NCBI RefSeq assembly: GCF_947497025.1
Contig: NZ_CANMFC010000005.1
Coordinates: 1-64,000 of the forward strand
From: an uncultured Kushneria sp.
Lineage (GTDB): Bacteria; Pseudomonadota; Gammaproteobacteria; Pseudomonadales; Halomonadaceae
Length of the DNA stretch: 64,000 bases
Direction of reading: 5' to 3'
This document shows, one piece after another, positions 1 through 64,000 of the stretch; the stretch's first letter is position 1, and each line of letters opens with the position of its first letter. Position numbers and translations under genes: made by a program. The notes beneath the pieces are model-generated. The model was not told the origin of the DNA and made no database searches. It saw nothing but the letters and a program-made list of their open reading frames with translations.

Positions 1-218
1 TCGTACCTCCTGTCCATGTGGAGGTCATATCCTGGCCCAGCTCAGGGGGCGAATTCCACACCCAGCGACGAAGAGCCTTTTTGAATGTTCTGCCCTGAAG
101 CTCGGATTTAATTGATTGAGATTGATAATGTAGATGGCCAAATAATGTTTTAACTAATACAACTTTTTTTTATTCCGTGAACATGTTGAGATGGTAGCTC
201 CCCGCCTGGAGTGCTGTA
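1..218. other. Left-edge non-coding stretch upstream of the Crp/Fnr gene
   Basis: No convincing gene is seen. The part from about 110 to 190 is AT-rich compared with the rest of the window, with a run of eight or more T near 165-173. It probably contains the promoter of the downstream regulator. No clear -35/-10 pair could be assigned. Confidence 0.4.
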
Positions 219-989
219 ATGATCGGTCCCCTGCTTGAAAAGCTTCAACACTATAAGGATCTGGATAAGCACGAAATCAAAATGCTGCGCGCAGCACCCA
301 CTCAGGAAAAACGCCTTGAAAGGGGCAGTTACATCATTGAAGCAGGGGAGAATCCTCCAGCAGTCCATCTGATGATTGAGGGATGGGCATGCCGCTGCAA
401 AATGCTTTCTGATGGCCGCGAACAGATCATGGGATATTTGATCAAGGGAGATCTTTGTGATCTTCATGTCACGCTGCTGTCCCGGATGGATCATTCAATA
501 CGCACTATTACTGCAACAACCGTAGGCATGGTGCCCGAGGAAAGCATCAATCGGATCATCGAGGATTTTCCTCGCCTGGCCAGAGCACTGTTCTGGTCTT
601 TGATGGTGGATGAAGCCATTGCCCGACACTGGATACTCAATATTGGGCTGCGTAGTGCTGAAGCGCGTGTCGCACACCTTTTTTGTGAGCTGCTTGTACG
701 CTTTCAGGTCGCCGGTCTCATACAGGATCATACGCTGGAAATGCCGCTGACTCAGGCCAATCTTGGGGAGGCACTCAGCCTGACGCCAGTCCATGTTAAC
801 CGGGTCTTGCAGCGGCTGCGTCAAAAGGGGCTTATCAGGTTAACGCGCAAGGAATTAACCATACTTGATCCTGAAGGCTTAAAAAATGTGGCCGAGTTCG
901 ATGCCGTTTATCTACATCTTGATAAAAATTTGGCGAACGATAAAGGCGAGTTGATTAATAAAAAAGAAAAGCGAATCCTTTCGCTCTGA
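219..989 (+). CDS. Crp/Fnr family transcriptional regulator
   Basis: A 256-residue cytoplasmic DNA-binding regulator. Residues about 15-135 fit the cyclic-nucleotide-binding (cupin) effector domain. Residues about 145-215 fit the Crp-type winged helix, with a helix-turn-helix around LTQANLGEALSLTPVHVNRV (177-196). The cysteine cluster that holds an Fe-S centre in true Fnr is not seen, so the effector is unknown. The start is set by GGAG 8 bases upstream of the ATG. The C-terminal 35 residues are Lys/Asn-rich, and the gene is visibly more AT-rich than its neighbours, which hints at horizontal transfer. It stands alone, converging with the exchanger gene. Confidence 0.88.
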   Translation: MIGPLLEKLQHYKDLDKHEIKMLRAAPTQEKRLERGSYIIEAGENPPAVHLMIEGWACRCKMLSDGREQIMGYLIKGDLCDLHVTLLSRMDHSIRTITATTVGMVPEESINRIIEDFPRLARALFWSLMVDEAIARHWILNIGLRSAEARVAHLFCELLVRFQVAGLIQDHTLEMPLTQANLGEALSLTPVHVNRVLQRLRQKGLIRLTRKELTILDPEGLKNVAEFDAVYLHLDKNLANDKGELINKKEKRILSL

Positions 990-1278
990 ATCAGTATTAT
1001 CGTCCTTGACCGGGGCAATTCCCTTTACCCGAAAGCATTACTATCTTCCCTGATTGAGCATCCAGTGTGCTGCTTTCCTGTAGCGATCTATATAATTTAA
1101 ATTAATTAACTCTAATAGATTTGTTTTTATTTTGTTACTACCTGGTTAAGGATTGTGGCGCTATACATCCTGGGGCGATGATCACGATGCCATTACGATT
1201 AGCGGCATGAGCCGACAGAAAACAGCGCCTCAGGGGCGCCGTCTTTGGTGTTGGATATCCTTTCATGCTCGATAATGG
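990..1278. other. AT-rich convergent intergenic region
   Basis: This lies between the 3' ends of two convergent genes. It holds an AT-rich block (about 1088-1140, including an ATTTAAATTAATTAA-like segment) and no ORF with coding features. No canonical U-tailed hairpin was found, and nothing else can be supported. Confidence 0.35.
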
Positions 1279-2370
1279 TCAGGTGCGCTGGGCTCGCAAG
1301 GCCCTGACACCCAGTACTATCAGGGTGACCGCGGTCAGGGGCAGGGCATAGAACAACATGGCATGGCCCAGCAGGGTGGCGCTGTCCTGTCGGGTTGAGT
1401 AAAGCACCAGATAGGCGGTGTAGGCGATGTAGTAGGCAAAAAACAATAGCCCTTCCCAGCGATCGATCCGATAACCGGTAAAGAAAATGGGCAGGCAGGC
1501 GATCGATACGGCCACCATGACCGGGAAATCAAACACCAGCGCATTGGCCGAGACGACAATCGACTGTGGCGATACCAGTGAGGCCAGCCCCAGTACACAC
1601 AGCAGATTAAACAACCCGCTGCCCACCACGTTGCCCACGGCAATATCGCGTTCGCCGCGTACGGCGGCCAGAATCGAGGTGGCAAGCTCCGGCAGGGAGG
1701 TCCCGATGGCCACCACGGTCAGCCCGATCACCAGGTCGGAAAGCCCCAGGGCGCGCGCCAGTGTCGTGGCGCCTTCTACCAGAAAGTGGGAGCCGCCTAC
1801 CAGCAGCGCCAGCCCCGCCAGAACCATCACCAGGTTAAGCATCCAGGCGTTGCCGCGTGCTGCTGGTGTGGCTTCAGCAGGGGATTCGGCGCTCTGCTGC
1901 GCGCGGTCCTCACTGCTCTCGTGCATGCTGCTTTTCACCATGAACACCGTGTAGGTGATGATGGCTGCAAACAAAATGGCGCCATCAAGACGGCTGAGCG
2001 TGCCATTGGCGGCCAGTCCCCAGGTCAGTAGGCCGGCGGCGATCAACAGCGGGACATCCAGACGAATCAGTTGACGTGAAACAATCAGCGGCGCGATCAG
2101 GGCTGTCAGACCCAGAATCAGCAGCACGTTGGCAATGTTGCTGCCGATCACGTTGCCGATCGCCAGATCCCCCTTGCTGCTGAAGGCCGACTGTACGCTG
2201 ACGGCCGTTTCCGGCGCGCTGGTACCAAAGGCCACCACGGTCAGCCCGATCACCAGCGGCGATATGCCAAAAAGAGCGGCAAGCTTCGACGCGCCCCGCA
2301 CCAGTATTTCGGCTCCCCCCACCAGCAGGGCCAGACCTGCTGCCAGATACACAAAGGTCATCAATGTCAT
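1279..2370 (-). CDS. Calcium/sodium antiporter, CaxA/YrbG family
   Basis: A 363-residue inner-membrane exchanger with two homologous Na_Ca_ex repeats. Each repeat carries the alpha motif: GLTVVAFGTSAPE in the first half and GLTVVAIGTSLPE in the second, followed by GNVIGSN and GNVVGSG. About 10-11 hydrophobic segments are visible, with a charged cytoplasmic loop near residues 145-175. The family exchanges Na+ (or H+) for Ca2+ across the inner membrane, and in a halophile it would contribute to ion homeostasis. Length is normal for the family. The first ATG is used. No good Shine-Dalgarno is seen, and M4 is an alternative start. Confidence 0.9.
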   Translation of the reverse strand: MTLMTFVYLAAGLALLVGGAEILVRGASKLAALFGISPLVIGLTVVAFGTSAPETAVSVQSAFSSKGDLAIGNVIGSNIANVLLILGLTALIAPLIVSRQLIRLDVPLLIAAGLLTWGLAANGTLSRLDGAILFAAIITYTVFMVKSSMHESSEDRAQQSAESPAEATPAARGNAWMLNLVMVLAGLALLVGGSHFLVEGATTLARALGLSDLVIGLTVVAIGTSLPELATSILAAVRGERDIAVGNVVGSGLFNLLCVLGLASLVSPQSIVVSANALVFDFPVMVAVSIACLPIFFTGYRIDRWEGLLFFAYYIAYTAYLVLYSTRQDSATLLGHAMLFYALPLTAVTLIVLGVRALRAQRT

Positions 2371-2550
2371 AACAGGGCATCTCTTTTCAAGGTGACGTCA
2401 AAACGTGGTCGTTGGCTGTCTTTCGATGCTGATCAAAAGAGTAGTCACCGCCGATACAGATTGCCTTGATGGCGAGCTGAAGCCTGCCTCAAACAGCGCC
2501 GTTGGGGGGGGAGTAAAAAGAGCGTGTCGGGGAGGGGGAGTGCGCAAATG

Positions 2551-2580
2551 ATTGAGGCCCACACCGTGGTGCGGGCCTCG
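2551..2580 (-). terminator. Hairpin downstream of the yciF-like gene
   Basis: A GAGGCCC...GGGCCTC stem with an inner CACC/GGTG extension lies just beyond the yciF-like stop codon. There is no U-run after it on the minus strand, so it may be a weak terminator or an mRNA-stabilising hairpin. Confidence 0.45.
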
Positions 2581-2609
2581 AAAGTGGCGGTAAAACGTTG
2601 GCAGGATAA

Positions 2610-3122
2610 TCAGCGTTTGGCGGTGGTGTCGTCTTCTTCGGAGCGCTTCAAAAAGGTCTGTGTGATGGTCGGGAGATGATCCTCGAGCCATTTGGCCATG
2701 TCTTCTTCCTGCTTGAGAATGCGCTCACAGGCTGATTTGACTTCAGGCTCACCAAGATAGTCTGCTGCACCGATCAGCGCTCGATAGTTGGCAATTTCGA
2801 AGTGTTCGAAGGCGTAGCTGGCAGCCCCGCCCTTGACGACTTCATCACTGGTAAACATGCCGCCCATGCCCTGTGCCATGGCCGTCATTTTGCCGCCCAT
2901 ATCCTTGAAACTCGAGGTACTGCCGTGCAGGCGAGTGATGCACTCTTCCAGAAGCTCGGCCTGGCCGCGGGTTTCTTCAATATGCTGCTCGATGCGGGCC
3001 TTGAGCTCGGGATAGTGTTCCAGCCGTTTGGCCTGCGCCTCGAGCATGGTTTCGGCCTGCTGTTCCATGGCATGTGCATCACGCAGCCAGTCCATGAGAT
3101 GAGATTTGGCATCGGTAGTCAT
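2610..3122 (-). CDS. YciF-like ferritin-fold protein (DUF892)
   Basis: A 170-residue soluble, helical protein of the DUF892/YciF family, whose members adopt a ferritin-like four-helix bundle and are linked to general stress. Glu/His-rich helices (HIEETRGQAELLEE, YAFEHFEIANYRALI) match the di-metal-carrying helices of the family. The ATG at 3122 is preferred over the in-frame TTG at 3128 because AGGAC lies 7 bases upstream. It sits directly downstream of manganese catalase in the same orientation with a hairpin between, so the two may be co-induced by oxidative or osmotic stress (inference). Confidence 0.87.
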   Translation of the reverse strand: MTTDAKSHLMDWLRDAHAMEQQAETMLEAQAKRLEHYPELKARIEQHIEETRGQAELLEECITRLHGSTSSFKDMGGKMTAMAQGMGGMFTSDEVVKGGAASYAFEHFEIANYRALIGAADYLGEPEVKSACERILKQEEDMAKWLEDHLPTITQTFLKRSEEDDTTAKR

Positions 3123-3168
3123 GATCAATGTCCTTTTGATGGCAAAACGATGTCATACAGAAAATCTG

Positions 3169-3200
3169 AAAGGGCCTGCCTGTACCGGCCAGGCCCCTTG
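3169..3200 (-). terminator. Terminator-like hairpin after manganese catalase
   Basis: On the minus strand, GGGCCTG pairs with CAGGCCC around an 11-base loop, followed by TTTC and an AT-rich stretch. It lies 20 bases past the catalase stop codon and may partially separate catalase from the yciF-like gene. Confidence 0.55.
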
Positions 3201-3217
3201 TCCTGCGAGCCGGTACC

Positions 3218-4042
3218 CTAGAGCTGTTCCTTCTGTGCGCCTGAGCCCGGTTTGGCCTTGCCCAGACTCGGTACCTGCCCCAGCGGTTCGGGCTGCTGCT
3301 TGAAACTGAAGTTGCTGCGGCCATCCAGCGACGGGCCTTCGCTCCAGCGTCCCTGCGGGGCTTCCTTGTCGAGCAGGGTATTGAGGAAGTAGTAGGAGTG
3401 CTCGGTAGCCTCATGCTCTTCCGGCGTGCTGTTGGGTATCGGCAGGCTGGCCTGCAGGCCACCCATGTCCTCGATAACCGCCAGCCACTGTTGCTGGTGA
3501 TAGGTGTCACGGGCAATGAGAAACGACAGGAAGTCCTTCATGCCCTTGTCATCGGTCCAGTTATACAGCCGTGATGCCAGCACGCGCCCGCTGGCCTCTG
3601 CCGCCACGTTGGCCTGCATGTCCGCGGCAATGTTGCCGGTGGCATAGATGTGGCTCATGTCAAAGGGGACGCCGTTGGCGTTGACCGGCATGGCAGAGAG
3701 CCCGGAGGAGAGCAGGTGGCGCGGATTGGCGCCGCCCAGAATCGCGTTGATAACGGGATCCCTGGCGGATTCTTCCTGATAGGAGACGGGGGCGCCTTCC
3801 AGGTTGAGGGCTACGGCATGACCCAGCATCTCGATGTGGGCAAGTTCCTCTGTGGCCGTGGACATCAGAAGATCACGAATGCGGTCATCGCCCCGAGCGC
3901 CCATGGCCTGGAAGAAATACTGCATGGCGACACGAATTTCGCCTTCAACGCCACCGATGGCCTGCTGCAGCAGCATGGCAAACTGCGGATCGGGCTTGTC
4001 GACACGAACGGGATACTGAAGTTTTGACGAGTGATGAAACAT
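3218..4042 (-). CDS. Manganese catalase
   Basis: A 274-residue non-haem catalase that splits H2O2 at a di-manganese centre in a ferritin-like bundle. Metal-ligand helices are visible: GGVEGEIRVAMQYFFQ (about 31-46) and ATEELAHIEMLGH (about 63-75), and later EASGRVLASRLYNWT and ARDTYHQQQWLAVIEDM. The length fits the family. An upstream in-frame Met exists, but the start at 4042 has a strong GGGAGG Shine-Dalgarno 7 bases ahead and begins MFHHSSKLQYPV, as is typical. It lies upstream of the yciF-like gene, giving a small oxidative-stress pair. Confidence 0.95.
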   Translation of the reverse strand: MFHHSSKLQYPVRVDKPDPQFAMLLQQAIGGVEGEIRVAMQYFFQAMGARGDDRIRDLLMSTATEELAHIEMLGHAVALNLEGAPVSYQEESARDPVINAILGGANPRHLLSSGLSAMPVNANGVPFDMSHIYATGNIAADMQANVAAEASGRVLASRLYNWTDDKGMKDFLSFLIARDTYHQQQWLAVIEDMGGLQASLPIPNSTPEEHEATEHSYYFLNTLLDKEAPQGRWSEGPSLDGRSNFSFKQQPEPLGQVPSLGKAKPGSGAQKEQL

Positions 4043-4432
4043 GGAAGCCTCCCTGCATGAATGTTTACAGCACAATGATGAGTTGGCATGACAACCAATA
4101 TTCGATGGCCATGGCGTTCATGGCTGGATCATTTCAGGCATCACGAACATGGAGGGTGTCATGCGAACTGCTGCATCAAGCGTGGGCAGGAAGACAGGGA
4201 ACAGCAATATTTATAAGGTGTTTTAATATAGGGAAATGTGTCGTTTTGCAGAAGATTAACGGATATCAAGGCCCGTTTCGGGAAATAGGCTACGCGATGT
4301 CGTTGGCAGGCAGGGCAGGGGTCATTTTCAGGAGCAGGTGATGGCGCGCACACTGCCTGACCAATATTGCCCCGTGATGTGTGACGGCAACGCCAGGGGG
4401 CAGAGCCTGCCGGCACAACGCTTCTGCCGGAG
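4043..4432. other. Intergenic region upstream of manganese catalase
   Basis: About 390 bases without a credible gene. The part from about 4195 to 4260 is AT-rich and may hold the catalase promoter on the minus strand. A short stem CCGGCA (4410-4415) / TGCCGG (4425-4430) lies just past the stop codon of the next gene and may be its weak terminator. Confidence 0.35.
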
Positions 4433-5164
4433 TTACAGGGTTTCGATGTTGATGTCCTGTCGCCATTGATCAAGCGCTCGGCGCTGGCGCCAGGAATAGA
4501 GTTGATGGGTATTGTTGCTTTCCGGTACCACCAGCATCCGGCCGCTGTCATCACGGACAAGGTTGAATCGACGCCGGGCCCCGATCGGGCGTTTTTCCGT
4601 TGCCTGAATGATAATCAGATTAATCTCGACAGCCTTGAGCACCTCGTCGCTGCCTCTAACGGCGTAATCACTGTCGAGCTTCAGCCCATGCTGCTCCGCT
4701 GCATGAGCAATGATGTGATCAAGGTTGCTTGCCTTCATGTATTGCATCGAGTTGAGTGGCCCCATGCGAGTGACCAGCTCGCCTTCTTCTTCACCACCCC
4801 CCTTGTTGGTGTCGCCTTTTTCGGTCGTGTCCTCCTCGGAGGATGACGGCTGCTGGCGGGTATCTTCATCCGTCAGCTCGGTGATATCACTGGTCAGCGT
4901 CTGCTGATCGGTTTCAAGACGGGCAATGATGGACTCCACAAAAACGACGCCATGACCCATGTTGCTGATCAGACAAGGGCTGTCGAGCCGTCGGGCCTTG
5001 CCATGCTTGATCAGAATGGAAGGGCGGCGCAGTGCACGAGCGTCGCTGACAGCTACCTGCATGGCGATGCCCCATATCAGCACGTGGCCGATACTGGCCA
5101 GACCGCCGACCACGATCGCATTGTCGGTAATCCACGCCCACAGTGGGTGTAACTGGCTGAGCAT
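4433..5164 (-). CDS. Hypothetical membrane-anchored protein
   Basis: A 243-residue protein I do not recognise. There is one N-terminal hydrophobic segment (about 14-38), then a soluble region. An acidic low-complexity linker (about 90-130, rich in Glu, Ser, Thr and Gly) separates two folded-looking parts. The C-terminal part is basic (RRRFNLVRDDSGRMLVVPE). This suggests a single-pass inner-membrane protein with a cytoplasmic domain. It starts divergently from the YejM-like gene, 154 bases away. Confidence 0.7.
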   Translation of the reverse strand: MLSQLHPLWAWITDNAIVVGGLASIGHVLIWGIAMQVAVSDARALRRPSILIKHGKARRLDSPCLISNMGHGVVFVESIIARLETDQQTLTSDITELTDEDTRQQPSSSEEDTTEKGDTNKGGGEEEGELVTRMGPLNSMQYMKASNLDHIIAHAAEQHGLKLDSDYAVRGSDEVLKAVEINLIIIQATEKRPIGARRRFNLVRDDSGRMLVVPESNNTHQLYSWRQRRALDQWRQDINIETL

Positions 5165-5318
5165 GCCGCCCTCTCTCGATAGGCATGAAAGATGTTTGAA
5201 GGGTTATGGTAGCAGAGCGCGTGAAGCAGCCCTTCATTGAACTGCCTGATGCATCACTTTCGGTCATATCCTGTAAACTACGCCGCCACGTTATCAATGG
5301 TTTCAGGTGGTCATCGAA

Positions 5319-7163
5319 ATGGATGTTGTCTCTTCCCGAATGCGCGGGACACTGGCGCTGGCGCTTTGTCAGCTGCCGCTTGTCTGGCTGATCGCCCTTC
5401 GTTATCTCCCTTTCATGGAAGTGCCGCACGATGGCTGGGGCATTCTCTATCTGGTGCTGACCTGGATCGGGCACTTCGGACTGCTGGTGCTGCTGGGCTG
5501 GGTGCTGTTGCTGATACCGGCACTGGTGCTGCCATCGCGCCTTCTCTGGCCGCTGGCAGCGCTGGTGGCCGCGTTTGGTGCCAGCGCGCTGCTGGTGGAC
5601 ACGGTGGTCTACGCCCAGTATCGCTTCCATGTGAACTACTTCATGGTGTCACTGTTTTTAAACGATAAAAACGGCGAAATCTTCAGCTTTTCCATCGAGA
5701 CCTGGTTGATTGTCGCCGGTGTGGCCCTGGCGCTGCTGCTGGCGCAGGGATGGCTGGCCCGCAGGCTGATCATGACCGGTGGTCAGCGTCGTCTGCCGGT
5801 CGGAAAGATATCGGGTGTTCTGCTGCTGGCACTGGTGGCCAGTCATCTTTTACATATCGTGGCAGATGCCCGCTACATGCGTAGTGTCACCCAGCAGACC
5901 GGCGTCTATCCGCTGCTGTTTCCGGCCACGGCCAAGGATTTCATGGCCGATCACGGCTGGCTGGACCCGCGGGCCGCTCGCAGTGAGCGGGCCGATGTGA
6001 ATGTGAAGGCGGCTGATGAGCTGGAGTGGCCGCTCAACCCGCTCCAGTGCAGTCCGCAGTCCTCTCCCAACATCATGCTGGTCATGATCGACTCCTGGCG
6101 CAGCGACGAGTTTGATGCGCGGACCACGCCCAATATTCATGCCGCGCTTGAGCAGAGCGGGCGGCGCTATACCCAGCACTACAGCGGCGGCAACAGTACG
6201 CGCACCGGGGTCATGAGCCTGTTTTATGGTCTGGTCGGCAACTACTACCACTATATCAACAACACCCAGACCCCACCGCTGCTGGTTACTGAAATGCAGC
6301 GCCAGGACTATGCGCTGGGGATATTTGCGGCAGCGAGCCTGGATAGCGTGGGGTTTGATCGCACCGTATTTTCCTCGGTATCGCCGCTGCGCACAGGGAC
6401 ACCCGGCGAGACCCCGCACGGGCGTGATGCCCGCATGACCGACGACTGGCTGTCGTGGCTCGATCAGCATGAGCGCGTCGAGGGTGACAGGCCCTGGTTT
6501 GGCATGCTGTTTTACGATGCCCCGCACGGTTACAGCGTTCCCGAAGATGCGGCCATGCCTTTCCAGCCGTCAGCCAGTGAGATGAACTATCTCGAGCTTG
6601 GGCCGGATACCGATCCCACGCCGCTGTCCAACCTGCATCGCAATTCGGTCCACTATGATGATCAGTTGATCGGGCGGGTCATTGATGACCTCAAGGCGCG
6701 CGGGGAGTGGGATAATACCGTGCTGATCGTCACTGCCGATCATGGCCAGTCGTTCAATGATTTCCACAAGAACTACTGGGGGCACAACAGTAATTTCGCC
6801 GCGCCTCAGACCCATGTGCCGATGATCCTGCACGGCCCCGGTGTGCCCCCCGGTGTGGAAGACGGCATGACCAGCCATCTGGATGTGGCGCCCATGCTGA
6901 TGCGTCATGCGCTGGGCTGTACCAATCCCCTGTCGGACTATGCCCAGGGCGGCGATCTGCTTGATGAGCAGCTTGATCATCCCTGGGTCATTGCCAGCAG
7001 CTATCTGGATTACGGCGTCATCGAACCCGACCGGATTACCGTGGTCGATGGCACCGGCAAATGGAAAATCCTTGATCGCCAGCTTGATCCGATCGAAAAC
7101 GCCGACTTTTCTCCGGCGGTATTCGAGGCACTGCAGCAGTTTCGTCAGTTCTACGAAAAGTAG
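5319..7163 (+). CDS. yejM: YejM/LapC/PbgA-like inner-membrane sulfatase-fold protein
   Basis: A 614-residue protein with five predicted N-terminal transmembrane segments (about 10-160, DUF3413), an arm region, and a periplasmic alkaline-phosphatase/sulfatase-fold domain (about 245-600; MLVMIDSWRSDEFD, NSTRTGVMSLFYG, LIVTADHGQSFND). In enterobacteria YejM (LapC/PbgA) senses LPS and controls LpxC turnover through LapB/FtsH, so a role in envelope lipid balance is expected. The ATG at 5319 is chosen over the GTG at 5307 because AGGTGG lies 8 bases before it. It is monocistronic and ends at a bidirectional hairpin. Confidence 0.9.
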   Translation: MDVVSSRMRGTLALALCQLPLVWLIALRYLPFMEVPHDGWGILYLVLTWIGHFGLLVLLGWVLLLIPALVLPSRLLWPLAALVAAFGASALLVDTVVYAQYRFHVNYFMVSLFLNDKNGEIFSFSIETWLIVAGVALALLLAQGWLARRLIMTGGQRRLPVGKISGVLLLALVASHLLHIVADARYMRSVTQQTGVYPLLFPATAKDFMADHGWLDPRAARSERADVNVKAADELEWPLNPLQCSPQSSPNIMLVMIDSWRSDEFDARTTPNIHAALEQSGRRYTQHYSGGNSTRTGVMSLFYGLVGNYYHYINNTQTPPLLVTEMQRQDYALGIFAAASLDSVGFDRTVFSSVSPLRTGTPGETPHGRDARMTDDWLSWLDQHERVEGDRPWFGMLFYDAPHGYSVPEDAAMPFQPSASEMNYLELGPDTDPTPLSNLHRNSVHYDDQLIGRVIDDLKARGEWDNTVLIVTADHGQSFNDFHKNYWGHNSNFAAPQTHVPMILHGPGVPPGVEDGMTSHLDVAPMLMRHALGCTNPLSDYAQGGDLLDEQLDHPWVIASSYLDYGVIEPDRITVVDGTGKWKILDRQLDPIENADFSPAVFEALQQFRQFYEK

Positions 7164-7190
7164 ATCGGATGGCACAAGCGTGAGGGAGGT

Positions 7191-7224
7191 GCCTCGGGCC
7201 CGGCATGGCGCCAGGGCCCGAGGC
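7191..7224. terminator. Bidirectional terminator between yejM and psiE
   Basis: A perfect 11-bp stem GCCTCGGGCCC/GGGCCCGAGGC with a 12-base loop lies between two convergent genes. The plus side is followed by only a short T-rich stretch. Confidence 0.7.
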
Positions 7225-7250
7225 CTTGTAATGGATAATGATGACGGCGT

Positions 7251-7739
7251 TTACTGCTCTTCGACCTGATCGTCGCGCTCGCCGGATTGGGTGGGCGCCA
7301 CATTGCGATTGTGACCCGAGGGAAACCGGTGAGAGCCGTAACGGACCACCAGAATCGACAGGGCCAGCAGCAAAATCGAGCCGGCAATATAGATGATGCC
7401 CATGTCCGGGCGATGATGATGCTGAATGTCGCCGATCATCATGCGCGTCAGCGCGGTGATGGCCACATAGATCAGAAAGCGCACCGGCATGTGGTTGGTC
7501 CTGAAATAGATGCCGACCATCGCGCCCAGTTCCAGGTAGATAAACAGCAGCAGCACATCATCAATGCCCGTCTGGCCATCGGCAATCATCTCGAGAAAGG
7601 CGCCCAGGGCGGCCCAGGCAATCACGCCGCCGATGGCAAACAGCGCCATGAAGTGGAAGGTGCTCACCAGAAAGTTGCCCAGACGGTCAGCCTGTTGATG
7701 CAGCCGCGTACCCGGGGGCTCGTTTGTCTTTGTTGGCAT
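7251..7739 (-). CDS. psiE: PsiE family protein (phosphate-starvation-inducible)
   Basis: A 162-residue inner-membrane protein with four hydrophobic segments (about 30-52, 62-84, 94-110, 118-138), matching the PsiE family. Members are induced by phosphate or carbon starvation, and their biochemical function is unknown. A longer upstream frame exists, but the ATG at 7739 has AGGA 7 bases ahead and gives the family N-terminus. It is divergent from the zinc exporter gene. Confidence 0.85.
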   Translation of the reverse strand: MPTKTNEPPGTRLHQQADRLGNFLVSTFHFMALFAIGGVIAWAALGAFLEMIADGQTGIDDVLLLFIYLELGAMVGIYFRTNHMPVRFLIYVAITALTRMMIGDIQHHHRPDMGIIYIAGSILLLALSILVVRYGSHRFPSGHNRNVAPTQSGERDDQVEEQ

Positions 7740-7917
7740 GATCATGTCCTGAAAAAAGAGAAAAGTTGAAGGTGCAGAAATGTCATGACGGCCGAGCGGG
7801 CTGGTAGACCCGTGGACAGCGATGCGACGCTCATCGGTACATGAGTGTGCCATCCTGACACCATCATGATGATTTTCATCATGTCCTGACGCACGGCACA
7901 AGTAACGGAGAAGATTC

Positions 7918-8889
7918 ATGACGCAGGAGCAGGCGCATCGCGATCATCACGGACACGGTCACCACCATGGGCCCTGCCATCATCACGGTACGGACAACGA
8001 GCGGCGTCTGCTGTGGGCCATGGTGCTGACCGGCGGCTTCATGGTGGCCGAAGTGGCCGGTGGGCTTGTGACGGGGTCACTGGCGCTGCTGGCGGATGCC
8101 GGCCATATGCTGACCGACAGTGCCTCGCTGGCGCTGGCCTGGGTCGCCGCCCGGCTGACGCATCGCCCGGCCAATGCCCGCAAGACCTATGGCTATCATC
8201 GTGTGCAGGTGCTGGCCGCTTTCGTAAACGGCCTGGCGCTGCTGGTGATCGTGGCCTGGATCCTGTTTGAAGCCGTGCGCCGGCTGTGGGCGCCGACCGA
8301 GGTGGCCGGTACCGGCATGCTGGCTGTCGCCATTGCAGGACTTGTGGTCAATCTCGGCGTGTTCTGGCTCCTGCATAGCGGGGATCGAGGCAACATCAAC
8401 ATTCGCGGCGCGCTGTTGCACGTGCTGGGCGATCTGCTGGGTTCAGTGGCCGCCATTGCCGCCGCGGTGGTGATCATGGTGACCGGCTGGATGCCGATCG
8501 ATCCGCTGCTCTCACTGCTGGCAGCGGCGCTGATCGCCCGCAGTGCCTGGAAGATTACCACGCAATCGGCACATATCCTGCTTGAAGGCGCCCCGGCCCA
8601 TATCGACAGCGAGCAGCTGATAGAGGATATCCCGCATGCGCTTTCCGATATTGAAAGCGTCCATCATGTCCATATCTGGTCACTGACCCCGGAGCGAGTG
8701 ATGGTGACCCTGCATGCCGTGATCCATGATGGTGTGGATCAGGATCAATCCATTCTGGCCATCAGGGCGTATCTCAAAAAGCGCTTTGACGCCGATCACG
8801 TCACGGTACAGATCGAGCGGCAGGCGTACTGCCTCGAGCAGACAGACATTGACCATGAAGCAGACCATGGACACGCCCATCTTTCATGA
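7918..8889 (+). CDS. Cation diffusion facilitator, CzcD/ZitB-type zinc exporter
   Basis: A 323-residue inner-membrane metal/H+ antiporter that probably exports Zn2+ (also Co2+ or Cd2+ in the family). The N-terminus is a His-rich segment (residues 8-24, HRDHHGHGHHHGPCHHHG). Six membrane helices follow, with the transport-site motif DAGHMLTD (60-67) in helix II and HVLGDLLGS in helix V. The cytoplasmic ferredoxin-like domain follows (about 215-300), and the C-terminus is again His-rich (DHEADHGHAHLS). Length and order are those of the CzcD/ZitB group. No adjacent metal regulator is seen. Confidence 0.93.
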   Translation: MTQEQAHRDHHGHGHHHGPCHHHGTDNERRLLWAMVLTGGFMVAEVAGGLVTGSLALLADAGHMLTDSASLALAWVAARLTHRPANARKTYGYHRVQVLAAFVNGLALLVIVAWILFEAVRRLWAPTEVAGTGMLAVAIAGLVVNLGVFWLLHSGDRGNINIRGALLHVLGDLLGSVAAIAAAVVIMVTGWMPIDPLLSLLAAALIARSAWKITTQSAHILLEGAPAHIDSEQLIEDIPHALSDIESVHHVHIWSLTPERVMVTLHAVIHDGVDQDQSILAIRAYLKKRFDADHVTVQIERQAYCLEQTDIDHEADHGHAHLS

Positions 8890-9071
8890 TGGCGTTGCTG
8901 CGCCACGTCGACAGTCGGACCTCCTGGATAATCCAGGTGATGGAGACACACGGGCAACTGCTTTTGAATATGCACCACCTTCGCGCTTCAGGCAGAGCGC
9001 TCAAGGTCTTTTGACGACATGGCGGCCCGAAGCCGCTTTTTTGCATATCATCATGAAAGGAACGAGATACC

Positions 9072-9269
9072 GTGTCTAACAATGCCCAGAGCGCCAAATG
9101 GGACAAGATTGCCGGGCAGCTCAAGGAAAAATGGGGGGTGGTTGCCAACGACCTGTCGTCCTATGAAAAGGGCGAGGTGCAACGCATCGCCGGTCTGCTC
9201 AAGGAGCAAAAGGGGCTGAACGAGGAAGAATCACAGCGTGAAGCCGAGCGCATCATGCGTAATTCCTGA
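9072..9269 (+). CDS. CsbD family stress protein
   Basis: A 65-residue, highly charged soluble protein (SAKWDKIAGQLKEKWGVV) of the CsbD/YjbJ family. These are abundant small proteins induced by general stress, with unknown molecular role. It uses a GTG start preceded by GAAAGGAA. A strong terminator follows at 9323-9347, so it is probably monocistronic. Confidence 0.9.
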   Translation: MSNNAQSAKWDKIAGQLKEKWGVVANDLSSYEKGEVQRIAGLLKEQKGLNEEESQREAERIMRNS

Positions 9270-9320
9270 TCAGGCTGTAAGGTGTGTCACACCGTGTGGC
9301 GCCCCTGATCCCACAAGTGC

Positions 9321-9350
9321 AGGAAGCCCGGCCATTCGCCGGGCTTCTTG
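9321..9350 (+). terminator. Rho-independent terminator after csbD-like gene
   Basis: A 10-bp perfect stem GAAGCCCGGC / GCCGGGCTTC with a 5-base loop is followed by TTG. The U-tract is short but the stem is strong. Confidence 0.7.
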
Positions 9351-9405
9351 CGTTGATGGTCGACAAGAGCGCAGATTACAGCATGGCCTGACAGGGAGTG
9401 ACCCA

Positions 9406-9858
9406 ATGAGTGAGATCGATACCATGAGTATGTCGAAAGCCTCGCGGCCGGCGCCGGTGACTCTGGTGTGGATCGTGCTGGGCGTGGCGTGGGGCGCCTT
9501 TTTGCTGCCACAGGCCGGCTCCGGGCTTTTGATCGGCTGGCCACTCAACCTGGTCGCCTTTTGTCTGGCCATCCTGATCATGGTGCGCGGCCGCACGGTA
9601 GCCGGCATTGTGGCCATGGTGGCGTCCGTGGTGGTGTCGCCGCTGATCTATCTGCTGGGGCTTTTATTGCTGCTGCTGACCACGGCCTTTCATGATGTTG
9701 ATATCGACATTCAGGAGTCGGGCCCGGTGCGCGAATACCACGCGCCGCCGCCGCGAATCGAGCAGAGCCCATCGCTGCAGGTAACGGTGCGCTCACCCGG
9801 GGGACATTATCCTGAGCTGTCAGACATCAGCGCGGCAATTGATGGTCACCAAACCTGA
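9406..9858 (+). CDS. Small membrane protein of unknown function
   Basis: A 150-residue protein. Residues 1-18 are polar, then three closely spaced hydrophobic segments (about 18-35, 42-62, 66-88) make a small integral membrane domain. A soluble C-terminal tail (about 90-150) is rich in Pro and acidic residues. I do not recognise the family. The start at 9406 has AGGGAG 8 bases upstream and is preferred over the longer frame from 9238, whose first part covers the terminator region. Confidence 0.7.
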   Translation: MSEIDTMSMSKASRPAPVTLVWIVLGVAWGAFLLPQAGSGLLIGWPLNLVAFCLAILIMVRGRTVAGIVAMVASVVVSPLIYLLGLLLLLLTTAFHDVDIDIQESGPVREYHAPPPRIEQSPSLQVTVRSPGGHYPELSDISAAIDGHQT

Positions 9859-9925
9859 CGCAGGTCATGGAAGAGCAGATAAAGACTGGCTATGCTCTTT
9901 CTTTTCATGGAAGAAAAAAGACGTT

Positions 9926-10141
9926 ATGAACATGATCAGGGTGGTGTTTTTTCAAAATGATGCGCCAATCAATCACTCCTTCTGCAATAGCGAAGGGGTC
10001 ATGAAAATGCCGGCTGTCCCTCGCATTGGGGAAGACATGATGTTTGATGGCAAGCCGGTCAAGATCATCAACGCGACCTGGATGCTGGGAGAGCGGGATT
10101 ACGATGTCCGTGCTGACCTGGTGCCCATACCTGTTGAGTGA
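9926..10141 (+). CDS. Small hypothetical protein
   Basis: A 71-residue soluble protein (starts MNMIRVVFFQNDAPI, ends ADLVPIPVE) with an alternating hydrophobic pattern suggesting a small beta-rich fold. No family is recognised. The start at 9926 is preceded by an A/G-rich stretch (GGAAGAAAAAAG) that can serve as a ribosome binding site. A strong bidirectional terminator 30 bases beyond the stop supports it as a real transcription unit. Confidence 0.6.
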   Translation: MNMIRVVFFQNDAPINHSFCNSEGVMKMPAVPRIGEDMMFDGKPVKIINATWMLGERDYDVRADLVPIPVE

Positions 10142-10168
10142 CAGCTCCAGTGGTTCGAAATCCTGTCA

Positions 10169-10200
10169 AAAAAGGCGCCATTCAAATGGCGCCTTTTTTA
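10169..10200. terminator. Bidirectional Rho-independent terminator
   Basis: Stem AAAGGCGCCAT / ATGGCGCCTTT with loop TCAA. An A-run precedes it and a T-run follows it, so it can stop transcription from both convergent genes. Confidence 0.92.
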
Positions 10201-10225
10201 TCAGCTCATTCACCGTTGGTCGGGG

Positions 10226-11080
10226 TCATTTTTCTTCGGCGAGATAGTCGGTATTGACGCTGATCTCCCGCCACTGCTCGATCTCTTCCAGCGTCTGGCG
10301 CAGATGCGCACTCACCTGATCCACCCCCCAGGCGCCGAGCACCAGATGCTGCGGCGGATTGGCATGTTCATAAATCTCGATCATGGCGCGCGCGGCGCGT
10401 ATCGGGTCGCCGGGCTGCTGGCCGCTGCCCTGAGCGGTGCCCGCCATGCGCACACCCACGGTCTCGCTATAGTCATCAAGCTCGGTGGTGGTCTGCTGCA
10501 GTGAGCGCCCGGCCCAGTCGGTGCGAAAGGGCCCGGGAGCAACGCTGGTGACCTTCAGTCCCAGCGGCGCAACCTCGGCGGCCAGCGCTGTCGAGAATCC
10601 CTCGACAGCGTGCTTGGTGGCCGCATAGTAGCCCGAGCCCGGGAAGCCGATAAAGCCCGCCACCGAGCTGATGTTGATGATGTGACCCCGTCGACGCGCG
10701 CGCATGCCGGGCAGCACCAGGCGGGTCATTTCGAAGAGCCCGAACACATTGGCATCAAACTGGGCACGCACCCGGGCGTCGTCTGCCTCCTCGACGGAGG
10801 ACTGATAGCCGTAGCCGGCGTTATTGACCAGCACATCGATCCGGCCGAAGTGCTGTTCGGCGCTTTTGACCACCTCACGCAGCTGCTCGCTTTTGGTGAC
10901 ATCCAGCCCGAGCGCCAGCACGCGATCCTCCGCGCCCTCGGCCAGATCGGCCACCCGTGCGCTGTCCCGCGCGGTAACGACTGCCTTCCAGCCTCGCTCG
11001 ATGACCAGACGGGCCAGCTCGCGTCCAAACCCGGTCGAGCAGCCGGTAATCAGCCAGACGGGATCCTTGACTGCACTCAT
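10226..11080 (-). CDS. Short-chain dehydrogenase/reductase
   Basis: A 284-residue NAD(P)-dependent oxidoreductase of the classical SDR family. It has the cofactor loop TGCSTGFG (12-19), NNAGYG, an active-site Ser about 13 residues before YYAATKHA, and the YxxxK pair in that motif. The substrate is unknown. The long upstream frame is not used, since the ATG at 11080 has GGAGAG close upstream. It is divergent from the aminotransferase operon, separated by about 345 bases. Confidence 0.88.
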   Translation of the reverse strand: MSAVKDPVWLITGCSTGFGRELARLVIERGWKAVVTARDSARVADLAEGAEDRVLALGLDVTKSEQLREVVKSAEQHFGRIDVLVNNAGYGYQSSVEEADDARVRAQFDANVFGLFEMTRLVLPGMRARRRGHIINISSVAGFIGFPGSGYYAATKHAVEGFSTALAAEVAPLGLKVTSVAPGPFRTDWAGRSLQQTTTELDDYSETVGVRMAGTAQGSGQQPGDPIRAARAMIEIYEHANPPQHLVLGAWGVDQVSAHLRQTLEEIEQWREISVNTDYLAEEK

Positions 11081-11426
11081 GTCTCTCTCCTTTGCGCCGG
11101 TGAAAAGCCTGTTGGATGGACAGGCCACCATCCATGTTTCTGTGGTCACTATAGGACAGTCGCGCGGTGTGCCTGATGGAAACAGACCATACGGGACATG
11201 GCAGCGTGCCTCGGAGCAGGGGGCAACACAGTGGCTTAACAGCAATCGATAAAAAACAACCCTTTACTACAGGGCATTCGGATTAATGCCTGTGACGGCA
11301 ACGTAATGAATCAACAGGGTTGTCGGATCGATACAAAATTAGAACAATAGTCTTAACCTGATTAAGTCGTGATGAGTTACAAAAGGCGGTCATACAACGA
11401 CGCCATTACCAGAGTGAGCGCCTTTC
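11081..11426. other. Divergent intergenic region with dyad
   Basis: A promoter region between the SDR and the aminotransferase. The part from 11245 to 11400 is AT-rich. A small dyad CTTAA-CCTGA-TTAAG sits at 11352-11366 and could be a regulator site. No gene is credible here. Confidence 0.35.
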
Positions 11427-12590
11427 ATGTCCAGCGCATCCTTCATGGATCCAGCAGCACAATATCGCCGCATCGAACACCGGCTCAGGTCCGAAATGGA
11501 GGAGGTGCTGTTGTCAGGAACCTTCATCAACGGACCGAAGGTGGAAGCGCTCGAGCAGCAGCTGGCCGAGCGTGCCGGCGTGGCACAGTGCGTAAGCTGT
11601 GCCAGCGGCAGCGATGCGCTGGTACTGGCCCTGCGGGTTCTGGACATTGGCGCCGGTGACCGGGTGCTGTGTCCGGCCTATACCTTTGCCGCCACGGTCG
11701 AAGCCATCGTTCGGGTCGGGGCGCAGCCGGTGTTGATTGATATCGAGCCGGGCTCCTTCAACATTGACCCGAGTGCGCTCGAGGCCTGGCTTGAGCATCA
11801 TGCGACATCACCAGGCGCGCAGGGTGTCAGAGCCGTGATGGCTGTCGATCTGTTCGGGCGTCCGGCGGATTACGCCGCGCTTGATCGCATCGCTGCGCGT
11901 TTTGGTCTTTATCTGGTGGCCGATGCTGCCCAGAGTTTTGGCGGTGACTATCTCGGTCGTCCGGTCGGATCACTGGCCGATATCACGATCACCTCCTTTT
12001 ATCCGTCCAAACCGCTGGGCTGCTACGGCGACGGTGGCGCCCTGTTCGTACGTGATCCTGCCATTGCCGAGCGACTTCGCTCGCTGCGCAATCACGGCAT
12101 CAGCCCCGATCACGCCCGTCATGAAGAGATTGGTATGTGCTCGCGGCTGGATGCCCTGCAGGCCGGCGTGCTGCTGGCGCGGCTGACCGTTTTCGATGAG
12201 GAGCTCACCCGGCGTGAGGAGATTGCCCGGGCCTACCAGGAAGGGCTCGGGGCGCTGCTTGCCACCCCTGACGTGCCCACAGGCTGTCGCTCGGCCTGGG
12301 CGCAGTACACGGTGCGTCTGCCGGACGCCCCGGAGGAAGACAACGCAACACTTGAGGCGCGTCGCGATGCGCTCGTGGCCGCGATTCGCGAGCAGGGCGT
12401 TCCGGTGCGCTGCTATTACTCCCCGGCGCTGCATCGCCATCCGGCCTGTCAGTCGATGGTGCATGACGGCCTGATCCAAACCGACCGGGTCGCCGCTGCC
12501 GCCTTCAGTCTGCCGCTGCATCCCTATCTCGAAACCCATCATGTCGAGCAGGTCTGTCAGGCCGTCAGGCAAGCCTGTCATGAACACTAG
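11427..12590 (+). CDS. DegT/DnrJ/EryC1/StrS family aminotransferase
   Basis: A 387-residue PLP-dependent sugar aminotransferase-like protein. The fold-type-I PLP lysine is K195 within SFYPSKPLGCYGDGGA. The substrate-loop motif ALVLALRVLDIGAGD and the PAYTFAATVEAI segment match enzymes that aminate keto-sugars on nucleotide diphosphates. The next gene is a Gfo/Idh/MocA dehydrogenase overlapping by 11 bases. An oxidation-then-transamination route to an amino sugar is plausible, but the sugar cannot be named from sequence. Confidence 0.9.
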   Translation: MSSASFMDPAAQYRRIEHRLRSEMEEVLLSGTFINGPKVEALEQQLAERAGVAQCVSCASGSDALVLALRVLDIGAGDRVLCPAYTFAATVEAIVRVGAQPVLIDIEPGSFNIDPSALEAWLEHHATSPGAQGVRAVMAVDLFGRPADYAALDRIAARFGLYLVADAAQSFGGDYLGRPVGSLADITITSFYPSKPLGCYGDGGALFVRDPAIAERLRSLRNHGISPDHARHEEIGMCSRLDALQAGVLLARLTVFDEELTRREEIARAYQEGLGALLATPDVPTGCRSAWAQYTVRLPDAPEEDNATLEARRDALVAAIREQGVPVRCYYSPALHRHPACQSMVHDGLIQTDRVAAAAFSLPLHPYLETHHVEQVCQAVRQACHEH

Positions 12591-13539
12591 GGCTTCGGAG
12601 GTGCTTCGCGTGGCCGTGGCCGGTGCCGGCCGCATGGGCGCCAGGCACATACGTACCTTCAACGCGCTGGCAGGGGTGGAGGTCAGCGTGATCTTTGATC
12701 CTCGTTCGGCCAGTGACTGTGGCCTGTCAGAGGCCATGCAGCGCCGCTGTACCCAGAGTTACCGAACCTTTCTCGAGCAGGCACGCCGGGCGGACATGGC
12801 CGTAGTGGCCGGCCCCACGGCCACGCACTTTGGCGTCACCCGGGACCTCATCGGTTGTGGCCTGTCGTGTCTGGTGGAAAAGCCCCTGACCGTACGACCC
12901 CGGGAGTGCCTCCTGCTGAGCCGTCTGGCCCGGGCACACGGTACCGGGCTCTTTTGTGCCCACATCGAGCGCTTTAATTCGGCGCTGCAGGCCACCGCCG
13001 GGCTTCTGCGGGATCACCCCTGGGAGACGGTGAACATCACCCGGCACAACCCGTGCAGTGCGCGGCTTGCCGGGGATTCCATCGTGACGGATCTGATGAT
13101 TCATGATCTGGATATCGTGCAGCACGTCATGGGGCTTAAGCCCGAGGCTTTGCTGGATGTCGAAAGCGGCCCCGGCCGATCGGCAGGAGAGGGCGCCGAT
13201 CATGTGGCGGTGTGCCTGCAGACCGATGCCGGTTATCCGGTGACCCTGAGTACCGGGCGGTTGCCGAGAAACCGTCAGCGCACCATTCATGCCCGAGGCG
13301 CACAGGGTAGTCTGCATGTAGATTTGCTCAATGGCGGTCATGACGTTCAGTTCGTAACGCAAGGCCTTCCGTCGGCATTCATCGCCAACACCACAGGCGA
13401 CGCCCTGACCCGTCAGGCACAGGCGATGGTGCACAGTGTCATGGATGGGCAATCGCATGGCCTTGCCAGCGCCGAGGAGTCCTGGCAGACCCTGTCACTT
13501 TGCCAGCTCATCGAGCAGCGGCTGCGGCTCGCCTCATGA
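12580..13539 (+). CDS. Gfo/Idh/MocA family oxidoreductase
   Basis: A 319-residue NAD(P)-dependent dehydrogenase. The N-terminal Rossmann fold carries GAGRMGARH (about 16-24), and EKPLTVRP holds the family's catalytic/binding EKP motif. The C-terminal alpha/beta domain contains DLMIHDLDIVQHVMG. The ATG at 12580 lies inside the 3' end of the aminotransferase gene, indicating translational coupling. The pair probably makes a modified sugar nucleotide. Confidence 0.9.
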   Translation: MNTRASEVLRVAVAGAGRMGARHIRTFNALAGVEVSVIFDPRSASDCGLSEAMQRRCTQSYRTFLEQARRADMAVVAGPTATHFGVTRDLIGCGLSCLVEKPLTVRPRECLLLSRLARAHGTGLFCAHIERFNSALQATAGLLRDHPWETVNITRHNPCSARLAGDSIVTDLMIHDLDIVQHVMGLKPEALLDVESGPGRSAGEGADHVAVCLQTDAGYPVTLSTGRLPRNRQRTIHARGAQGSLHVDLLNGGHDVQFVTQGLPSAFIANTTGDALTRQAQAMVHSVMDGQSHGLASAEESWQTLSLCQLIEQRLRLAS

Positions 13540-13642
13540 ACGCCTCTTCGCCTGCATCAGGGGTGTGGCTGCCCGTGAAGGGATGGTGCTAAAGTCATGA
13601 AGACGTGCCGCTGAACGGCCGGTCACACGGGAAGGTAATCTC

Positions 13643-13774
13643 ATGAAGCGCATGACGTTTTTGATGGTGATGATGTTGTTGTCTGCCGCGGTACTCGGCG
13701 GCTGTAATACCATGCACGGGGCAGGCGAAGACATCTCTGACGGCGGGCAGGCTATCCAGAACGCCGCTGACTGA
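13643..13774 (+). CDS. Entericidin-like small lipoprotein
   Basis: A 43-residue protein too short for usual ORF cutoffs: basic start MKRMTFLMV, hydrophobic stretch, lipobox LGGC (Cys21), then an acidic tail ending AIQNAAD. This is the layout of the entericidin EcnA/EcnB family of tiny membrane lipoproteins. A GGAAGG-type ribosome site (GAAGGT) lies about 8 bases upstream. A strong terminator follows within 25 bases, so it is a self-contained unit. In enterobacteria EcnB promotes lysis in stationary phase; here that role is only inferred. Confidence 0.85.
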   Translation: MKRMTFLMVMMLLSAAVLGGCNTMHGAGEDISDGGQAIQNAAD

Positions 13775-13796
13775 GGCTTTCCGGGGCTTCGGCATG

Positions 13797-13834
13797 ACAG
13801 GGCCCGCAGCCATCCGGCTGCGGGCCCTGTTGCG
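13797..13834. terminator. Strong hairpin terminator between entericidin-like gene and DUF4396 gene
   Basis: A 15-bp perfect stem, ACAGGGCCCGCAGCC paired across loop ATCC, followed on the plus strand by TGCGTTTTCTTT. It can serve both convergent genes. Confidence 0.85.
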
Positions 13835-13850
13835 TTTTCTTTCGGTGTGC

Positions 13851-14579
13851 CTACATGGCGTGCTTGATGCCCTTGTTGACCAGCCACCAGTTGGCGGGAT
13901 AAGAGGTCAAAAAACCGACCAGCATGGCGATCTGCATCATGAACCAGAATTCGGGCGTCGCGGCATCCATCCGACCGTCCAGAAACAGCGGCGTGGCGAT
14001 CAGCATCCAGAAGTACATGCCGAACTGAAAGGCGATCAGCGACAGCGTATCGGCCTTGATGGCATCGATCAGCGCGCGCCGTGGCGAACCCCCGCCCATC
14101 TCGCGAATGGGCAGATACTGAAACAGGACGCCGAAGGCGTAGGCCGCCACAAAGGCCAGCAGAAAATGGCCGGCCATGTGCGAGCCGAAAAGGGTAAATC
14201 CGAGTACCGTGGCCAGCGGGGTCGCGACGATATCCCCCAGCGTACACCCGCCGCCGCAATGGGTGGCAGAGACAAACACGCCCTGCCATTTGGGCTTGTC
14301 ACCGTGATGGTGATGACGGCCCTGATGCTCGTGACCGCCGTGTTGATGAGACTCTGAAGTCCCATGGCCCTTGTGGCTGTCATGGTCCGCATGGGCAGGG
14401 GCCGCTCGCCCCATCTTCTGATAGACCCACCAGCCCAGCACCGGCATATAGAGCCCGGTGATCGGCCAGGTCACGTTCATGATGGCCATATGCTGTGGCC
14501 GACGACGCACATCCAGGGCGATCAGCGCACAGGTGGCGATCCCCAGCAGCAAAAATATCCACGACCAGAAGGTCGGCAT
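13851..14579 (-). CDS. DUF4396 membrane protein with His-rich loop
   Basis: A 242-residue protein with about six membrane segments, matching DUF4396. After two N-terminal helices there is a His-rich loop (about 63-95, many HxH patterns ending RHHHHGDK), then the conserved-looking THCGGGCTLGD motif at the next helix. These residues look made for metal binding, probably copper (inference). Start at 14579 with AGGGAG 7 bases upstream; the in-frame Met further up lacks this. No neighbouring copper regulator is seen. Confidence 0.82.
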   Translation of the reverse strand: MPTFWSWIFLLLGIATCALIALDVRRRPQHMAIMNVTWPITGLYMPVLGWWVYQKMGRAAPAHADHDSHKGHGTSESHQHGGHEHQGRHHHHGDKPKWQGVFVSATHCGGGCTLGDIVATPLATVLGFTLFGSHMAGHFLLAFVAAYAFGVLFQYLPIREMGGGSPRRALIDAIKADTLSLIAFQFGMYFWMLIATPLFLDGRMDAATPEFWFMMQIAMLVGFLTSYPANWWLVNKGIKHAM

Positions 14580-14722
14580 TGGCACGCTCCCTGTTGCCTT
14601 CAGTTTTAATTCACCGGATGACACAAGGGTTTAGTGCAATCGGAGCGATCGGGCAAACCGTGGGGCGGGCCACAGATGCTGTTTGAACCTGCTCCAGCGG
14701 GGAAGAGATTCAGAGCAGGTCG

Positions 14723-15621
14723 TTAACCACGATTCATCTGTCGCTGCGCTCGCAGAATGTCTGCGGTATAGAGAGCAAGGCCGGCCCAGATGCAGGCAAA
14801 CGTCACCAGGTTCGCCTGATTGAAGGGCTCATTGAAAAGAAACACGCCGGTGAGCAGGTGCAGGGTGGGGGTCAGATACTGGATCAGCCCCAGCGTGCCG
14901 AGCTTGAGCCGCCGGGCGCCCATGGTGAACAGCACCAGCGGTAGCACCGTAATAACGCCGCAGCCCATCAACAGCGCATCGGTGCGCAGGTTATCCAGCA
15001 GAAAGACCGCCTGCTGCTGAGTGTACAGCGCCCCCAGCCACAGCAGGGCAAACGGCAGCAGCAGCATGGTTTCGATATAAAGCCCGGTAATGCTGTCAAC
15101 CGCGATGCGCTTTCGAATCAATCCGTAAACGCCGAAGCTGCCGGCAAGGATCAGCGACACCCAGGGCACCCGCCCAAACCCCACCACCATGATCATCACG
15201 CCGGCCGCGGCCAGAAGCACTGCGGCAATCTGTAATGGGCGCAGCCGCTCGCGAAAAAAACCAGCCCCAGTACCACATTGAGCAGCGGGTTGATGTAGTA
15301 GCCCAGACTCGCCTGCAGCACGTGATGGCTCGACACCGCCCAGATAAACACGCCCCAGTTGGTACTGATCAGCAGCGCCGAAGCCAGGAGCGCGAGCAGC
15401 AGATGAGGCTGGCGCAATACGGCCATCACCCGTTCATGGCGACGGCTGATCAGCACAAACAGTGTGAGCAGAACGGCCGCCCATACCATGCGCTGGGTCA
15501 GGATCTCCCAGGGAGAGACATTTGGACCGATCAGATGAAAGTAGATCGGCATCACGCCCCACATCGAAAAGCAGCCCAGCGCTGCCAGAAGCCCTGCGGT
15601 GTGTTCACGCTTGTCCGTCAT
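14723..15621 (-). pseudogene. rarD: rarD (EamA transporter) split by a 1-base frameshift
   Basis: The reading frame starting at 15621 encodes the N-terminal half of a RarD-type EamA permease (MTDKREHTAGLLAALGCF through LLNVVLGLVFF). It then shifts and ends near 15196. The remainder (AAVLLAAAGVMIMVVGF onward to 14723) continues in another frame. Adding one base to the seven-A run at 15254-15260 restores VFFRERLRPLQIAAVLLAA, the expected family sequence, giving about 300 residues and ten helices. Either the gene is inactivated, it is a slippage-controlled gene, or the homopolymer was miscalled. The native substrate is unknown. Confidence 0.88.
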
Positions 15622-15687
15622 TGCCCGGCCCTTCAGAGAAAGGTCAGCATCATACGCCCGATGGCAGGTCGCGGCGACGCGTAATGC

Positions 15688-15730
15688 TTGACTTGCTCAT
15701 AACATGTCCATATATTTGGACATATGGACA
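15688..15730 (+). promoter_or_regulatory. ars operon promoter and ArsR operator
   Basis: A sigma-70 promoter is visible: TTGACT (15688-15693), a 17-base spacer, and TATATT (15711-15716). A 9-bp inverted repeat TGTCCATAT (15705-15713) / ATATGGACA (15722-15730) covers the -10 box and the arsR start codon, fitting an autorepressor site. Transcription should begin at about 15722-15724, at the ATG itself. Confidence 0.78.
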
Positions 15731-16080
15731 ATACATCTGCTATCGATATTTTTTCTGCGCTGGCTCAGAGCACTCGTCTGGACGCCTTCCGCCTGCTGGT
15801 ACAGCACGAGCCCGAAGGGCTTGCGGCCGGTGAGCTGTCACGCCTTCTAAATGTGCCGCATAACACGCTGTCGGCGCATCTTGGCGTGCTGTCGCGTGCC
15901 GGCCTTGTGGTCTCGCAGCGTCAGAGCCGCTCGATCATCTACCGCGCCAGCCTTGACCAAATGCAGGCCACACTGGCCTTTCTGGTTCGTGACTGCTGCG
16001 CCGGGCATCCCGAGCTCTGTGCGCCGCTGCTTGAAGCCCTTCAACCCGCCTGCTGTTCCATCGAGGAGGAGACGCCATGA
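15724..16080 (+). CDS. arsR: ArsR family arsenic-responsive repressor
   Basis: A 118-residue winged-helix repressor (helix-turn-helix around AGELSRLLNVPHNTLSAHL, residues 35-53). The ELCVCDL As(III) motif of the plasmid ArsR type is absent. Instead cysteines cluster at the C-terminus (C91, C92, C99, C110, C111), as in the Acidithiobacillus-type ArsR with a C-terminal three-cysteine site. It is first gene of arsRCHB and overlaps arsC by ATGA. It has no clear Shine-Dalgarno, and the predicted transcript starts at the ATG. Confidence 0.93.
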   Translation: MDNTSAIDIFSALAQSTRLDAFRLLVQHEPEGLAAGELSRLLNVPHNTLSAHLGVLSRAGLVVSQRQSRSIIYRASLDQMQATLAFLVRDCCAGHPELCAPLLEALQPACCSIEEETP

Positions 16081-16490
16081 CCCCCGTGATCTATCACAAC
16101 CCCGACTGCGGTACCTCGCGTAATACGCTTGACATGATGCGCCAGTCCGGCGAGACGCCGGAAGTGATCGAGTACCTCAAAACACCGCCCACGCGGGAGC
16201 GGCTGGTCGAACTGCTGGCGGCGATGAACATGACGCCTCGCGAGCTGCTGCGAAAAAAAGGCACCCCCTTTGATGAACTGGGCCTTGATGATCCGGCGCT
16301 GAGTGATGAGCAGTTGATCGATGCCATGATGGCGCATCCGATCCTGATCAACCGCCCGATCGTGGTCACCGATCGCGGTACGCGGCTGTGCCGGCCCTCC
16401 GAGCAGGTACTGGCCCTGCTGGACAACCCGTTGACCGAATTCACCAGGGAAGATGGCGAGGTCGTCAGACCGGGAGCGCCGGACGCATGA
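16077..16490 (+). CDS. arsC: Arsenate reductase, glutaredoxin-coupled
   Basis: A 137-residue cytoplasmic ArsC of the glutathione/glutaredoxin-dependent (Spx-fold) class. The catalytic Cys is in [10 protein letters not shown] (Cys11), and substrate-binding Arg residues occur in the expected places (for example INRPIVV). It reduces arsenate to arsenite for efflux by ArsB. ATGA overlaps link it to arsR upstream and arsH downstream, so the genes are translationally coupled. Confidence 0.95.
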
Positions 16491-17200
16491 GTGACACGTT
16501 GCCCCATATCGACATGGATCAGCTTCAGCCCATCGATGTCGAGGCGTTGATCCATCCTGACGATCCGCGCCACGCGCCGCGTATTCTGGTGCTGTATGGC
16601 TCATTACGTGAACGCGCCTATTCCCGACTGGTGGCCGAAGAGGCCGGTCGGCTTCTGCAATGGTTTGGCTGTGAGGTCAAAACCTTCAACCCTTCCGGAC
16701 TGCCGCTGCCCGATGATGCCGAGTCGGATCACCCGAAGGTTGCCGAGCTGCGCGAGCTGGCGCAGTGGTCGGAGGGCATGGTGTGGGTGAGCCCCGAGCG
16801 CCATGGGGCGATGACCGGCATCATGAAAACCCAGATTGACTGGATTCCGCTCTCGCTGGGCGGCGTCCGCCCGACCCAGGGCAAGACGCTGGCGGTAATG
16901 GAGGTTTCCGGCGGCAGCCAGAGCTTCAATGCGGTCAATCAGATGCGCATTCTGGGGCGCTGGATGCGCATGCTGACCATCCCCAATCAGTCGTCGGTGC
17001 CAAAGGCCTTCAACGAGTTTGACGACGAGGGGCGCATGCACGCCTCCCCGCTTTACAACCGTATCGTCGATGTCTGCGAGGAGCTGGTGAAGTTCACCTG
17101 GCTGACGCGCGGCCGGGCTGGCTATTTTGCCGATCGCTACTCCGAACGGGTCGAAAGCGCCGAAGAAGTGTCGAAACGGGTCAATCAACGCACCCACTGA
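16487..17200 (+). CDS. arsH: ArsH NADPH-dependent FMN oxidoreductase
   Basis: A 237-residue flavodoxin-like protein. The phosphate-binding loop [12 protein letters not shown] and the [20 protein letters not shown] region are typical of ArsH. ArsH oxidises trivalent methylarsenicals and related compounds using FMN/NADPH, protecting against organoarsenicals. The start at 16487 overlaps the arsC stop codon (ATGA). Family length is normal. Confidence 0.94.
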
Positions 17201-17226
17201 GCGTGAATCAATAGGCGAGAGGCAAT

Positions 17227-18540
17227 ATGCTGGCACTGACCATTTTCGTGATCACCCTGGTGCTGGTGATCTGGCAGCCGCGCGGGCTGGGCATCGGCTG
17301 GAGTGCACTGGGCGGCGCTGCAGTGGCGCTGGCCACCGGGGTCGTCAACTGGGGCGATGTGGGTACCGTCTGGGGCATCGTCTGGGACGCGACCTTTACG
17401 TTCGTGGCGCTGATCATCATCTCGCTGATTCTGGATGAAGCGGGCTTCTTCAACTGGGCAGCGCTGCATATTGCCCGCTGGGGCAACGGGCGTGGCCCGG
17501 TGCTTTTCATGCTGATCGTGATGCTGGGGGCGGTGATTGCGGCCCTTTTTGCCAACGACGGCGCCGCGCTGTTGCTGACGCCAATCGTGCTGGCGATTCT
17601 GGTGCGTCTTGAGTTCAGCGCCAGCGCGGCGCTGGCCTTTATCATCGCCACCGGCTTTGTGGCCGATACCACCAGCCTGCCGCTGGTGACCTCGAATCTG
17701 GTCAATATCGTCACCGCCAACTATTTCGATATCGGTTTTGGCGAATACGCTCTGGTGATGGTGCCGGTCAATCTGGTGTCGCTGGCGGCCACGCTGCTGG
17801 TGCTCTGGCTCTATTTTCGTCGTGAAATTCCGCGGGACTACGATCGCAGCCGGCTGGAGGCGCCCGCCAGTGCCATCGTGGACCCCTGCGTCTTTCGCGC
17901 CGCCTTCCCGGTGCTGGCCGTGCTTTTGATCGCCCTGTTTGTGACGGCGCGCTGGCAGGTGCCCTTTGCCTTCATCATGGGGACGGCAGCCCTGGTGCTG
18001 ATGGCGATTGCCGGACGCTGGGGCGTGCGCGGCAAGCCGGTGGTATCACTGAACAGGGTGATCAAAAACGCCCCCTGGCAGATCGTGCTGTTCTCGGTCG
18101 GCATGTATCTGGTGGTCTATGGACTGGGCCGTGCCGGGCTGACCGATGACGCCGCCGGCGTGCTGAACTGGCTTGCCGCACAGGGTACGTTTATTGCCAC
18201 ACTGGGTACCGGGATGGGACTTGCGGTACTGGCCTCGGTCGTCAATAACATGCCCTCGACCCTGATCGGGGCGCTGGCCATCGATCAGGCGCAGGTACCG
18301 GTGCTGACGCAGCAGCTGATGGCCTATGCCAGCGTCATCGGCAACGACCTGGGTCCCAAGTTCACCCCGATCGGCAGCCTGGCCACGCTGTTGTGGCTGC
18401 ATGTGCTGGCCGGCAAGGGTCACCGTATTGGCTGGGGGCAGTACATGAAGGTGGGGCTTGTGATCACGCCGCCGGTGCTGCTGATCACGCTGATCGCGCT
18501 GGCGGTGTGGGGGCCGTTGGCCATTCGGTTGGGTGGCTAG
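17227..18540 (+). CDS. arsB: ArsB arsenite efflux permease
   Basis: A 437-residue integral membrane protein with about 12 helices (MLALTIFVITLVLVIWQPRG; FANDGAALLLTPIVLAI; VVNNMPSTLIGALAI). It matches ArsB, the arsenite/antimonite:H+ antiporter. It is the last gene of arsRCHB, 26 bases after arsH, with GAGAGG-like ribosome site. No arsA or arsD is present, so efflux should be driven by the proton motive force. No clear terminator follows. Confidence 0.95.
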   Translation: MLALTIFVITLVLVIWQPRGLGIGWSALGGAAVALATGVVNWGDVGTVWGIVWDATFTFVALIIISLILDEAGFFNWAALHIARWGNGRGPVLFMLIVMLGAVIAALFANDGAALLLTPIVLAILVRLEFSASAALAFIIATGFVADTTSLPLVTSNLVNIVTANYFDIGFGEYALVMVPVNLVSLAATLLVLWLYFRREIPRDYDRSRLEAPASAIVDPCVFRAAFPVLAVLLIALFVTARWQVPFAFIMGTAALVLMAIAGRWGVRGKPVVSLNRVIKNAPWQIVLFSVGMYLVVYGLGRAGLTDDAAGVLNWLAAQGTFIATLGTGMGLAVLASVVNNMPSTLIGALAIDQAQVPVLTQQLMAYASVIGNDLGPKFTPIGSLATLLWLHVLAGKGHRIGWGQYMKVGLVITPPVLLITLIALAVWGPLAIRLGG

Positions 18541-18697
18541 TGCCCGGTCAGGCCGGAAGGGTTCGGGGCGCTGGTTAACAGGGCTTATATCAGGCAGGGC
18601 TCAAGAAGTGGGCGTGGTATGCCGATGCTGCCCTGACTGATGCCCGGGCTGCAGACATTATCTGCGCCCGCTCCACTGCCAGCGGCAGGAGTTTTCC

Positions 18698-19045
18698 ATG
18701 TTTCGATATACCCCTTCTTCCCGTCAGGCCCCGCTGGTGGGTGCCATCCATCGCGCCATGGCCGTCATTGAATTCGATCCGAAAGGCATGGTTCTGCGGG
18801 CCAATTCAGCCTTTTTCGAGGCCACCGGCTACCGCGCTGAAGCACTGATTGGTCAGCATCACAGTGTGCTCTGCCCGCAGGGTTATGTGGCAAGCGACGA
18901 GTATGCGACCTTCTGGTCCCGGTTGCGCGAAGGCGAGTTCATCAGCGGTCGCTGCAAGCGCCTGCGTGAAGATGGCGCGCCGCTATGGCTGGAGGCCACC
19001 TACAGTCCGATCCGTAACCGCCGTTCCCCGCAGGCGCGGGGATGA
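18698..19045 (+). pseudogene. Truncated PAS-domain gene (chemoreceptor-type N-terminus)
   Basis: Residues 20-107 form most of a PAS domain (MAVIEFDPKGMVLRAN, QHHSVLCPQGYVASDEYATFWSRL, LWLEATYSPI), closest in pattern to PAS sensors fused to methyl-accepting chemotaxis proteins. The last PAS strands and everything downstream are missing. Coding similarity stops at residue 108, where the first CRISPR repeat begins, and the frame ends nine codons later inside that repeat. The rest of the gene is not found on the other side of the array. Confidence 0.82.
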
Positions 19046-19415
19046 ACCGCAGCCCGAACCCCACTTTTAGATTCTGTCCCACCGTTCCCCGCAGGCGCGG
19101 GGATGAAGCGCGTGCCCAACCACGGCGGCATATATCTCGGCGCCGTTCCCCGCAGGCGCGGGGATGAACCGCAGGCTCCCAATGGTAGGACGCCGGGCAG
19201 GTCCCGTTCCCCGCAGGCGCGGGGATGAACCGTCGTGGCCGTCGAGGTCGTCATGCGCGGGCGCCCGTTCCCCGCAGGCGCGGGGATCAACCGCGACTAT
19301 CAGCAGTTTCTGACCGCGCCGGTTCCCGCTCCCCGCAGGCGCGGGGATCAACCGGTTGATGGCGTGAACTACGCGCCGGAGGTCTACCGTTCCCCGCAGG
19401 CGCGGGGATCAACCG
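19021..19415 (+). CRISPR. CRISPR array block 1: seven type I-E-like repeats, six spacers
   Basis: Seven 29-bp repeats start at 19021, 19082, 19143, 19204, 19265, 19326 and 19387, an exact 61-bp period with 32-bp spacers. Each begins CCGTTCCCCGCAGGCGCGGG (or CCGCTC in the sixth) and ends GATGAACCG (1, 3, 4), GATGAAGCG (2) or GATCAACCG (5-7). The inner palindrome CCCCGC..GCGGGG and sizes match the type I-E class. By homology to the E. coli repeat the leader should lie to the left, but truncated PAS coding sequence lies there instead. No cas gene is in the window. Confidence 0.97.
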
Positions 19416-19592
19416 ATCGCCCGACCCGGTGGCCAGATCCTCGATCCGTTCGCCGGTAGCGGCACTACGCTGGTCGCGGCAGAGCTTGAGGGTTATGGCT
19501 CGACCGGTATCGAGCTGTCTGACCACTATCACAATATCGCCCAGGCACGACTGGATGAGATCCGGCAGCCAGATCTGTCCACGGCGTCATGA
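19416..19592 (+). pseudogene. 3' remnant of a DNA methyltransferase gene, beginning at a spacer boundary
   Basis: An open frame of 58 codons runs from the base after repeat 7 to a TGA at 19590-19592. It encodes ARPGGQILDPFAGSGTTLVA then ELEGYGSTGIELSDHYHNIA, the C-terminal SAM-binding motif (FAGSGTT) and following helix of phage/restriction-type N6-adenine or N4-cytosine methyltransferases. Its first 32 bases (19416-19447) occupy the position of spacer 7. The catalytic DPPY part is missing, so it is non-functional. Confidence 0.85.
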
Positions 19593-19598
19593 ACGACA

Positions 19599-19627
19599 CC
19601 TACCGCTGCGGCGGTGGGCTTTTTTTA
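19599..19627 (+). terminator. Rho-independent terminator after methyltransferase remnant
   Basis: CCTACCGC / GCGGTGGG stem (one G-T pair) with loop TGCG, followed by a run of seven T. It closes the transcript of the foreign methyltransferase fragment before the HigBA promoter. Confidence 0.85.
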
Positions 19628-19636
19628 TTGCTCGTC

Positions 19637-19665
19637 TTGTATCGTGTGTCGCTACACGATACAAT
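19637..19665 (+). promoter_or_regulatory. higBA promoter with overlapping operator palindrome
   Basis: An 11-bp inverted repeat TTGTATCGTGT / ACACGATACAA with a 6-base centre spans 19637-19664. The same bases supply TTGTAT (-35) and TACAAT (-10, 19660-19665) with 17-base spacing. This is the usual arrangement for autoregulation by a HigA-type antitoxin. Confidence 0.78.
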
Positions 19666-19699
19666 AAGCGCATGCCAATAACGCAGTGGGCGACAATGG

Positions 19700-19978
19700 A
19701 TGATTAAGGGGTTTGCACACGATGGTCTGGAAGGTCTTTATCGGACCGGGACGACAAAGGGGGTACAGCAGGATCACGTTAAAAAATTGAGGCGCATACT
19801 GACAACACTGGATGAAGCCTCAAAGCCATCGGACATGGGGTTACCAGGGTATAACCTGCACCCACTTGAACCAAAGAAGGATGGCATCTGGTCAGTGAAG
19901 GTAAACGGTAACTGGCGAGTGACGTTCAGGTTTGAGGGCGATGACGTGGTGCTGGTCGATTACCGCGATTATCACTGA
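19700..19978 (+). CDS. higB: HigB toxin (RelE superfamily mRNA interferase)
   Basis: A 92-residue basic protein with the HigB/RelE fold signature ([47 protein letters not shown]). HigB toxins cleave mRNA on the ribosome. The toxin gene comes first and the antitoxin second, the order typical of higBA. A tiny upstream frame (19672-19707, 11 codons) overlaps the start codon and might couple translation. GC content appears lower than in neighbouring chromosomal genes, and the module lies inside the CRISPR locus. Confidence 0.92.
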
Positions 19979-20081
19979 AAGGCACTCTCCGAGGGGCGGC
20001 GCGAGGCGCTCCTCGAAGAAGGCCGGATATAACGCAGAACATAGAACGCAAAACGACGAACACGAACAGGACACGGCAAAT

Positions 20082-20369
20082 ATGAGCATGTTTAACCCAG
20101 CGCATCCGGGGGAGATCCTGAAAGAGGATGTATTCGCCGCGCTTGGCATGAGCGTGACCGAAGCAGCCAGCAAGCTAAAAGTATCTCGCGTCACCCTGTC
20201 ACGGGTGCTGCATGAGCACGCGAGCATTTCACCGGATATGGCCGTGCGCCTCGAGCGCGCCGGCATTAGCACCGCCCGCTTCTGGATGGCCCTGCAGAGC
20301 AAGTATGATCTTTGGCAGGCAGAGCATCGAGATCAGCCCGCTGTCGAGCGCCTGGTCGCTCCGGCGTGA
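20082..20369 (+). CDS. higA: HigA antitoxin (XRE-type)
   Basis: A 95-residue helix-turn-helix protein starting [20 protein letters not shown], the classic HigA/VapI N-terminus. The HTH lies around residues 25-48 ([20 protein letters not shown]). It neutralises HigB and represses the promoter at 19637-19665. The 103-base gap after higB is long for this family, which usually has tens of bases. The ATG at 20082 fits the family start. It ends before a hairpin at 20378-20410. Confidence 0.92.
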
Positions 20370-20377
20370 TCACCGGG

Positions 20378-20410
20378 CCGAACTCCTATTTTTTTTGATA
20401 GGGGGTTCGG
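20378..20410 (+). terminator. Hairpin after higA
   Basis: CCGAACTCCTAT pairs imperfectly with ATAGGGGGTTCGG around a T-rich loop. It is AT-poor on the 3' side, so it may be a weak terminator backing the next, stronger one. Confidence 0.5.
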
Positions 20411-20445
20411 AAAATCGAATGTCCCTCATTTGAGGGATAGAAAGG

Positions 20446-20485
20446 CAAAAGCCCCTACCGTCTCGCGGCGGCAGGGGCTTTTTTA
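20446..20485 (+). terminator. Strong Rho-independent terminator downstream of higBA
   Basis: AAAAGCCCCT...AGGGGCTTTTTT with an inner CCG/CGG stem and TCTCG loop, followed by T-run. It terminates the higBA transcript before the second CRISPR block. Confidence 0.88.
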
Positions 20486-20514
20486 CGTTTGTACATTTTT
20501 ACGCATGTACATTT
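20483..20514. repeat. Two 16-bp tandem direct repeats
   Basis: TTACGTTTGTACATTT (20483-20498) is followed directly by TTACGCATGTACATTT (20499-20514), 14 of 16 identical, each containing the palindrome TGTACA. They sit just before the resumption of the CRISPR array and may be regulator or iteron-like sites of the inserted element. Confidence 0.6.
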
Positions 20515-20560
20515 GTCAGCGCAGAGGGCCGTCAGGCATCTGTGGAGGTTTTGCCCTGTC

Positions 20561-20650
20561 CCGTTCCCCGCAGGCGCGGGGATCAACCGCGGTTATCGGC
20601 AGCGGTGCCGTGGTACAGCATCCGTTCCCCGCGCCCGCGGGGCCAGGCCG
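20561..20650 (+). CRISPR. CRISPR array block 2: one intact and one degenerate terminal repeat
   Basis: Repeat 8 (20561-20589) ends GATCAACCG, the same variant as repeats 5-7, so it belongs to the same array. A 32-bp spacer (20590-20621) leads to repeat 9 (20622-20650), which starts CCGTTCCCCGC but is altered in its centre and end (GCCAGGCCG), the usual sign of the leader-distal end. The 32 bases before repeat 8 (20529-20560) occupy a spacer position and are contiguous with the foreign DNA. Confidence 0.9.
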
Positions 20651-20677
20651 TGGATACTCGTCAGCGGTCGATCGAAC

Positions 20678-20706
20678 CAAAAAACGCCCGGCCAGAGCCG
20701 GGCGCG
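20678..20706 (-). terminator. Rho-independent terminator of the 20723-20938 gene
   Basis: Read on the minus strand: GCCCGGC / GCCGGGC stem with a four-base loop followed by GTTTTTT. It lies 20 bases beyond the stop codon and also closes the CRISPR locus on the right. Confidence 0.88.
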
Positions 20707-20722
20707 CCTTGTGAAGAGGTCA

Positions 20723-20938
20723 TCACATCTTTTGGTCGGCGTGGATCTCCTCCGGGCCTGGATTGTCGGTTGCCGAACGGTTTAGCGTTTCGCAGTGGCT
20801 TTTGGCCTCTTGCTCGGAGGCGTAAATACCTTCCTGATCGAGGGTGTCTTCATCAAAGACGATAAAGCTTTGCTCGGTCTCGGCCGCCGAAGTGGCATCC
20901 AGTGCGTCCTGCGAGGCAGGTTTACAGGCATAGGTCAT
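20723..20938 (-). CDS. Small acidic hypothetical protein
   Basis: A 71-residue acidic protein starting MTYACKPASQDALDATSAAE. The GGAGGG ribosome site lies 7 bases before the ATG at 20938, so this start is chosen over the longer frame. Its sequence (FIVFDEDTLDQEGIYASEQE) suggests a small soluble domain. No family is recognised. It has its own terminator, so it is probably expressed. Confidence 0.72.
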   Translation of the reverse strand: MTYACKPASQDALDATSAAETEQSFIVFDEDTLDQEGIYASEQEAKSHCETLNRSATDNPGPEEIHADQKM

Positions 20939-21055
20939 GTCAGTGCCCTCCATGGGGGAACCTTCTGACTCTAGTGCTGCGCGGTCCATGCTGCCGGTGC
21001 GCAATAGTCTTGTCTCCCGGTGCCGACAAATGAGCGAACATCGTTCGGCCGGGCA

Positions 21056-21697
21056 TCAGGTCAAATGTCTGGCCCGATGGCGCCCCACCAGCGCATTCCA
21101 CGCCGTGAATACCGCGCCCAGCGCCAGCATGGCGGCAATCGCCAGCAGGGCGTGTCGGCCCAGATGATGATTGAGGGGAATGGCCAGTGCGGCGCCGGCG
21201 ACCAGCGCGCTCCAGCGCACCAGCCCATCCAGTCCGGCCCTGAAATTGCCTTCGGCAAAGGCGCGCCCGGTTCTGACCAGCATGCCGGTTAAAAAGGTCA
21301 CCCCCGATTCGTTGCCGCTGACCTGGTTGAGCATGCCCATCGCGGCGGCAATCAGAAGCACCGTGATGAAGGGATAGTCATCCCCCTGGGCAAAGGGCAT
21401 CGAGGCGCTCATTAAAAGGGCCGTGAGCAGCAAAATGACGGTGGGTCGCCAGCGTTTGGCGCGTATCCCGATCCATGCCCCCAGGGCCGTGGCAGTGAAA
21501 AAGGCCGCAATGACCGCGGCCAGCGGCGTAATGCCGGCCCAGTTCCCTTCCCCGATATGGCGCCCGATATGGGAGCTGTTGCCGGTCATGTAGACCGCCA
21601 GCAGGTCCCGGCTGTGCAGATAGATCAGCGCATCCGTGGCGCCGGCCACCATGAACAGCAGGGCAAATGCCGGGAAAGGAATTTTCTTGTCGAGCAT
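21056..21697 (-). CDS. DUF1275 (YoaK) family membrane protein
   Basis: A 213-residue inner-membrane protein with six hydrophobic segments and the DUF1275 signature (ATDALIYLHSRDLLAVYMTG, MLNQVSG, VTFLTGMLVRTG). Function is unknown. Length is typical. An AGGGG ribosome site precedes the start. It is divergent from the CHAD gene, separated by about 190 bases. Confidence 0.9.
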   Translation of the reverse strand: MLDKKIPFPAFALLFMVAGATDALIYLHSRDLLAVYMTGNSSHIGRHIGEGNWAGITPLAAVIAAFFTATALGAWIGIRAKRWRPTVILLLTALLMSASMPFAQGDDYPFITVLLIAAAMGMLNQVSGNESGVTFLTGMLVRTGRAFAEGNFRAGLDGLVRWSALVAGAALAIPLNHHLGRHALLAIAAMLALGAVFTAWNALVGRHRARHLT

Positions 21698-21883
21698 GGG
21701 GGCCCCTGAAAACGATCATGACGGCCGTGAGTGTAGTGCTTTCGCAAGTGAGTGTGCCGGCATTGATTCGACCTTCGTCATGCACCAGCCATGTCGTCTG
21801 CACCAGGGTCATAATGAACAGGGTGTGGAGCACGGCGAGCAGTACACTGCTCTCATGGTCTGTCACGTTTGGTGGAGGGGGTC

Positions 21884-22801
21884 ATGCCTTATCGCCTTGA
21901 GATGTCTGAAAGTAGCCGGAAGGGACTCGCGCGCATTGCTGCCGAGCAGATCGGTCGGGCGCGCCGCGATCTTGCCCGTCGCGATACGGTGGAGGGTATT
22001 CACAAGCTGCGCCAGCGCTGTAAGCGCGTTCGGGCCATTTTGCGACTGGCACGGCCGGCGCTGGGCGGGCACTACGCCCGGGAAAACGGGCGCTTTCGAG
22101 ATATCGCCCGCGCCGTGGGCGGCCCGCGCGATGAACAGATCCTGATCGATACCTTTGATGCGCTGCTGGCGGCCCAGGGAAAAAGTGTTGATCGACGCCA
22201 GTTCACGCCGACGCGCCAGCAGCTGCTCAAGCGACACCGTCAGGCGCTGGAGACGAGCGCCATGCCGGACATGGCCTGGCTTGAGGCCGAGCTTGAAAGG
22301 GCCCGTCACGCGCTTGAAGACTGGACGCCTGCCATCGACCGCTTCAGGTCGCTGCGCGAGGGGATGGTCGAGACCAATCGCCGGGCACGTCAGGCGATGA
22401 AAAGGGCCGAGCATGCCAGCGATGAGGCGGCCTTTCACGAGTGGCGCAAACAGGTGAAATACCATCGCCACCACTGTGAACTGCTCTCCGGTGTCTGGAA
22501 GGTCCCGATGGAGGCGCGCGCCCGGGAGGCCCACCGGCTGGCGGACTTGCTGGGTGAAGAGCATGACCTGGCCATGCTGGCCCAGGTGCTCCGTGAGCCC
22601 GATGTGGCGGTGCAGGACCAGGACAAAACACGCCTTGTGCTGGAGATGATTGGCGAACGTCGGCTGAGGCTTCAGCGCGAGGCGCTGCTGCTGGGCGGGC
22701 GGCTGTTTGCTGAAAGGCCCGGGGCGCTGGGCAAGCGGATCAAACGCTACCGAAACGTGGCACGTCGGGAAGCCCGAAAGGCAGCGCCTGCGGTCTCCTG
22801 A
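21884..22801 (+). CDS. CHAD domain protein
   Basis: A 305-residue all-helical, strongly basic protein with the CHAD repeats: VEGIHKLRQRCKRVRAILRL near the N-terminus and FHEWRKQVKYHRHHCELL in the second half, each with the conserved His and basic residues. CHAD domains bind inorganic polyphosphate and often occur with CYTH domains; no CYTH domain is seen here. The ATG at 21884, with GGAGGGG upstream, is preferred over the TTG at 21869. Confidence 0.92.
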   Translation: MPYRLEMSESSRKGLARIAAEQIGRARRDLARRDTVEGIHKLRQRCKRVRAILRLARPALGGHYARENGRFRDIARAVGGPRDEQILIDTFDALLAAQGKSVDRRQFTPTRQQLLKRHRQALETSAMPDMAWLEAELERARHALEDWTPAIDRFRSLREGMVETNRRARQAMKRAEHASDEAAFHEWRKQVKYHRHHCELLSGVWKVPMEARAREAHRLADLLGEEHDLAMLAQVLREPDVAVQDQDKTRLVLEMIGERRLRLQREALLLGGRLFAERPGALGKRIKRYRNVARREARKAAPAVS

Positions 22802-22862
22802 TCGACGCCACTGGCTAAAATGGCGATGATAAGCCCTCACTCATGAGTGCGGAGCCGACGAC

Positions 22863-23342
22863 ATGGCGGGGCAGCAACATCACTATCAGGTCAGGGTGCA
22901 GTGGCAGGGCAGTCGTGAGACAGGCACGACCGGCTATCGTGATTACGGGCGCGAGCATCAGCTAAGCGTTGCCGGCAAGGCCTCCATTGATGGCTCTGCT
23001 GATCCTGCCTTTCTGGGCAACAGGGATCGCTGGAATCCAGAGGAGCTGCTGGTCGGCTCGCTGTCAGCCTGTCACAAGCTCTGGTATCTGCATCTGTGCG
23101 CCGAGGCGGGCGTGGTCGTGCTGGCCTACGACGATCACGCCGAAGGCGAGATGGATGCCGCGCTGGGGCGCTTCACCCGAGTGACCCTGTGCCCGCACAT
23201 CATCTTGAGCGCTGACAGCAGCGAGCAGCGTGCGCGCGAGTTGCACGAAAAAGCCCACGAGAAATGCTTCATTGCCGCCTCGGTCAATTTCAGGATCGAA
23301 TGTCAGCCGGTATTTGTCCGTGAGGGCGCCTGTCATGGCTGA
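22863..23342 (+). CDS. OsmC family peroxiredoxin-like protein
   Basis: A 159-residue OsmC/Ohr-fold protein. The two redox cysteines are C70 (GSLSACHKLWYLHLC) and C135 (AHEKCFIAAS). OsmC proteins reduce organic hydroperoxides using a Cys-based mechanism in the cytoplasm. The stop codon overlaps the start of the following GNAT gene by 8 bases, so the two are coupled. Confidence 0.93.
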   Translation: MAGQQHHYQVRVQWQGSRETGTTGYRDYGREHQLSVAGKASIDGSADPAFLGNRDRWNPEELLVGSLSACHKLWYLHLCAEAGVVVLAYDDHAEGEMDAALGRFTRVTLCPHIILSADSSEQRARELHEKAHEKCFIAASVNFRIECQPVFVREGACHG

Positions 23343-23832
23343 GCAGACCATCTGGTATCTCGAGATGCGCGACCCCGATGCCCATCGCGCCCGGGCACTG
23401 CCGGAGACGCTCAGCGTGGTCGAGTGCGAGATCCCGCAGTTTGCGCTGAACCGCTTTTTGTATGAGCTGGTCGGGGCGCAGTGGCAGTGGAGCGAAATGC
23501 TCGAGGGGGACCAGCACAAGTGGCGGGCGATGATCGAAAGTGACGCCCATCGCACCTTCGTGGCGTATTACCGCGGTGCGATTGCCGGCTACTTCGAGCT
23601 GTACCGTCCGGATGGCGTCAACGTCGAGATTCTCTATTTTGGACTGGTGGCGGCGTTTATCGGTCGGGGCCTTGGCGCCGGGCTTTTAAGTCATGCCATC
23701 GATCAGGCCTGGCACTGGTCGGGCACCGAGCGGGTGTGGCTGCATACCTGCTCGCTGGATCACCCGGCGGCGCTGGAAAACTATCAAAAGCGCGGTTTCG
23801 AAATCTATCACGAAGAGATCGCGCCCTATTAA
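23335..23832 (+). CDS. GNAT family N-acetyltransferase
   Basis: A 165-residue acetyl-CoA-dependent acetyltransferase. The pantetheine-binding motif A is visible as GLVAAFIGRGLGAGLLSHA, and DHPAALENYQKRGFEIY forms the family C-terminus. The substrate is unknown. The start at 23335 lies inside the osmC-like gene end, giving translational coupling. Confidence 0.9.
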   Translation: MAEQTIWYLEMRDPDAHRARALPETLSVVECEIPQFALNRFLYELVGAQWQWSEMLEGDQHKWRAMIESDAHRTFVAYYRGAIAGYFELYRPDGVNVEILYFGLVAAFIGRGLGAGLLSHAIDQAWHWSGTERVWLHTCSLDHPAALENYQKRGFEIYHEEIAPY

Positions 23833-24035
23833 GCGCCATTGGCGCCGCAGACTGCTCGCAGCGAGATAATGCCTAGGCGTTGCTGGTCACGACACCGGCA
23901 TGACCCGGGATGACGGCCTCGAACGCCCGGCAGTTTTTCTCCCCAATCCCTGCGACAGGGCGGTTATCATGGGTGGTGCGGCCGATGCCTTCAACGCTTG
24001 CCGCACTCTGCCTTTCAATCACCGTTTCGGGATAA

Positions 24036-24923
24036 ATGTCGATGTCGTTTGTGCGCGCCCCTGTCGTTCAACGCCTGCTGCCGGTCGCCCTGCTGCTGGT
24101 GGCCATGAGCTCGATCCAGAGCGGCGCATCCATTGCCCAGCAGCTCTTTCCCCTGGTGGGTGCCTCTGGTGCTACCTCCATTCGCTTGCTGTTGGCCGCC
24201 ATTTTAATGCTGGTTATCTTTCGGCCGTGGCGCCAGCCGTTAACGCGCAGCGCCTGGAAGGCGATCACTGTTTACGGTGTGGCGATGGGGATGATGAACT
24301 TTCTGCTCTATCAGGCGCTGGTCACCGTGCCGCTGGGCATTGCGGTGGCGCTTGAGTTCACCGGGCCATTGGCGGTGGCGGTGTTTACCTCGCGAAGGCG
24401 GCGCGATCTGGCCTGGATTGCGCTGGCCATCGTAGGGCTTGCGATCCTTTTATGGCCGGACAAGAGCCTCGAGCAAGACATCGACCTCCGGGGCGCGCTC
24501 TGTGCGCTGGGGGCGGGGGTGTGCTGGGCGCTCTATATTCTTTTCGGGAGTCGGGCCGGTAGCGGTAATGGCACCCAGAGTGCGGCGCTGGGCATTACCA
24601 TTGCTGCGATCGTCATGGCGCCAATCGGTCTGATCGAGGCCGGTCCTGCGATCTTTTCATCGGCGGTGCTGCCCGTGGGACTGGTGATCGCGGTGCTCTC
24701 CACGGCGCTGCCCTATACGCTTGAGATGTTCTCCCTGGCGCGCATGCCCACCCACATGTTCGGCACGCTGATGAGCCTGGAGCCGGCCATCGGCGCGCTG
24801 TCGGGGCTGATCTTTCTGGGCCAGCAGCTCACGGTGCTTCAGTGGCTGGCCATCGGGACCATCATCACGGCCTCGATGGGCACGACGCTGACCTCGCGTT
24901 CGGCGGCGCCCGTTCAGGACTGA
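24036..24923 (+). CDS. rhtA: RhtA-type EamA exporter (threonine/homoserine family)
   Basis: A 295-residue transporter with ten predicted helices in two EamA repeats. The N-terminal region (SSIQSGASIAQQLFPLVGA, SIRLLLAAILMLV) closely follows RhtA, the exporter of threonine and homoserine in E. coli. Substrate specificity is inferred by family only. A nitronate monooxygenase gene follows 38 bases later on the same strand. Confidence 0.88.
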   Translation: MSMSFVRAPVVQRLLPVALLLVAMSSIQSGASIAQQLFPLVGASGATSIRLLLAAILMLVIFRPWRQPLTRSAWKAITVYGVAMGMMNFLLYQALVTVPLGIAVALEFTGPLAVAVFTSRRRRDLAWIALAIVGLAILLWPDKSLEQDIDLRGALCALGAGVCWALYILFGSRAGSGNGTQSAALGITIAAIVMAPIGLIEAGPAIFSSAVLPVGLVIAVLSTALPYTLEMFSLARMPTHMFGTLMSLEPAIGALSGLIFLGQQLTVLQWLAIGTIITASMGTTLTSRSAAPVQD

Positions 24924-24961
24924 CAGAATCTCGCCATCACCAACAGGACACCGGGAGGCCC

Positions 24962-26023
24962 ATGACGGCAGTGCTACCCGTTCGTATTCCGCTGATCCAG
25001 GCGCCCATGGCCGGCGTCTCCACCCCCGAGCTGGCGGCAGTCGTCAGCAATGCCGGGGCGCTCGGCTCGATCGCCATCGGGGCTGCCTCTGTCGATACCG
25101 CCCGAGCCATGATCGAGCGTACCCGATCGCTGACGGGCAAACCCTTTAATGTCAATGTCTTCTGCCATCGCACGCCGTGTATCGATACCGAGCGCGAGGC
25201 GCACTGGCGCGATCATCTGGCGCCGCTGTTTGCCCGTTTTGATGCCGACCCGCCCGAGCAGTTGGAGACAATCTACAAAAGCTTCAATGATGATGCGGCG
25301 ATGCAGGCGCTGTTGTGCGAATTGCGCCCGGCGGCCGTGAGCTTTCATTTTGGTCTGCCACCAGAGTCGGTCATTCGGGCGCTCAAGTGCCAGGGCATTA
25401 CGCTGCTCGCCACGGCGACCACGCTGGCCGAGGGCCGGGCCATCGAAGCAGCCGGCATCGATGTGATCGTGGCGCAGGGCAGCGAGGCTGGCGGTCATCG
25501 TGGCGTGTTCGAGCCCGAGCGCGGAGATGCCATGCTGGGCGTACTGCCACTGGTGCGAATGCTGGTGCAGCACACGGCTCTCCCCGTGATCGCGGCCGGC
25601 GGGATCATGGATGGCGCAGGTATCGATGCAATGCGGGCAGCCGGCGCCCACGGTGTGCAGCTGGGGACGGCCTTTATCGGCTGCCCGGAGTCCTCGGCCA
25701 CCGAGACCCATCGCGCCTGGCTGGGCGGGGCACATTCCTTCGAGACGGTGGTGACCTCGGTCATCTCCGGACGTCCGGCGCGAGCGCTGGTCAACGGCCA
25801 TACCCGCGAGATTACATCGCTCGATGTTCCCGACTATCCGCGGGCCTACCTGGCGGGCAAGGCATTGACTGCTGCTGCCTCAAAAGCGGGTGAGCAGGAT
25901 TTTGCCGTGTGCTGGGCGGGGCAGGGAGCCGCGCTGTCACGTGCGCTGCCAGCGGATGAGTTTATGGCGCGGCTTGTTGATGAAAGCCAATGGCTTGCCA
26001 GTTTATTCAAAATCATTGAATAA
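24962..26023 (+). CDS. Nitronate monooxygenase (2-nitropropane dioxygenase family)
   Basis: A 353-residue FMN-dependent TIM-barrel enzyme. Family motifs include the N-terminal PLIQAPMAGVSTPELAAVVS, the central VAQGSEAGGHRG with the catalytic His, and the phosphate-binding AAGGIMDGAGI and QLGTAFIG. It oxidises toxic nitronates to the aldehyde plus nitrite. The start at 24962 is preceded by GGGAGG. It may be read through from the RhtA-type gene. Confidence 0.92.
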   Translation: MTAVLPVRIPLIQAPMAGVSTPELAAVVSNAGALGSIAIGAASVDTARAMIERTRSLTGKPFNVNVFCHRTPCIDTEREAHWRDHLAPLFARFDADPPEQLETIYKSFNDDAAMQALLCELRPAAVSFHFGLPPESVIRALKCQGITLLATATTLAEGRAIEAAGIDVIVAQGSEAGGHRGVFEPERGDAMLGVLPLVRMLVQHTALPVIAAGGIMDGAGIDAMRAAGAHGVQLGTAFIGCPESSATETHRAWLGGAHSFETVVTSVISGRPARALVNGHTREITSLDVPDYPRAYLAGKALTAAASKAGEQDFAVCWAGQGAALSRALPADEFMARLVDESQWLASLFKIIE

Positions 26024-26138
26024 ACAATCACTCATGAAAGAATGTCGTTACGACGAAGATTGATGCCACGGTCGTCATCCATGGGGTTGACGATCCTGCT
26101 GCGTCGATCCCCCGCATTCGACAGCGCAAGGAGTGATC

Positions 26139-27380
26139 ATGACAGGCCAGCCCACGCGGGTTCGAGACATACACCACGACGTGGTCGTGATCGGTGCCGG
26201 CACCGCCGGTATTGCCATTGCCCAGGGGCTTCGCCGGCGCGATGCACGCCTTGATATCGCCCTCATCGACCCGGCATCGGAGCACTATTATCAGCCGGGC
26301 TGGACGCTGGTCGGCGGCGGGGTGTTCGATGCCGACCAGACAAGGCGGGCGATGACGGCGGTTCTGCCAGAGGGGGTGGTGCATTACGCCTGCTCGGCTG
26401 CCGGCATCGACCCTGATCGGGGCGTTGTGCGGCTGGAGGATGGCCGCACCCTGAACTATCGCGCGCTGGTGGTGGTGCCGGGTCTTGAGCTTCACTGGGA
26501 CGCCATCGACGGTCTTGCCGGGACGCTGGGAAAGTGCGGCGTCACCTCCAACTACCGCTTTGATCTGGCGCCCTATACCTGGTCGCTGGTCAAGGGGCTG
26601 CGTCAGGGTCGAGCGCTTTTCACTCAGCCGGCCATGCCCATTAAATGTGCCGGTGCCCCGCAAAAGGCGATGTACCTGGCCTGCGATCACTGGCGGCGCA
26701 GCGGCGTGCTGGACAACATCAACGTCTCCTTTCACAACGCCGGTGGCGCACTGTTTGGCGTACCGGCCTATATCCCGGCCCTGATGGAGCAGGTCGAGCG
26801 CTACAACATCGAACTTGAATTTCATCAGCAGCTGATGGCCGTGGATGGTCCCGGGCGGCAGGCGCACTTCGTGATCCACGACGCCGATGGCTGTCAGCGT
26901 GAGCACGTCGAATCCTTTGACATGCTCCATGTGGTGCCGCCACAGCGCGCGCCGGCGCTGATCCGTGACAGCCGACTGGCCAACGATGTCGGCTGGCTGG
27001 ACCTGCACCCCCATACCCTGCAACACCAGCACCACCCCGCCGTGTTCGGGGTCGGCGACGTCAGCGCCACGCCCAATGCCAAGACCGCGGCGGCCGTGCG
27101 GGTTCAGGCGCCGATCGTGGCCGATAATGTTGTGGCGTATCTACAGGGAGAGGCGCTTTCAGCGCGCTATCAGGGCTACGGGGCCTGTCCGCTGACGGTC
27201 TCGCGGGGGCAGGTGGTACTGGCCGAGTTCGGCTATGGCGGCGAGCTCATGCCGACCCTGCCGAGCTGGCTCAACGATGGCCAACGGGCCACGGGGCTTG
27301 CCTGGCAGCTCAAGGCACATCTCATGCCGATCATCTACTGGGAAATGATGTTGAAAGGACGTGAATGGATGGTGTCATGA
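26139..27380 (+). CDS. Sulfide:quinone oxidoreductase (flavoprotein)
   Basis: A 413-residue FAD protein. The dinucleotide-binding loop VVVIGAGTAGIAIAQG lies at 16-30. Three cysteines at C133 (GKCGVTSNY), C170 (MPIKCAGAPQKAMYL) and C350 (YGACPLTVSRG) match the catalytic/polysulfide cysteines of SQR. The membrane-anchor C-terminus is amphipathic (IIYWEMMLKGREWM). It transfers electrons from sulfide to quinone, probably for sulfide detoxification; the pattern is closest to type II (mitochondrial-like) SQR. AAGGAG precedes the ATG. Confidence 0.92.
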   Translation: MTGQPTRVRDIHHDVVVIGAGTAGIAIAQGLRRRDARLDIALIDPASEHYYQPGWTLVGGGVFDADQTRRAMTAVLPEGVVHYACSAAGIDPDRGVVRLEDGRTLNYRALVVVPGLELHWDAIDGLAGTLGKCGVTSNYRFDLAPYTWSLVKGLRQGRALFTQPAMPIKCAGAPQKAMYLACDHWRRSGVLDNINVSFHNAGGALFGVPAYIPALMEQVERYNIELEFHQQLMAVDGPGRQAHFVIHDADGCQREHVESFDMLHVVPPQRAPALIRDSRLANDVGWLDLHPHTLQHQHHPAVFGVGDVSATPNAKTAAAVRVQAPIVADNVVAYLQGEALSARYQGYGACPLTVSRGQVVLAEFGYGGELMPTLPSWLNDGQRATGLAWQLKAHLMPIIYWEMMLKGREWMVS

Positions 27381-27460
27381 CGCGCGCCATAACCTTTTGA
27401 TCAGGTTGGGCGGGCGCGCATGCTTTAAGCTTGTGGCAATTGTTCCAATGAGGAAGTGCC

Positions 27461-28384
27461 GTGGCTGCTGGTAGCCTGTTGACCCTGCTTGATGATATTG
27501 CCGCCTTGATGGATGACGTGTCTGTCATGACCAAGGTGGCCGCCAAAAAAACCACGGGTGTGCTGGGAGATGATCTGGCGCTTAATGCCCAGCAAGTCAC
27601 CGGCGTGCGAGCCGATCGTGAGTTGCCGATTGTCTGGGCCGTCTGCAAGGGCTCACTGCGCAACAAGCTGATGCTGGTGCCGGCGGCGCTTTTGATCAGC
27701 GCCTTTGCCTCCTGGCTGGTGACGCCGCTATTGATGCTGGGTGGCGCCTACCTGAGCTATGAAGGGGTGGAAAAGCTGGCACACGCCTGGCACAAGTGGC
27801 GACACCCGCAGGCTGCAAAAAAGGATACCAAAACCGCCGAGCGCTCCCCCGAGGAGCATAAGGCCTTTGAGCAAAAACGTATCAAGGGCGCGGTGCGTAC
27901 CGATTTCATCCTGTCAGCGGAGATCATCGCCATCACGCTGGGGACCGTGGCCAATGAGGCCTTCATGCAGCAGGTGGTGGTGCTGTCGATTATCGCCCTG
28001 GCCATGACGCTGGGCGTTTACGGTCTGGTGGCGGCGATCGTCAAGCTGGATGATCTAGGGCTTTATCTCAGCCGTCGCAGCGCCTCGATCGCGCAGGGGC
28101 TGGGGCGCGGTATCCTGACCGCGGCACCGTGGCTGATGAAGTTTTTGTCGGTGGCGGGAACGGCTGCCATGTTCATGGTGGGTGGCGGTATCCTGACCCA
28201 CGGCATACCGGTGCTGCATCACGCCATCGAGGCGTTGACGCTGGCCGAAGGTGATATCCCCGGCGTCGGTGTCATTTTGCAGCCGATCACGCCCACGCTG
28301 ATTAACATGCTGGTAGGGCTGGTACTGGGCAGCGTGATTCTGGGCGCGGTGACGCTGATAAAAAAAGTGCGCGGCGCCCACTGA
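27461..28384 (+). CDS. DUF808 (YedI) family membrane protein
   Basis: A 307-residue protein with the YedI/DUF808 signature (AAGSLLTLLDDIAALMDDVS at the N-terminus, then GVLGDDLALNAQQV and four or more membrane segments). Function is not established. GTG start, with GAGGAAG 4-5 bases before it. The thioredoxin-like gene follows 78 bases later. Confidence 0.9.
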   Translation: MAAGSLLTLLDDIAALMDDVSVMTKVAAKKTTGVLGDDLALNAQQVTGVRADRELPIVWAVCKGSLRNKLMLVPAALLISAFASWLVTPLLMLGGAYLSYEGVEKLAHAWHKWRHPQAAKKDTKTAERSPEEHKAFEQKRIKGAVRTDFILSAEIIAITLGTVANEAFMQQVVVLSIIALAMTLGVYGLVAAIVKLDDLGLYLSRRSASIAQGLGRGILTAAPWLMKFLSVAGTAAMFMVGGGILTHGIPVLHHAIEALTLAEGDIPGVGVILQPITPTLINMLVGLVLGSVILGAVTLIKKVRGAH

Positions 28385-28462
28385 CATCGTCTCTGCTGAA
28401 ACCATATTCACTGCATCAGGCCCCGATGAATGCGGGGCTGTCACCGGAGCGGGAGACAACAC

Positions 28463-28777
28463 ATGACCATGCCCGATAGCGTTGTACCGGAACGTGAGGA
28501 ACTTGATGGCAGTCAGGGGCCGGTAGTGGTGGAGTTTGGGACGCCCTGGTGTAGCTACTGCGAGGCAGCGCAGCCCTTGATCAGCGAGGTCATTGGTCAG
28601 GCCGCCGGGGTGTGGCATGTCCGCGTCGAAGACGGCAAGGGCAAGCGGCTGGGACGGTCATGGCAGGTCAGGCTCTGGCCGACGTTGATCTTTTTAAAGG
28701 ATGGTCAGGAGCGGGCACGCTGCGTGCGCCCCGAGACGCGTCAGGCGCTGGAAGCCGCGCTTGAGCGCATCCTGTAA
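28463..28777 (+). CDS. Thioredoxin-like protein
   Basis: A 104-residue small thioredoxin-fold protein. The active site is TPWCSYC (Cys30, Cys33), unlike the standard WCGPC, and a cis-proline follows in VRLWPTLIFLKDG. No signal peptide, so cytoplasmic. The CSYC pair suggests a more specialised disulfide exchange than classical thioredoxin. The start at 28463 has GGGAG upstream. Confidence 0.88.
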   Translation: MTMPDSVVPEREELDGSQGPVVVEFGTPWCSYCEAAQPLISEVIGQAAGVWHVRVEDGKGKRLGRSWQVRLWPTLIFLKDGQERARCVRPETRQALEAALERIL

Positions 28778-29141
28778 GACAGGAAAAGGGGGTAAGGCAG
28801 ACAATATGTGGCGTACAGGTACAGGGTGACCCGGCAATGTCATCATTGACAGCCATGACGTCCTGCCATGGCGCTCATCCCTGAGTCTTGCCGGGTCGAC
28901 GCGGTCTGCTTCCCTGCCACGTCCTGTCTCCCTCTGGCGGACACCTTCAGGTTACCCGGTCAGGTGCCGAGCGTGAGGAATATGATTCCCTTCATCAGCC
29001 AGGTCCTTCTGTCCGGGTGCCTTCCTGGCACCACCTCAAGCCACAGTCAATATATCGGCTTCGCCACACACCCAATAGATGCAGATGTACCAACGCTCTT
29101 GGTGCATTTGAATTACTGGTCTTGCGCTACCTGAAAAGGGG
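28778..29141. other. Intergenic region between thioredoxin-like and LuxR genes
   Basis: About 360 bases between two convergent 3' ends. I see no gene with coding character and no strong U-tailed hairpin. Open frames here have poor codon use and no family resemblance. Confidence 0.35.
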
Positions 29142-30629
29142 TCATGATGTCTTTTTCGGGTCCGTTGCAACATCCAGGCCCTGCTGGCGCGCGACGATAA
29201 TGGCTTCGCTGCGGCTGTGGACATCCAGCTTTCGATATAGCGAGGCGATATAATTACGCACCGTGCTGTGGGCCAGCGATAGCTCGATGGCAATGCGCTT
29301 GTCGGACAGCCCCTGACACAACAGCACCAGCACGTCGCGCTCACGCGCACTGAGATTGATGACAGATGGCGCCGTGACCGGTGTGGCGCTATTGGTATGT
29401 CGTACGCTGGCAAGCTTTTCGACCAGCGTGCGGGTAAACCACGAGGCGTCCTGCATGACGGTGTCGATGGCGGCAAAGAGCTCTGCTTCAGTGCGTTTGC
29501 GCTGGGTAATGTCGACCAGCGTCAGCAGGACCCGGTCATGGTCATCGATGCTCACCATGGTCGCCGAAACCAGCCAGGTCAGGCACTCGCCGCCGGGAAA
29601 GGTCATGTTGCTTTCAAGGCCACTGATGGTATCGCCGGCATCCAGTGCCGACAGGATGCGGCGGCGAACGGCAGCCGGCAGGGGTGCATACTGCGTCAGC
29701 GGCCCGGTCGCCGGTACGCTGGCGTCATGCCCCAGTGCGCTGTTGAAGGCGTCATTGACCTCGAGCAGCGAGAGCGTGTGATGATCCGCTAGTGCGGTGG
29801 GCACCGGAGACATGTGAAACAGCGTTGAAAACTGCGCCTCGCTACGGCGCAGCGCGCTCTGGGCGCGTCGGGTCGGCTCGAGGTCGGTGAAGGTCAATAG
29901 CATGCAGGCCTCATGACCAACCTCAATGGGCTGACCGGCCACCACTACACACTTGCTCTCACCCGTCGCCCGCGGATGCAAAACGGCTTCCATCTGCGCG
30001 ATCGTCAGCCCTTCATCAAGGCGGCGAAGTGCCTGTTCACGCTGATCGGCGCCGGCAAAGACGTCCAGCTCCTGAATGGTGCGTCCAAGCACCTCCTGCT
30101 CGCTCAGATCGGTCATGTCCAGAAAGCCCTGATTGACGCGAATGAAGCGCTGGTCACGCAGCCGACAGATCAGGGCCGGGGCCGGATTGATGTTGAATGA
30201 TTTCTCGAAGCGCTCCTCGGCGCTCACCAGTTCAGTGATGTCCTCGATCAGCAGGGCCGCCAGCCGGGCACCATCGCCGTCGAAAAAAACGCACCCCCGG
30301 GTGCTGTGCACACGCGTGATCTCCTCGGGCCCCGGCAGCATGATTTCCACGCTGATCTCGTTGAAGGGGGTACCCGCTAGCAGCGCGGTCACCAGGGCCT
30401 CATTGTGTTCATCAGGCGATCGAAAACGCGGCCGAAAGCGCCGTCGGTAATCGGCGATGTCAGGGCCCAGCGCCTCAATGCGGGAAACGTCATGCATGGC
30501 AAGTGCGGCCTGATTGGCCCAGCGCAGTGTGCCATCGCTGTCCAGCAGAATGACGCCTTCGCGCATCTTCTCTATCAGCTGATAAAGCGGTGAGAAGGGG
30601 GTGTCAATGGCAATGGAGTTATCAGACAT
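29142..30629 (-). CDS. Three-PAS-domain LuxR-type regulator
   Basis: A 495-residue cytoplasmic sensor-regulator. PAS-like domains lie at about 15-130, 140-255 and 265-390 (for example EGVILLDSDGTLRWAN and FNINPAPALICRLRDQRF), and a LuxR/GerE helix-turn-helix at about 425-490 (INLSARERDVLVLLCQGLSD, HSTVRNYIASLYRKL). PAS domains may bind flavin, haem or small ligands; no diagnostic haem His or flavin Cys can be claimed here. It is a one-component regulator with no neighbouring kinase. Its 5' end faces the cyclodeaminase gene. Confidence 0.9.
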   Translation of the reverse strand: MSDNSIAIDTPFSPLYQLIEKMREGVILLDSDGTLRWANQAALAMHDVSRIEALGPDIADYRRRFRPRFRSPDEHNEALVTALLAGTPFNEISVEIMLPGPEEITRVHSTRGCVFFDGDGARLAALLIEDITELVSAEERFEKSFNINPAPALICRLRDQRFIRVNQGFLDMTDLSEQEVLGRTIQELDVFAGADQREQALRRLDEGLTIAQMEAVLHPRATGESKCVVVAGQPIEVGHEACMLLTFTDLEPTRRAQSALRRSEAQFSTLFHMSPVPTALADHHTLSLLEVNDAFNSALGHDASVPATGPLTQYAPLPAAVRRRILSALDAGDTISGLESNMTFPGGECLTWLVSATMVSIDDHDRVLLTLVDITQRKRTEAELFAAIDTVMQDASWFTRTLVEKLASVRHTNSATPVTAPSVINLSARERDVLVLLCQGLSDKRIAIELSLAHSTVRNYIASLYRKLDVHSRSEAIIVARQQGLDVATDPKKTS

Positions 30630-30790
30630 GGTCGGTCCTGCGTAGACGTGCCCGAAAGATACGGGCCGCCATGATGCTATGCGGCCGCGCGCATGAAAAG
30701 TGCCTGTTAAGGCCTGTGGGCACTATGCTGTGTCTGATCAAGCGTTTGACATATGCCAGTACCATGCCAGAGACCGGGAATTTATAAACC

Positions 30791-31396
30791 ATGACCGATA
30801 GCGCAACAACACTCTGGCAGCACCGACTGTGCGATTTTCGTGACGCCGTGGCTCGAAAACCGATGCCTGGCTGTGGCGCCACGGCCGTGGTCAGCGCCGA
30901 TCTGGGTCTGGCGCTTGTGCTGAAGGGGCTGTATCTGAGCCAGCAGCATGACGCCAGCGTCTCGCGTCAGGCGCTGATTGATGAAGGAGAGGCGCTCAAG
31001 CAGCGTCTGGCGCCGCTGGCCCAGGAGGATATGGATGCTTTCGAGGCGTTCATGGCCGCCGTTGGTCGCGATGAGGACGACGAGGGCCGTGCTGATGCCA
31101 TTCATGCCGCTGCCGACATTGCCGTCGAGGTGCCCCTGAGAACGGCGCAGCTGTGCGATGCGGCGCTGGCACTGACCCACCAGGCCGGGGCGAACATCGA
31201 GCAGCAGTTCTCAAGCGATGCCGTCGCCGGTGCCCGGCTGATTCATGCCGCGCTGCATGGCGTGCTGCTCAACGTTGACGCCAATGCCGGTCAGCTTGGC
31301 AGTGACGCCGCTCGCGATCGAGCAAGACACGCCCGCGACGATCTGGCGCAGCGCGCCGATGCGCTGCTGGAGATTCTCACGAACGCCCCGGCCTGA
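30791..31396 (+). CDS. Cyclodeaminase/cyclohydrolase family protein (FTCD_C fold)
   Basis: A 201-residue helical protein matching the C-terminal cyclodeaminase domain of formiminotransferase-cyclodeaminase, as a stand-alone protein: PMPGCGATAVVSADLGLALV, EDMDAFEAFMAA, VPLRTAQLCDAALAL. The family converts formimino- or methenyl-tetrahydrofolate in one-carbon metabolism. No histidine-degradation genes are adjacent, so the exact substrate is uncertain. Confidence 0.85.
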   Translation: MTDSATTLWQHRLCDFRDAVARKPMPGCGATAVVSADLGLALVLKGLYLSQQHDASVSRQALIDEGEALKQRLAPLAQEDMDAFEAFMAAVGRDEDDEGRADAIHAAADIAVEVPLRTAQLCDAALALTHQAGANIEQQFSSDAVAGARLIHAALHGVLLNVDANAGQLGSDAARDRARHARDDLAQRADALLEILTNAPA

Positions 31397-31416
31397 GCTC
31401 TGATCAGTTCATCTCA

Positions 31417-32808
31417 TCAGCTCATGGCCTGGGCGCTTTTTCGACGCTGGGTCAGCGCCACCGCGCCGTCGATCAGAATCAGCACGACCAGGCTGCCGCC
31501 CAGTACCGGCAGTGCCAGCCCCAGCAGAACTGCGAGGATCACCACGGCCAGCGCTGCCGGTCGCGGTGCCTGCAGCAGCGTTTGAATCAGCGTGACGGTT
31601 GTCATGGCGTCGCTGGCACGGGTGGGACGACGGCGCCACCACATGGCATATCCCAGTACCAGCATGACCACCAGTGCACTGGCAAAAACGACCAGCACCA
31701 GTTGATTGATCACCCCGAACAGTACGCCCATGTGTAGATCCACCCCCCAGCGGGTCAGTTTCGCGGCCAGCGGAAACGTCTCGAACCGGGTGCGATCAAT
31801 CACGGCCAGAGTGGTCGGGTCAATGGCGGCCTCATCCACCTCGGTGGGCCATTCGCGGCCGATCTCGCGTACCTTCCAGGCGTTGCCCGGCCCGGCCGCG
31901 GGGACAATTTCAATCTTGCCGGCCTCGAGCCCTTCTTCGCGTGCGGCTGTCAGCACCCGATCGTAGAGTCCCGGATCAAAGGCATGATCCTTCATGGCCA
32001 TGTTGTGACCCGAATGGGCGGCGTGTTCGGCGTGTGGGCCCGGCTCGGCGGGGGTGACGCCATCCAGGCTCGTTGAGACCGTCGGTGTCTGCCAGCCGAA
32101 CATGTGCCGCAGCTCGCCGATGTTGCCCCCGGCGTATTTCGACCAGGTCAGTCCCGTGGCAGAGAAAAACACGAAGCCGATCAGGGCCCACGGCCCGAGA
32201 CGGGTATGCCAGCGGCTGGCACGCTGGCCGGCATCTGCCTGGCCGCTGCGCCGTCGCTTGAACCAGAGGGCCAGCCCGCCCAGCGCCACGATCCAGAGCC
32301 AGGAGGCCGCCAGCTCGCTGTAGACGCGCCCCGGCTCGCCCAGCAGCAGGCTGCGGTGAAACTTGTCGATGGTGATGCGAAAGGCCGAGATGCCGCTGGT
32401 GCCATAGACCGGCAGGGCGCCGCGCACCTCGTTGGTGGCTGGATCGACAAAAATCGCCAGATGCTCCCACTGACCCACGCTCGGGTCCGAGAACATGACC
32501 CGGGTCGTCTCGCCCGGAGAAGGCGCCGGGCGTACGGCCATGGGTGCCTCGTCGCGCCCCAGCGCCTGCTGTGCCGCCCGAATCTGGTCGGCCAGTGGCA
32601 GCGGCGTGCCGCTGTCGCTTCCGGTATAAAACTGCTCGTGGTAGAGGGCCTGCTCGATCTGCGGGGTCAGGGCATAGACGATGCCGCTGAGGGCGACGAG
32701 CAAAAGAAATGGACCGACCAGCAGGCCGATATAAAAATGCAGTCGGGCAATGAAGGCCCAGCCCCACGGTTTGCGACCAGATGGCGCTGTGGCGGTATGA
32801 TCTGTCAT
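31417..32808 (-). CDS. PepSY-associated transmembrane protein
   Basis: A 463-residue inner-membrane protein of the PepSY_TM family. Segments include an N-terminal helix (FIARLHFYIGLLVGPFLLLV), a periplasmic PepSY part, a central helix pair, a His-rich periplasmic loop (HAEHAAHSGHNMAMKDHAF), and two further helices. Members are often tied to iron/siderophore reduction or copper handling. Start at 32808 uses AGGTG upstream; an earlier Met also exists. It lies upstream-adjacent to the DUF2946 gene in the same orientation, suggesting a metal-linked pair. Confidence 0.88.
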   Translation of the reverse strand: MTDHTATAPSGRKPWGWAFIARLHFYIGLLVGPFLLLVALSGIVYALTPQIEQALYHEQFYTGSDSGTPLPLADQIRAAQQALGRDEAPMAVRPAPSPGETTRVMFSDPSVGQWEHLAIFVDPATNEVRGALPVYGTSGISAFRITIDKFHRSLLLGEPGRVYSELAASWLWIVALGGLALWFKRRRSGQADAGQRASRWHTRLGPWALIGFVFFSATGLTWSKYAGGNIGELRHMFGWQTPTVSTSLDGVTPAEPGPHAEHAAHSGHNMAMKDHAFDPGLYDRVLTAAREEGLEAGKIEIVPAAGPGNAWKVREIGREWPTEVDEAAIDPTTLAVIDRTRFETFPLAAKLTRWGVDLHMGVLFGVINQLVLVVFASALVVMLVLGYAMWWRRRPTRASDAMTTVTLIQTLLQAPRPAALAVVILAVLLGLALPVLGGSLVVLILIDGAVALTQRRKSAQAMS

Positions 32809-32912
32809 GAAGGCACCTGTCATGGCCATGGGTATTTATGGCATGGCGTATTCTCGATCGGCCTTTTCTGGCTGGAGGGCCGATAACAGCAGGAACGTGA
32901 ACGAATGACCGT

Positions 32913-33353
32913 TCAGCCAGGCAGGGGCGGGGCGCGCGACAGGGCGTTGGGGAAATGAGGGTGACAGGCATGGCCCTGCAGTCGAGCGGGAACAGGCATT
33001 GCATCCGGTCCGGCACGGCCGGGCGGCAGCGTCAGGGCGGCCTCGATCATCAGGGGCGTATGGGCCAACAGCGAGCAGTAGCCGCACTTGGCAAGATCCA
33101 TATGGCCGATGGGATGGGGCTCGTCAGACGCTTTACTGTGAACGCTTGCGAGGGCCTGATGCGTTTCAGGCGTTTGCAGCCGGGTCATGATGTGACCGGC
33201 ATGCATGCTGGAGGTCTGCTCCTGCCAGCGGGAAGCAGGGGAGGCGCGCTCATGGGCCAGCGCCAGTGTCTGCGACAGCACCGGGGCCAGAAAGATGACC
33301 AGCATGGTGGCCAGGGCCAGCCAGGCCGGGAGAGAGCAGCGCAGACGAGTCAT
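32913..33353 (-). CDS. DUF2946-like exported protein
   Basis: A 146-residue protein with an N-terminal signal/anchor (MTRLRCSLPAWLALATMLVI) and conserved-looking His/Cys elements (HMDLAKCGYCSLLAH), matching the DUF2946 pattern. Proteins of this family are often found with PepSY and copper genes. No strong ribosome site precedes the chosen ATG at 33353; the longer frame has poor family match. It is followed by the PepSY gene about 100 bases downstream. Confidence 0.72.
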   Translation of the reverse strand: MTRLRCSLPAWLALATMLVIFLAPVLSQTLALAHERASPASRWQEQTSSMHAGHIMTRLQTPETHQALASVHSKASDEPHPIGHMDLAKCGYCSLLAHTPLMIEAALTLPPGRAGPDAMPVPARLQGHACHPHFPNALSRAPPLPG

Positions 33354-33539
33354 GAGTGGGCGAAGGCAGCGCCAGGCAGTGGGAGGTTCAAGGCCCGTGA
33401 CCTTACCGCAAACCGATGCTCGAGAACATCCCGGCAGGTCGGCCGAGCCTGGGTGGCACTGAAGTCGCGATCGATGCGGAAGGTCGGGCCGCATCGGTCC
33501 CGGCATCCATGACCCCGGCTAGGGCCGGGGCAAGGTGTC

Positions 33540-33848
33540 CTATTCGGCCTGAGAGGTGGCGCTGGCTGTCAGCGAGGCGCTGGCGCTCGGTGCCTCATCG
33601 TCATTGACCGCTCTGAGCGCCACGGGGGTATGAAGTACCACGGCGCCGGGTTGAACATCGAATGGCTCATTGGCCGCACCAACGATCAGGCGACGACGCT
33701 CAAAGGCCAGGTCGCTGCGACGGCCCAGATAGGTCTCGCAGTCCCGGCAGTGCACGGGATCTTCGACCGGGCGCATATGCCCGGATCTCACAATAATGCG
33801 TCGGCTGCCACAGTGAAAACAGCGGACATTGAGCTCTGTGGGCCTCAT
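33540..33848 (-). CDS. Small zinc-ribbon-like protein
   Basis: A 102-residue soluble protein with two CxxC pairs, RCFHCGSRR (Cys10/13) and HCRDCETY (Cys34/37), consistent with a zinc ribbon. The C-terminal 40 residues are Ala/Ser-rich. No exact family can be named. It is read away from the DUF4105 gene, and the sequence between them (33849-33978) shows no further gene. Confidence 0.7.
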   Translation of the reverse strand: MRPTELNVRCFHCGSRRIIVRSGHMRPVEDPVHCRDCETYLGRRSDLAFERRRLIVGAANEPFDVQPGAVVLHTPVALRAVNDDEAPSASASLTASATSQAE

Positions 33849-33978
33849 GAAACACCTCTGTAATTTATTTATTCATGTTATGTGATAACGCCCGTGCGCC
33901 CTAGCATGAAATTGCCTTTTCATACTTCAAGCTCAGGCCTCTGAACCATCCATTTCATGTCTTTAATGATCGAGGCGG

Positions 33979-35067
33979 TCATGACCCTGATCTGTATGGC
34001 GCGTTCACACCCATGAGATGCCCGTCGGGCGCCGGCACACCCGTGCGAATCATGTCGGAGAAGCCGGAAAATGCATGCCCCCCGTTATCGGCCGCCCTGG
34101 CCCGTGAGTTGATATGGCCGCGCGTCTTTAATTCGGAAAGTGGTCGGGAGGTATCAAGAGCTTTTAGATCATATAGATAGCCGGGCAGATAGCCCGACAG
34201 CAGCAGGCGGTAGTCGGTGGGCAGCCCCGGAATGATCCTTTTGACCATGTCAAACACCAGCGTGGTGCAGTTGCTGGTCAACGTGTTGTAAAAGGCGGGC
34301 GTGTCGCGCAGGTCATCGGCCTTGTCGAGATAGGCCAGAAACAGGGCGCGAGCGGCGTCCTCTGGCAGGGCCACGCGATAGAGATAGACGTCTTCGTCAC
34401 GGACGTTGGAGCGGGTGCGGATAATGTCGTGTTCATCGGCGGCGATCAGGGCCATCTCGAACTGTTTGAAAAAGCCGCCGATGGCAGAAAAGGCCTCGCC
34501 GCGTTGACGGCGAATCTCGACCGAAAACACCAGCTGCCGCCCGTCATCAAAGCCGAAGCTGACCAGCGTGTGGGCAATCGCCGGCCCCATCCAGTAGGAG
34601 ACAATCAGATCCGTGGAGGTCAGTTCGGACAGGCGGTAGGTGCGTGTCTCCCAGCGCTCGGTGTAGCGCTCCGGCGTCTGCCAGTCAAAATTGCGCACGT
34701 TGTCGATCGTGACCTGATCCCCGTCGATGACAGCATGCGGCAGGCGCGCCACGTCATCGGCCCAGTCACGATCGCCCCGGGGCGTAATGCTCTGCCACCA
34801 GGTCAGCAGGGCCGTCAGTGCCAGAAGCCATGCCACCAGAACGATTCGGCGTCGCGCGATGAGCACGTGCAGTGTCACCAGTACCGCACCGAGTCCGAGA
34901 AGGCCCCAGCCCACCATGACCGTCACGACCACGGCAGCAGGGCCGGGCAGCTGATACCACAGCGCCAGCGCGCCCCACAGGGTGGCCGACACGATCAGCA
35001 GCGCGGCGACGAGACGCCATGTCCAGCGCAGGACAGGGCGCCACCAGCGCTTTAACAGGGAGGGCAT
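33979..35067 (-). CDS. DUF4105 (Lnb N-terminal-like) membrane protein
   Basis: A 362-residue protein with three N-terminal membrane segments (about 15-35, 45-65, 72-92) and a large soluble domain with the DUF4105 pattern (VSYWMGPAIAHTLVSFGFDD, YNTLTSNCTTLVFDM). The Cys in SNCTTLV and upstream His resemble a papain-like (Lnb/NlpC-type) catalytic dyad. In lactic bacteria Lnb transfers acyl groups on lipoproteins; activity here is not established. Confidence 0.85.
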   Translation of the reverse strand: MPSLLKRWWRPVLRWTWRLVAALLIVSATLWGALALWYQLPGPAAVVVTVMVGWGLLGLGAVLVTLHVLIARRRIVLVAWLLALTALLTWWQSITPRGDRDWADDVARLPHAVIDGDQVTIDNVRNFDWQTPERYTERWETRTYRLSELTSTDLIVSYWMGPAIAHTLVSFGFDDGRQLVFSVEIRRQRGEAFSAIGGFFKQFEMALIAADEHDIIRTRSNVRDEDVYLYRVALPEDAARALFLAYLDKADDLRDTPAFYNTLTSNCTTLVFDMVKRIIPGLPTDYRLLLSGYLPGYLYDLKALDTSRPLSELKTRGHINSRARAADNGGHAFSGFSDMIRTGVPAPDGHLMGVNAPYRSGS

Positions 35068-35194
35068 GGACAGGCTCCGATCATGGTATTCAGAAAAATT
35101 TTTGCGCCGGGCAGGAGGTCGGATCCGCCGTCATGCGCCAGGCTTGAGGCAAAGATACCGCATTGCCTGAATCAGAGCCTGCCAGGAGAGCGCC

Positions 35195-35665
35195 ATGGCC
35201 GTACAGCCCCCCGTTACACCGGATATTCGCCGCACCATGATTGCCGCCGTATTGCTCGGCATCGGCTTCATGGCCGCCATCGACGAGATCATCTTTCACC
35301 AGATACTGGCCTGGCACCACTTCATCGATACCGGCTCCTCGGCGCTGGCGCTGGCCTCCGATGGCATCCTGCACACCATGGAGCTGGTGCTCTTTATCGT
35401 GGGCGCCTTCATGATGATTGAACTGCACGGGCGTGCCGCCCAGGCCCCCGGCTACCGTGGGCCCGGGTTTCTGCTGGGCATGGGCGGCTTCCAGACCTTT
35501 GACGGGATTGTGGATCACAAGATTTTAGGGCTCCACCAGGTGCGCTATGTCGAGCATGTCTGGCTCTACGATATTGCCTGGATCGGCGCGGGGCTTGTGG
35601 TGCTGGCCATTGGCTGGAAGCTTTTACAGCGTGCCCGGCGGGGGCAGGCCACCAGTCAGCACTGA
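35195..35665 (+). CDS. DUF2243 membrane protein
   Basis: A 156-residue protein with four hydrophobic segments and a DUF2243 pattern (GFMAAIDEIIFHQILAWHH, GGFQTFDGIVDHKILGLHQV). The many conserved His/Asp residues suggest metal binding. CtaG follows 16 bases later, a pairing often seen with cytochrome oxidase genes, suggesting a role in oxidase assembly (inference). Confidence 0.87.
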   Translation: MAVQPPVTPDIRRTMIAAVLLGIGFMAAIDEIIFHQILAWHHFIDTGSSALALASDGILHTMELVLFIVGAFMMIELHGRAAQAPGYRGPGFLLGMGGFQTFDGIVDHKILGLHQVRYVEHVWLYDIAWIGAGLVVLAIGWKLLQRARRGQATSQH

Positions 35666-35681
35666 TTAGACAGGCACCGCC

Positions 35682-36503
35682 GTGACCGCCCACTCGACCC
35701 TGCACGCGCCCATGGCCATGGGCGTGACTTCTGCCGCTGCATGGCTGCTGATCGCTTGTCTCTGGCTTGTCTATATCGCGGGCGTGTGGCGAACGCGGCG
35801 ACAAAAGCCCTGGCCTCGCTGGCGCATGCTGCTGTTCACGCTAGGCTGCGCCACGCTTGTCGCCGCTTTCATGCCCTCGCTGATGCACGCCGCGCACCAG
35901 GACGTGCGCTGGCACATGGTGCAGCATCTATTGCTGGGCATGTTCGCCCCGCTCGGCCTGGTGTTTGCCGCCCCCATGACGCTTTTATTGCGCAATCTGC
36001 CGCCCGGTGGCGCTCGGCGGCTGGTGCGTTTTCTGGGCACCTGGCCAGTGCGTGTGCTGACCCACCCTGTCACGGCCCTGATCTTCGATATCGGCGGCAT
36101 GTATCTGCTCTACATGACGCCGCTATATGCACAAAGCCTGACCACGCCCTGGCTTGCCAACGTTTTGCATCTGCATTTCGTGCTCTCGGGCACCCTCTTT
36201 ACCTGGGCGATCGCCGGCCCCGACCCGGCGCCGCATCGCCCGGGCTGGCGTATGCGCATGGGGGTGTTAATTGTTGCCATGGCGGCGCACGCCACGCTTG
36301 GAAAACTTTTATATGCGTTCGGTTTTCCGCGCGGTACCGGCGCTGGCCTTGAGGAACTGCAGCAAGCGGCGATGTGGATGTACTACTGGGGCGATCTGGC
36401 CGAGGCGGCGCTGGTGGTCGCATTGATGCTGGCCTGGCTGCGCCGCCGTCAACGCATGGCACGCCATCTCAACGCTGCCTCACTTGATACGCATACGGGA
36501 TGA
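35682..36503 (+). CDS. CtaG-like cytochrome c oxidase assembly factor (caa3 type)
   Basis: A 273-residue integral membrane protein with about seven helices, matching the caa3-type CtaG family (not the Cox11 type): MPSLMHAAHQDVRWHMVQHL, LHLHFVLSGTLFTWAI, MWMYYWGDLAEAALV. Conserved His residues likely handle copper for the oxidase. It is coupled to the DUF2243 gene by close spacing. No oxidase subunit genes lie in the window. Confidence 0.88.
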   Translation: MTAHSTLHAPMAMGVTSAAAWLLIACLWLVYIAGVWRTRRQKPWPRWRMLLFTLGCATLVAAFMPSLMHAAHQDVRWHMVQHLLLGMFAPLGLVFAAPMTLLLRNLPPGGARRLVRFLGTWPVRVLTHPVTALIFDIGGMYLLYMTPLYAQSLTTPWLANVLHLHFVLSGTLFTWAIAGPDPAPHRPGWRMRMGVLIVAMAAHATLGKLLYAFGFPRGTGAGLEELQQAAMWMYYWGDLAEAALVVALMLAWLRRRQRMARHLNAASLDTHTG

Positions 36504-36634
36504 GCGGCGCGGTTGCGACTCGATGATTGAGGCAAAATGGCGTAGACTGCGCCACAAATTCCTTACCCCTCCATGAGCCGTGCGCCAGCCTGACACTGCG
36601 CGCATGGTCGTGACGATACCGTGCGGGCCCCGTC

Positions 36635-37303
36635 TTGCAACTCGAAACCCGAAAGCTTGGCTGCGAGCGCGATGAGCGCTGGCTTTTCAGCGATCTTGAC
36701 TGGCAGATCGGTGCGGGCGAGTTATGGCGGATCGAGGGCCCCAACGGGTCGGGCAAGACCACGCTGTTGCGCATTCTTTCCGGGCAAATGGCCGATTACA
36801 CCGGCACCCTTTTATGGCAGGGCGAACCGCTTTCCCGCTGTCGCGAAACCTTTATGGCCTCGATGCTCTATATCGGACACCGCCCCGGTATCAAAAGGGC
36901 GCTTACGGCGCTTGAAAACCTCGACTGGTATCAGGCCATGAGTGCGGTGAAGGAGGGCGGCGCCCGGGCACGTCGCGACGCCTGCTTTCAGGCGCTCGAG
37001 GCGGTGGGGCTGGCAGGCTTTGAAGAGACGCCGGTGGAGAGCCTCTCCGCCGGTCAGCAGCGTCGTGTGGCGCTGGCAAGGCTGGCGCTGGGCCATCAGT
37101 GGCTGTGGATTCTCGATGAGCCCTTTACCGCGATCGACCACGACGGCGTGCGCCAGCTGGAAGCCTGGATGACGGCACACTGCCGGGCCGGTGGCAGCGT
37201 GGTGGTGACCTCGCATCATGACAGCGGGGAACTTTCGCCCGCGTCAGGGGTTCTCAGAAATCTTCGCTTCGATGGCCTGGGAGGCGTGCACGTTGACCGC
37301 TGA
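36635..37303 (+). CDS. ccmA: CcmA haem exporter ATPase
   Basis: A 222-residue ABC ATPase of cytochrome c maturation. Walker A GPNGSGKTT (35-43), ABC signature LSAGQQRR, Walker B LWILDEPF and a downstream His are visible. With CcmB it uses ATP to release haem-loaded CcmE from CcmC. The start appears to be TTG at 36635 with no clear Shine-Dalgarno. It overlaps ccmB and opens the nine-gene ccmABCDEFGHI operon. Confidence 0.93.
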   Translation: MQLETRKLGCERDERWLFSDLDWQIGAGELWRIEGPNGSGKTTLLRILSGQMADYTGTLLWQGEPLSRCRETFMASMLYIGHRPGIKRALTALENLDWYQAMSAVKEGGARARRDACFQALEAVGLAGFEETPVESLSAGQQRRVALARLALGHQWLWILDEPFTAIDHDGVRQLEAWMTAHCRAGGSVVVTSHHDSGELSPASGVLRNLRFDGLGGVHVDR

Positions 37304-38015
37304 GCGCACCGCGACCGATCGTATCGCCGGGCCTCTGCCCGGGCTCTGGCAGGGGTTTTCGGCCACACTGTCGCGCGACTGCCGACTGCGCTTTCGCCGG
37401 CGCAGCGAGCTGGCCAATCCGCTGATCTTTTTTGCGCTGATCGTCACCCTCTTTCCGCTGGGGCTGGCACCTGACAGCACGCTGCTCTCCAGCATCGCCC
37501 CCGGGCTTTTGTGGGTCGCGGCGCTTTTATCGGTGCTGTTATCCCTCGATGGTCTTTTTCGCGATGACTTTGATGACGGCACGCTCGAGCAGCTTCTGCT
37601 CGCCCCGCAACCGACCGGCATACTGGTGCTGGCCAGGATCGTGGCGCACTGGCTGACCACCGGCCTGCCGCTGGCGCTGATCTCGCCGCTGCTGGCGGTC
37701 ATGCTGTCGCTGCCCGGTCACAGCATGGACGTTCTGATGCTGACGCTGCTTCTGGGCTCGGCCACGCTGAGCCTGATCGGCGCCATTGGGGCGGCGCTGA
37801 CCGTAGGGCTCCGTCGCGGTGGCGTGCTGCTGTCGCTGCTGATCCTGCCGCTGTATACGCCGGTGCTGATCTTTGGCGCCGGCACGGTGCGTCTAGCCAT
37901 TGAAGGGGCGCCGGTTGCGCCGTGGCTTGCGCTGATGGGCGCCATGCTCGCCCTGTCCCTGCTGGCCGCGCCCTGGGCGGCGGCCGCTGCCCTGAAACTC
38001 TCTCTTGATGGCTGA
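37293..38015 (+). CDS. ccmB: CcmB haem exporter permease
   Basis: A 240-residue permease with six helices (RRSELANPLIFFALIVTLFP, DDFDDGTLEQLLLAP). The TTG start at 37293 has GGGAGG 8 bases upstream and gives a length close to the family; a longer frame with ATG at 37272 is the alternative. It overlaps the ccmA end by 11 bases. It partners CcmA in the haem-handling complex. Confidence 0.88.
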   Translation: MTAERTATDRIAGPLPGLWQGFSATLSRDCRLRFRRRSELANPLIFFALIVTLFPLGLAPDSTLLSSIAPGLLWVAALLSVLLSLDGLFRDDFDDGTLEQLLLAPQPTGILVLARIVAHWLTTGLPLALISPLLAVMLSLPGHSMDVLMLTLLLGSATLSLIGAIGAALTVGLRRGGVLLSLLILPLYTPVLIFGAGTVRLAIEGAPVAPWLALMGAMLALSLLAAPWAAAAALKLSLDG

Positions 38016-38056
38016 TCCCGCCCCGGCACCGACTTGAACAACGTTGATCGATAATC

Positions 38057-38806
38057 ATGTGGCCCATTATTCATAAACTCGGCTCTCCCAAATGGTTCTA
38101 CACCATGAGCGGGCGCTGGCTACCGTTTCTCTGGGGGAGCGGTACGATCCTGGTCGTTTTGGGTAGTCTCTGGGGGCTGGCCTTCGCACCGCCCGACTAC
38201 CAGCAGGGCGACAGCTTTCGCATTCTCTATGTGCACGTGCCGGCCGCCATTCTGGCCCAGTCGTGCTTTGCGCTGATGGCGATGTGCAGCCTGATCTTTC
38301 TGGTCTGGCGCATCAAGCTGGCAGACATGGTGGCCGGGGCCGCAGCGCCCTTTGGTGCGGCCATGACCTTTGGCGCGCTGTTTTCCGGCGCGGTCTGGGG
38401 CGTGCCGACCTGGGGCACCTGGTGGGTATGGGATGCGCGGCTGACCTCGATGCTGCTGATGTTGTTTCTCTATCTGGGCATCATGGCCCTGCGCGGGGCG
38501 TTTGCCAGCCGCGATGGCGGCGCCCGGGCGGCCGCCATTCTCACCCTGGTGGGTGTGATCAACCTGCCGATCATCAAGTATTCGGTGGTGTGGTGGAACA
38601 CGCTGCATCAGGGCGCCACCTTCAGTCTGACCGAAAAGCCGGCCATGCCGGCGAGCATGTGGCTGCCGCTTCTGCTCATGGTGATCGGGTTTTATCTGCT
38701 GTTTGCCGCCGTCACGGTGGCCCGCACGCGCAACGAGATCATCAGACGCCAGCCCACCGCCCGCTGGGTGCGTGCGCTGGTGCAGGGAGGGCGCCATGGC
38801 CTTTGA
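38057..38806 (+). CDS. ccmC: CcmC haem-handling protein
   Basis: A 249-residue membrane protein of the HHP family with the tryptophan-rich WGTWWVWDARLTS motif facing the periplasm and flanking His residues that bind haem. CcmC delivers haem to CcmE. The helix count (six) and length are typical. Ends overlapping ccmD. Confidence 0.95.
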   Translation: MWPIIHKLGSPKWFYTMSGRWLPFLWGSGTILVVLGSLWGLAFAPPDYQQGDSFRILYVHVPAAILAQSCFALMAMCSLIFLVWRIKLADMVAGAAAPFGAAMTFGALFSGAVWGVPTWGTWWVWDARLTSMLLMLFLYLGIMALRGAFASRDGGARAAAILTLVGVINLPIIKYSVVWWNTLHQGATFSLTEKPAMPASMWLPLLLMVIGFYLLFAAVTVARTRNEIIRRQPTARWVRALVQGGRHGL

Positions 38807-39011
38807 ATCGCTGGCCGATTTCTGGGCCATGAATGGCTACGCCGTCTATGTCTGGCCGGCCTTTGGGGTGGTGCTGGGCAGCCTGGTGGCGTTTGCTCTC
38901 TACAGCGTGCTGGAACAGCGTCGGCTGCTGCGCCACGTGGCAGCGCTCGAGCGGCGTGAAAGGCAGCGCCCCACGGCTCGCCCCGCGACGGATGATGGAG
39001 AGACGACATGA
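38796..39011 (+). CDS. ccmD: CcmD small haem-exporter subunit
   Basis: A 71-residue protein with one transmembrane helix (VYVWPAFGVVLGSLVAFALY) and a basic cytoplasmic tail, as in CcmD, which stabilises the CcmC-CcmE complex. The start at 38796, with GGGAGGG upstream, overlaps ccmC by 11 bases. ccmE starts 4 bases before its stop codon. Confidence 0.9.
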   Translation: MAFESLADFWAMNGYAVYVWPAFGVVLGSLVAFALYSVLEQRRLLRHVAALERRERQRPTARPATDDGETT

Positions 39012-39496
39012 ATCCGCGTCGTCGACAGCGTTTGATCATCATCGTGGTGTTGGTGGCACTGGCAGGTATTGCCATTGGCCTGACGCTCTATTCGCTGCGG
39101 GCCAACATGAACCTGTTCTACTCCCCGACCCGGATCAGTGCCGGCGAAGCGTCGGTCGGGCGGTCGCTGCGTGCCGGCGGCGTGGTGCGCGATGACAGCG
39201 TTCAGCGTGATCAACAAACGCTGGATGTAACCTTTACCGTGACCGATTTCGAAGAAGACGTGCCGGTGCATTATCGCGGCATCCTGCCGGATCTGTTCCG
39301 GGAAGGGCAGGGCGTGGTCATTGTCGGCACGCTCGACGAGCGCGGCTGGATCGAGGCCAGCGAGGTGCTGGCCAAGCACGATGAAAACTATATGCCGCCG
39401 GAAGTCGACGGGGCGCTCAAGGCCGCCGAGGCCCGTCGGGCCACTCCTTCCGATACCGCCGCGGTGGCGGAGCGCCGCACCTCCGGGACGCCCTGA
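39008..39496 (+). CDS. ccmE: CcmE periplasmic haem chaperone
   Basis: A 162-residue protein with an N-terminal anchor (about 8-30) and a periplasmic OB-fold. The haem-attaching His is H124 in LAKHDENYMP, followed by the haem-stabilising Tyr128. It accepts haem from CcmC and passes it to CcmF. ATGA-type overlap with ccmD. Confidence 0.96.
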   Translation: MNPRRRQRLIIIVVLVALAGIAIGLTLYSLRANMNLFYSPTRISAGEASVGRSLRAGGVVRDDSVQRDQQTLDVTFTVTDFEEDVPVHYRGILPDLFREGQGVVIVGTLDERGWIEASEVLAKHDENYMPPEVDGALKAAEARRATPSDTAAVAERRTSGTP

Positions 39497-39508
39497 AACG
39501 AGAACGTC

Positions 39509-41482
39509 ATGCTGATTCAGATTCTCCCCGAAATCGGGCTCTACGCCATGATGCTGGCGCTCGCCATGGCGCTGGTGCAGGCCGTCGTGCCGCTGGCCGG
39601 CAGCCTGGCCCGTCGTCCGCTGTGGATGAGCTACGCAGCCCCCATGGCCTGGGGGCAGGCGCTGTTTTTGCTGACGGCCTTTGTCTGTCTGGCGCTGGGC
39701 TTTTTGTTCAATGATTTCAGCGTGGCCTATATCGCCAGCAACGCCAACTCGCAGCTGCCCTGGTATTACCGACTCAGTGCGGTCTGGGGCGGGCATGAAG
39801 GGTCGGTGCTGCTGTGGTCGATGATGATGGCCTTCTGGGGGCTGGCGGTCAGCGTCTTTTCGCGCAATCTGCCGCGCGACATGCTGGCCCGCGTGCTCGC
39901 GGTGCTGGGCATGATCAACGCAGGCTTTCTGATCTTTATTCTGGCCACTTCGAGCCCGTTCGAGCGCATTTTGCCGGTGCCGCCGTCGGACGGTGCCGAT
40001 CTCAACCCGCTGTTGCAGGACCCGGGACTGATCGTGCATCCGCCGATGCTCTACATGGGCTATGTCGGCTTTTCGGTCGCCTTTGCCTTTGCCCTTGCCG
40101 CGTTGATGGGCGGGCGCCTGGATGCGGCCTGGACGCGCTGGGCGCGCCCCTGGACCAATCTGGCCTGGGCGTTTTTGAGCGTGGGCATCGCGCTGGGCAG
40201 CTGGTGGGCCTACTACGAGCTGGGCTGGGGCGGCTGGTGGTTCTGGGACCCGGTCGAAAACGCCTCACTGATGCCCTGGCTTGCCGGTACGGCGCTGATG
40301 CATTCACTGGCAGTGACCGAAAAGCGCGGCGGCTTCAAGAGCTGGACGGTGCTGCTGGCGATCGTCACCTTCTCGCTGTCGCTTTTGGGGACCTTTCTGG
40401 TGCGCTCGGGCGTGCTGACCTCGGTCCACGCCTTTGCCAACGATCCCTCCCGCGGCACCTTCATTCTGATTCTGCTGGGGCTGACCGTGGGCGCCTCGCT
40501 GACGCTGTATGCCTTTCGGGCGCCCCGGGTCAAAAGCCCCCTCGGCTTTGGCTGGTGCTCCCGCGATGCGATGCTGTTGTTCAATAACATCCTGCTGCTG
40601 GTGATGATGGTGACCGTGCTGCTGGGCACGCTCTATCCGTTGATTCTCGACAGTCTGGATCTGGGAAAGATTTCGGTCGGCCCGCCTTATTTCAACACCC
40701 TGATCGTGCCGCTGACGGTGGCACTGGGGCTTTTCATGGGCGCAGGTCCGGTGACGCGCTGGAAGCAGATGGCGCCTCGCGAGCTGATCAAACGGCTGTG
40801 GCTGAGTGCGATGGTTGCGTTGATGGTGGCGCTGACGATGCCCTGGCTTTATGACGGTGCCTGGTCGCTGTCGGTCACTCTGGGGCTTCTGGTGGCGGCC
40901 TGGATCGTGGTGCCGCTGGTGCGCGAGCCGCTGGTGCTGATCCGCCGTTTTGGTCTGCGCGGGCCGGGCAAGCTCTCGCGCAGCCACTACGGCATGGTAC
41001 TGGGCCATATCGGCATGGCGATGACGATTGTCGGCGTGACCATGGTGTCGAACTACGATCACGCCGATAACGTGCGCATGCGCCCGGGGCATTCGGTCGA
41101 GGTCGGCGGCTATCGCTTTACCATGACGCAGCTCAACGAGGTCCATGGCCCCAACTATCTTGCTGATCGCGCCACCGTACGAGTGACGCAGGGCGATCGG
41201 CTGATGGCGATGCTGCATCCGGAAAAGCGCTTTTTTGATACCCAGCGTCAGGCCATGACCGAAACCGCGCTGGACCACGGGCTGACCCGCGACCTGTACG
41301 TGGCCATGGGCGAGCCGCTGGATGATGGCGAGTCGTGGGCAATGCGCATTCAGGTCAAACCCTTCGTGCGATGGCTGTGGCTGGGCGCCCTTTTGATGGC
41401 CGCCGGCGGCATTCTGGCGGTCTGTGACAGGCGCTACCGTCACCGCAGCCGAACCCGACAAATGATGGAGGCCCGGCCATGA
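39509..41482 (+). CDS. ccmF: CcmF cytochrome c haem lyase subunit
   Basis: A 657-residue protein with about 15 helices. The HHP tryptophan-rich signature GWGGWWFWDPVENASLMPWL and the WGGHEGSVLLW motif are present. With CcmH and CcmI it attaches haem to the CXXCH of apocytochromes. Length is typical. The start is 12 bases after ccmE; the stop overlaps ccmG. Confidence 0.96.
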   Translation: MLIQILPEIGLYAMMLALAMALVQAVVPLAGSLARRPLWMSYAAPMAWGQALFLLTAFVCLALGFLFNDFSVAYIASNANSQLPWYYRLSAVWGGHEGSVLLWSMMMAFWGLAVSVFSRNLPRDMLARVLAVLGMINAGFLIFILATSSPFERILPVPPSDGADLNPLLQDPGLIVHPPMLYMGYVGFSVAFAFALAALMGGRLDAAWTRWARPWTNLAWAFLSVGIALGSWWAYYELGWGGWWFWDPVENASLMPWLAGTALMHSLAVTEKRGGFKSWTVLLAIVTFSLSLLGTFLVRSGVLTSVHAFANDPSRGTFILILLGLTVGASLTLYAFRAPRVKSPLGFGWCSRDAMLLFNNILLLVMMVTVLLGTLYPLILDSLDLGKISVGPPYFNTLIVPLTVALGLFMGAGPVTRWKQMAPRELIKRLWLSAMVALMVALTMPWLYDGAWSLSVTLGLLVAAWIVVPLVREPLVLIRRFGLRGPGKLSRSHYGMVLGHIGMAMTIVGVTMVSNYDHADNVRMRPGHSVEVGGYRFTMTQLNEVHGPNYLADRATVRVTQGDRLMAMLHPEKRFFDTQRQAMTETALDHGLTRDLYVAMGEPLDDGESWAMRIQVKPFVRWLWLGALLMAAGGILAVCDRRYRHRSRTRQMMEARP

Positions 41483-42006
41483 AAAAACGCTACTGGCTGT
41501 TCGTGCCGCTGTTGATTTTTGTGGTGCTGGCGGTGCTGCTCTGGCAGGGCCTCGGGCGCGACCCGTCTCATCGCGAGTCGGCGCTGCTGGAAAAGCCCTT
41601 TCCGGCCTTTTCGCTGACCACACTGGAAGACGGTGAGCGCACCGTGGACGCCTCGTGGCTGAAAGGGCAGGTCACGCTGGTCAACGTCTGGGGTGAATGG
41701 TGCCCGACCTGCAAGCGCGAGATGCCGCAGCTGCTGGCGCTAAAGGACCGCGGCGTGCATCTGATCGGCGTGGATTACAAGGACACCCGCGACAGGGGGC
41801 GCGCCTTTTTAAACGAGTTCGGCAACCCCTTTGCGCTCAACGTCTTTGACCCGGAAGGCTCGCTCGGTTTTGACCTCGGCGTTTATGGCGCGCCCGAGTC
41901 CTTTATCGTCGACGCTCAGGGCAACATTCGCTATCACCACACGGGCTATATCACCCCCGAGGACGTCGATGGCGTGATCCTGCCGGAGCTTCAGCGATGG
42001 CAGTGA
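41479..42006 (+). CDS. ccmG: CcmG/DsbE thiol:disulfide oxidoreductase
   Basis: A 175-residue periplasmic thioredoxin anchored by an N-terminal helix (about 5-23). The active site is WCPTCKREMP (Cys75, Cys78), and cis-Pro occurs in YGAPESFIVD. It keeps the apocytochrome cysteines reduced. Overlaps ccmF by 4 bases and ccmH by 10 bases. Confidence 0.96.
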   Translation: MKKRYWLFVPLLIFVVLAVLLWQGLGRDPSHRESALLEKPFPAFSLTTLEDGERTVDASWLKGQVTLVNVWGEWCPTCKREMPQLLALKDRGVHLIGVDYKDTRDRGRAFLNEFGNPFALNVFDPEGSLGFDLGVYGAPESFIVDAQGNIRYHHTGYITPEDVDGVILPELQRWQ

Positions 42007-42500
42007 TCCCGAAGGCACTGATGGCGTTGCTGGCAGCGGCCATGCTGGTGCTGCTGGCAGGCACGGCAGGCGCCGATGATCTGCATCACTTTGATGATCC
42101 GGCCCTGCAGGCGCGTTATGACGATCTGACCGCCTCGCTGCGCTGCCCCAAGTGTCAGAACCAGGCAATCGGGGATTCCGGCTCCCCCATTGCCGGCGAT
42201 ATGCGCGCCTACGTGGCGCGTGCGCTCAGACGCGGCGACAGTGATGAGGCCATTCGTCAGGCCATGGTCGATCGCTTCGGCGATTACGTGCTGTATCGCC
42301 CGCGTTTTGAGTGGCGCACCCTCGCCCTTTGGGCCGGCCCTGGCGTAGTCGTGCTGCTGGGCATGGCGGGTATTGGCGCGCTGATCCGGTCGCGCCGCGG
42401 CGAGCGCGTTGAAGCGCTCGATGATGAAGAGCGACAGCGGCTCGACACGCTGCTGTCGCGCCATCAGGCGTCTGACGATCAGACCAGGAGTCATCAATGA
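41997..42500 (+). CDS. ccmH: CcmH apocytochrome-binding thiol protein
   Basis: A 167-residue protein with a signal sequence, the redox motif LRCPKCQNQAI (Cys50, Cys53), and a membrane helix near residue 110 (LWAGPGVVVLLGMAGIGALI). This is the short (CcmH/CycL) form, with CcmI encoded separately. It reduces apocytochrome c for haem attachment. Confidence 0.95.
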   Translation: MAVIPKALMALLAAAMLVLLAGTAGADDLHHFDDPALQARYDDLTASLRCPKCQNQAIGDSGSPIAGDMRAYVARALRRGDSDEAIRQAMVDRFGDYVLYRPRFEWRTLALWAGPGVVVLLGMAGIGALIRSRRGERVEALDDEERQRLDTLLSRHQASDDQTRSHQ

Positions 42501-43417
42501 CGACGTTATGGGTGGGCCTGGCCCTGCTGTTGAGTGTGGCCATCATGTTTTTGCTGCTGCCGCTGTGGCGCAGTCGGGGCCTGCGTGCGGCGCAATCGAC
42601 ACTGGAGGCGCGCGGTGATGATGCCCGTGACAACGTCAGCGTCTTTCGTGATCGGCTGGCAGGTCTTGATGAGGAGCTTGCTCGCGGGGAGATCGATCAG
42701 GCGCGTTATGACACGCGGCGGCTGGAGCTTGAGCGCGATCTGCTCGCCGATACCGAAGGGCAGGCGCCGCAGGTGCTAAAATCGGCCTACAGTGGGTGGT
42801 GGCTGACCGCCGTCGTGGTGGTGGCCGTCGGTTTTGGCTCGCTGTATGCCTATCACCGCGAGGGCAGCGCAGATGATCTCGAGCTGTATCAGGCCCGTCA
42901 GCAGGTTGAACAAAACGGCGGTGAGCCGCAGCAGTTCATCGCACGCTTTGAGCAGGAGGCCCGTCGCCAGCCGGATAACCCCAATGTCTGGGCGTCACTT
43001 TATCCGCTGTATCGCGACAGCCAGCAGTACAACCGGGCCGATCACGCTCTGGTGCGTCTGATTGAGCTCAAGGGCCGGACGCCGGCACTGGTCTCGGAGC
43101 TGGCCCAGATTCGCTTTGTCGAAAATGATCGACAGATGAACGATGAGATTCAGGCGCTGGCCGACGAGGTGCTGGCCGATGATCCCCGTCAGCCCACGGT
43201 GCACGGGCTGCTGGGCTTTGCCGATTTCAGTGACGGGAACTATCAGGGGGCCATCGATCACTGGCGTATCGCGATTGCCGGCAGCGACAGTGATGATAGC
43301 CAGCAGGCGCTGCGACAGGCGATGGCGGCGGCCAGGGCGCGCATGGGGCCTACGGCTGAAGGCGCACCGGTCGAGCAGGACAGCGAGGCGCGCAACGAGC
43401 AGGACAGCCGTCCTTGA
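42497..43417 (+). CDS. ccmI: CcmI apocytochrome chaperone
   Basis: A 306-residue protein with two N-terminal membrane helices (about 3-23 and 94-112) and a periplasmic TPR-like helical domain (NPNVWASLYPLYRDSQQYNR). It chaperones apocytochrome c to the lyase complex. Last gene of the ccm operon; ATGA overlap with ccmH. Its stop is one base from the end of the convergent glycosyltransferase gene. Confidence 0.93.
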   Translation: MTTLWVGLALLLSVAIMFLLLPLWRSRGLRAAQSTLEARGDDARDNVSVFRDRLAGLDEELARGEIDQARYDTRRLELERDLLADTEGQAPQVLKSAYSGWWLTAVVVVAVGFGSLYAYHREGSADDLELYQARQQVEQNGGEPQQFIARFEQEARRQPDNPNVWASLYPLYRDSQQYNRADHALVRLIELKGRTPALVSELAQIRFVENDRQMNDEIQALADEVLADDPRQPTVHGLLGFADFSDGNYQGAIDHWRIAIAGSDSDDSQQALRQAMAAARARMGPTAEGAPVEQDSEARNEQDSRP

Positions 43418-43418
43418 G

Positions 43419-44144
43419 TCATGACGCCAGCCCCTGGCCGGCGTCTGCGCCAAAGGAGGGCGACTCCTTGCAGGAGCACTCCAGTGCGTGCAGCAGGGCC
43501 CCCAGCCCTTCCGGGGCGCGGGCCTGACATCGGGCACTGGTGATGACGCGAAGCTCGCTGGCCCAGGTGATGCTGCCGTGTGTGGCCATGTGCCGCTCGA
43601 TCAGGTCCACATCTTCATGACAGCGCAGCGGGCGAAACCCGCCCAGCCCTTGATAGGCTGCCATGCTGATGCCCAGATTGGCACCGTGGATATGCTGTCG
43701 GCTGACGTTCTGGTGCTGATGCGCCAGGTAGCGCGCGCGCAGGGCCGGTGACAGACTCTGCCACTGGTTCAGATGGACGCCGCCGCATACGGCGTCGGTG
43801 CCAAATCCATGCTGGGCGCTCAGCCAGTGCTCGGGGACGCAGGTATCGGCATCGGTAAAGGCCAGCCAATCCACCTTCCCGGGCAGGGCCAGTACGCCGG
43901 CATGGCGGGCCATGCCCACATTGGCGGCAGTCACGTTGAGCGCCGTCACGCCGTACTCCCTGACAATGGCCGCCGAGCGGTCCCGGCAGCTGTCCAGTAC
44001 CACTACCAGTGTCACCTCATGGCCCAGATGTCGGGCATGGGAAGCCGCGCGTGCCAGTGCCTGCAGACAGTCCGGCAGATACTGTTCTTCATTGTGTGCC
44101 GGCACTACCACGCCGATGTGCGCCATATCATTTCCTGTCGTCAT
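43419..44144 (-). CDS. Family 2 glycosyltransferase
   Basis: A 241-residue cytoplasmic GT-A glycosyltransferase: VVVPAHNEEQYLPDC at 12-26, the metal-binding DAD (98-100, FTDADTCVPEHW), and CHEDVDLIERH near residue 175. It is the last gene of a four-gene cluster and overlaps the methyltransferase gene by 17 bases. The acceptor is unknown. Confidence 0.88.
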   Translation of the reverse strand: MTTGNDMAHIGVVVPAHNEEQYLPDCLQALARAASHARHLGHEVTLVVVLDSCRDRSAAIVREYGVTALNVTAANVGMARHAGVLALPGKVDWLAFTDADTCVPEHWLSAQHGFGTDAVCGGVHLNQWQSLSPALRARYLAHQHQNVSRQHIHGANLGISMAAYQGLGGFRPLRCHEDVDLIERHMATHGSITWASELRVITSARCQARAPEGLGALLHALECSCKESPSFGADAGQGLAS

Positions 44145-44751
44145 TGCCGGATTCCTGACGAGAGGCCACGGGAGAGGGTGTGCGCTGCCAGAGATTGATC
44201 AGGGTGTCGCTGTCTTCATAATGTCCGTGGGCCAACCAGCCCAGGCGCCTGCCGAGATAGTCATGAACGCGCTGGGCATCCAGCTCGCTGCCATCGATGG
44301 GATGGCGCCAGTGACAGGCCAGCAGTTCGCCGTCCTCGCTCAATGAGGCCTCGATGCGCTCACACAGCGTCTCCAGCGCCTCGGGTTTCACGTAGTAGCC
44401 CATTTCGCTGATCACGATCAGATCAAAACTGCCCGGTGGCCACTGTTCGGGGATGGCACCGTGGGTAATGTCCACATGGGGCTGGCCCTTGAGCGCCTCG
44501 CGTGCGCGCACCAGGGCGCTGTCGCTGACATCCTGTATCCACAGGGCATCACAGCGTGTGGCCAGCTCGGCGCTGAGCACGCCAATCGAACAGCCGGGCT
44601 CGAATGCACGGCGATAGCGCTGACGGGTCAGCATGGACAGGGTCAGCGCGCGCTTTCGCTTTTCATACCAGCGGGTGTGGTAATGCCACGGATCGGCATG
44701 TGCGGCATGTAACTGCTCAAAGGCCCGGGCGTCCAGACGGGTCATGGTCAT
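44128..44751 (-). CDS. SAM-dependent methyltransferase (NodS-like)
   Basis: A 207-residue class I methyltransferase. Motif I is FEPGCSIGVLSAELA (50-64), followed by an acidic residue after strand 2 and DLIVISEMGYYV. The pattern resembles NodS-type N-methyltransferases, though substrate cannot be inferred. It overlaps the PIG-L gene by ATGA and the glycosyltransferase by 17 bases. Confidence 0.87.
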   Translation of the reverse strand: MTMTRLDARAFEQLHAAHADPWHYHTRWYEKRKRALTLSMLTRQRYRRAFEPGCSIGVLSAELATRCDALWIQDVSDSALVRAREALKGQPHVDITHGAIPEQWPPGSFDLIVISEMGYYVKPEALETLCERIEASLSEDGELLACHWRHPIDGSELDAQRVHDYLGRRLGWLAHGHYEDSDTLINLWQRTPSPVASRQESGNDDRK

Positions 44752-45557
44752 CGTCTCCGCTCGTTCGTGGCCGTTTCATGGGGCGCGGGGATCAAAAACA
44801 CTTCATAAGGGCGCGTCAGACGCCTGAGCACGTAGTCCGGCAGGATAGGGGCCTGTCCGGTGGCCGGGTCGACCGTCAGCTGACTCTCATGGGCCTGAAT
44901 GGCGTCCTGCTTGCACGCCAGCATATCGGCCTCCAGCGGCAGGCGTCGGGCCTGGGCCCAGGGCACGCGAGGATCACCGGGCGCGGCCCAGTGCCAGGTC
45001 CAGATCGGGATTTCGATCAGTCGGGCGCCACTGATTGCACAGGCCCGCGCACAGGCCCGCCCGGTCGCTTCGTGATCGGGGTGGCCATCGCCACGCCAGG
45101 TGGTCAGCACCACATGATCCACCGTGAGCTGTGCGGCCAGATGATCGGCAAGCGCGGCTTCATGGTGCGCCACGGCCGTATCCGGCAGGCCCAGTCGTTC
45201 CACGGTGGTCTGCTGTTCACAGCCCAGTCGCCGGAGCGCTTCCAGACTTTCCAGCGGACGCTGCTGCGCCAGGCGTTCGGCGCTCCAGTGAGTCGAGCCC
45301 GCATGACTTGCCGTGCCATCGGTCACGGCGATCAGCTGCAGGGTGTGGCCGGCCGCGGCAAGCTTGAGCATGAGCCCGGCAAAGCCCAGCGTTTCATCAT
45401 CGGGGTGGGGCGCCACGATCACGGCATGCTGATGCGGGGCGACCAGCGCGTCATGGGTGATGGTCGCCATCGCCTCAAGTCCACCCCAGGCCTGCCAGTC
45501 GGCTTCCAGCGTGCCTTCCCCTTCAATCCGACGATCATCATCGCTCATGGCTGCCAC
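44748..45557 (-). CDS. PIG-L family deacetylase
   Basis: A 269-residue Zn-dependent de-N-acetylase. The metal-binding PHPDDE lies at 50-55 and GDGHPDHEATGRA at 157-169. The family removes acetyl groups from N-acetylglucosamine-type sugars on lipids or small thiols. The gene is embedded between acyl-CoA dehydrogenase-like and methyltransferase genes with overlaps, implying a single pathway. Confidence 0.9.
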   Translation of the reverse strand: MAAMSDDDRRIEGEGTLEADWQAWGGLEAMATITHDALVAPHQHAVIVAPHPDDETLGFAGLMLKLAAAGHTLQLIAVTDGTASHAGSTHWSAERLAQQRPLESLEALRRLGCEQQTTVERLGLPDTAVAHHEAALADHLAAQLTVDHVVLTTWRGDGHPDHEATGRACARACAISGARLIEIPIWTWHWAAPGDPRVPWAQARRLPLEADMLACKQDAIQAHESQLTVDPATGQAPILPDYVLRRLTRPYEVFLIPAPHETATNERRR

Positions 45558-46576
45558 CCGCTTTCGGTTTCGGTGCAGAGCCGGCCCAGCGCGGCAAGAT
45601 CGCGCTCGGCGTGGCTCTGACGCAGATAAACCGGCAGGTCGGCCATCATGCGGGCAAAACGGCGATCGCGACAGAAGGGCGCAGCCCCCAGCGCGCGACC
45701 GCAGTGCGTGATGATCTGATTGACACTGTGTTCAACCAGCGCGCGGGTGCGCAGGGTCAGCCTCTGGCTGTTCTCGCTGGGGGCGGCATCAATGGTGGCA
45801 GCGGCGTCGCGAAGCCCGGCAAGGCCGGCATGCAGCGCGGCATCGACATGGCCCAGCTGCGCCATCAGGAGGGCGTCGTCCTGTCGATTTGAGGCCTTCG
45901 CCTGCAGTGCTCGTGCCAGCGCGTGCGCGCCGCCCAGCCAGCAGGCCGCGATGCCGGCACCGCCCTGCCAGAAGCCGGGGCGGTCCAGATAGGCATTGGC
46001 CGGGCCGATCAGCTTGGCATGGGCATGGTCAAGATCGACGTCAACGCTGGCGGTGGCCTGCATGCCGACGGCCTGCCAGCCCCGGTCGGTAACGCTCACG
46101 CCCGGCTGATCCATGGCCACGGCGGCCAGACGCTGCTGATCATCCTGCCAGACGGTCATCAGGGCATGGGTCACAATGGGGGCACCCGAACACCAGGCCT
46201 TGGTGCCGGTAAGGGTGACCTGCGCTGCATTGGCACTATCGACATGGCCATCATCGACATGAACCCGGGCCTGGGGCGGCTCGGCGGCCCACATGGCCCA
46301 GCGGGCCTCATCAGGGGCATCGGGCGTGACGCCAAGCTCTGCCATGATGGCCAGCGCGTCGGTGTGGCCTTCATAGAGCTTGATCAGCGCCAGATCACAA
46401 CCGGCCACGCGATACAGCGCACGCCAGCGTGTGAGCGTGTCGTTTGATCCGGGGCGGGCAAGCGGACCCAGCGCGATCAGCTGATCCAGTGGCAGAATCA
46501 GGGCATCGATATGCTCGGCAGGCGTGTCATGGCCCGCCAGCATATCGTTCAGACGCCGGAGGAAAGGGTCACCCAT
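45545..46576 (-). CDS. Acyl-CoA dehydrogenase-like flavoprotein
   Basis: A 343-residue protein, slightly short for an acyl-CoA dehydrogenase, with the family layout: helical N-terminal domain, central beta-domain (VTLTGTKAWCSGAPIVTHA, AVGMQATASVDVDL), and helical C-terminus (QIITHCGRALGAAPFCRDRR). It overlaps the PIG-L gene by 13 bases. The role in the cluster is unclear; dehydrogenation of an acyl group is possible. Confidence 0.85.
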   Translation of the reverse strand: MGDPFLRRLNDMLAGHDTPAEHIDALILPLDQLIALGPLARPGSNDTLTRWRALYRVAGCDLALIKLYEGHTDALAIMAELGVTPDAPDEARWAMWAAEPPQARVHVDDGHVDSANAAQVTLTGTKAWCSGAPIVTHALMTVWQDDQQRLAAVAMDQPGVSVTDRGWQAVGMQATASVDVDLDHAHAKLIGPANAYLDRPGFWQGGAGIAACWLGGAHALARALQAKASNRQDDALLMAQLGHVDAALHAGLAGLRDAAATIDAAPSENSQRLTLRTRALVEHSVNQIITHCGRALGAAPFCRDRRFARMMADLPVYLRQSHAERDLAALGRLCTETESGWQP

Positions 46577-46708
46577 GAAAACTCCTTGTTATGCCTGTCA
46601 GGGGCTATCCGTGCCGTTAAAAAATGACAGGGTCGCGCATCAGCATAGTCAGGAATGATTCGGGGGAGATTGCTCGAGGTTAATAATTTGCAGTTGGATA
46701 CAAAAGGA

Positions 46709-47479
46709 TCAGCGTGAGGCGAGCTGGCGCACGGTGTCACCGGTCAAAAGGCGCCTTGCGCCCAGATAGTGGCGCTGCCAGTAGTTGCCCGAAAGCGAGC
46801 TGACGCGAATGTTTTCTCCGGTGCGCGGGGCCTGAACGAACTTGCCATCGCCCAGGTAGACGCCGACATGATCAGCGGCGCTGGCCGCCTTGATGCGGAA
46901 AAAGACCAGATCGCCGCGCTTGAGCGAGTCCAGGGCGACCGGAGTGGACCCTGACCAGTGATACATGCCGTTGGCGGTGCGCGGCAGATCCCCGGAAAGC
47001 AGGTCACGAAAGGCGTAATAGATCAGACCGCTGCAGTCAAAGCCTGCCTGGGGTGTGGTGCCGCCCCAGAGGTAGGGTCGCCCGACCTGATCCATGACGG
47101 TGTCCATGGCGCGCGCCATGGCTACCTCGCCGGGACGGTCGATCTCTTCGTTGAAGGCATACTTCTTGTAGTTGAAGTTATCCACACCCGCCGCGATGGC
47201 TCGTGTCGATCCGTTTGGGACAATCGAGCGACCCTGAGCGGCGGCCTTTTTGAGCTGGGTCTCGGAAAGCCCCAGTTGACGGGCACGCGCCTGCTCGCGT
47301 TTGCGTTTGGCACGCAGTTCGCTGGCCGTGCCATGCTCTGGCTGCAGCAGCTGTCGGGCCTGCGCCTGCTCAATGGCGCCGGGCAGGCCGGGGCTCAGCA
47401 GCAGGATCAGCAGCAGTCCCAGCGCCCCCTGGCGGGCCGCCCGGCGTGAAAGGTCTGGATGTGGCATTTGGGTGCTCAT
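46709..47479 (-). CDS. NlpC/P60 (C40) cell-wall peptidase
   Basis: A 256-residue exported protein. The N-terminal hydrophobic segment (about 17-34) is followed by a coiled, basic region (about 40-110) and the NlpC/P60 domain with catalytic Cys149 (GFDCSGLIYYAF), His204 (ADHVGVYLGDG) and a later His. It cleaves peptidoglycan stem peptides during growth. Stand-alone gene; the upstream region contains no other gene for about 400 bases. Confidence 0.92.
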   Translation of the reverse strand: MSTQMPHPDLSRRAARQGALGLLLILLLSPGLPGAIEQAQARQLLQPEHGTASELRAKRKREQARARQLGLSETQLKKAAAQGRSIVPNGSTRAIAAGVDNFNYKKYAFNEEIDRPGEVAMARAMDTVMDQVGRPYLWGGTTPQAGFDCSGLIYYAFRDLLSGDLPRTANGMYHWSGSTPVALDSLKRGDLVFFRIKAASAADHVGVYLGDGKFVQAPRTGENIRVSSLSGNYWQRHYLGARRLLTGDTVRQLASR

Positions 47480-47896
47480 CAGGTCGGTATCGTGTCAGGC
47501 ATGAGCCGGCGCCCCGGTGGGCGACAGTCTGACAAATCACGGCAGGAACATTGATAACATCCAGACAGGGCCTGAGAACATGATCAATGCGCGCATTCTA
47601 CGGTTGAACGCTCCGTGCCTCGAGAGTAATCACCCGGGTTCTCGAGGGTAATAACCTGAGTTATAGAATACAGGGGAGCGTCATGTTCACGTGAGGGCCT
47701 CACGCGTGTCCTGCTCAAACAGGATGCGATTGCCCGTGAGTTCCCGAAAGGGTCAGGCGATGGTCATGATCTGTCGACGTCCCGAGACCGAAAGCATGTC
47801 TCCACAGGCGCCGCCGGCGCCGGATACCCGTAGCGCCCCCTGAGGGGGTGACGTCAGGCAGGATGCCGTCGTCTTTTTGTTGATCAAGGAGGACAC
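47480..47896. other. Divergent intergenic region upstream of ectD
   Basis: About 417 bases with no credible gene. It contains two directly adjacent 22-base repeats at 47619-47640 and 47641-47662 (CTCGAG.GTAAT.ACC.G.GTT). A small hairpin near 47830-47845 (CCCCCTGAGGGGG) follows. It should hold the promoters of nlpC-like and ectD genes. Confidence 0.45.
47619..47662. repeat. Two adjacent 22-bp direct repeats upstream of ectD
   Basis: Two head-to-tail copies begin with CTCGAG, share GTAAT and end with GTT, with 18 of 22 positions alike. Their location about 240 bases upstream of ectD suggests a binding site for an osmotic or general regulator (inference). Confidence 0.55.
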
Positions 47897-48826
47897 ATGT
47901 CAGCTGTACACGCCCAGCGTCACAATACGCTGATGGAAGACCCGTACCCTACGCGTCTGGCGACGCCGTCCGAGCGCACCTGGCTGCCGCGTCAGGAAGA
48001 TATCCTGCGTGGGCCACAAGAGGGGCCGCTGACGAGCGAGCAGCGCGAGGAATTTCGCCGCAAGGGCTTTGTCTTTATCCCGAACTTTCTCGATGAGGCC
48101 GAGCTTGCCGAGTACCAGCGCGAGCTGAATGCCCTGCTTGAACGCGATGATTACCGCGACCAGGACTTCACCATCACCGAGCCGAGCAGCAACGAGATCC
48201 GCTCGATCTTTGCCATGCACTTTCTGTCAGAAAAATTCGGGCAGCTGGCGCAGTCTCCGAAGCTGGTCAAAAGCGTTGAGCAGTTGATCGGCGAGGATGT
48301 CTACGTGATGCAGGGGCGCATCAACTACAAGCCGGGTTTTGAAGGCAAGGGCTTTGACTGGCACTCCGATTTCGAGACCTGGCACGCCGAGGATGGCATG
48401 CCGCGCATGAATGCCGTGAGCGCCTCGATCGTGCTCACCGACAACCACGAGTTCAACGGCCCCCTGATGCTGATCCCGGGCTCGCATGAAAAGTTCGTGC
48501 CCTGTATTGGCGAGACGCCGGAAGACAACTACAAAAGTTCGCTGAAAAAACAGGAAGCGGGCGTGCCCGGGCGCGAGGCGCTGGCCGAACTGGTGGCCGA
48601 GCACGGCATCGAGGCGCCCAAGGGGCGTGCCGGCGGGCTGTTGCTGTTTGACTGCAATACGCTCCATGGCTCCAATGCCAACATGTCGCCGGACGCTCGC
48701 AGCAATATCTTTTTTGTCTTCAATCGGCGTGACAACGCACTCGATGTACCGTTTGCGGCCAAAAAGCATCGTCCCGATTTCCTGGCCCACACGCCGGACG
48801 GCCGCTGGCGTGACCTGACTCTTTAA
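47897..48826 (+). CDS. ectD: Ectoine 5-hydroxylase
   Basis: A 309-residue non-haem Fe(II)/2-oxoglutarate dioxygenase that converts ectoine to 5-hydroxyectoine, a compatible solute. The iron-binding HxD is H156-D158 (DWHSDFETWH), with H257 as the distal ligand (LHGSNANMSPDAR), and the EctD signature around residues 153-169 is intact. An AAGGAGG ribosome site precedes the start. ectABC are not in this window. A double hairpin follows. Confidence 0.97.
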   Translation: MSAVHAQRHNTLMEDPYPTRLATPSERTWLPRQEDILRGPQEGPLTSEQREEFRRKGFVFIPNFLDEAELAEYQRELNALLERDDYRDQDFTITEPSSNEIRSIFAMHFLSEKFGQLAQSPKLVKSVEQLIGEDVYVMQGRINYKPGFEGKGFDWHSDFETWHAEDGMPRMNAVSASIVLTDNHEFNGPLMLIPGSHEKFVPCIGETPEDNYKSSLKKQEAGVPGREALAELVAEHGIEAPKGRAGGLLLFDCNTLHGSNANMSPDARSNIFFVFNRRDNALDVPFAAKKHRPDFLAHTPDGRWRDLTL

Positions 48827-48849
48827 GCCCTTTCAAGGCAGGCCGTATC

Positions 48850-48927
48850 GAGGGCACGGGCACATGGCGTGCCCTCGTGATCCACGGAAAACAAGCGGCA
48901 GGGCGCCATCGCGCTTTGCCGCTTTTT
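48850..48927 (+). terminator. Tandem terminators after ectD
   Basis: First hairpin GAGGGCAC / GTGCCCTC (48850-48876, no U-tract), then AAGCGGCA / TGCCGCTT (48893-48924) followed by TTTTT. The second is the better terminator. Confidence 0.8.
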
Positions 48928-49008
48928 CATGGGTGTGGTTTTGTTATGGCTGTAATAAGGCGTAAGTTGCATCAATCATCATGCATGGATCTTCAAAAGG
49001 AACAGGCC

Positions 49009-49671
49009 ATGGCCTTCCAGCCCGGTTTCACCGATGGACGCACGTTTGCCGAGCCTCTGGGCAAGATTGTCTGCGTGGGGCGTAACTACGCCGCCCATGC
49101 CAGAGAGCTTGATAACGAGGTGCCCACTACACCGCTCTTGTTTATCAAACCGGCCTCCAGCGCCACGCCCATGAGCGAGCGCATCCGGGTGCCGCGGCAT
49201 CTGGGCGGGGTACATTTTGAAACCGAGGTGGCCCTTTTGATCGGCCGCCGGCTATGCCGCGCGCGCCCTGAAGAGGTGCTGGCGGCGATTGCCGGCGTGG
49301 GGCTGGCGCTGGATCTGACCCTGCGCGATGTCCAGTCAAGACTCAAGGACAAGGGGCACCCGTGGGAGCGGGCCAAGGGCTTTGATGGCGCCTGCCCGAT
49401 CAGCGAGTTCGTGCCCTTTGATGCACAGGGCATGAATCTTGATGACCTGCGCTTTAGCCTGACCATCGACGGCGAGCGTCGCCAGACCGGGCATACCGCC
49501 CTGATGCTGTTCAAGGCGGTCGAACTGATCAAGGAGATGTCGCACTCGTTTACGCTTGAGCCCGGGGATGTGATTCTGACCGGCACGCCGGAAGGGGTCG
49601 GGGCACTGCCCGAGGGCGCACGGCTGAACCTGTCTCTGGATGAGTATTTCGAGATCACGGCGCGCAGCTGA
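49009..49671 (+). CDS. Fumarylacetoacetate hydrolase family protein (YcgM-like)
   Basis: A 220-residue FAH-fold hydrolase. Metal ligands include the HFETEVALLIG pair (Glu71, Glu73) and a later Asp; LTGTPEGVG is the family C-terminal motif. Small FAH proteins act as acylpyruvate hydrolases or oxaloacetate decarboxylases. The start at 49009 has AAAGGAA 6-7 bases upstream. Confidence 0.92.
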   Translation: MAFQPGFTDGRTFAEPLGKIVCVGRNYAAHARELDNEVPTTPLLFIKPASSATPMSERIRVPRHLGGVHFETEVALLIGRRLCRARPEEVLAAIAGVGLALDLTLRDVQSRLKDKGHPWERAKGFDGACPISEFVPFDAQGMNLDDLRFSLTIDGERRQTGHTALMLFKAVELIKEMSHSFTLEPGDVILTGTPEGVGALPEGARLNLSLDEYFEITARS

Positions 49672-49945
49672 TTTCATGCTGAAGCAGGCTGGGCGTATAC
49701 TCGATACCCTGTGCCGGGCCTGACACCCGGCCGCGCTATCCGCGCAGTGCGTGTGGCCCGCTTTCGAAGATCCGAAAGCCCTGCGGCGACACGCTTCTGT
49801 CGATGTTCAGACCTGCCCTGCACGGGCGGCATCGCCGCCGTATGGGAACTGCCATCGACAGCGCTTTCGTTGGTTCCGGGCATTGCGCCTCCATGGAATG
49901 GACCGGAACCTGTTCGTATTCATTACCATCAAAAGTGATCAGATC
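49672..49945. other. Leader region of ilvD
   Basis: About 270 bases in front of ilvD without a supported gene. A small hairpin GCCGGGC...GCCCGGC-type stem (about 49712-49730, GCCGGGCCTGACACCCGGC) could end the FAH transcript. No leader peptide rich in branched-chain residues was recognised. Confidence 0.35.
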
Positions 49946-51691
49946 ATGAGCCAGGAAGACCGGCCGGATAGCCCCTCTACCGCACCGCTTGCCAATGACC
50001 GGAGTCATACCCGTCGCCATTCCTCCCCGGTCGTGGACGGCCCGGGCAAGGCGGCCAGCCGCGCCATGCTGCGCGCTGTGGGCTTCAGCGATGAGGATTT
50101 TACCAAACCCCAGGTCGGGATCGCGTCGACCTGGAGTCGCGTCACCCCGTGTAACAGCCACATCAACGTGCTGGCGGACGCCGCCAGTGACGGCGCCGAT
50201 GAGGCCGGCGGCAAGGGCGTGGTGTTCAACACCATCACCGTCAGTGATGGCATCGCCAACGGCACCGAGGGCATGAAGTACTCGATGATCTCGCGCGAGG
50301 TCATTGCCGATTCGATCGAGACCGTGGCCGGCTGTGAAGGCTTTGACGGCGTGGTGGCCATCGGCGGCTGCGACAAGAACATGCCCGGCTGCATGATGGG
50401 GCTGGCCCGTCTGGACCGCCCCGGTATCTTCGTTTACGGCGGCACCATCCTGCCGGGCGAAGGGCACACCGATATCGTCTCGGTGTTCGAGGCCATGGGC
50501 GCCCACTCCCAGGGCAACATGGATCTTATCGACGTCAAGCGCATCGAGGAAACCGCCATTCCAGGGCCGGGTTCCTGCGGCGGCATGTATACCGCCAATA
50601 CCATGGCCTCTGCCATTGAAGCGCTCGGCATGAGTCTGCCGAACTCCTCGGCACAAAATGCCGTGTCGCAGAACAAGCAGAACGACAGCCGCGCTGCGGG
50701 CGCTGCCGTGCTCAAGCTGCTGGAACTCGACATCAAGCCTTCCGACATCATGACCCGCAAGGCGTTTGAAAACGCTGTGACCGTGGTCATTAGTCTTGGC
50801 GGTTCCACCAACGCCGTGCTGCACCTGATCGCGATAGCCAACACCATTGGCGTCGAGCTCAATCTGGATGACTTCACCGAGATCGGCAAGCGTGTGCCGG
50901 TAGTGGCAGACCTGCGCCCCAGCGGTCATTACATGATGAGCGAGCTGGTCGCCATTGGTGGCATTCAGCCGCTGATGAAGACCCTGCTCGATGCCGGACT
51001 GCTGCACGGCGACTGCCTGACCGTCACCGGCAACACGCTGGCCGAAAACCTGGCCGATGTGGCGCCCTATCCGGAAGGTCAGAACATCATCAAGCCGCTG
51101 GATAACCCCGTGAAGGCTTCCAGCCACCTGCGCGTGCTCTACGGCAACCTGGCCCCGGAAGGTTCGGTGGCCAAGATCACCGGCAAGGAAGGCACTCGCT
51201 TTACCGGCAAGGCTCGCGTATTCAACTCTGAAGAGGAAGCGCAGGCACGCATCAACGACCTGACCGTGGTGGCTGGTGACGTGCTGGTGATTCGCTACGA
51301 AGGTCCCCGCGGCGGTCCGGGCATGCGGGAAATGCTCACCCCGACGTCGGCCATCATGGGCCGCGGGCTGGGGGACAAGGTGGCATTGATCACCGACGGG
51401 CGCTTCTCCGGCGGCAGCCACGGCTTCGTGGTGGGTCACATCACGCCGGAAGCCTTCAACGGCGGGCCGATCGCGCTGGTCGAAGACGGCGATCAAATCA
51501 CCATCGATGCCGAAAACGACGTCATGACCCTGCACATCGATGAGGCAGAGATGGCGCGTCGCCGCAGTGCCTGGCAGCGCCCGAAGCCGCGCTACACCCG
51601 CGGGGCGATGGCCAAGTACGCCCGTACGGTCAGCTCGGCCTCGCTGGGCGCCATTACCGACCTGCCGGACGCCACCGACGATCTGACCTGA
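49946..51691 (+). CDS. ilvD: Dihydroxy-acid dehydratase (IlvD/Edd family)
   Basis: A 581-residue Fe-S dehydratase of branched-chain amino acid biosynthesis. Cluster cysteines are C69 (VTPCNSHIN), C142 and C149 ([11 protein letters not shown]) and C211 ([13 protein letters not shown]). Edd/sugar-acid dehydratases of the same family cannot be fully excluded, but the motif spacing favours IlvD. The start ATG at 49946 is chosen because it begins the family-like [10 protein letters not shown]; upstream sequence has only a weak ribosome site. A bidirectional terminator follows. Confidence 0.92.
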
Positions 51692-51713
51692 TCCTCGGTC
51701 TGTCCCTGCACGC

Positions 51714-51745
51714 AAACGCCCCGGCCATGGCCGGGGCGTTTTTTA
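51714..51745. terminator. Bidirectional terminator between ilvD and pepP
   Basis: AACGCCCCGGCC / GGCCGGGGCGTT stem with a tiny loop, then TTTTT on the plus strand. On the minus strand AAACG precedes, so it can also serve pepP. Confidence 0.93.
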
Positions 51746-51779
51746 TTGCCTTTCTCCTGGTTTTCTCCTGAGCGCTCGC

Positions 51780-53600
51780 TCAGCGTGTTAAAGGCCGTGT
51801 TTTCTCCAGAAGCCAGTTCCGGGTTTCCTCATCCACTTCTGGCGACAGCCGCTCGAACACCGTGCGGTGATAGTCATCCAGCCAGGCGATCTCGTCATCG
51901 CGTAGCAGCGAGCGCTCGATCAGGCGGGTATCGATGGGGCACAGCGTCAGCGTCTCGAACTCGAGGAAGGCGTCGTCACTGAGGGTCTCAACCTCCGTCA
52001 CGAGACGATTGACGACCAGGTTTTCGATGCGAATGCCCCACTGATCCGGGCGATAGAGCCCCGGTTCGATCGAGGTGATCATGCCTTCCCGCATGGCGGT
52101 CTGGGGTGTGGGCTGCGCCCCGCGGGAGATGACCTGTGGGCCTTCGTGTACGTTGAGGAAATAACCCACGCCGTGGCCGGTGCCGTGGCCGTAGTCCAGG
52201 CCCGCTTCCCACAGGGGCGCGCGGGCGATGGCGTCCAGCCGGGGCGCTTCGATGCCTTCCGGAAAGCGGGTCCGCGACAGCACCATCATGCCCTTGAGCA
52301 CACGGGTGTAGTCGGCCTTCTGAGCCGATGTCGGCTCACCCACCGGAATCACCCGGGTAATGTCGGTGGTGCCGTCCAGATACTGGGCGCCGGAGTCGAT
52401 CAGCAAAAGTCCCTGACCCTCGATGACGGAATGGGCCGCCTCGGTGGCGCGGTAGTGCGGCAGGGCACCGTTGGCGTTGAAGCCGGCAATGGTGGGAAAG
52501 CTGCGCGAGACGAAGTGTTTCTCCCGCACCCGTTCGGCGGTGAGACGCGCATCGATGGTCAGCTCGGTGATCGATTCCCCACGTTCCAGCGTCTCGTCAA
52601 GCCAGCAGAGAAACCGGCACAGGGCCGCACCATCGCGGGCCATGGCCGCGCGGACATGATCGATCTCGGCGTCGCTCTTGCAGGCCTTGGCAAGCGTTGT
52701 TGGCTGAAAGGCCTCGACGAGCGTGACCTGCCCGGGCAGGGCCTCCACCAGCGACAGCGTCACCCGCGCCGGGTCGATCAGAAGCCGTGTGCCCTTGGGC
52801 AGGCGCGTCAGCGACTCGCGGGCTTCGGCATAGTCATGCAAAAACACGCCATCATCGGCCAGCGCCTCGCAAAGCGCCGCTGGCACCTTGTCCTGATCAA
52901 TGAAAAGACGGACATGGTGAGCATCCACCAGCGCGTGGGCCAGAAACACCGGGTTGTAGTCCACATCGCTGCCGCGCAGATTGAAAAGCCAGGCGATGTC
53001 GTCGAGCGTCGAGATCAGGTGCGCGTCGGCGCCGGCGTCATTCATGGCCTGGCGCAGCTGTCCCAGGCGATCAAGGCGGGTCTGGCCGGCAAAGGCGTCG
53101 TCATGGGCCATCACCGCCGCCTGCGGCAGGGCCGGTCGATCGGACCAGATCTCCTCGAGCAGATCCCGGTCACTTTTGATCGTGACGCCATCTCCCAGCC
53201 GTGCGCTGAAGGCGCGATGGGCGGCCAGCGGCAGGACGGCGCCATCGAAGCCCAGGGTGGCGGGCCCCTGGTGATGGACGTCAAACCAGTCGATCGGAGC
53301 GAGAATCTGCTGGCCCTGGGCCACCTTCATCATCTCGATGCCACTGCCGGAAAGCTCCCTGGCGGCCTGCACCCAATAACGGCTGTCGACCCAGAGCCCG
53401 GCAAAATCACGGGTGACCAGCAGCGTGCCGACCGATCCGGTAAAACCGGTCAGCCACTCGCGTCCCTGCCAGTGGCCGGGCAGGTATTCCGACAGATGCG
53501 GGTCGGACGAGGGGACCAGCCACGCATCGACGCCGTGTGCCGTCATGGATCGACGCAGGGCCTCGATGCGTTGTGAAGGCGTATCGACAGAAGTGGTCAT
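51780..53600 (-). CDS. Xaa-Pro aminopeptidase (M24B)
   Basis: A 606-residue aminopeptidase P of the long (three-domain) type. The C-terminal pita-bread domain has metal ligands in LLIDSGAQYLDGTTDITR, GHGTGHGVGYFLNVHEGPQ and SIEPGLY. It removes N-terminal residues before proline. The ATG overlaps the stop codon of the peptide transporter gene (ATGA), so uptake and hydrolysis of peptides are coupled. Confidence 0.94.
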   Translation of the reverse strand: MTTSVDTPSQRIEALRRSMTAHGVDAWLVPSSDPHLSEYLPGHWQGREWLTGFTGSVGTLLVTRDFAGLWVDSRYWVQAARELSGSGIEMMKVAQGQQILAPIDWFDVHHQGPATLGFDGAVLPLAAHRAFSARLGDGVTIKSDRDLLEEIWSDRPALPQAAVMAHDDAFAGQTRLDRLGQLRQAMNDAGADAHLISTLDDIAWLFNLRGSDVDYNPVFLAHALVDAHHVRLFIDQDKVPAALCEALADDGVFLHDYAEARESLTRLPKGTRLLIDPARVTLSLVEALPGQVTLVEAFQPTTLAKACKSDAEIDHVRAAMARDGAALCRFLCWLDETLERGESITELTIDARLTAERVREKHFVSRSFPTIAGFNANGALPHYRATEAAHSVIEGQGLLLIDSGAQYLDGTTDITRVIPVGEPTSAQKADYTRVLKGMMVLSRTRFPEGIEAPRLDAIARAPLWEAGLDYGHGTGHGVGYFLNVHEGPQVISRGAQPTPQTAMREGMITSIEPGLYRPDQWGIRIENLVVNRLVTEVETLSDDAFLEFETLTLCPIDTRLIERSLLRDDEIAWLDDYHRTVFERLSPEVDEETRNWLLEKTRPLTR

Positions 53601-55135
53601 TGCGGTATCTCCGAAGTGCCTGATTCAGCGGCGCGGCCATGGGCCAGCAGTCGGCGGATGGGCCTGATCAATATCATGAGTATGACCGCCCCGATCAGCA
53701 GCGCCAGCGCGCAGCGTCCGAAAAGTTCGGGCAGCTGTGCCACCTGCTCGGCGCTGACGTGACCACCGATCAGCCCGGCGACCAGATTGCCCAGTGCCGT
53801 GGCGGCAAACCAGATGCCCATGATCTGCCCGCGAATGGGCGTTGGCGCCAGCTCCGTCATGGTGGAAAGCCCTACCGGACTCAGGCAGAGCTCTCCCAGG
53901 GTCAACAGCAAAAGGCTGGCCACGATCCACAGCGGTGAGACCTGAGCGGCGCCGCCGACGACCTGCCAGGCGGCCATCATCATCAGGCCAAAGCCTGCGG
54001 CGGCAAGGACGAGGCCGGCGCTGAACTTGGTCACGCTTGACGGTTCGAAGCCACGGCGTGCCAGTGCCGGCCACAGCCAGCCGAAAACAGGCGCGATCAT
54101 GATGATAAACAGCGGGTTGAGCGACTGGAACCAGATCACCGGAATGTCAAAACCCAGCACCTGGCGGTTGGTGTAATCGGCCGCAAACAGGTTGTAGGAG
54201 GTGGGCTGCTGCTCGAACGAGGCCCAGAACAGGGCGGCGGCCACAAACAGCACCAGACAGACAATAACGCGGGCGCGGCCCATGCGGTCCAGCCCGCTGA
54301 AAAACATCAGATAAAGAAACCAGCCCAGTACGCACAGCCCCACCACATAGCTCATGGTGGTGGCAATCAGGACCGGATTGAAGGTGATCACGCCGGCCAG
54401 TCCGAGCGCGGTGATCAGTGCCAGCAGCAGCAGACACGCCGTGACGCCAGCGCCGACATGGCGGCGCCGGTTGACCGGTGCGTCCCAGCTCGAGGCGCGG
54501 TCCTGGTCCCGGTCAAAGCGTTTCATGGCCGGGATGGCGGTCAGTCTGAAAATGGTCAGCGCCACCAGCATGCCGATCCCGCCGGCGCCAAATCCCCAGT
54601 GCCAGCCGCCGCTGTCCATGGCAAGGCCGGTGATGAGCGGTGCAATGACGGCGCCCAGATTGATACCCATGTAGAAGATCGAGAAACCACCGTCGCGACG
54701 ACTGTCGCCTTCCGGATAAAGCGTGCCGACCATGACCGAGATACAGGTCTTGAAGATTCCCGAGCCCAGCACGAGCAGAATCAGACCGATATAGAACATG
54801 GACGCGCCCCACAGCGCCGATAGCGCGATGGACAGGTGGCCCAGGGCAATCAGAATCGAGCCATACCAGACGGCGCGGCGCTGTCCCAGCCAGTTATCGG
54901 CCAGCCAGCCGCCGGGCAGGGCGCTTAAATAGATCATGCCGCCAAAGATGCCGACAATGGCGGCGGCCGTGTCGCGTGGAATGCCCAGCCCGCCCTCGGC
55001 AAGCGTTGCTGCCATGTAGAGCACCAGCAGCGGGCGAATGCCATAAAACGAGAAGCGCTCCCACATTTCGGTGAAAAAGAGCGGGCCCAGCGGGCGAGGG
55101 TGGCCAAAAAAGCCGCGTTCAGAGGAAGTTGCCAT
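53597..55135 (-). CDS. POT/PTR2 family proton:oligopeptide symporter
   Basis: A 512-residue transporter with about 14 helices. The family motif FFTEMWERFSFYGIRPLLVL is at about 19-38, and GSGIFKTCISVMVGTLY is in helix IV. It takes up di- and tripeptides using the proton gradient. A longer frame exists, but the ATG at 55135 with AGAGGAAG upstream gives the family start. Overlaps the aminopeptidase gene by ATGA. Confidence 0.94.
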   Translation of the reverse strand: MATSSERGFFGHPRPLGPLFFTEMWERFSFYGIRPLLVLYMAATLAEGGLGIPRDTAAAIVGIFGGMIYLSALPGGWLADNWLGQRRAVWYGSILIALGHLSIALSALWGASMFYIGLILLVLGSGIFKTCISVMVGTLYPEGDSRRDGGFSIFYMGINLGAVIAPLITGLAMDSGGWHWGFGAGGIGMLVALTIFRLTAIPAMKRFDRDQDRASSWDAPVNRRRHVGAGVTACLLLLALITALGLAGVITFNPVLIATTMSYVVGLCVLGWFLYLMFFSGLDRMGRARVIVCLVLFVAAALFWASFEQQPTSYNLFAADYTNRQVLGFDIPVIWFQSLNPLFIIMIAPVFGWLWPALARRGFEPSSVTKFSAGLVLAAAGFGLMMMAAWQVVGGAAQVSPLWIVASLLLLTLGELCLSPVGLSTMTELAPTPIRGQIMGIWFAATALGNLVAGLIGGHVSAEQVAQLPELFGRCALALLIGAVILMILIRPIRRLLAHGRAAESGTSEIPQ

Positions 55136-55360
55136 GACAGTATCCAGCAGGTAAGGCCCAGAATCGTAGCGGCCGGTGAGGGCCTTTGATAAACGCCATG
55201 CACCATACGAGCCGGCACGGCAGGGTGCAAACCATCCATTGGTGTCATTGCCCGAAAGGATCGAACCAGGTGCCGTGTTCAAAAGCGGTGAAATAATTGT
55301 CGGGTAAGTTGCCCCGAGTGTTCCTACACTCAACAGGAAGCCAAACTTCAGGGATGAATC

Positions 55361-55726
55361 ATGAATGTACACAAGGGTATGTGGTGTGCCGGTGCTCTGG
55401 CGCTTGCGATGACCGGCGTCAGTCAGATGGCGCAGGCCTCGGTCGAGGAGTCTGCCGACGTGCCCCAGGCCGAGCGTGAGCTGGTCAATCAGTGCCATGA
55501 TGCCGCCATGGCCAGCAAGGATGGTGACACCTTCGAAAGCTCGCAGCTGTTGATGGAGCAGCAAAACGCCGGGGACTACGAAAAGGGCGAAGAGCTGCTG
55601 CTGCACATCAACATGCTGGGCCACGGCACCACCATCTACAACGTCAGCTGCAACGTGGATGAGCAGGGCAACGTGACCTACGAGGAGTTTGAAAAGGCCG
55701 GGACGCCGGCAGGCTCCACGCGCTGA
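55361..55726 (+). CDS. Exported hypothetical protein
   Basis: A 121-residue protein with a clear signal peptide (MNVHKGMWCAGALALAMTGV, cleavage probably after AQA near residue 26). The mature part is acidic, with one Cys pair (NQCHDAAMA and VSCNVDEQ) that may form a disulfide. No family is recognised. It is followed by a terminator at 55749-55772. Confidence 0.75.
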   Translation: MNVHKGMWCAGALALAMTGVSQMAQASVEESADVPQAERELVNQCHDAAMASKDGDTFESSQLLMEQQNAGDYEKGEELLLHINMLGHGTTIYNVSCNVDEQGNVTYEEFEKAGTPAGSTR

Positions 55727-55748
55727 TCAACGTCCAGGATATCCATGA

Positions 55749-55772
55749 GAAAGGCCCCATCCGGGGCCTTTC
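55749..55772 (+). terminator. Hairpin terminator after exported protein gene
   Basis: Perfect 10-bp stem GAAAGGCCCC / GGGGCCTTTC with loop ATCC. Downstream U-run is weak. Confidence 0.75.
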
Positions 55773-55808
55773 TGCTGTCAGGAGACAGTTTCATCAGGAG
55801 ACAGCTTC

Positions 55809-56321
55809 ATGGCGCTTTCGCTGTGTAATCGCACATCCTTTTCCATTGATACCCCCGTGGGCGTGATCAGCGACACGCACGGACTGCTGCGCAATGAGGC
55901 CTTGAAAGCGCTCGAAGGCTGCGCGCTGATCCTGCATCTGGGCGATGTCGGCGACCCGTCCATCCTGGATCGGCTTGCCGAAATGGCACCGCTGATTGTG
56001 GTGCGGGGCAATATTGATCGGGAAGACTGGTGCGAGATGTTGCCCATGCATCGCGACATCACGGTCAACGGCTGGCGGCTGCATCTGGTGCATGACATGG
56101 CCGATTTTGACAGCGCGACAGTTTGCGACGCCGTGTTGTTCGGGCACTCTCATAAACCGCGTCAGCAGTGGGTCGAGGAAAGCTCGGGGAAGAGGCGGCT
56201 TTACTTCAATCCGGGCAGCGCCGGCAGGCGCCGTTTCAGGCTGCCGATCACGGCCGGCAGGCTTGATGCCCGCAAGGACAGGCTGTGCAGTGGCGTGATG
56301 CATTTTGTACTGGAGGGCTGA
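55809..56321 (+). CDS. YfcE/MJ0936-type metallophosphoesterase
   Basis: A 170-residue metallophosphatase with all binuclear-metal motifs: D22-H24 (ISDTHG), GD46 (HLGDVGD), N68 (VRGNID), H95 region, and FGHSH (111-115). Small YfcE-like enzymes cleave phosphodiesters. It starts about 80 bases after the exported protein gene, separated by a hairpin. Its TGA is embedded in the next hairpin stem. Confidence 0.92.
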   Translation: MALSLCNRTSFSIDTPVGVISDTHGLLRNEALKALEGCALILHLGDVGDPSILDRLAEMAPLIVVRGNIDREDWCEMLPMHRDITVNGWRLHLVHDMADFDSATVCDAVLFGHSHKPRQQWVEESSGKRRLYFNPGSAGRRRFRLPITAGRLDARKDRLCSGVMHFVLEG

Positions 56322-56343
56322 TGCCCGGCGGCGCCGGGCATCA
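56319..56343. terminator. Bidirectional hairpin between yfcE-like and repeat-protein genes
   Basis: An 11-bp perfect stem TGATGCCCGGC / GCCGGGCATCA with a three-base loop. It contains the stop codon of the plus-strand gene and sits beyond the stop codon of the minus-strand gene. Confidence 0.75.
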
Positions 56344-56369
56344 GGGGGTGGTTGTATGAACGGATCGCG

Positions 56370-57197
56370 TTACATCGGAGGAACGGTGCCCTCCAGCCCG
56401 ACAATCACGACCTTCGCCTGTACGGGCGAGGCGGACAGGTCGCCGGCCACAAAGACCGCTTCACCCTTTTTAATGTCGTCCATGGTGGCTTTCTGAACGG
56501 CCACGACCGGCACATCACGCGGTACCATGATCTGCTTTTGGCCATCACCGTAATCCACGGTCAGGGTCATCATGTTCTGATCACCGCTTTCCGACTGGCT
56601 GACGGTGCCATTGGTCATTGTCGAGCCACCGCCGGCGCCGCCCATCCTGCTGCTGTCGGCCTGGCTGACGGTGCCGTTGGTCATGGTCGAGCCACCGCCG
56701 GCGCCGCCCATCTTGCCGCTGTCGGCCTGGCTGACGGTGCCGTTGGTCATGCTTGAGCCACCGCCAGAGCCGCCCATCTTGCTGCCTGACGAACCGCTCT
56801 GGTCATGTCCGCGCGGGGTATCCCACGGGTAGTCGCCTTCACCGGTACCCTTCATCTCCTCAGGAAAGACGACCACTTCCAGTGCCTTTGAAGGCTGGCC
56901 ATTCTCACCTGGCGCATTGGCGGTGCCGATAAAGGTGCCTTCCCTGATCTCGTCAAGGCTCGACGGCGTGACGCCTGCCACGCGTGTCTGGTCATTGATG
57001 GTCACCTCATGTGTGTCGCCACCGCTGGTGGACTCCACGGTAAAACCGTGATCGCTGACCGCACTGATGGTGCCGCGCAGGTGCTCGGGTGTCTTGCCTG
57101 ATGCATCAGCCGCCAGGGCAGTACCGGCCGAGAAGGCGCAGGCCAGTGCGATGGCCGAGGCCAGCAGGGTGGGGCGAGCAGTGTTATAAAACGTCAT
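56370..57197 (-). CDS. Exported protein with three 22-residue repeats
   Basis: A 275-residue exported protein: signal peptide to about residue 30 (cut after ALA), a DUF5666-like beta domain (about 38-115, HLRGTISAVSDHGFTVEST), then three perfect-to-near-perfect 22-residue repeats (140-205; KMGGAGGGSTMTNGTVSQAD), and a C-terminal small beta domain (about 210-275, KKGEAVFVAGDLSA). The repeats are Gly/Ser/Thr-rich and may be flexible or bind a surface partner. The function is unknown. The start at 57197 has AGGAGG upstream. Confidence 0.8.
   Translation of the reverse strand: MTFYNTARPTLLASAIALACAFSAGTALAADASGKTPEHLRGTISAVSDHGFTVESTSGGDTHEVTINDQTRVAGVTPSSLDEIREGTFIGTANAPGENGQPSKALEVVVFPEEMKGTGEGDYPWDTPRGHDQSGSSGSKMGGSGGGSSMTNGTVSQADSGKMGGAGGGSTMTNGTVSQADSSRMGGAGGGSTMTNGTVSQSESGDQNMMTLTVDYGDGQKQIMVPRDVPVVAVQKATMDDIKKGEAVFVAGDLSASPVQAKVVIVGLEGTVPPM
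56583..56780 (-). repeat. Three tandem 66-bp repeats inside the exported protein gene
   Basis: Three head-to-tail copies of a 66-bp unit, each coding MGG(A/S)GGGS(S/T)MTNGTVSQ plus a variable acidic end. High DNA identity makes the unit number likely to vary among strains. Confidence 0.85.
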
Positions 57198-57333
57198 CAA
57201 AACCTCCTGAATCTTTCGGAGAGCGGGGCCATGGCATGACGCCATCCTCCCGGGATGTCTTTCAGTTCAGCCTGGCATAAGCTTTTGTCAAATCGACATC
57301 GGTGATACACGACCAAAGCACCACAAATAGTTG

Positions 57334-58116
57334 CTAGATACCGGCATACCAGGTATAGCCGCGGTCTTCCCAGTAGCCGCCCCTGCCGCCCTGAATATCA
57401 TCGAAGTGTTCGACCAGCGTAATGCCCTTGAGATACTTGGCCATCTTGTAGCCGAGCTGTCGTTCCACGCGCAGGCGCAGCGGCGCGCCATTGCCCACGG
57501 GCAGCGGTTCGCCGTTGAGCGAATGGGCCAGCAGGGTCTGGGGGTGGAAGGCCTCGACCATGTCGATGCTTTCGTAATAATCGTGCTCACCATCAAGCTG
57601 ATCCATGCAATGAAAGACCACGTAGCGCGCCGAGGCGTGTACGCCGGCCTGCTCCAGAATGTCGCCCAGCACCGGTCCTGACCACTGCCCGATGGCGCTC
57701 CAGCCTTCCACACAATCGTGGCGAGTAATCTGGGTGCGCGAGGGCATTCCGCGAAGCGTTTCAAGCGAGAGTTCCAGCGGCGTCTGCACCAGGCCGTCTA
57801 CCGTGAGGCGCCAGTCGGTGAAATCGTAGGCGGCCAGCTGTCGATACAGTGCGGTCTGTGGGTCCACCGTGCCGTTGGGCCGAAAGACCGGCGATATCAT
57901 CGAGGCCGGATACTCCACGGCCAGCGACTCGCGCCCGGCCAGCAAACGCTGCGCCTTGAGATTGAGCGTCTCGGCACTGCCGATAAGCTGGATAATGGCA
58001 TCGTTTTCCGACAGCCGATCGCAGCCGACCAGTCCCAGGGCTGCCGCTCCCAGAAGGGTACGCTGCAACAGGGCGCGGCGAGTCAAAGAGGGTTCTGATG
58101 GTGGGCGCCGGCTCAT
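57334..58116 (-). CDS. Molybdopterin-dependent oxidoreductase (SUOX/YedY fold)
   Basis: A 260-residue exported protein. The N-terminus resembles a Tat signal or lipoprotein leader (LTRRALLQRTLLGAAALGLV then GC, Cys32). The Moco-binding Cys is C135 in ITRHDCVEGWSAIGQ, matching the sulfite-oxidase-like family. The partner cytochrome b gene overlaps its start by 4 bases, so electrons probably pass between membrane quinones and this enzyme. The substrate is unknown; sulfoxide repair (MsrP-like) is one option. Confidence 0.87.
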   Translation of the reverse strand: MSRRPPSEPSLTRRALLQRTLLGAAALGLVGCDRLSENDAIIQLIGSAETLNLKAQRLLAGRESLAVEYPASMISPVFRPNGTVDPQTALYRQLAAYDFTDWRLTVDGLVQTPLELSLETLRGMPSRTQITRHDCVEGWSAIGQWSGPVLGDILEQAGVHASARYVVFHCMDQLDGEHDYYESIDMVEAFHPQTLLAHSLNGEPLPVGNGAPLRLRVERQLGYKMAKYLKGITLVEHFDDIQGGRGGYWEDRGYTWYAGI

Positions 58117-58940
58117 GACGGTGACTCCGGATCAGAAGACGAAGACTCGCGTGGCATGTGGCCGGTGATCATGCCGCGCAGCTGGCGCAGGGGGTTGGAG
58201 AGCAGCACCATCACCATGTGAACCACGGCAAACAGCACCAGTGAAAAGGCCGTGATGAAATGAAGCGAGCGGGCGCTCTGGCGCCCGCCGAACAGGTCCA
58301 GCAGCCAGGGGGCGGCGGCATTGATGGTCGGCGACATGCAAAGACCGGTCACGATCATCAGCGGCAGCGCCAGAAATACCACACTCAGATAGCTGAGCTT
58401 CTGCAGGCCGTTGTACTTATCCGCATGATCATGAAAACGCAGCTTGAGATGATGGATGACGTCCTGCCCCAGAGCGCGCCAGTCGCGACCATCAAGCCAG
58501 AAATTGCGGCGAAAGTGGCCACTCAATAGCGCATAAAGGGCAAAGAGTGCGCCGCTGATGGCAAACAGCCAGGCAAAGAAGAAGTGCCACAGCCGGCCCA
58601 TGCTCAGAAACTGATAGCTCGGTAGCGTCGCCCAGGCAGGGAAGCCGCCAACGCTCTCGCCCGAGTATCCCAGTACGCCGGTGGTCGTGAACTGCCAGGG
58701 CCCCAGCGCGGTCATGCCGTTGATACTGCCATCGGCGGCCCGCATGGCGTACATCTCAAGCCAGGGGGCATCAAAGCTGGAGGCACTGCCCCAGTAAAGC
58801 GCAGGGTGGGCGTTGAAAATCTGCAGGCCGCTGAGCAGCAGCACGATCAGACACCAGAGATTGACCCAGTGCCAGACGCGCACCGGCAGGCGATGTCGCA
58901 GGCGGCGCGTGATGCTTTTATCTGAAGAGCGTCCGGGCAT
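58113..58940 (-). CDS. Cytochrome b (b561/formate-dehydrogenase-like) partner subunit
   Basis: A 275-residue membrane protein with four helices. Likely haem-axial His residues occur in RVWHWVNLWCLI, LWHFFFAWLFA and SLHFITAFSLVLFAVVHMVM. It matches the cytochrome b subunit family of oxidoreductases. It forms an operon with the molybdopterin enzyme (4-base overlap), giving a membrane electron-transfer pair. Confidence 0.88.
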   Translation of the reverse strand: MPGRSSDKSITRRLRHRLPVRVWHWVNLWCLIVLLLSGLQIFNAHPALYWGSASSFDAPWLEMYAMRAADGSINGMTALGPWQFTTTGVLGYSGESVGGFPAWATLPSYQFLSMGRLWHFFFAWLFAISGALFALYALLSGHFRRNFWLDGRDWRALGQDVIHHLKLRFHDHADKYNGLQKLSYLSVVFLALPLMIVTGLCMSPTINAAAPWLLDLFGGRQSARSLHFITAFSLVLFAVVHMVMVLLSNPLRQLRGMITGHMPRESSSSDPESPS

Positions 58941-59097
58941 GCCAATGTCCCGCAGAACAGGGTGAGTTCTGGAGTATGGGCCGGAATTGCCGCCTTCTGC
59001 CAGTCATCCTGCTCCACGGCAACTTCAATAACAGGGAAGGAAAAGTGGCGCTGGTCAGAAAAATTAACGCCCGCCAGGGCGGGCGCGATATGAAACA

Positions 59098-59382
59098 TTA
59101 CTGGCCGGGATTACCGGACTGGCTGGGATTACCGGCGCGCCAGGCCATGGAGGAAATAAAGGAAGACGAGCCGCTGATCAGGGCCTCGGTGACCCCGCTT
59201 TCGGTACACCACGTCTGGCTGTCGGCCATGCCCAGGCGGGCGCTGGTCGTGCGAATGGACTGGCTGTCATTGTCGATGTAGATACACTCAAGCGGTGTAT
59301 CCCGCGGCGGTGCCTGCTCTGAAGTCAGGGTGTAGCCGCCCTTGCGTACGACGTCGCGATAGTTGCTGACAATACCTTCCAT
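59098..59382 (-). CDS. Small hypothetical protein
   Basis: A 94-residue protein starting MEGIVSNYRDVVRKGGYTLT. Strong AAGGAG ribosome site 7 bases before the start supports a real gene. It contains one Cys and a charged central part, no signal peptide. I do not recognise the family. It is divergent from the DUF3072 gene. Confidence 0.7.
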   Translation of the reverse strand: MEGIVSNYRDVVRKGGYTLTSEQAPPRDTPLECIYIDNDSQSIRTTSARLGMADSQTWCTESGVTEALISGSSSFISSMAWRAGNPSQSGNPGQ

Positions 59383-59623
59383 GGTACTACTCCTTGAAAC
59401 ATGACTCGGGTTTTGCTGACCGGATCGCCTTCATTGGCAATAACGGTTATCCCCTATCCAAGCATCCAGCGCGAGCGCGCGCCATAACATAAGTTTATAT
59501 TGATACAACCCTTCATTAGTCAAATCTCTTTACTGACTTATGTAGTGAGACAAACGTGCATCAAACGCATCATCGTCTATATTTTTATCCAGTATCCACA
59601 TGGCCGTTCACGGAGAGAACCCT

Positions 59624-59854
59624 ATGACCAATCGCACGGAAGATCCCAGCCATAACGAGCAGGCCAGCAATCTCGAGAAGGACCCCAACGACTGGGCCAC
59701 GGGTGATGAAAGCATGACCGGTGCTCAGGCTTCCTACCTGCGCACGCTGTGCGAAGAAGCCGGTGTCGACTTCGACGATTCGCTCAACAAGGCCGACGCG
59801 TCCAAAATGATTGATGAGCTCCAGCACAAGACCGGCCGGGGCGAGAATCACTGA
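59624..59854 (+). CDS. DUF3072 family protein
   Basis: A 76-residue acidic protein with the DUF3072 signature (LEKDPNDWATGDESMTGAQA, YLRTLCEEAGVDFDD). Function is unknown. The ATG at 59624, with GGAGAG upstream, is preferred over the longer frame. It ends at a strong terminator. Confidence 0.9.
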   Translation: MTNRTEDPSHNEQASNLEKDPNDWATGDESMTGAQASYLRTLCEEAGVDFDDSLNKADASKMIDELQHKTGRGENH

Positions 59855-59890
59855 TCCTGTTGCCACAGAAACGTCAGCAGTTGAAACGTC

Positions 59891-59913
59891 AAAGCGCCTG
59901 CGGGCGCTTTTTT
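59891..59913 (+). terminator. Rho-independent terminator after DUF3072 gene
   Basis: AAAGCGCC / GGCGCTTT stem with short loop, followed by a T-run. Canonical structure. Confidence 0.92.
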
Positions 59914-60021
59914 CATGTCTGTTTGAGCATCCGGTGCCCGGCCGTGCCAAATTCGGAGGGCTGGCGTATGATCGATGAGCGGCCGGGGCGAAGGCCCGGC
60001 TGATCCAACCCTCCAGAATGC

Positions 60022-61053
60022 TTGAGCTTCGAGTCTGCCGTGTTCCTACCTGCCCGTCTCAATATCGACAAGTTTCTCCTTTATCTTGTCTGCACTGTCG
60101 TGCTGGCCTCGCTGCTGCCCGTTTCAGGCCGCTACGCCGAGTGGTTTTCGATCGCCACCACCATTGCCATTGGCATGCTGTTTTTTTTGCATGGCGCCCG
60201 GCTCTCGCCCAGAACCGTTGTCAAGGGCATGACCCACTGGCGCCTGCATCTGGTGATCTTTCTGACCACCTTTGGGCTATTTCCGGTACTGGGGCTGATC
60301 ATCGGGCTGCTGTCACCGGCGTTGCTGTCACCGGCGCTGTATACCGGCATCCTGTTTTTGTGCGTGCTGCCCTCGACCGTGCAGTCCTCGATCGCCTTTA
60401 CCTCGATCGGCGGTGGCAATGTGGCCGCGGCGATCTGCTCGGCCACGGCGTCCAATATTCTGGGCATGTTCATTACACCAGTCCTTCTGGGGCTGGTGCT
60501 CAGCGTCAATGCTGACGCCGGTGCCGGCCCATCGCCGGGAGCCATCGGCAATATCCTCATGCAGCTGCTGGCGCCCTTTCTGCTGGGACAGCTCCTGCAG
60601 CCCTGGATCGGGCAGTGGGTTCGCGAACACAAGGCACCACTCACGATCGTGGATCGCGGCTCGATTCTGATGGTGGTCTATCTGGCCTTCAGTGAGGCCA
60701 TCGTGGGCGGGCTCTGGCAGCACGTCGATGGGGTCAGCATCGCGACCATGATCGTGGTGGACTGCGTATTGCTGGCGCTGGTTCTGCTGATCACCCGCAC
60801 CGTCAGCCGTCTGATGGGCTTTTCGCGCGAGGATGAGGTCGCCATTGTCTTTTGCGGTTCCAAAAAGACGCTGGCCTCGGGCGTACCGATGGCCAATGTC
60901 CTGTTCCCGGCCGCTCAGGTCGGCAGTGCACTGCTACCCTTGATGCTGTTTCACCAGATTCAGCTGTTTGTGTGTGCCATGCTGGCGCGCCGCTATGCTA
61001 CTCGTCGCGCGGTGGCAACCGCGCAGGCACAGACCGCTTCATCAAGTGCCTGA
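60022..61053 (+). CDS. Bile acid:sodium symporter family (SBF/YfeH-like) carrier
   Basis: A protein of up to 343 residues with about nine or ten helices in the SBF-like fold (LYLVCTVVLASLLPVSGRYA, GMLFFLHGARLSPRTVVKG, VVYLAFSEAIVGGLW). Family members transport organic anions with sodium; the true substrate is unknown. The start is uncertain: TTG at 60022 or GTG at 60040, both with weak ribosome sites. An SDR gene follows 57 bases later on the same strand. Confidence 0.87.
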   Translation: MSFESAVFLPARLNIDKFLLYLVCTVVLASLLPVSGRYAEWFSIATTIAIGMLFFLHGARLSPRTVVKGMTHWRLHLVIFLTTFGLFPVLGLIIGLLSPALLSPALYTGILFLCVLPSTVQSSIAFTSIGGGNVAAAICSATASNILGMFITPVLLGLVLSVNADAGAGPSPGAIGNILMQLLAPFLLGQLLQPWIGQWVREHKAPLTIVDRGSILMVVYLAFSEAIVGGLWQHVDGVSIATMIVVDCVLLALVLLITRTVSRLMGFSREDEVAIVFCGSKKTLASGVPMANVLFPAAQVGSALLPLMLFHQIQLFVCAMLARRYATRRAVATAQAQTASSSA

Positions 61054-61074
61054 TCGGGCGTTGGTATTTGATGA

Positions 61075-61872
<798 letters not shown>

Positions 61873-61910
61873 TTTGATCGTGTCATGATCCTGTTTTATG
61901 AGGATCGAAA

Positions 61911-61934
61911 AACGCCGGCCCATGGGCCGGCGTT
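61911..61934. terminator. Bidirectional terminator between the SDR and nhaC
   Basis: AACGCCGGCC / GGCCGGCGTT stem around CATG. On the minus strand a run of five T follows, so it can terminate nhaC. Confidence 0.8.
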
Positions 61935-61976
61935 GTCATTTGAAAAGGGTCATTTGAAAAGGGTCGTTTCAAAAAG
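61935..61976. repeat. Short 14-bp tandem repeats in the SDR/nhaC gap
   Basis: GTCATTTGAAAAGG at 61935-61948 is repeated exactly at 61949-61962, and a degenerate third copy (GTCGTTTCAAAAAG) follows. Probably a slippage-prone spacer. Confidence 0.65.
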
Positions 61977-61999
61977 ACCCTGATTGGGGCTGCAAGGGG

Positions 62000-63562
62000 T
62001 CAGGCGCGTCCGGTACTGGCCTCATACTGATCATCGATGATCTGTCCGTCCGACAGGGTCGGCAGCTCGGCGTCATGATCGGGCTGCTCGTCATCGCTCA
62101 TGCGCGTTACGCGAAAGCCGATCAGGGCATAGAGCACAGCAATGCCTAAATTGATCAGATTGAAAAAGGCGAAGGGCGCATAGCTCAGGGTGGCCACGCC
62201 CAGCGTCGCGGCCATGTAGGCCCCACAGCTGTTCCACGGGATCAGCGGCGAGGTGATCGTGCCGGAATCCTCCAGCGCCCGCGACAGGTTGACCGGCTTG
62301 AGCCGCCGGCGCTGGAACTCGGCCTTGTAGATGCGCCCGGGCAGGACCACGGAAAGATACTGATCGCCGGTTACGATGTTGGTGGCCAGTCCCGTCGCCA
62401 GCGTCGAGATGATCAGGGAGGAGGTACTGCGTGCTACGCGCAAAAGACCGCTGACGGCGCGCTCCAGCAGTCCCAGACGCTCGATGACGCCGCCAAAGGT
62501 CATGGCCGAGAGAATCAGCCAGACCGTGGTCAGCATGCTGGCCATGCCGCCGTTGGTGAGCAGTGCATCGATCGCGTCATTGCCGGTATGGGCGCTGTAG
62601 CCGTCATACAGGGCGATCCAGCTGCCCTTCAAAAGGGCCATGGCATGACCCAGCGAGGGCGTGTCGGCCAGACCGATCACCGCCTCGCGCTGAAAGATCA
62701 GCGCAAACACCACTCCCAGCAGGGCGCCGATGAAGATGGTCGGAAAGGCCGGCATCTGCTTCCACGCCATGATCAAAAGCGCCAGCAGCGGCAGCAACAG
62801 CCAGGCGCTGATGGTGAAGTGATCACTCAAGGTCTGCTGGATGTCGGTAATGCGCTCGGGTGTGGCCACCTGATCAGGGCCGCCCAGCCCCAGTACCAGA
62901 AAGGCGATCAGCGCCAGAATGAGACTCGGTGTGGTGGTCCAGAGCATGTGACGGATATGGGCAAAGAGCTCGGCCTCGGCCGAGGCAGGGGCCAGATTGG
63001 TGGTATCGGACAGCGGCGACATCTTGTCGCCGAAATAGCCGCCGGAAATGATCGCGCCTGCCGTAATCGCACTTGAAAGCCCCAGCCCGTTGGCAATGCC
63101 GATCAGCCCGATGCCGATGGTGCCGGCCACCGTCCAGGAGCTGCCGACCGACACCGAGACCAGCGCACACAGCAGGCAGGCGGTGGCGTAGAAGTAGTGG
63201 GGCGACAGGATTTCGAGCCCGTAGTAGATCATCGTGGGCACCACGCCGCCCATCGTCCAGGTGCCGATCATCGCACCCACCGACAGCAGGATCAGAATCG
63301 CGCCCAGTGACAGGTGAATGCCGCGATTGATGCCCTCTTCGATGGCCTGCCACTGGTGGCCGTTTTTCAGGCCCACCACGGCGGCCAGCATGGCGCCCAT
63401 GATCAGGGCAATCTGGGTCGGGCCGCTGGACGAGTCGGCGCCGAACAGCGTCACACTGAGGGCCAGCATGACGATCACGGCCACAATGGGGAAAAGCGCA
63501 TCCAGCATGCCGGGGGCACGGGGCGAAGAGGTGTCGGCCTCGTGACGGGAAAGGAAAGCCAT
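62000..63562 (-). CDS. nhaC: NhaC family Na+/H+ antiporter
   Basis: A 520-residue inner-membrane protein with about 12 helices (ALFPIVAVIVMLALSVTLFG, SVGSSWTVAGTIGIG, ISGGYFGDKMSPLSDTTNLA). It matches the NhaC antiporter family, which exchanges Na+ for H+ and is common in halophiles and alkaliphiles. The ATG at 63562 follows GAGAGAAA. The C-terminal 30 residues are acidic, a cytoplasmic tail. Confidence 0.93.
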   Translation of the reverse strand: MAFLSRHEADTSSPRAPGMLDALFPIVAVIVMLALSVTLFGADSSSGPTQIALIMGAMLAAVVGLKNGHQWQAIEEGINRGIHLSLGAILILLSVGAMIGTWTMGGVVPTMIYYGLEILSPHYFYATACLLCALVSVSVGSSWTVAGTIGIGLIGIANGLGLSSAITAGAIISGGYFGDKMSPLSDTTNLAPASAEAELFAHIRHMLWTTTPSLILALIAFLVLGLGGPDQVATPERITDIQQTLSDHFTISAWLLLPLLALLIMAWKQMPAFPTIFIGALLGVVFALIFQREAVIGLADTPSLGHAMALLKGSWIALYDGYSAHTGNDAIDALLTNGGMASMLTTVWLILSAMTFGGVIERLGLLERAVSGLLRVARSTSSLIISTLATGLATNIVTGDQYLSVVLPGRIYKAEFQRRRLKPVNLSRALEDSGTITSPLIPWNSCGAYMAATLGVATLSYAPFAFFNLINLGIAVLYALIGFRVTRMSDDEQPDHDAELPTLSDGQIIDDQYEASTGRA

Positions 63563-63592
63563 TGTTTCTCTCGTTGCTGCAGCCAGAAAGGA

Positions 63593-63631
63593 CAGCACCC
63601 CATCGATGGCTCGACGGGGTGCTGTTGTCGT
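63593..63631. other. Long hairpin upstream of nhaC
   Basis: CAGCACCCC / GGGGTGCTG outer stem with an inner TCGA/TCGA pair around TGGC. On the minus strand CCTTTCT follows. It lies between pntB and nhaC and could terminate pntB or sit in the nhaC leader. Confidence 0.5.
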
Positions 63632-63729
63632 AATGGGCGCGGATTATTCCAGAATCGCGAGCATTTGTCCGCGATCACGCCCCATCGGCTGGCAGCACTG
63701 TTCCGACCGAGGGTCGGGGCAGCGTTACG

Positions 63730-64000
63730 CTAGTCCACCATCGGCAGCAGCGCATTGAGGCTTTCACGGGCATCGCCATAGAACATTCGGCTGTTCTCCT
63801 TGTAAAACAGCGGGTTTTCGATGCCGGAGTAGCCGGTGCCCTGACCACGCTTGCTGATGAACACCTGTTTGGCTTCCCAGACCTTCAGTACCGGCATGCC
63901 GGCGATCGGGCTGTTGGGGTCTTCCTGGGCGGCCGGATTCACGATGTCGTTGGAGCCGATGACGATGACCACGTCGGTGGAAGCAAAGTCGTCATTGATC
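63730..64000 (-). CDS. pntB: NAD(P) transhydrogenase beta subunit, C-terminal end (partial)
   Basis: The 3' end of pntB, cut by the window edge. The frame reads [20 protein letters not shown], then [19 protein letters not shown] and [12 protein letters not shown], which is the conserved C-terminal NADP-binding domain III of PntB. The enzyme uses the proton gradient to make NADPH from NADH. The gene starts beyond 64000. Confidence 0.95.

Follow-up and report, generated by a model that had tools for sequence, protein, structure and literature searches.

A methylase-higBA segment lodged in an orphan type I-E-like CRISPR array of an uncultured Kushneria sp.

The array and the segment within it

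A fragment of a DNA methylase gene and a complete higBA pair lie between two parts of a type I-E-like CRISPR array in the genome of an uncultured Kushneria sp. (Table 1). The stretch of DNA that was analyzed, hereafter the window, comprises 64,000 nucleotides (assembly GCF_947497025.1, contig NZ_CANMFC010000005.1, positions 1 to 64,000 of the forward strand), and the repeats of the array span 19021-19415 and 20561-20650 on its plus strand. Nine I-E-type repeats start at positions 19021, 19082, 19143, 19204, 19265, 19326, 19387, 20561 and 20622, the last of which is degenerate. Seven of the gaps between them measure 32 nt, and the gap between repeats 7 and 8 measures 1145 nt (19416-20560). I-E-type repeats of 29 nt combined with 32-nt spacers mark the array as type I-E-like, and near-identical repeats adjoin Cas1e and Cas8e in a sister genome, G005, where 84/90 array spacers are 32 nt long and 6/90 are 33 nt long. 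The two I-E arrays of G005 have the repeat cores CAGGC and CACCC, flank the cas genes on either side and possess different leaders (L013:2681-5123; L014:3872-6926).

Repeats 1-4 end in GATGAA(C/G)CG and repeats 5-8 in GATCAACCG; repeats 2 and 6 carry one additional change each. Because a single variant continues across the insert from repeat 5 to repeat 8, the repeats on both sides look like those of one array, which the 1145-nt segment seems to interrupt. An earlier, first-pass annotation of the window had placed a methylase-HigBA segment inside the CRISPR array, and this placement is confirmed. Two separate arrays with the segment as the DNA between them are unlikely on the same grounds, and this arrangement is also disfavored by repeat 9, which resembles the usual degenerate end of an array. 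Both edges of the insert touch complete repeats. The orientation of its repeats indicates which end of an array held the leader; here, repeat orientation and the degenerate right-hand repeat place the leader end on the left.

The frame that opens at 19416 encodes a C-terminal fragment of the methylase, from which about the first three quarters are missing, and not a whole gene. Behind it, higB precedes higA and each matches its own family, as in a HigBA toxin-antitoxin module; on the strength of these family matches, the two genes are predicted to form a toxin-antitoxin pair. No sigma-70-type promoter was found by a consensus scan of 18900-20800, and an inverted repeat precedes higB. Short direct repeats resembling TTTTTACGTTTGTACA, with a step of 8, occur at 20480-20511, between the hairpin after higA and the right edge, and are perhaps a putative binding site of the donor element. 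G+C content is 55.6% in the insert and 61.4% in the window as a whole.

Within the outer 40 nt of the insert ends, no common direct or inverted match of at least 6 nt was found, in keeping with the initial observation that terminal inverted repeats and a target duplication are lacking. A transposon or insertion sequence was considered and set aside: no matching ends, target duplication or transposase were seen, and the frames are those of the methylase, higB and higA. With a phage-type methylase and a toxin-antitoxin pair of phage-moron type (the HigB family, phrog_3066, is filed under morons), the insert looks like foreign mobile DNA.

Table 1. Features of the interrupted array and its left flank (window positions)
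Feature	Position	Strand	Basis or remark
PAS sensor gene, 5' part, ~107 codons, ending where the array begins	18698..19020	+	PAS domains; occupies leader position
Repeats 1-7 and spacers 1-6	19021..19415	+	29-nt I-E-type repeat, 32-nt spacers, leaderless
Insert in place of one spacer, 1145 bp	19416..20560	+	Repeat map, end comparison
First 32 nt of insert, candidate spacer 7	19416..19447	+	Possible protospacer in phage methylase gene
N6/N4 DNA methyltransferase, last 58 codons and stop	19416..19592	+	PF01555 180-220/221; phrog_67 E 4.2e-18
Terminator-like hairpin after methylase fragment	19599..19618	+	Terminator scan
Inverted repeat 5' of higB, putative HigA operator	19629..19672		19-nt arms, 84% complementary; putative function
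higB toxin, 92 aa, complete	19700..19978	+	PF05015 E 3.9e-20; phrog_3066, toxin of TA system
higA antitoxin, 95 aa, complete	20082..20369	+	TIGR02607 E 2e-32
Hairpin after higA	20447..20482		Scan: terminator-like on minus strand
Last 32 nt of insert	20529..20560	+	Preceded by GGG; not an AAG-flanked protospacer
Repeat 8, spacer 8, degenerate terminal repeat 9	20561..20650	+	Repeat comparison

Orphan state of the array and targets of its spacers

The array is an orphan, leaderless I-E-like relic. Its repeat pattern is absent elsewhere in the 3.5-Mb genome, a draft of 20 contigs. Cas8e had no match in this genome (G000) and was found in one of ten genus genomes, G005; the single Cas1 of the Kushneria genome is of subtype I-F and adjoins Cas2-3f and an I-F array with 32 repeat copies. 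The search for I-E cas genes in the genome covered Cas8e and Cas1, and with these and the leader region checked, neither a leader nor the I-E cas genes of a working system were found. The 120 bp 5' of repeat 1 have a G+C content of 64% and are PAS code, whereas three leaders in G005 and G006 have 28-35% G+C.

The homologous PAS frame of G005 has 457 codons from stop to stop, and similarity of the PAS gene to four of the compared relatives stops at 19023, that is, with the CCG that it has in common with the repeat start. In G005 the same two neighbors enclose an I-E system with Cas1e, Cas8e and two arrays of 41 and 51 repeats; one neighbor is the complete PAS gene, which other genes separate from the system, and the second is the conserved right flank. 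Two repeats remain at the same site in G003. The simplest reading is that the leader and cas genes would have been lost by a microhomology deletion. A PAS-derived self-targeting spacer was considered as the cause of the left deletion and rejected, the 32 nt before repeat 1 being preceded by TGG (ATG for a 33-nt spacer). Self-targeting of the PAS gene is also not needed, because the CCG microhomology explains the join between PAS gene and repeat equally well.

Spacer 6 (window 19355-19386) matches a place in its own genome (G000:C4:309014-309047; L016:9015-9048) at 31/32 positions, with AAG before it, in the tail gene (phrog_469) of a prophage-like stretch. It is thus self-targeting, and the loss of the I-E cas genes is presumably why this is tolerated. 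The same spacer matches G004 at 30/32 positions (AAG), and spacer 4 matches G006 at 30/32 (AAG) and G008, the most diverged place, at 28/32 (AGG). Across these places within the genus, two each of which may be copies of one gene, AAG precedes the match at three of four and AGG at the fourth.

Relatives of the insert and its two edges

In a comparison that concerns a 58-residue fragment, the methylase appears closest to those P2-like phage methylases that adjoin a portal gene. A portal gene like that of locus L042 (phrog_68; the terminase there is phrog_5909) lies on the same strand 0.73-0.79 kb upstream of the aligned stretch in 14 of the first 19 viral loci (L042-L060), and the arrangement recurs in 30/105 methylase loci overall, counts in which some loci are one contig fetched twice. 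No portal gene lies upstream of the methylase of the insert, where repeat 7 occupies the position. In Stenotrophomonas phage Smp131 (Peduoviridae) the order is P, Q, a small ORF, the methylase, three small genes and the end of the record. Over a long stretch, methylase identity was highest, at 76% of 46 residues, in Pseudomonas alcaligenes (L165).

Relatives of the HigBA pair occur in the same bacterial family, Halomonadaceae, and on Pseudomonas plasmids, with best full-length identities among the collected loci of 70% for HigB (L035, L162) and 74% for HigA (L024, L159). A related higBA pair is located behind a Lar-type restriction-alleviation gene on the 48-kb Pseudomonas aeruginosa plasmid CP124676.1 (L195:133-1379). 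This non-mobilizable circular record also has a site-specific integrase and an S24-family peptidase gene, and may be a phage-like element. For the insert, we infer a donor that would have been a P2-like phage carrying higBA as cargo.

Such a donor was not found in 275 family genomes searched by DNA, by methylase protein and by two end patterns, nor in the phages, plasmids, viral contigs or species genomes searched. DNA similarity to part of the insert was seen in 53/275 family genomes, the own genome included, and in this DNA search the methylase part had no listed match outside the own genome. Two weak matches to Pseudomonas plasmids are confined to the hairpin part of the insert. None of 198 loci, most of which include only 1.5-6 kb of flank, combines the methylase with HigB; outside the own copies, 127 match the methylase and 40 match HigB. 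The first-pass annotation had pointed to an element with the methylase, higBA and both 32-base ends in the same order, and no such element occurs among these 198 loci. It had also pointed to sister strains for an uninterrupted version of the array; none was seen, and the sister arrays have other spacers. The scan of viral contigs for the methylase gave at least 600 matches, and no donor was among the 600 stretches listed. The methylase scans rest on exact 8-residue patterns, which miss distant relatives, and two of the donor scans (species genomes and viral contigs) used patterns without the commonest motif. Between the own I-F array and the insert there are only matches of 10-11 nt, from 4/31 spacers.

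At the left edge, no second copy of the first 32 nt of the insert (19416-19447) was found among the 275 family genomes when up to 3 mismatches were allowed. The edge was compared with 34 distinct related methylases that have the upstream GKP motif. The codon before the edge is AAG in five of them, which places it fifth among 180 positions, against a mean AAG frequency of 0.020; CGG is the commonest codon there (17) and AGG occurs once. A wider set of 94 distinct methylase loci gives a weaker signal (AAG in 8/94, rank 10 of 180). Given this enrichment of AAG, spacer 7 may be a true protospacer, and compatibility of the left edge with a PAM-defined spacer is moderately favored, short of proof. 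If spacer 7 is derived from a methylase gene, a PAM is expected before ATCGCCCGAC in the donor.

The exact position of the left edge is less sharply defined. The first codon of the insert is ATC in 27/34 related methylases, and mean DNA identity to the 34 is 0.92 at nt 1-3 and 0.26 at nt 4-12, where shuffles give 0.28. Over nt 1-12 together it is 0.43, a value that 4.6% of shuffles reach, and blocks of the insert from nt 13 on have identities of 0.66-0.86, so that clear similarity begins at base 13. On the repeat side of the edge, the last 12 bases of the repeat score 0.23 (shuffles, 0.29) and the block from 24 to 13 nt before the edge scores 0.41. These identities put the true left edge somewhere in nt 0-12 after repeat 7: since nt 4-12 do no better than shuffles and a repeat block scores similarly, the edge is possibly as much as 12 nt inside the spacer position. 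Of random breaks within a 61-nt unit, about 13 in 61 would fall in this zone of 0-12 nt. A methyltransferase frame starting within two bases of the repeat end had been described initially; the open frame and the methylase similarity do continue across the spacer position, but nt 4-12 show no significant similarity, which at the DNA level is clear only from nt 13. The accompanying claim that spacer 7 was taken from a mobile element is partly supported insofar as the left edge is compatible with a PAM-defined protospacer, and falls short insofar as a donor with both ends was not found.

At the right edge, the flank of the last 32 nt (20529-20560) is GGG and not the PAM, and becomes AGG if the spacer is taken to be 33 nt long; the bases in front of this stretch are retained in the array, which allows the PAM position to be read directly. 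Outside the window, a search of the 275 family genomes that allowed up to 3 mismatches did not find these 32 nt, and the viral contigs searched contain no exact copy of their 24-nt core. They had been interpreted as a second spacer from the same element, a proposal that neither the flanking GGG nor these searches support. Up to 32 of the right-end bases could instead be the remnant of an old spacer and not DNA of the insert. A random break within a spacer would leave the same picture, and a second, homologous crossover therefore gains no real backing from the right edge, although a 33-nt spacer would leave it some plausibility.

Entry of the segment into the array

We tentatively prefer, above the other explanations, a one-sided recombination between a spacer and its protospacer in a P2-like phage, followed by a non-homologous second junction. 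A live I-E system would have acquired 32 nt of a P2-like phage methylase gene, beside an AAG PAM, as spacer 7. Later, DNA of the same phage or of a near relative would have recombined homologously with spacer 7, with the outcome that repeat 7 of the array was followed by the phage gene and, behind it, the higBA pair. The phage DNA would then have broken and been joined upstream of a later repeat, with no second spacer involved, which would have deleted the remaining phage, perhaps some spacers, and the PAM-bearing copy of the target. Deletion of the leader and cas genes into the PAS gene via the CCG microhomology would have turned the array into a fossil, and these last two steps could have taken place in either order.

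A CRISPR target ordinarily needs its PAM. Since the repeat end CCG stands before the copy retained in the insert, this copy would not be cut. The other copy that a single crossover produces keeps its PAM and would therefore be a target, whose loss would probably have been selected while the system was active. The AAG-ranked left edge, the AAG-flanked places matched by spacers 4 and 6, the P2-like methylase and the orphan state of the array argue for the one-sided event; against it stand the second junction, which has no independent support, the searches, which yielded neither a donor nor a locus joining this methylase to higBA, the predominance of CGG before the edge in related methylases, the weaker AAG signal of the wider set and the shuffle-like identity of nt 4-12. 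If recombination at spacer 7 did occur, a donor methylase with AAG directly before ATCGCCCGACCCGG should exist.

An unlikely but still substantial rival is illegitimate joining, by which a decaying array would have taken in phage or prophage DNA at two breaks placed at random, the left of them near a repeat by chance. Such joining requires no homology at the right edge, and the neighboring junction between PAS gene and repeat, with its common CCG, looks to be of the same kind. The left edge, moreover, is placed only within a zone that about one in five random breaks per 61-nt unit would hit. Against random joining stand the conserved ATC codon exactly at the edge and the enrichment of AAG just before it.

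It is improbable that a double crossover took place, as had been proposed at first, in which spacer 7 and 20529-20560, as two spacers acquired from one element, recombined with their protospacers and replaced the middle of the array. Complete repeats are indeed present at both edges, and a second spacer of 33 nt, a length known from the sister genome, would have AGG before it, as at one of the four places matched by spacers 4 and 6. At the usual length of 32 nt, however, the right edge lacks the PAM, and the right end was matched nowhere besides the window in the places searched; the one-sided event fits these observations better.

We give little credence to a capture by Cas1-Cas2 of a kilobase-long phage fragment, complete toxin-antitoxin module included, as a single giant spacer in casposase-like fashion, with the left end trimmed at the PAM, the right end free and the repeat copied. 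One event would then explain both edges; two full repeats of the same variant bound the insert, its left end lies at a possible PAM site and terminal repeats are absent. Spacer size is nevertheless tight, as the 32- and 33-nt spacers of G005 illustrate, and a literature search with narrow terms found nothing on aberrant long spacers. We know of no report of kilobase spacers.

Prospects are slimmer still for repeat-mediated recombination, in which the right edge would have been made by a solitary repeat-like unit of the phage or by a cos site that has TCCCCGC in common with the repeat. Solitary repeat units in viruses are envisaged as homology for integration in a passage of PMC8616872. The sequence CCCCGCCACGCC stands at the end of the Smp131 record and is for that reason taken as cos; 14/31 loci have it 0.2-3.1 kb behind the methylase, and several of the others end earlier. 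From the methylase stop it is 969 nt to the end of the insert, and the corresponding distance to the end of the Smp131 record is 934 nt. Nonetheless, the 7 nt that cos and repeat have in common are a weak match, one that 7.9% of shuffles attain, and the pre-cos sequence of relatives is not found near the edge, the one match, with 4 mismatches, being at 20219. A crossover between repeats would also leave the cut methylase at the left unexplained. A phage cos end as the right edge was rejected on the first two of these points and kept as a minor rival. Least credible is an assembly artefact that joined two places at the 29-nt repeat, for despite the draft state of the genome (20 contigs), the window contains no N, the repeat pattern is limited to the array, the insert matches its own genome once, as itself, and no common long repeat was seen that could have led to a mis-join.

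Comparison with known systems

The insert is likely a natural case of an already known type of event. Recombination between spacers and their targets is known mainly from laboratory work in staphylococci, and a literature search with narrow terms found nothing on interrupted I-E orphan arrays. If the left junction is a spacer-protospacer crossover, the locus would be a natural type I-E trace of immunity records serving as entry points for the very DNA that they record. It would also illustrate a possible end of an array, with cas genes lost, a self-matching spacer tolerated and addiction genes of a phage housed among the spacers.

CRISPR spacers and their phage targets are reported to recombine, which facilitates the transfer of CRISPR-Cas loci, in a passage of the review PMC8616872 that cites Watson et al. 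2018 and Varble et al. 2019; the same two studies are cited in a section of PMC7396663. As in the staphylococci of Varble et al. 2019, in the account given by that passage of PMC8616872, phage DNA is here joined to an array at a possibly matching spacer. The present locus differs from that account in being type I-E and a static genomic relic, in keeping ~1.1 kb of DNA, in concerning one edge and in having no donor among the sequences searched. Insertion sequences in CRISPR-Cas loci, as described in PMC10359306, resemble it in that foreign DNA interrupts a CRISPR-Cas locus; in the cases described there cas genes are hit, whereas here it is the array, and no transposase, terminal repeats or target duplication were seen.

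With the methylase region of P2-like phages (Peduoviridae) such as Smp131, the insert shares the type of methylase, behind which small accessory genes lie near the end of the phage genome. In the array, by contrast, the methylase lacks about its first three quarters, and higBA behind the methylase was not seen in the loci compared. Finally, the pair resembles the type II HigBA modules of the same bacterial family and of Pseudomonas plasmids, which are likewise toxin-first and both of whose proteins match curated families, and is set apart from them by its placement inside a CRISPR array.
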